DNA of 13,932 nt. Source: Desulfuromonas sp. SDB. GTDB taxonomy: Bacteria > SDB-A. Shown in pieces: positions 1-13,932 of the stretch (positions are counted from its first letter, which is position 1; the number at the start of each line of letters is the position of its first letter). Below the pieces are notes generated by a model. That model made no database searches and was not told the DNA's origin. It was given only the letters and a program-made list of their open reading frames with translations. The stretch is from contig LKUE01000256.1 of the NCBI GenBank assembly GCA_001412365.1, positions 1 through 13,932 of the forward strand. Reading direction: 5' to 3'. The position numbers and the translations under genes were made by a program.

Positions 1-72
1 GTGTTCACCTGTGGTTGTTATTAGGGCTGGGCGGTGGTCATCCTGTTATTGTTTCATGCTGATGCAATCAGG

Positions 73-93
73 GCTAAGATCAAAGATCTTAGC
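73..93. repeat. Perfect inverted repeat, 9-bp arms
   Basis: The arms GCTAAGATC (73-81) and GATCTTAGC (85-93) are exact reverse complements around an AAA loop. No T-run follows on either side, so it is not a standard intrinsic terminator. It could be part of a dispersed palindromic element, or a binding site for a dimeric protein. Confidence 0.6.
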
Positions 94-109
94 TAAGGGT
101 TATCAACAC

Positions 110-133
110 AGATGAAATGGATTCATCTTTTTT
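110..133 (+). terminator. Possible weak intrinsic terminator for a gene entering from the left
   Basis: The arms AGATGAA (110-116) and TTCATCT (122-128) pair as 7 bp around a 5-base loop, and T residues continue to 133. The stem is AT-rich, so as a terminator it would be weak. The orientation suits a rightward transcript coming from outside the window. It may instead be part of the cluster of palindromes around it. Confidence 0.3.
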
Positions 134-172
134 CATCAAGCTGATAATCCTGTACATGAAACAATCCAGTTA

Positions 173-190
173 ACCTGCCACCTGGCAGGT
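173..190. repeat. Perfect inverted repeat, 8-bp GC-rich arms
   Basis: ACCTGCCA (173-180) and TGGCAGGT (183-190) pair perfectly around a CC loop. The arms are GC-rich in an AT-rich setting and no T-run follows. The form suits a REP-like dispersed palindrome. A search for the same 18 bases elsewhere in the genome would settle that. Confidence 0.55.
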
Positions 191-234
191 GAATCCGCGT
201 TCTATTTCCCCGGATGGGTGGTGTGGAAGTATTT

Positions 235-262
235 GTAACTGCTCATTGGTAATTGTTCATTG
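235..262. repeat. Tandem 14-mer, two copies
   Basis: GTAACTGCTCATTG (235-248) is followed directly by GTAATTGTTCATTG (249-262), identical at 12 of 14 positions. The array ends just before the stop codon of the lipoprotein gene at 264. It looks like a simple intergenic tandem repeat, and no function can be assigned. Confidence 0.6.
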
Positions 263-263
263 A

Positions 264-695
264 CTAATGACTGGCTTCCCAGCTTACAGAATAATTCACC
301 AGTTCAGTGGAAGAGCTGTCCGGATGGTATCTGCCGTCGGTGTCCACCATTCCTGCAATACTGTTGGGAGGGGTGAAATTCCCGGTAACTTCAACATTAT
401 AAGAAGGATTTCCAGCAATGGAATCGTTAATGGTGATAGAGTTGGTTACAATTTCAGTCCGGGGTAAATGCCAGCTAACCGTATCGGTTAAACTTTGAAA
501 TCTGTAGATCAAAACAATATTGAAACTGTCCACATGAGACTGTTCCACCATGAAAGTTATGCTGTCCCCGGTGGAAGTTACCCCCCTCCAGGTTCCTTCT
601 GAAATGCCTTGAGGCTGGGGATTATTGGGATTGCTGCTGTTGCAGGAAACCAATAATCCAATGACTAAAATCAATAAAAGCACTGAGTATTTCAT
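264..695 (-). CDS. Small lipoprotein of unknown function
   Basis: The 143-residue product begins with a type II signal peptide: Met-Lys, a hydrophobic stretch to about residue 14, then LLVSC with the lipidated Cys at position 18. A Ser/Asn/Pro/Gln-rich linker (19-32) follows. The rest is rich in Thr, Ser, Val and Ile in alternating patterns, which suggests a small beta-sandwich or barrel domain; no family is recognised. The ATG at 695 is supported by a strong AAGGAG site (702-707) at good spacing. It should be exported and anchored to the inner or outer membrane. The 112-residue membrane protein lies 69 bases upstream on the same strand, so the two could share a transcript. Confidence 0.75.
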   Translation of the reverse strand: MKYSVLLLILVIGLLVSCNSSNPNNPQPQGISEGTWRGVTSTGDSITFMVEQSHVDSFNIVLIYRFQSLTDTVSWHLPRTEIVTNSITINDSIAGNPSYNVEVTGNFTPPNSIAGMVDTDGRYHPDSSSTELVNYSVSWEASH

Positions 696-764
696 TTATA
701 TCTCCTTATTATAATTTTTTGTTGTGTTAACAATTGAATCTGCCTATGGATCCTTAATGTTTAA

Positions 765-1103
765 TTATTCTTTTTGTTGAATTTTCTGACGATTAATTTT
801 AAAGGACATTGCAAATAATATCATCCCCAATAAAATCAAAATAATACCCAACATTGCAGATATTAAGTTAAGTGTAATCACCCTTTGGCTAATAACATTG
901 ACCTGTTGATCATGTTGTTCGCATATACGTAAAAATTCACCAGCTGTTTCTTCATTTGTGCTCTCGTTTATGAGTTTTTTCCCTGCTTCACCAACCCACT
1001 CCGGATGCAGATGGGCAAATGATAATATTGAATTTACCTGTAGGAATATCAATACAAATCCAATTATTATTACAATTAGCGATATTATTTTCATACTGTT
1101 CAT
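765..1103 (-). CDS. Small membrane protein of unknown function, two transmembrane helices
   Basis: This 112-residue protein has a hydrophobic segment at about residues 5-27 and a second at about 78-102. Between them is a polar, mostly acidic loop of about 50 residues, and the tail is basic (KINRQKIQQKE). The positive tail favours a cytoplasmic C-terminus and hence an extracytoplasmic loop. No family is recognised. The start could be the Met at 1103 or the one at 1094 (residue 4); neither has a clear Shine-Dalgarno site. The gene runs leftward towards the lipoprotein and away from the glycosyltransferase. Its composition and clean hydrophobic pattern argue that it is a real gene. Confidence 0.6.
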   Translation of the reverse strand: MNSMKIISLIVIIIGFVLIFLQVNSILSFAHLHPEWVGEAGKKLINESTNEETAGEFLRICEQHDQQVNVISQRVITLNLISAMLGIILILLGMILFAMSFKINRQKIQQKE

Positions 1104-1399
1104 TTCTGACTAGGTATACATCCAATAATAACTCAATAAATTTACTGCATTAAACTTAAGTATTTATCGTATTATATTTTATCGCTTGTAGACAGCGCTA
1201 TTTATATTATCATAAAACAAGATATTACTTAGAAATTTACTTAACTGAAATCAATGTTTTGTAATTTTATGATGAAGATTTATATTATCTTTTGTAGTTA
1301 TCCATTGATGGAAGAGAAGGTGGGGCATCCTGTTAATTCTGTCCTTTTTAAGCTATAATTTTATCTTATTAAATTTCACTAAAAAACTGAAAGGTCAGA
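1104..1399. other. AT-rich divergent intergenic region
   Basis: This gap of almost 300 bases separates two divergent genes and must hold both promoters. It is very AT-rich with no credible ORF. On the leftward strand TATAAT reads at 1176-1171, a possible -10 for the small membrane protein, but no good -35 precedes it. On the rightward strand TATAAT at 1354-1359 could serve the glycosyltransferase. A TTACTTA word occurs twice around 1226-1244. No RNA gene or stable hairpin was seen. Confidence 0.55.
1330..1359 (+). promoter_or_regulatory. Candidate promoter for the TMTC-like gene
   Basis: A perfect -10 hexamer TATAAT lies at 1354-1359. The best -35 candidate, CTGTTA at 1330-1335, is weak (3 of 6 matches, 18-base spacer). 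Transcription would start near 1366 and give a leader of about 40 bases before the ATG at 1406. The call rests almost entirely on the -10. Confidence 0.3.
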
Positions 1400-1405
1400 T
1401 TGGTT

Positions 1406-3493
1406 ATGAGTTTGAAAGTAAAATTACTAATCTTTTTGATTTTGATAATTGCGGTATTTATCTCCTACTTTCCCACTTTTTTCAATGGCTTTATCTACGA
1501 CGACCAGGATTTAATTTTAGAAAATCAGGTAGTTACCCAGCACCAGTGGAGTAAAATTTTCACCAGCGACCACTGGGAATCAACCCGGGGAGCTTCCCCT
1601 TATTTCCGTCCTCTGGTTATCACCAGTTTTACTCTGGAATATTTTCTGTGGAGACAAAATCCCCGGGGATATCATCTGGATAATGTCCTTCTTCATTTAC
1701 TCACCGCACTGTTCATCTGGGCGTTTGCGGAGAACATAAGCAAAAACAAATTAAAATCCAACCTTTCCCCACATCTTCCCTGGCTGGCGGCGATGACCTT
1801 TGCCCTTCATCCTGCCAATTCTCAAACTGTATACTGGATTTCAGCAAGAGGAGATCTGCTGGCAACCTTGGGAATTGTTGCCGGTATATATTTCTGCCTG
1901 ATTAATTCCTGGCGGAAATATCCAGGAGTTATTGTGGCAACAGCTCTGGCTATTTTCAGCAAGGAAACCGGAATATTATCGTTGGCGCTGATTCCCCTGA
2001 GTTATCTGTTTTTCAGTTCACCTAAAAAAAAGAAAATTTCTCTGATAGTTTTTACCGCTTTGATTGTAATGGTTTTTGCAATTTACATGCTGCTGAGGGT
2101 CAGAGCAGTTCAGATATCACCTTTTGTCGGTTCTGATGAAAGCTTCTGGTATCCCCAGGATGGTCATCTCACCAGAATCCTAACCCTTCCTGCCATCTGG
2201 GGTTATTATCTTCTGAGGGGAATATTTCCCTACTATCTCAACTTTGAAACAGGAATACATCTTTTCTACGCCTGGAATGACTGGCAATTCATATTGGGGC
2301 TGTTTTCAATAGCTTTAACTATTCTGCTATCAGTAATTATGTGGAAAAACAAAATATACCGGTGGTTTATTCTGTTCTGGATTATATCTCTGTTCCCATT
2401 ACTGAACATAATTCCCGCCTTCGAGTCGGGGATGGAACATTACCTTTATTTGCCACTAACTGCCGGATCAATCTTTTTAGCCAGTTTAGTAATCAAAAAG
2501 AATTTACTCATAAAAATTTTCCCCATAATTTTGTTAACTTTTGCGGTCACAGTATTTCTCCGGGGTAAAATTTGGAAAAATCCGGAAATTTTCTGGAAAG
2601 ATGCAGTGGCTAAAACCGGTATTCACTGCCGCCAGGGATGGATTAGATCCCGCTACAATTTAGCTGGGGTCTATCTGGACCATTACCGGGAAGAGACAAC
2701 TAATGCTGAATATCTGGATAAAGCTGAACAGCTTTACCGGGAAATATTTAAATCCTATCCTCATTACGGAGGACTTTACATAAGTTTCGGAGACATTGCG
2801 GTAGTTCGGGGCAATAATTCCCAAGCTATAGAGTTCTACCAGCAGGCTATCCAGAGGTATCCCCAGAATCATATAATATACAATAAACTGGCTATCTGTT
2901 TTGCAGTACAGAACAACTATCCGGAAGCGGAAAGAAACCTCCGCCGTTCCCTGGAACTGAAACCGGATTACCAGGACGGTATATTAAATTTAACTCATAT
3001 TTTGCTGGTACAGGGGGACATCACCCAGGCATCTCAATTATTGTACACTATGGAAAATCCCACTCAGCCGGAATTCAAGGTTTTGAGCTATGTTCTTGAA
3101 ACCTTGCAGGATAATTCAGCTCAACTGGAAGACAGCTTGAAATACAAAGCAGTTCAGATTTTCCAGGAAGCCGAAAAGTACCGGCATCAGATAAACTTAA
3201 TGGCTGAGTTATACCAAAATCATCCTGAGGATTCTAATCTTCTTTTCGATATCTGTCTGGTTTATTACTCTGATCTGAATGAACCGGTTAAATGGCTCGA
3301 ACATATCCGCCAAGGTTATCAAAAATTCCCGGGGGACTGGAGGTTTGCCCGGGAACTGGGAGTTTACTATATCATCAACCAGGACAGCGCCAATACGGTG
3401 GAAATGTTCAAAAAAGTATTGGAATTAAATCCGGATAATCCCGAAGCACCGCAGATGAGAGAATTAATCACCAGTTTTCAAAGCAGCTATTAA
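1406..3493 (+). CDS. TMTC-like GT-C membrane glycosyltransferase with C-terminal TPR domain
   Basis: The 695-residue protein has an N-terminal membrane half (about 1-390, some 9-11 helices) and a soluble TPR half (about 428-690). In the first loop after helix 1, FIYDD gives paired Asp residues 32-33, the usual place of the catalytic acid in GT-C enzymes. Three further blocks match the TMTC/O-mannosyltransferase pattern: HPANSQTVYWISARGDLL (135-152), SKETGIL (185-191) and EHYLYLPL (344-351). Such enzymes move a sugar from a polyprenyl-phosphate donor to a protein or glycan on the outer face of the membrane; the TPRs usually bind the acceptor or a partner. Donor and acceptor here are unknown. 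GAAAGG (1389-1394) lies 11 bases before the ATG at 1406; a TTG at 1400, two codons upstream, has a 5-base spacing and is also possible. The gene ends tail-to-tail on the CapA gene. Confidence 0.8.
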   Translation: MSLKVKLLIFLILIIAVFISYFPTFFNGFIYDDQDLILENQVVTQHQWSKIFTSDHWESTRGASPYFRPLVITSFTLEYFLWRQNPRGYHLDNVLLHLLTALFIWAFAENISKNKLKSNLSPHLPWLAAMTFALHPANSQTVYWISARGDLLATLGIVAGIYFCLINSWRKYPGVIVATALAIFSKETGILSLALIPLSYLFFSSPKKKKISLIVFTALIVMVFAIYMLLRVRAVQISPFVGSDESFWYPQDGHLTRILTLPAIWGYYLLRGIFPYYLNFETGIHLFYAWNDWQFILGLFSIALTILLSVIMWKNKIYRWFILFWIISLFPLLNIIPAFESGMEHYLYLPLTAGSIFLASLVIKKNLLIKIFPIILLTFAVTVFLRGKIWKNPEIFWKDAVAKTGIHCRQGWIRSRYNLAGVYLDHYREETTNAEYLDKAEQLYREIFKSYPHYGGLYISFGDIAVVRGNNSQAIEFYQQAIQRYPQNHIIYNKLAICFAVQNNYPEAERNLRRSLELKPDYQDGILNLTHILLVQGDITQASQLLYTMENPTQPEFKVLSYVLETLQDNSAQLEDSLKYKAVQIFQEAEKYRHQINLMAELYQNHPEDSNLLFDICLVYYSDLNEPVKWLEHIRQGYQKFPGDWRFARELGVYYIINQDSANTVEMFKKVLELNPDNPEAPQMRELITSFQSSY

Positions 3494-4653
3494 TCCCCGG
3501 GGGGCACAAACAATCCCTGTTTGCCGTCACTGGAAAAAACCACCGGGCTTTCAATGCCGGATATGTAAGGACTAGTGCTGATGGTATTTAACCATTCTAT
3601 CCTTTGTCTAACCCCCGATGAATCTTCCACCGGGTGGGGCTGGTAGTGCATATCGTAAATAGGGATTACCGCCACCGAATCCAAAGTGAGTTGATTGGAA
3701 AGATAGATTTTAGCCAATACCCCGAAGTCCATCCGGTTAGTTCCTCCGGGGACAGTAGCCATGTTCCTGGCTCCCAGCATTAAAAAGTTGCCCAAACTGT
3801 AAAAAGCCATTTTACCCTCCCTGTACTCCACTGCCTGGGCAATATGGGGGTGGTTTCCGATCACCAGATCAATCCCGTATTCATCCATAGCTCTCCGGGC
3901 AATCTCCATCTGGTATCCCTGCACATAAGGATCTCTTTCCTGCCCCCGGTGCATCGCCAAAATCCGGTAGTCAGCATCTTCCGCCGCTAACCGTTCACAG
4001 ATGGTCTCAAAATAGTTAGGAGTGGCTACCCCCGGGGAGGATTGATAGGCAGGCAAACCGGAAAAACCAATGCTGGAAAAAGCAATTCGGTAACCTCTTA
4101 CTTCCAAAATTGACGGACGGGTGGCTTGTTCCAGATTTTCTCCGGCTCCGGAATAAGCAAGGTCATAATGCCGGGAAATTTCTTTCATGTTTTGCACCGT
4201 TTCCACCACTCCCTGTTTGCCGTAGTCCTCCATGTGATTGTTGGCTAAACTGAACAAATTAAAACCTATATCACATAAATGTTTCACCCCGTTAGGATGT
4301 ATGCGGAAACAGTAGGATTTATCGGCGGCAGATAACCGGTTATGGGCAATCACAGTGGTCTCCAGGTTGCAGTAATTGATATCCCCGTCAATTAAATCGG
4401 CAATGTTTGCCGAATAATGGCTGAACGGAAATACTCCCCGGTTGGAAACACCTCCCGAGGAATCTACAGGTGCTTCCGAACGGGCAAAATTTAAATCCCC
4501 CACCGCAACTATGGTAATTCCGGAACGGGGTTCACTGAAAATTTCCGGACTCAGCTGGACTATCCGGGCATTTAAGGAATCTTTTTGAATTTCCTGTCCG
4601 GGTAGAACTGCAACCATTCCCAAATAAAAGCTAAATAAGCAAAATTTAATCAT
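3490..4653 (-). CDS. CapA-family calcineurin-like metallophosphatase, exported
   Basis: This 387-residue protein matches the CapA/PgsA fold (metallophosphatase superfamily; poly-gamma-glutamate capsule synthesis protein family). Motifs in order are VGDLNFAR (51-58, metal-binding Asp52), NLETTV (96-101), ANNHMEDYG (137-145), MHRGQE (234-239), GNHPHIAQ (266-273) and YSLGNFL (285-291). The fourth block is usually HWGxE, so Trp is replaced by Arg. Residues 1-20 look like a signal peptide, which would place the enzyme in the periplasm. CapB and CapC ligase genes are absent, so a capsule role is not shown; many lone CapA proteins have no known substrate. GAGG at 4659-4662 fixes the ATG at 4653. The stop codon overlaps that of the convergent glycosyltransferase. 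Confidence 0.85.
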   Translation of the reverse strand: MIKFCLFSFYLGMVAVLPGQEIQKDSLNARIVQLSPEIFSEPRSGITIVAVGDLNFARSEAPVDSSGGVSNRGVFPFSHYSANIADLIDGDINYCNLETTVIAHNRLSAADKSYCFRIHPNGVKHLCDIGFNLFSLANNHMEDYGKQGVVETVQNMKEISRHYDLAYSGAGENLEQATRPSILEVRGYRIAFSSIGFSGLPAYQSSPGVATPNYFETICERLAAEDADYRILAMHRGQERDPYVQGYQMEIARRAMDEYGIDLVIGNHPHIAQAVEYREGKMAFYSLGNFLMLGARNMATVPGGTNRMDFGVLAKIYLSNQLTLDSVAVIPIYDMHYQPHPVEDSSGVRQRIEWLNTISTSPYISGIESPVVFSSDGKQGLFVPPGD

Positions 4654-4734
4654 TGTATCCTCAGTTAAAAATAAGTTAAATTGACATAAAAAAATTATAT
4701 TAAATCATATTAATTAATTTTACAACCAATTGCC
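4654..4734. promoter_or_regulatory. Divergent promoter region for the CapA and AEC genes
   Basis: The 81-base AT-rich gap must drive both genes. Leftward, a perfect TATAAT reads at 4699-4694, giving a leader of about 34 bases for CapA, though the only TTG-type -35 (TTGTAA at 4725-4720) is 20 bases away. Rightward, a perfect TTGACA lies at 4681-4686, followed after 19 bases by CATATT (4706-4711, 4 of 6). The AEC start would then be very close to its ATG. The two promoters overlap, so they may compete. Confidence 0.35.
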
Positions 4735-5631
4735 ATGGCTGATGTATATATAAGAATACTACCATTTCTGTTAACTTTCGGGGTAGGCTTTGCCGCCCGG
4801 AGATTTAAAGTTCTCAGTTCAGATATTTGTAAGCATATATTAAAACTTACTTTTTATATTTTCACTCCTTGTCTTATTCTCAAAACCATACCCACTATTG
4901 ATTTAGAGATTAAACAGATCACTTTGCCTATTGCCGCTTCAATAATACTTTTTACCGAATTCATCATAATCACTTTACTAGCCAGAAAAATCAGCAAGTC
5001 CAGTAAAACCAGGGGGGCAATGGTTTTGGCTGCCTCAATTATGAACACCAGCTTCATCATGCCCTTTGTCTTTGAATTTTCAGGAGCTTTAGGATTGGGT
5101 CAGCTGTTTATTTTCGATTTAGGGAATATGACCATAGTGATTACTTTTCTGTTTTTTATCTCCTCTCTTTACGGAAAACAAAATATTTTTTCTTCATTTA
5201 AATCTTTAGCTAGTTCACCTCCCCTGTGGGCATTAATTTTGGGATACATTATTAATCTAACCAATTTCAGTACCCCTGAATTCGTAAACCTTTCCCTGGA
5301 TTTCATCAGTCAAGCCACCTTTCCTCTAATTTTAATTGCTCTGGGAGGTTTGCTGGAATTTGACTGGCAACGTTTTAAATATTCACTTGCTCCAATTATT
5401 CTCAGAATGGGATTGGGATTAATTCTGGGGATAATATTAGTGTTGTCATTTAGATTTTCCGGATCTTACCGCTTGGTGGTAATTTTAGCCGCCAGTTCAC
5501 CCTGCGGTTTTAATTCAGTTATATTTTCTTCTCTCCATAATTTAGATGCCAGGACTGCTGCTACTGCAGTTTCCGTTTCTCTTATCTTAAGTATGCTGCT
5601 GCTGCCATTGGCTTTAAATATATTAAGTTAA
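4735..5631 (+). CDS. AEC-family (auxin efflux carrier-like) membrane transporter
   Basis: The 298-residue protein is almost wholly hydrophobic, with about ten helices in two similar halves separated by a polar stretch after FFISSLYGKQN. This is the AEC/BART-type layout. An early FGVGFAARRF and a half-way NTSFIMPFVFEF block with a conserved Asn-Thr resemble the family, and the C-terminal half carries SSPCGFNSVIFSS. AEC carriers export or exchange small organic acids such as malate or malonate; the substrate cannot be read here. The ATG at 4735 has no recognisable Shine-Dalgarno site, and the next Met is far downstream. Its composition is more AT-rich than that of its neighbours, and the CCGG word frequent around it is nearly absent. 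It ends tail-to-tail on the peroxiredoxin gene. Confidence 0.8.
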   Translation: MADVYIRILPFLLTFGVGFAARRFKVLSSDICKHILKLTFYIFTPCLILKTIPTIDLEIKQITLPIAASIILFTEFIIITLLARKISKSSKTRGAMVLAASIMNTSFIMPFVFEFSGALGLGQLFIFDLGNMTIVITFLFFISSLYGKQNIFSSFKSLASSPPLWALILGYIINLTNFSTPEFVNLSLDFISQATFPLILIALGGLLEFDWQRFKYSLAPIILRMGLGLILGIILVLSFRFSGSYRLVVILAASSPCGFNSVIFSSLHNLDARTAATAVSVSLILSMLLLPLALNILS

Positions 5632-6095
5632 CTGATTTTTTCACTAAGAGTATCCAGAACTTCATCCACATGCCCGGGAACTTTTACTTTAGTCCAAACA
5701 TAACTGATCTTGCCCTGGGGATTAATCAAAAAGGTTGATCTAACTACTCCCCAATACTCCCTGCCGTACATTTTTTTCTTCTGCCATACCTGATATTTTT
5801 CCAGCACTTGATGTTCAGGATCGCTGAGTAAAATCAGCTTCAGTTTATACTTTTCAACAAATTTCTGATGACTACTGACTGAATCAGGGCTAATACCGAT
5901 AACCGGGCAGTTTAATTTCTTAAAATTTTTTAAATTCATGGTGAAATCCTGCGCCTCTAAAGTACATCCCCTGGTGTTATCTCTGGGGTAAAAGTAAACT
6001 ACCACCCAGGCTCCTCTAAAATCCTTTAAACACACCTTATTTTGCTCACTATCCTTTAGGCAAAACAAGGGAGCAGATTTTCCGTTATCAAGCAT
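5628..6095 (-). CDS. bcp: Thioredoxin-dependent peroxiredoxin, PrxQ/Bcp type
   Basis: The 155-residue protein reduces hydrogen peroxide and organic hydroperoxides in the cytoplasm. The active-site block YFYPRDNTRGCT gives the PxxxTxxC signature: Pro37, Thr41 and peroxidatic Cys44. Arg119 in RSTFLI is the conserved catalytic Arg. The resolving Cys usual for many PrxQ proteins five residues later (GCTxxAC) is Gln49 here, and the usual TPGC is TRGC. Cys12, Cys22 and Cys63 remain; Cys63 (KLNCPVIGIS) might act as an alternative resolving residue, or the enzyme may be 1-Cys. The ATG at 6095 has a perfect AGGAGG (6101-6106) five bases upstream, lying inside the oligopeptidase gene. The 8-base overlap with that gene indicates translational coupling. 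Confidence 0.92.
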   Translation of the reverse strand: MLDNGKSAPLFCLKDSEQNKVCLKDFRGAWVVVYFYPRDNTRGCTLEAQDFTMNLKNFKKLNCPVIGISPDSVSSHQKFVEKYKLKLILLSDPEHQVLEKYQVWQKKKMYGREYWGVVRSTFLINPQGKISYVWTKVKVPGHVDEVLDTLSEKIS

Positions 6096-8151
6096 CCTTT
6101 CCTCCTGGTTGGATGTTCATTTCATTAAACAGAAAGGAAAATATATCGGTGAACTGATCAATAATCTTCCACATCGGCTTTCCATGTCCGTGCCCGGCTT
6201 TACGTTCAAATCTCAGTAAAATAGGATTTTTGCCGCTATCCGAATGCTGAAGCTGTGCTGCAAATTTCCAGGCATGACAGGGAGCAACCCGGTCGTCATG
6301 ATCTGCAGTTAAAATAAAGGTGGGAGGATATTCCTGACCATCTTCGACATTATGAACTGGAGAATACCGGTACAGAAAGTGAAAATGTTCCGGATTATCT
6401 GCATTTCCGTATTCAGACACCCAATATCTACCTACGGTGAACTTATTATATCTGAGCATATCAATAACCGGAACTCTGCAGATTACCGCTCCCCACAGTT
6501 CCGGCTGCTGAACCATCACTGCAGAGACCAGCAGCCCTCCATTACTGCCTCCCATAATCGCCAATTTTTCAGATGAAGTGTAGTTGTTATCAATCAGCCA
6601 TTTGCCTGCCTGGATGAAGTCATCAAAAACATTTTGCTTATTAGCCAGCATTCCCTGCTGGTGCCATTCCTCGCCAAACTCACCTCCTCCCCTGAGATTG
6701 GCAATGGCAAAAATCCCTCCGTTCTCCAACCAGAATATCTTCTCTTCACTGAATCCGGGAGTAAGACTTATGGAAAATCCACCATATCCGTATAGAATAA
6801 CCGGACAATTCCCATCAATAATTAGATCTTTCCGGTGCAGTAAAAACATGGGAATCTTGGTTTTATCTTTGCTGGTATAAAAAATCTGTCTGGCGGTGAA
6901 TTGGGAAGGATTGAAATTTACCTCCGGTTTATAGTAGACATTTAAATTATCACTGAGGACATCATATTCATATATGGTCATTGGAATGAAAAAGGAACTA
7001 AAGGAAAATAGTATTTCCGAACTGGCACTCTTTGCCCTGAAAAAGTACACTGTTCCCATTTCCGGCAAACTTATTTCACCGTCTGGGCTGCCATTTTGAT
7101 CATAAATCTTTATTTTGGAAACCACATTTTCCAGATAGCTGGTATAAAATTTTCCTCTCACCCACACCGCCAACTCCAGTAAATGCTCTTTTTCCGGAAT
7201 TACTTCCTTCCGCTGTTTGACCTGGGGGAGGTCAATATCAATGGAAATTATCCGGTAGCGGGGGGCTTGATTATTAGTTAAAAAATAAAACTTTTTATGA
7301 TCATTTCCTAAAAAGGAATATTCCGCATCAGGTTGAATAATCAGGGGAATAAGTTCAGTGTTTTCGTTCAGGTTGGAATAAAATATCCTGTTCTTTCTTT
7401 CAGTCCCCTCCCAGATATTTACAATTAAATACTGCTCATCTTCACTTATTGTGGGGATATAAGCCCATTCCGGATTTTGGGGTCTATAGTAAATTAACTT
7501 ATCCTGCTGATAATTAGTGTTCAGTTGATGGTAATACAGTTTGTTGTGATAGCTTTCTTTTCCTGAGGGCACTGATTTCGGATCGGGGTACCGGCTGTAA
7601 TAAAAACCTGAATTATCTTTCATCCAGGCAACATGGGTATGTCTTACCCAGGGAATTTCATCGGCAAGATTTTCTCCGGTTTCGGTATTTAAAATTTTCA
7701 AAATTTGCCAGTCGCTGCCGCTTTCACATGTAGTATAAGCCAGAAATTTACCATCCTCACTTAATGAAATGCTTCCCACAGAAACAGTTTGATCTTCACT
7801 GAGTTTATTGACATCCAGTATAATTCTTTCTTGTTCCTTTTCTTTTACACAGTATAAAGGCTGGTTGAGGGAGCCGGGATATTTAAAGTAGTAGTATTTG
7901 TTCTCAATCTTGGTGGGAGTGCTGATCACATCAATCCCCGAATAAAGCTGTTTTAACCGTTGGTGGATTGATTTTCTCCGAGTTAGTTTACTGAAATACT
8001 CCCGGGTAAGTTGATCCTGCTCCTCAATCCACTTTTTAACTTCAGGGGAATGCTCATCTTCCATCCACCGGTAAGGAATTGGCACTTTTACTCCGTGATA
8101 ATCTTGAGATTCTTCTGATCTGAACGCCTGGGGATATTTAAAATTTCTCAC
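6088..8151 (-). CDS. Prolyl oligopeptidase, peptidase family S9A
   Basis: Prolyl oligopeptidases cut short peptides after proline. An N-terminal segment and a seven-bladed beta-propeller (about 65-405) precede an alpha/beta-hydrolase domain (about 415-680). The catalytic residues are Ser536 in GGSNGG, Asp619 in TADHDDRVAP and His654 in AGHGHGKP; Arg621 matches the substrate-binding Arg of the family. About 688 residues is the normal length. There is no signal peptide, so it should be cytoplasmic. The start needs choosing: a TTG at 8163 and an ATG at 8154 are also in frame. The only good Shine-Dalgarno site, GGAGG at 8161-8157, is two bases before the ATG but five before the GTG at 8151, so GTG is preferred. 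The peroxiredoxin follows with an 8-base overlap, a pairing whose functional sense is not obvious. Confidence 0.92.
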   Translation of the reverse strand: MRNFKYPQAFRSEESQDYHGVKVPIPYRWMEDEHSPEVKKWIEEQDQLTREYFSKLTRRKSIHQRLKQLYSGIDVISTPTKIENKYYYFKYPGSLNQPLYCVKEKEQERIILDVNKLSEDQTVSVGSISLSEDGKFLAYTTCESGSDWQILKILNTETGENLADEIPWVRHTHVAWMKDNSGFYYSRYPDPKSVPSGKESYHNKLYYHQLNTNYQQDKLIYYRPQNPEWAYIPTISEDEQYLIVNIWEGTERKNRIFYSNLNENTELIPLIIQPDAEYSFLGNDHKKFYFLTNNQAPRYRIISIDIDLPQVKQRKEVIPEKEHLLELAVWVRGKFYTSYLENVVSKIKIYDQNGSPDGEISLPEMGTVYFFRAKSASSEILFSFSSFFIPMTIYEYDVLSDNLNVYYKPEVNFNPSQFTARQIFYTSKDKTKIPMFLLHRKDLIIDGNCPVILYGYGGFSISLTPGFSEEKIFWLENGGIFAIANLRGGGEFGEEWHQQGMLANKQNVFDDFIQAGKWLIDNNYTSSEKLAIMGGSNGGLLVSAVMVQQPELWGAVICRVPVIDMLRYNKFTVGRYWVSEYGNADNPEHFHFLYRYSPVHNVEDGQEYPPTFILTADHDDRVAPCHAWKFAAQLQHSDSGKNPILLRFERKAGHGHGKPMWKIIDQFTDIFSFLFNEMNIQPGGKDA

Positions 8152-8237
8152 CATCTCCTCCAAAATAAGTTGAATTTATTAACCTGATAATACTAACATA
8201 TATAAACCTTAACCCAGAAAGAAATCTAGGTAATTTT
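8152..8237. promoter_or_regulatory. Divergent promoter region, oligopeptidase and folK
   Basis: This short AT-rich gap serves two divergent genes. For folK, TTGAAT (8170-8175) and TAACAT (8194-8199) at an 18-base spacer are each 4 of 6 matches. The weak TAGG at 8227-8230 sits seven bases before the ATG. Leftward, only a TATTAT (8192-8187) without a convincing -35 is seen for the oligopeptidase; its GGAGG site is at 8161-8157. Confidence 0.3.
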
Positions 8238-8735
8238 ATGGAAGGAAAAACACACCGCTGCCTGATTTTACTAGGTTCCAATCAGGGTTGGAGAATTTGG
8301 AATCTAAATCAGGCTTTGTTCGAAATCAACTGCCTCCCCGGAGTGATAGTTAAAATTTGTTCCAGGATATACCAGGAAAAATTCATCGGTATTTCCGGAC
8401 CGGATATTCTAAATCAAGTTATCCGAATAGAAACCCTCCTACCCCCTTTTCTGCTGTTGGAAAAATTTCAGGTAATTGAGAAAAGATTGGGAAGAAAAAA
8501 AGATAAACGGTGGTCTCCCCGGATTATTGACATTGACATTCTGGATTACCACAACTGGATGGTTGCCGACGAAAACTTAATTCTTCCTCATCCCCGGCTA
8601 CATCTGAGACCAGCTAGTTTAAAGGGTATTACGGAAGTTTTCCCAAATTGGATTCATCCGGTTTTCAACAAAAAAGCTTCTTCTCTCCTGGCTAGTTTAG
8701 ATCAACAATTCACTATTTACCCTGATGTTCTCTAA
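8238..8735 (+). CDS. folK: 2-amino-4-hydroxy-6-hydroxymethyldihydropteridine pyrophosphokinase (HPPK)
   Basis: HPPK transfers pyrophosphate from ATP to 6-hydroxymethyl-dihydropterin in folate synthesis, in the cytoplasm. The 165-residue length is typical. LLGSNQG (11-17) is the N-terminal GSN motif. RWSPRIIDIDIL (91-102) is the signature block, with magnesium-binding Asp98 and Asp100 and with Trp92 and Arg95 that match the active-site loop. LILPHPRLHLRPA (114-126) is the C-terminal His-Pro-Arg block. The signature normally reads RWGPR; Ser93 replaces the Gly. The section between residues 45 and 65 (FIGISGPDILNQV) is the usual substrate region in a slightly altered form. No other folate gene is nearby, so it is a stand-alone gene. 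Confidence 0.93.
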   Translation: MEGKTHRCLILLGSNQGWRIWNLNQALFEINCLPGVIVKICSRIYQEKFIGISGPDILNQVIRIETLLPPFLLLEKFQVIEKRLGRKKDKRWSPRIIDIDILDYHNWMVADENLILPHPRLHLRPASLKGITEVFPNWIHPVFNKKASSLLASLDQQFTIYPDVL

Positions 8736-8751
8736 CCTGAACAAAGATAAT

Positions 8752-9534
8752 TTAATTATCCTGCTTTTGGTCTTCTCCTTGATTATCGGTGCTGTCATTG
8801 AAATTAATCGGTATTTGATAGCACTGACCGGAGTAGACATAATGAAATATATAATCCGCCCATAGCTGGTAGGCAATATTTTTCAGATGAAGCCCTTCTA
8901 TAGTCAATTCTGGTTTAATTTGGCCCCGTTCATCGGAAAACTGATGGTGGAGGTCAATATATTTTATTTGATAATGGTGGAGGTACAGACTGTCACATAA
9001 ATTTTGCAGAATCATGTTTAATGAATCTATTGCCGGATTAAGCCGGGCATAAACTCCCCCCGTAGGTAAAATGCTGTGTACAAAAATCTCAATATCCGGA
9101 AAACTGTCTAAAATACATTTGATAATTTTACCATAGCCATCTCCCAGCTCCTCCACCGGTCTTCGCCGGTCTCCCAGATCATTAATCCCCACCATTATAA
9201 ATACTTTTGAAGGTTTTAATGCATAGCATGATTCATTCATCCTCTTTAAGATCCCCCCATCAGTACCCAAACCAATTCTATCCCCGGTAATCCCCCGGTT
9301 TATTGCATAAACTCCGGGAAAGTACTGTTCAAGATCAAAAGCTTCAACTATGGAATTTCCAATAAATACCACTCCTCCCGGGGCAATATCCTCATTTTCT
9401 CTGCGGAACTGATATAGCTTCTGCAGGTAAAACTGGCGCTGTTGCTGGTTGACAAACTGATTGCCGCTGGAATCTGAAACATCCCCGGTTAACAATATCC
9501 CTAAGAGAAATATGTTTAACAGTTCAATCAGCAA
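8752..9534 (-). CDS. Exported SGNH/GDSL hydrolase, PAF-acetylhydrolase-like
   Basis: The 260-residue product has an N-terminal hydrophobic segment (1-16) that looks like a signal peptide. The four SGNH blocks follow: FIGNSIVEAF (57-66) with nucleophile Ser61, NRGITGDRIG (79-88) with Gly81, VGINDLG (115-121) with Asn118, and EGLHLKN (213-219) with His216. Block I has Asn for the Asp of GDS, and block V has Glu for the catalytic Asp of DxxH. It probably removes acyl groups, most likely acetyl, from a sugar or lipid in the periplasm. The start is a TTG at 9534, with AGGA at 9546-9543 eight bases upstream and no ATG near. It overlaps the DUF459 gene by 11 bases, so it is translated in the same operon, as the last gene. 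The C-terminus is acidic and polar (FNDSTDNQGEDQKQDN). Confidence 0.82.
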   Translation of the reverse strand: MLIELLNIFLLGILLTGDVSDSSGNQFVNQQQRQFYLQKLYQFRRENEDIAPGGVVFIGNSIVEAFDLEQYFPGVYAINRGITGDRIGLGTDGGILKRMNESCYALKPSKVFIMVGINDLGDRRRPVEELGDGYGKIIKCILDSFPDIEIFVHSILPTGGVYARLNPAIDSLNMILQNLCDSLYLHHYQIKYIDLHHQFSDERGQIKPELTIEGLHLKNIAYQLWADYIFHYVYSGQCYQIPINFNDSTDNQGEDQKQDN

Positions 9535-10540
9535 ATTTAAATTCCTGTTGTAAAAGATTCATCAGTTCATCCGCGACAATTTGTCCTCCTGCCCTGGTCA
9601 TGTGGATGCCATCTTCCCCCCGGGCTAATATCTGCCTTCCGTTTACGGTTATATAAGTTGAATAATTTCCATTTTGATCACCGAGCAGGGGAACTGTGGA
9701 TACGTAGGTAGCCCTGGGATGAGAAGCGCAGGCTTGTTCAAATAATTGGTTAAGACTTTGCATTCTTTGATTATACCCCGAGGCTCTCATCGGAGGCATG
9801 CCCACCCAGTATACATGATAGGTGTAGACGCTTAATGTATCCAGGAAATCATTCAACCTGTCCCGGTAGACATCATACCATTGTTCAGTTCCGTAAGTAT
9901 AGATTACTCCGTCCATTTCAAAATTCTGAGCGTCATTAGTCCCCATCATAATAATCACCGCATCATATTGTCCCTGAGAGAACAACTGCCTGATCTGAGC
10001 CGGCCAGTTGTAGAAATCGGGGCGGGACAATCCTGAGGATACTTTATAATGCCGGTTGGGATTCATGCGGTCATCGTCATTTAATGCTCGAAGCAGCATG
10101 GTTCCCAATCCATCCCCCATCATTGAATCTCCGATTAATAATACGGACAGAGGGTTAGAGGAGGAATAAGTTACCGCCGAAGTGTTATCGCTATGAACAT
10201 CAGTTGAAGCCAGGTGGTTTATACTGTCGTTTTCAATATGATAAATTCCTCCGCTGGCTGCAATAAATCCTGCTTCTCTCTGTTTGCCCATAGCATAGTG
10301 GAAAGACTGCCTTAAAAGTTTCCGGGGATAGGTAAGTTTTACTTTATCCATGGCGGAATTTAGCGGTTCAGATACATTGACAAAAAAGGTTCTGGTTTTA
10401 CCCACCTTTAACCTTTTAGCCCATCCGTACAACCCTGACGAATCAAACACCAGAACAAAAAACAGGGCAATGGCTAATATTATGGAAACATCTTTTAAGC
10501 TGTACTTCTTTTCATGTTTAAAATGTTTCATATAATCCAT
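9524..10540 (-). CDS. Membrane-anchored DUF459-type SGNH hydrolase or acyltransferase partner
   Basis: The 338-residue protein has one N-terminal helix (about 17-34) after a basic cytoplasmic start, a linker, then an SGNH domain (about 130-335). Its catalytic blocks are LLIGDSMMGDG (134-144) with Ser139, MMGTNDAQ (198-205) with Asn202, and GEDGIHMTRAG (308-318) with Asp310 and His313. The pattern resembles the DUF459 family, often encoded beside MBOAT O-acyltransferases. By analogy with AlgJ/AlgX, PatB and DltD, it would take the acyl group exported by the MBOAT protein and pass it to a periplasmic acceptor. The ATG at 10540 is fixed by GGAGG (10550-10546), whose first G is the last base of the MBOAT stop codon. 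All three catalytic residues are intact, so it could instead be an esterase. Confidence 0.85.
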   Translation of the reverse strand: MDYMKHFKHEKKYSLKDVSIILAIALFFVLVFDSSGLYGWAKRLKVGKTRTFFVNVSEPLNSAMDKVKLTYPRKLLRQSFHYAMGKQREAGFIAASGGIYHIENDSINHLASTDVHSDNTSAVTYSSSNPLSVLLIGDSMMGDGLGTMLLRALNDDDRMNPNRHYKVSSGLSRPDFYNWPAQIRQLFSQGQYDAVIIMMGTNDAQNFEMDGVIYTYGTEQWYDVYRDRLNDFLDTLSVYTYHVYWVGMPPMRASGYNQRMQSLNQLFEQACASHPRATYVSTVPLLGDQNGNYSTYITVNGRQILARGEDGIHMTRAGGQIVADELMNLLQQEFKFAD

Positions 10541-10549
10541 TAAATCCTC

Positions 10550-11968
10550 CTAAAACCTGAAATATATAAAGGGAGCTACCCCTTCAGGTCCAAATGCACT
10601 TATCAGCAGTAAAACTATTCCCAGGAGTATACCTTGCACCACCAGGGGCAGTCCACTGAACTTGTCCCTAATCCACTGACCTGGTTGGGGAGGGATGAAA
10701 TGCATTCCAATTCCAATTACTATCAGAAATAAAACAAACGGAGTCAGCATGGTTATGGGCACAGTCAGATTTCCCAGAGATTTAAAATATTCCAAAGCTA
10801 AGGTAAACGACCGGGCTCTGAAGAATACCCAACCAATGCACACAAAATGAAAAACCAGAAATATGGTGATTATTTTTAAAACCAGTGATTTGGATTTGGA
10901 GTTGGCAAAGAATTTTTCTCTAAAAAATCTTTCCACTGCCAAACCCACTCCATGTAAAGTACCCCAGAATACAAAGTTCCAGGCAGCCCCATGCCACAAA
11001 CCACCCAGGATCATGGTTATGGAAAGATTGCGGTAAGTTTTCCATTTTCCCTTCTTACTTCCCCCCAAAGGAATGTAAAGGTAATCCCTTAGCCAGGTGG
11101 AAAGTGAGATATGCCATCTTCTCCAAAAATCTTGTATTGAATCCGCCCGGTAGGGAAAGTTAAAATTGTCCGGAAAATAATAACCAAGCAAAGCGGCTAT
11201 CCCAATAGCTATTTCACTGTAGGCGCTGAAATCGCAATATATCTGCACCGCATAGCCGTATACCCCGAATAAGACCTCTAATCCTGAAAAAGCCATGGGG
11301 TCTTCAAAAACAGGATCAACCAGTTCGGTGGCAATGTAGTTAGCAATGATAACCTTTTTAACCAAACCTGCTGCAATTAATACAAAAGCCCTTCCTGCCC
11401 GGATACTACTGGGATCAGGTTTTATCTTCAGCTGGGGTATGAAATCCTTCGCCCGGACAATGGGACCTGCTACCAATTGAGGGAAAAAGGAAATATACAG
11501 AAGGATATCCAGCAGAGATTTTGAATAGGAAATCTCTTTCCGGTAGACATCAATTACATAACTCATCGCCTGAAAGGTGAAAAAGGAAATGCCCACCGGA
11601 AGGACAATTTCCAGTAAGGGCAAGCTAGTGCCCAAATGAAGACGGTTGAGTAAATTATTCAGAGAAGTTACAAAAAAACCGTAGTACTTGAAAAATCCCA
11701 AAATACCCAGATTCCAGAATACTGCGAAACCGACAATGACTTTCCTGTACTTATCTTTACCTGCCGTCCCTAAACCCAAGCCGAATAAATAATTACCCAA
11801 TGAACAGGATAGAAGAAGAAAAACAAACCGCCAGTCCCAAAATCCGTAGAAAAAATAAGACGCCAAAGTTAAAAGCACTTTACGTTCAAATTGCCGGTTT
11901 TTCAGCAACCAGCTAAAGGTAAACACCACTGCAAAGAATATTCCAAATTCAACTGTAGGAAAAAGCAT
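10550..11968 (-). CDS. MBOAT-family O-acyltransferase, AlgI-like
   Basis: This 472-residue protein has about 11-12 membrane helices and the AlgI/DltB/PatA-type signatures. DFWRRWHISLSTWLRDYLYI (280-299) holds His286, and GGLWHGAAWNFVFWG (322-336) holds the catalytic His326. LVAGPIVR (166-173) and the C-terminal SAFGPEGVAPFIYFRF block are also characteristic. The family carries acyl groups, usually acetyl, across the inner membrane for attachment to alginate, cellulose, peptidoglycan or teichoic acid. The start is taken as ATG at 11968, which overlaps the esterase stop as TGATG; a TTG at 11971 adds one residue. A GGGG run at 11976-11973 is a weak ribosome site, so reinitiation is likely. The acceptor is unknown because no polymer synthase is in the window. 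Confidence 0.92.
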   Translation of the reverse strand: MLFPTVEFGIFFAVVFTFSWLLKNRQFERKVLLTLASYFFYGFWDWRFVFLLLSCSLGNYLFGLGLGTAGKDKYRKVIVGFAVFWNLGILGFFKYYGFFVTSLNNLLNRLHLGTSLPLLEIVLPVGISFFTFQAMSYVIDVYRKEISYSKSLLDILLYISFFPQLVAGPIVRAKDFIPQLKIKPDPSSIRAGRAFVLIAAGLVKKVIIANYIATELVDPVFEDPMAFSGLEVLFGVYGYAVQIYCDFSAYSEIAIGIAALLGYYFPDNFNFPYRADSIQDFWRRWHISLSTWLRDYLYIPLGGSKKGKWKTYRNLSITMILGGLWHGAAWNFVFWGTLHGVGLAVERFFREKFFANSKSKSLVLKIITIFLVFHFVCIGWVFFRARSFTLALEYFKSLGNLTVPITMLTPFVLFLIVIGIGMHFIPPQPGQWIRDKFSGLPLVVQGILLGIVLLLISAFGPEGVAPFIYFRF

Positions 11969-12954
11969 CAATCCCCACTTTCAAAAATAAATATAAGTGC
12001 ATTAGCCACTGCCTGCTTTAAGCCGTTGACATGATCGCCGTCGTATACCTCAAACCTGTACTGTTGTCCGGACAACTGTTTGCTTAATATCTGATCTGCC
12101 TGCAGATAGTAATCCAAATCAACTACTATATCTCTTCTCCCCATTCCTAAATACAATTTATCAATACTTTCCGGGATGAGATTATATTCCAATTCAGTAA
12201 TCAGGTCGTAGCCGGATCTTTTCCAAAGATACAACAAATCATCAAATATTCTAAGAGAACCGTCAATTTCCACAAATGGCAGCTCATGATTATTCTCCCC
12301 AAATGCCTTGAACATGTAATAAGTCAATCGAGTGAAAAAGTGATTTTCATTCCACTCATCAGGATTTGCCCACTGCCCTTCCCTCTGTACATAGAAAAGC
12401 CAGTCCTGGACCATATCCACGCTGATTATTCCTGAAAGGCAGGCTCCCTTGGAAAACTTTGGTTCATTGAGGATGAGATAAAAAGATCCGAATCCCCCCG
12501 CGGAATGACCGATTAATATGTATTCAGAAACTTCAAGATCAAATTTTTCTTTGACCATCTGTTCTGTCCACCGGCACAAATATTGGGAAATAAAATCTCT
12601 CCATCTTCCCCCGTTTAAAGAATTTACATAGAAACCGCTACCCCCGTCCATGGTAGGATTAACAATTACCGCCACTGCCGGGGGGATTTTCAATTCTGCG
12701 GTCAACTCGTTCAGAATTTCTTTTAAACTTATAAAACTTTCATACCATTGAGGATTGCCGTCAAAACCGGGCAGTACAAAAATCACTGGAATCGAGTTTT
12801 GATTGTTTTTTGAAGATTCAATAAGCTGGTCAGAGGGAGAATACAATGCTACTTCTACCTGTCCAATTCCCATTTGGGGCTGAGGATTCAAGAAATAATA
12901 TTCCACCTCATATGTTCCTGATATTAAACTTAAATAAACAATTAATGTCAACAA
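11968..12954 (-). CDS. Exported alpha/beta-hydrolase esterase (EstA/esterase D-like)
   Basis: The protein of about 328 residues begins with a hydrophobic segment (1-13) that looks like a signal peptide, then a beta-rich section and an alpha/beta-hydrolase domain. IGHSAGG (148-154) holds the nucleophile Ser151. GRRDIVVD (272-279) supplies the likely acid, Asp275 or Asp279, and GDHVNG (306-311) gives His308. FVLPGFDGNPQWY (59-71) is the expected oxyanion region. The domain resembles the putative esterase family (antigen 85/esterase D-like), which acts on acylated sugars or carboxylic esters. The start is uncertain: TTG codons at 12954 and 12951 are in frame, no ATG is near, and no Shine-Dalgarno site is seen. 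It lies 20 bases after the foldase gene and overlaps the MBOAT gene by a TGATG junction, so de-acylation or acyl transfer for the same pathway is a reasonable inference. Confidence 0.8.
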   Translation of the reverse strand: MLTLIVYLSLISGTYEVEYYFLNPQPQMGIGQVEVALYSPSDQLIESSKNNQNSIPVIFVLPGFDGNPQWYESFISLKEILNELTAELKIPPAVAVIVNPTMDGGSGFYVNSLNGGRWRDFISQYLCRWTEQMVKEKFDLEVSEYILIGHSAGGFGSFYLILNEPKFSKGACLSGIISVDMVQDWLFYVQREGQWANPDEWNENHFFTRLTYYMFKAFGENNHELPFVEIDGSLRIFDDLLYLWKRSGYDLITELEYNLIPESIDKLYLGMGRRDIVVDLDYYLQADQILSKQLSGQQYRFEVYDGDHVNGLKQAVANALIFIFESGD

Positions 12955-12974
12955 GGCAATTACAAGTTAAACAG

Positions 12975-13932
12975 TTAACGGATAAGCCTCAAATTATCAA
13001 TTAAAAATGAGTTGAATACCTCAGAACAGTTTTCAAAATTTAACTCCAGCTGGTATTTATCTTTTAACTGCTGATAATACTGCTCTAATAATTTATTGAT
13101 TTTTTCCCGGCGGCATTCATTGACTACCTGTACATGCAAGCTGTCCAGGGGAATGACATAAGATTCCCTGGCATCTATTATTTTAATAAACGACCAACCG
13201 TCAATTGTTTTAAATAAATCTGAAACATCCCCTAGTTCCAATTCCTGGAACATCGGTTTTAAAGTCCCTCCCCTGGATCTTTCTCTCCATCCCCCGTCTC
13301 CTCCTTTATCTGCAGTGGGGTGAATAGAGAACTCCCGGGCAAGTGAATCCATGGAATATCCTTGAACTACTAAATTACGAAGAGAATCGGCAAAAATGCT
13401 GTCCGGCACCAGAATTATGCTATAACGGTAGCTTTCATCTCTCCGATAATTATCCTGATGAGTCTGATACCATTGTTCCATTTCTTCCATATCTACAAAT
13501 ATAGTGTCAGCAATATTATTTACCAGTTTATCCCTTAAATATTGATCGGATAAAAATCTTATCTTAGCCCATAACCATTGATCTGACTGAAGCTGCTGAT
13601 TATACTGATCAACTAAGTAATCCTGGAAGATAATTTCTTTTTCCAGCATATATTTAAAATTCGATGTCTCGCTGAATTTGGGAAAAAATCCTTTTCTCCT
13701 CAATCTCACCATCGCTTCTCCCAGGGTAACTTCTCCCCAGGGGGTATAAGCCAATATCCTCTGAGAATCCTGAGGAGTAATATTGGGGAAATAAGGGATG
13801 GGAGATGAATCAAACTTAGCACTGTCCACTGAAACCATGAAATCAAAACTAGCTTGATCATAACTCATTTCTGGAGTTGCCAGCATATTAAGCATGGAAT
13901 TAATTAAATGTTCTTTTTTTCTCATGTCCATC
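12975..13932 (-). CDS. PpiC/SurA-type peptidyl-prolyl cis-trans isomerase, 5' end missing
   Basis: About 318 residues of the C-terminal part are present. A parvulin (PpiC) rotamase domain lies at about 165-255, with GGDGGWRERSRGG (212-224) and a GDVSDLFKTIDGWSFIKI end (237-254). Helical regions flank it. The N-terminal part in view (EHLINSMLNMLATPEMSYDQ) looks like the interior of a longer foldase and has no signal peptide. The Met at 13931 is therefore probably not the real start and the gene continues past the window edge. Such enzymes fold outer-membrane and periplasmic proteins. It precedes the esterase by 20 bases on the same strand, so it may head, or belong to, the acylation operon, or only share its transcript. 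Confidence 0.8.
   Translation of the reverse strand, partial: MDMRKKEHLINSMLNMLATPEMSYDQASFDFMVSVDSAKFDSSPIPYFPNITPQDSQRILAYTPWGEVTLGEAMVRLRRKGFFPKFSETSNFKYMLEKEIIFQDYLVDQYNQQLQSDQWLWAKIRFLSDQYLRDKLVNNIADTIFVDMEEMEQWYQTHQDNYRRDESYRYSIILVPDSIFADSLRNLVVQGYSMDSLAREFSIHPTADKGGDGGWRERSRGGTLKPMFQELELGDVSDLFKTIDGWSFIKIIDARESYVIPLDSLHVQVVNECRREKINKLLEQYYQQLKDKYQLELNFENCSEVFNSFLIDNLRLIR

Follow-up and report, generated by a model that had tools for sequence, protein, structure and literature searches.

A probable PatA/PatB-type peptidoglycan O-acetylation operon with two candidate esterases and no detected Ape1 in an uncultured bacterial phylum

Introduction

Which polymer does an MBOAT acyltransferase serve when its gene lies among putative hydrolases and no polymer synthase is encoded beside it? 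This question is raised by a window of 13,932 bases, the whole stretch of DNA analysed here, which is an entire contig (G000:C256) of a 3.14 Mb genome that is 98.7% complete. The initial annotation of the window saw four leftward genes, encoding an exported esterase, an MBOAT, a DUF459 protein and an exported GDSL hydrolase, that would drive an acylation and de-acylation cycle on an unknown surface polymer. We propose, with a probability of about 0.7, that the operon is a PatA/PatB-type peptidoglycan O-acetylation system with a de-acetylation arm other than Ape1.

Architecture and conservation of the operon

The four open reading frames are found on the minus strand at the positions listed in Table 1, and each of their four family labels is backed by a Pfam match, as had been annotated from the sequence. 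The junctions are also as described: EST and MBOAT overlap, 9 bases separate MBOAT from DUF459, whose gene is preceded by a GGAGG ribosome site, and DUF459 and SGNH overlap by 11 bases. For the MBOAT, the ATG within the TGATG junction (11968) is the most likely start, as in its relatives, rather than the TTG at 11971. The unit comprises a fifth gene, encoding a PPIC protein, which lies upstream, 20 bases from EST, and comes first in the conserved order. Downstream of the unit, the window encodes HPPK and a prolyl oligopeptidase. To note, a PGA_cap metallophosphatase-type gene (poly-gamma-glutamate capsule-type, CapA-like), whose product has an apparent signal peptide, is located at window positions 3490-4653, ~4 kb from the operon.

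Table 1. Genes of the five-gene unit in the window, from the first to the last of the conserved order
Feature	Position	Strand	Pfam match	Remark
PPIC-type peptidyl-prolyl isomerase/foldase (SurA/PpiD-like)	12975..13931	-	PF13145, 4e-12	cut by contig end
EST, CE1-like alpha/beta-hydrolase	11968..12954	-	PF00756 Esterase, 3.7e-11	
PatA-type MBOAT	10550..11968	-	PF03062 MBOAT, 9.9e-31	
PatB-type SGNH O-acetyltransferase, DUF459 (activity predicted)	9524..10540	-	PF04311 DUF459, 5.4e-63	
SGNH, GDSL_2-type esterase	8752..9534	-	PF13472 GDSL, 1e-14	

The phylum sample comprises four genomes from two genera (contig JAFGIG010000047.1 of G002 belongs to a WOR-3 MAG filed under Caldifarciminota). All four share the order PPIC-EST-MBOAT-DUF459-SGNH and its short spacings of a few bases, the PPIC protein being 542-547 amino acids long where complete and always at the matching position. 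Each genome, that of the window included, possesses a single MBOAT, invariably inside the five-gene unit. Identity of the relatives to the window proteins decreases from 71% for the MBOAT to 57-59% for DUF459, 52-54% for SGNH and 28-32% for EST. On one side, the unit is bordered by MutS2-DnaG-RpoD in the three relatives (G001-G003); on the other, genes for a CitMHS-type transporter and a universal-stress-like protein are found in the two relatives whose contig extends further. The order and the tight spacing are kept in 4/4 genomes while the flanks differ, which argues that the linkage is not due to chance, and the EST-MBOAT-DUF459-SGNH genes expected from the initial annotation to stay together are indeed linked rather than scattered.

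These flanks bear on a first alternative, namely that the contig ends truncate a cluster for acetylation of the alginate or cellulose type (AlgI/J/X, Wss). The AlgI-like annotation of the MBOAT and the position of the operon start, beyond the end of a window that is a whole contig, are consistent with such a cluster. The initial annotation had, however, seen no polymer synthase in the window, and the same holds for alginate and cellulose synthase clusters next to the unit in the three relatives, where housekeeping genes are found instead; the alternative is thereby largely refuted.

The MBOAT and its relatives

The MBOAT terminates with FIYFRF (Tyr470), which fits the FXYXXF acyl-shuttle motif and is preceded by hydrophobic segments 404-422 and 443-461, while an alignment with Neisseria PatA shows its catalytic His327 to be invariant. 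In Campylobacter jejuni PatA, the tyrosine of this motif is auto-acetylated from acetyl-CoA, and an acetylated Neisseria gonorrhoeae PatA peptide donates its acetyl to PatB (PMC12148441). Nearly all sampled MBOATs, unlinked ones included, carry FXYXXF, so that the motif argues for a mechanism and was rejected as a marker of substrate. An assignment as DltB was also rejected: DltB is the top PDB and NCBIfam match of the window MBOAT, yet the score is 181 bits against a TIGR04091 cut-off of 375 bits, and the MBOAT itself carries the shuttle motif as a fused part.

Eighty MBOAT relatives were taken with up to 10 kb of flanking sequence. In the relatives nearest to the window, the MBOAT is paired with DUF459; these come from Ignavibacteriota, Spirochaetota, Armatimonadota, Actinomycetota, Chloroflexota, Kiritimatiellota/Lentisphaerota and Pseudomonadota. 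In most alphaproteobacteria sampled, an Ape1-like gene is located between DUF459 and MBOAT, and the window MBOAT is mostly 51-58% identical to the MBOATs of these clusters. One alphaproteobacterial Ape1-like protein matches 4k3u/4k40 (8e-31), an entry deposited as a GDSL-like protein; we take 4k3u to be Neisseria Ape1. The Pfam tally of neighbours in this mostly alphaproteobacterial sample revealed no recurrent partner beyond DUF459/Ape1, the frequent DAO and FAD proteins probably reflecting local synteny.

A maximum-likelihood tree of 72 MBOATs is split 51 versus 21 with support 100/99.5, the window falling in the larger side, and a quicker 96-row tree agrees. The side of 51 assembles the DUF459/Ape1-linked MBOATs, the Neisseria-type PatAs and five nested unlinked proteins; the side of 21 consists of unlinked AlgI-like MBOATs. 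Neisseria PatA is a long-branched neighbour of the window protein and not its closest relative. Pairwise, the window MBOAT scores 337-373 bits against unlinked AlgI-like MBOATs and ~250-260 bits against Neisseria PatA, and it is hence grouped with PatA by the tree only, not by pairwise scores. Together with the flanks and the DUF459 partner, the separation from the unlinked AlgI-like MBOATs leads us to reject the alginate or cellulose cluster, which is very improbable.

The Ignavibacteriaceae genome G008 (L132-L134, C151, C308) harbors three MBOATs, with DUF459 seen next to just one; several Ape1-like SGNH proteins are encoded on its other contigs, which weighs against the proposed reading. 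One of these MBOATs, L133:1370-2869, is very divergent (branch 2.49) and has a 398-residue exported neighbour.

DUF459, the transferase partner

The DUF459 protein exhibits an N-terminal transmembrane anchor (residues 14-32) and a segment, residues 132-329, that aligns with the PatB structures 7tjb (8e-22), 7trr, 8tlb and 8gr2. Its Ser139, Ser168, Asn202, Asp310, Ile312 and His313 correspond to Ser133, Ser161, Asn196, Asp302, Ile304 and His305 of NgPatB, whose authors regard the block-II glycine to serine exchange (Ser161) as a mark of a transferase over an esterase. In the hydrophobic wall of NgPatB, the other feature held to distinguish transferases, the isoleucine is thus kept, and the position of Leu250 is occupied by a tyrosine in the window protein. 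A review of SGNH proteins (PMC9487903) names DUF459 the PatB peptidoglycan O-acetyltransferase family and describes it as small, with a couple of hundred sequences, and restricted to Gram-negative bacteria.

Against the NCBIfam PatB model NF045704, the window protein obtains 104.1 bits (9.1e-30; profile positions 137-333 of 347), the match being confined to the SGNH part, and it does not reach the equivalog cut-off of 580 bits. This cut-off is reached by only three proteins, of Neisseria type, among the 300 genomes searched. Each is encoded beside an MBOAT and Ape1 in the order patA-patB-ape1, and these MBOATs end in FIYANF or FIYADF; the match to the published NgPatA C-terminus suggests that the three genomes are Neisseria-type. 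Since the window protein lies below the cut-off, the pair is named a PatAB-type variant, and not PatB sensu stricto.

On its PatB-type active site, DUF459 is the O-acetyltransferase partner of the MBOAT, with a predicted activity, and was rejected as a third hydrolase. The initial view of three hydrolases around one acyltransferase therefore gives way to one transferase pair and two candidate esterases.

Further DUF459 proteins were noted elsewhere. A second, short DUF459/PatB-like protein of ~230-250 residues is encoded in all four phylum genomes (L093:9563-10276 of G000:C263, L097, L098 and L099). It consists of the SGNH domain only, with block V DGCH instead of DGIH, and its gene comes after that of an ACT-domain protein and is oriented towards an electron-transfer-flavoprotein gene, with no MBOAT nearby. 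In two Hyphomicrobiales loci (L036, L042), the MBOAT comes after three consecutive DUF459 proteins, PatB-like genes having expanded locally.

The two candidate esterases

The EST triad, Ser151-Asp275-His308, is invariant in the four phylum genomes despite the 28-32% identity of the protein. Its nearest solved structure is the esterase 8z91, followed by CE1 feruloyl and acetylxylan esterases, at ~17% identity. EST is thus a probable exported alpha/beta hydrolase of Esterase-D/CE1 type, although its TTG start is uncertain and its export signal weak. The SGNH protein, ~260 residues long, bears GNS in block I and EGLH in block V: Ser61, Asn118 and His216 are kept, while Glu213 replaces the block-V aspartate in all four genomes. 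It is closest to a Bacteroides sialate O-acetylesterase, as judged from its profile match to 7pzg/6njc (6e-25, ~25% identity), and Foldseek with its model retrieved 6xpg/7pzh. The AlphaFold models were built from alignments of four sequences and are weak (pLDDT 64 for SGNH and 55 for EST), so that fold matches were used only together with sequence-profile results. Both proteins are plausible carbohydrate esterases. The three hydrolases had been annotated with intact or near-intact catalytic residues; those of EST and DUF459, like those of the MBOAT, are intact, the exception being Glu213 of SGNH. As for the annotated export of the esterase and the GDSL hydrolase, it is borne out by a clear N-terminal hydrophobic segment in SGNH and is less certain for EST.

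The Ape1 profile retrieved nothing from the window or from the four phylum genomes; as controls, it matched proteins in G063, G149 and G244, none of which fed the profile, as well as Ape1-like proteins of G008. Position and family give even odds that EST and/or SGNH remove acetyl groups. That the two are new, non-homologous O-acetyl-peptidoglycan esterases replacing Ape1 in the phylum, in a five-gene operon with its own foldase, is a tentative and rather unlikely extension.

Alternatively, the MBOAT and DUF459 might be the sole acylation pair, EST, SGNH and PPIC being co-transcribed with unrelated envelope roles (esterases of lipids or xenobiotics, a general foldase). Outside the phylum the pair does occur without EST and this SGNH (L013, L054), each of the four genomes encodes a lone SGNH paralogue elsewhere, and EST is poorly conserved and fast-evolving. 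The order is nevertheless kept in 4/4 genomes of two genera, with genes that overlap and flanks that have changed; none of the four genomes encodes EST outside this operon, and the closest relatives of both hydrolases are carbohydrate esterases. We hold this alternative to be a real possibility with the odds tilted against it. Of the annotated cycle, the surface O-acylation module of MBOAT and SGNH-fold partner is supported and de-acylation probable; what has to be corrected is the number of hydrolases.

The lone SGNH paralogues are located at L156:9264-10010 (G000:C332), L157, L158 and L159. Near them, G001-G003 encode homologues of two membrane proteins of the window, a 697-residue TPR protein and a 298-residue transporter-like protein.

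Acceptor polymer and proposed mechanism

Peptidoglycan is indicated by the DUF459-Ape1 clusters in which the MBOAT relatives reside and which correspond to the OAP cluster described by Weadge et al. (2005). O-acetyl-peptidoglycan has been measured in alphaproteobacteria possessing OAP clusters, with 18.5% in B. japonicum (PMC1199599). The genome of the window encodes peptidoglycan synthases of the class A penicillin-binding protein type. No glycan-polymer locus was found around the unit in the phylum relatives, and no glycan-polymer family recurs near the MBOAT-DUF459 pair, for the hosts of which peptidoglycan appears to be the one common polymer. Of the unknown surface polymer without a synthase, it is the second part that stands: none is encoded beside the unit, as would be expected of peptidoglycan, which is made elsewhere in the cell. 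We are fairly confident that peptidoglycan is the acceptor.

An identical acyl relay might instead serve another envelope glycan (lipopolysaccharide, capsule or exopolysaccharide) edited by EST and SGNH. The higher pairwise scores of the MBOAT against unlinked AlgI-like proteins than against Neisseria PatA, the resemblance of SGNH to a sialate O-acetylesterase and the PGA_cap-domain gene 4 kb away would fit this explanation. It is opposed by the tree, which places the MBOAT with PatA and the relatives linked to DUF459 (100/99.5), by a partner of DUF459/PatB type, by relatives' flanks made of housekeeping genes and not glycan loci, and by the occurrence of the pair in hosts with very different envelopes. 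The ALGX-family search was empty in the phylum, but so was its control, and it is accordingly not used as proof of absence. Another glycan is an unlikely acceptor.

With peptidoglycan as the acceptor, the MBOAT would take acetyl from cytoplasmic acetyl-CoA and transfer it to its own Tyr470, on the periplasmic side. The membrane-anchored DUF459 protein would then accept the acetyl on Ser139 and hand it over to a glycan hydroxyl group, most likely that at C6 of MurNAc. In the place of Ape1, EST and SGNH would strip acetyl groups, allowing wall turnover. The PPIC protein may assist the folding of its exported partners, a role that is weakly suggested. The acyl-tyrosine relay and the PatB chemistry are taken from the literature; gene order, conservation, families, phylogeny, residues and the undetected Ape1 come from the present analysis.

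Comparison with known O-acetylation systems

MBOAT-DUF459 pairs are located here in candidate phyla as well as in Ignavibacteriota, Spirochaetota, Armatimonadota, Kiritimatiellota/Lentisphaerota, Chloroflexota and Actinomycetota. If both esterases do cleave O-acetyl-peptidoglycan, it follows that Ape1 can be replaced and that wall de-acetylases of new classes exist.

Among MBOAT systems, DltB/DltD (with DltC and DltX) shares the MBOAT fold, DltB being the best solved-structure match, but it has a separate DltX, the shuttle motif being part of the MBOAT itself in the window, and no dltA, dltC or dltX is found in the unit. The AlgI/AlgJ/AlgX system of alginate acetylation likewise combines an MBOAT with an SGNH-fold periplasmic partner and has the same type of C-terminal hexapeptide; the window differs by its DUF459 partner, the lack of alginate genes and its place opposite the unlinked AlgI-like MBOATs in the tree. 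The nearest solved kin of the two esterases come from yet other sources, Bacteroides sialate O-acetylesterase (6njc/7pzg) for SGNH and CE1 esterases for EST.

The alphaproteobacterial DUF459-Ape1-MBOAT clusters (Brevundimonas, Parvibaculum, Hyphomicrobiales) are alike in their DUF459 partner and in the MBOAT identity given above, but they harbor Ape1 between PatB and PatA, in reversed gene order, and lack EST. The OAP cluster patA-patB-ape1 of N. gonorrhoeae and C. jejuni (PMC1199599, PMC6174289, PMC12148441) shares with the window the patA-patB order followed by an exported SGNH gene, as well as the catalytic and shuttle residues. Its PatB resembles the window DUF459 in the SGNH domain only, and the window has an SGNH that is not Ape1, with an additional CE1-like esterase and a PPIC foldase upstream. 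OAP clusters differ in gene order and in the esterases that they encode (Weadge et al., PMC1199599), so variation as such is expected. The operon is most likely a variant of this known O-acetylation system in an uncultured phylum, differing in that Ape1 is absent and two other esterases are present.
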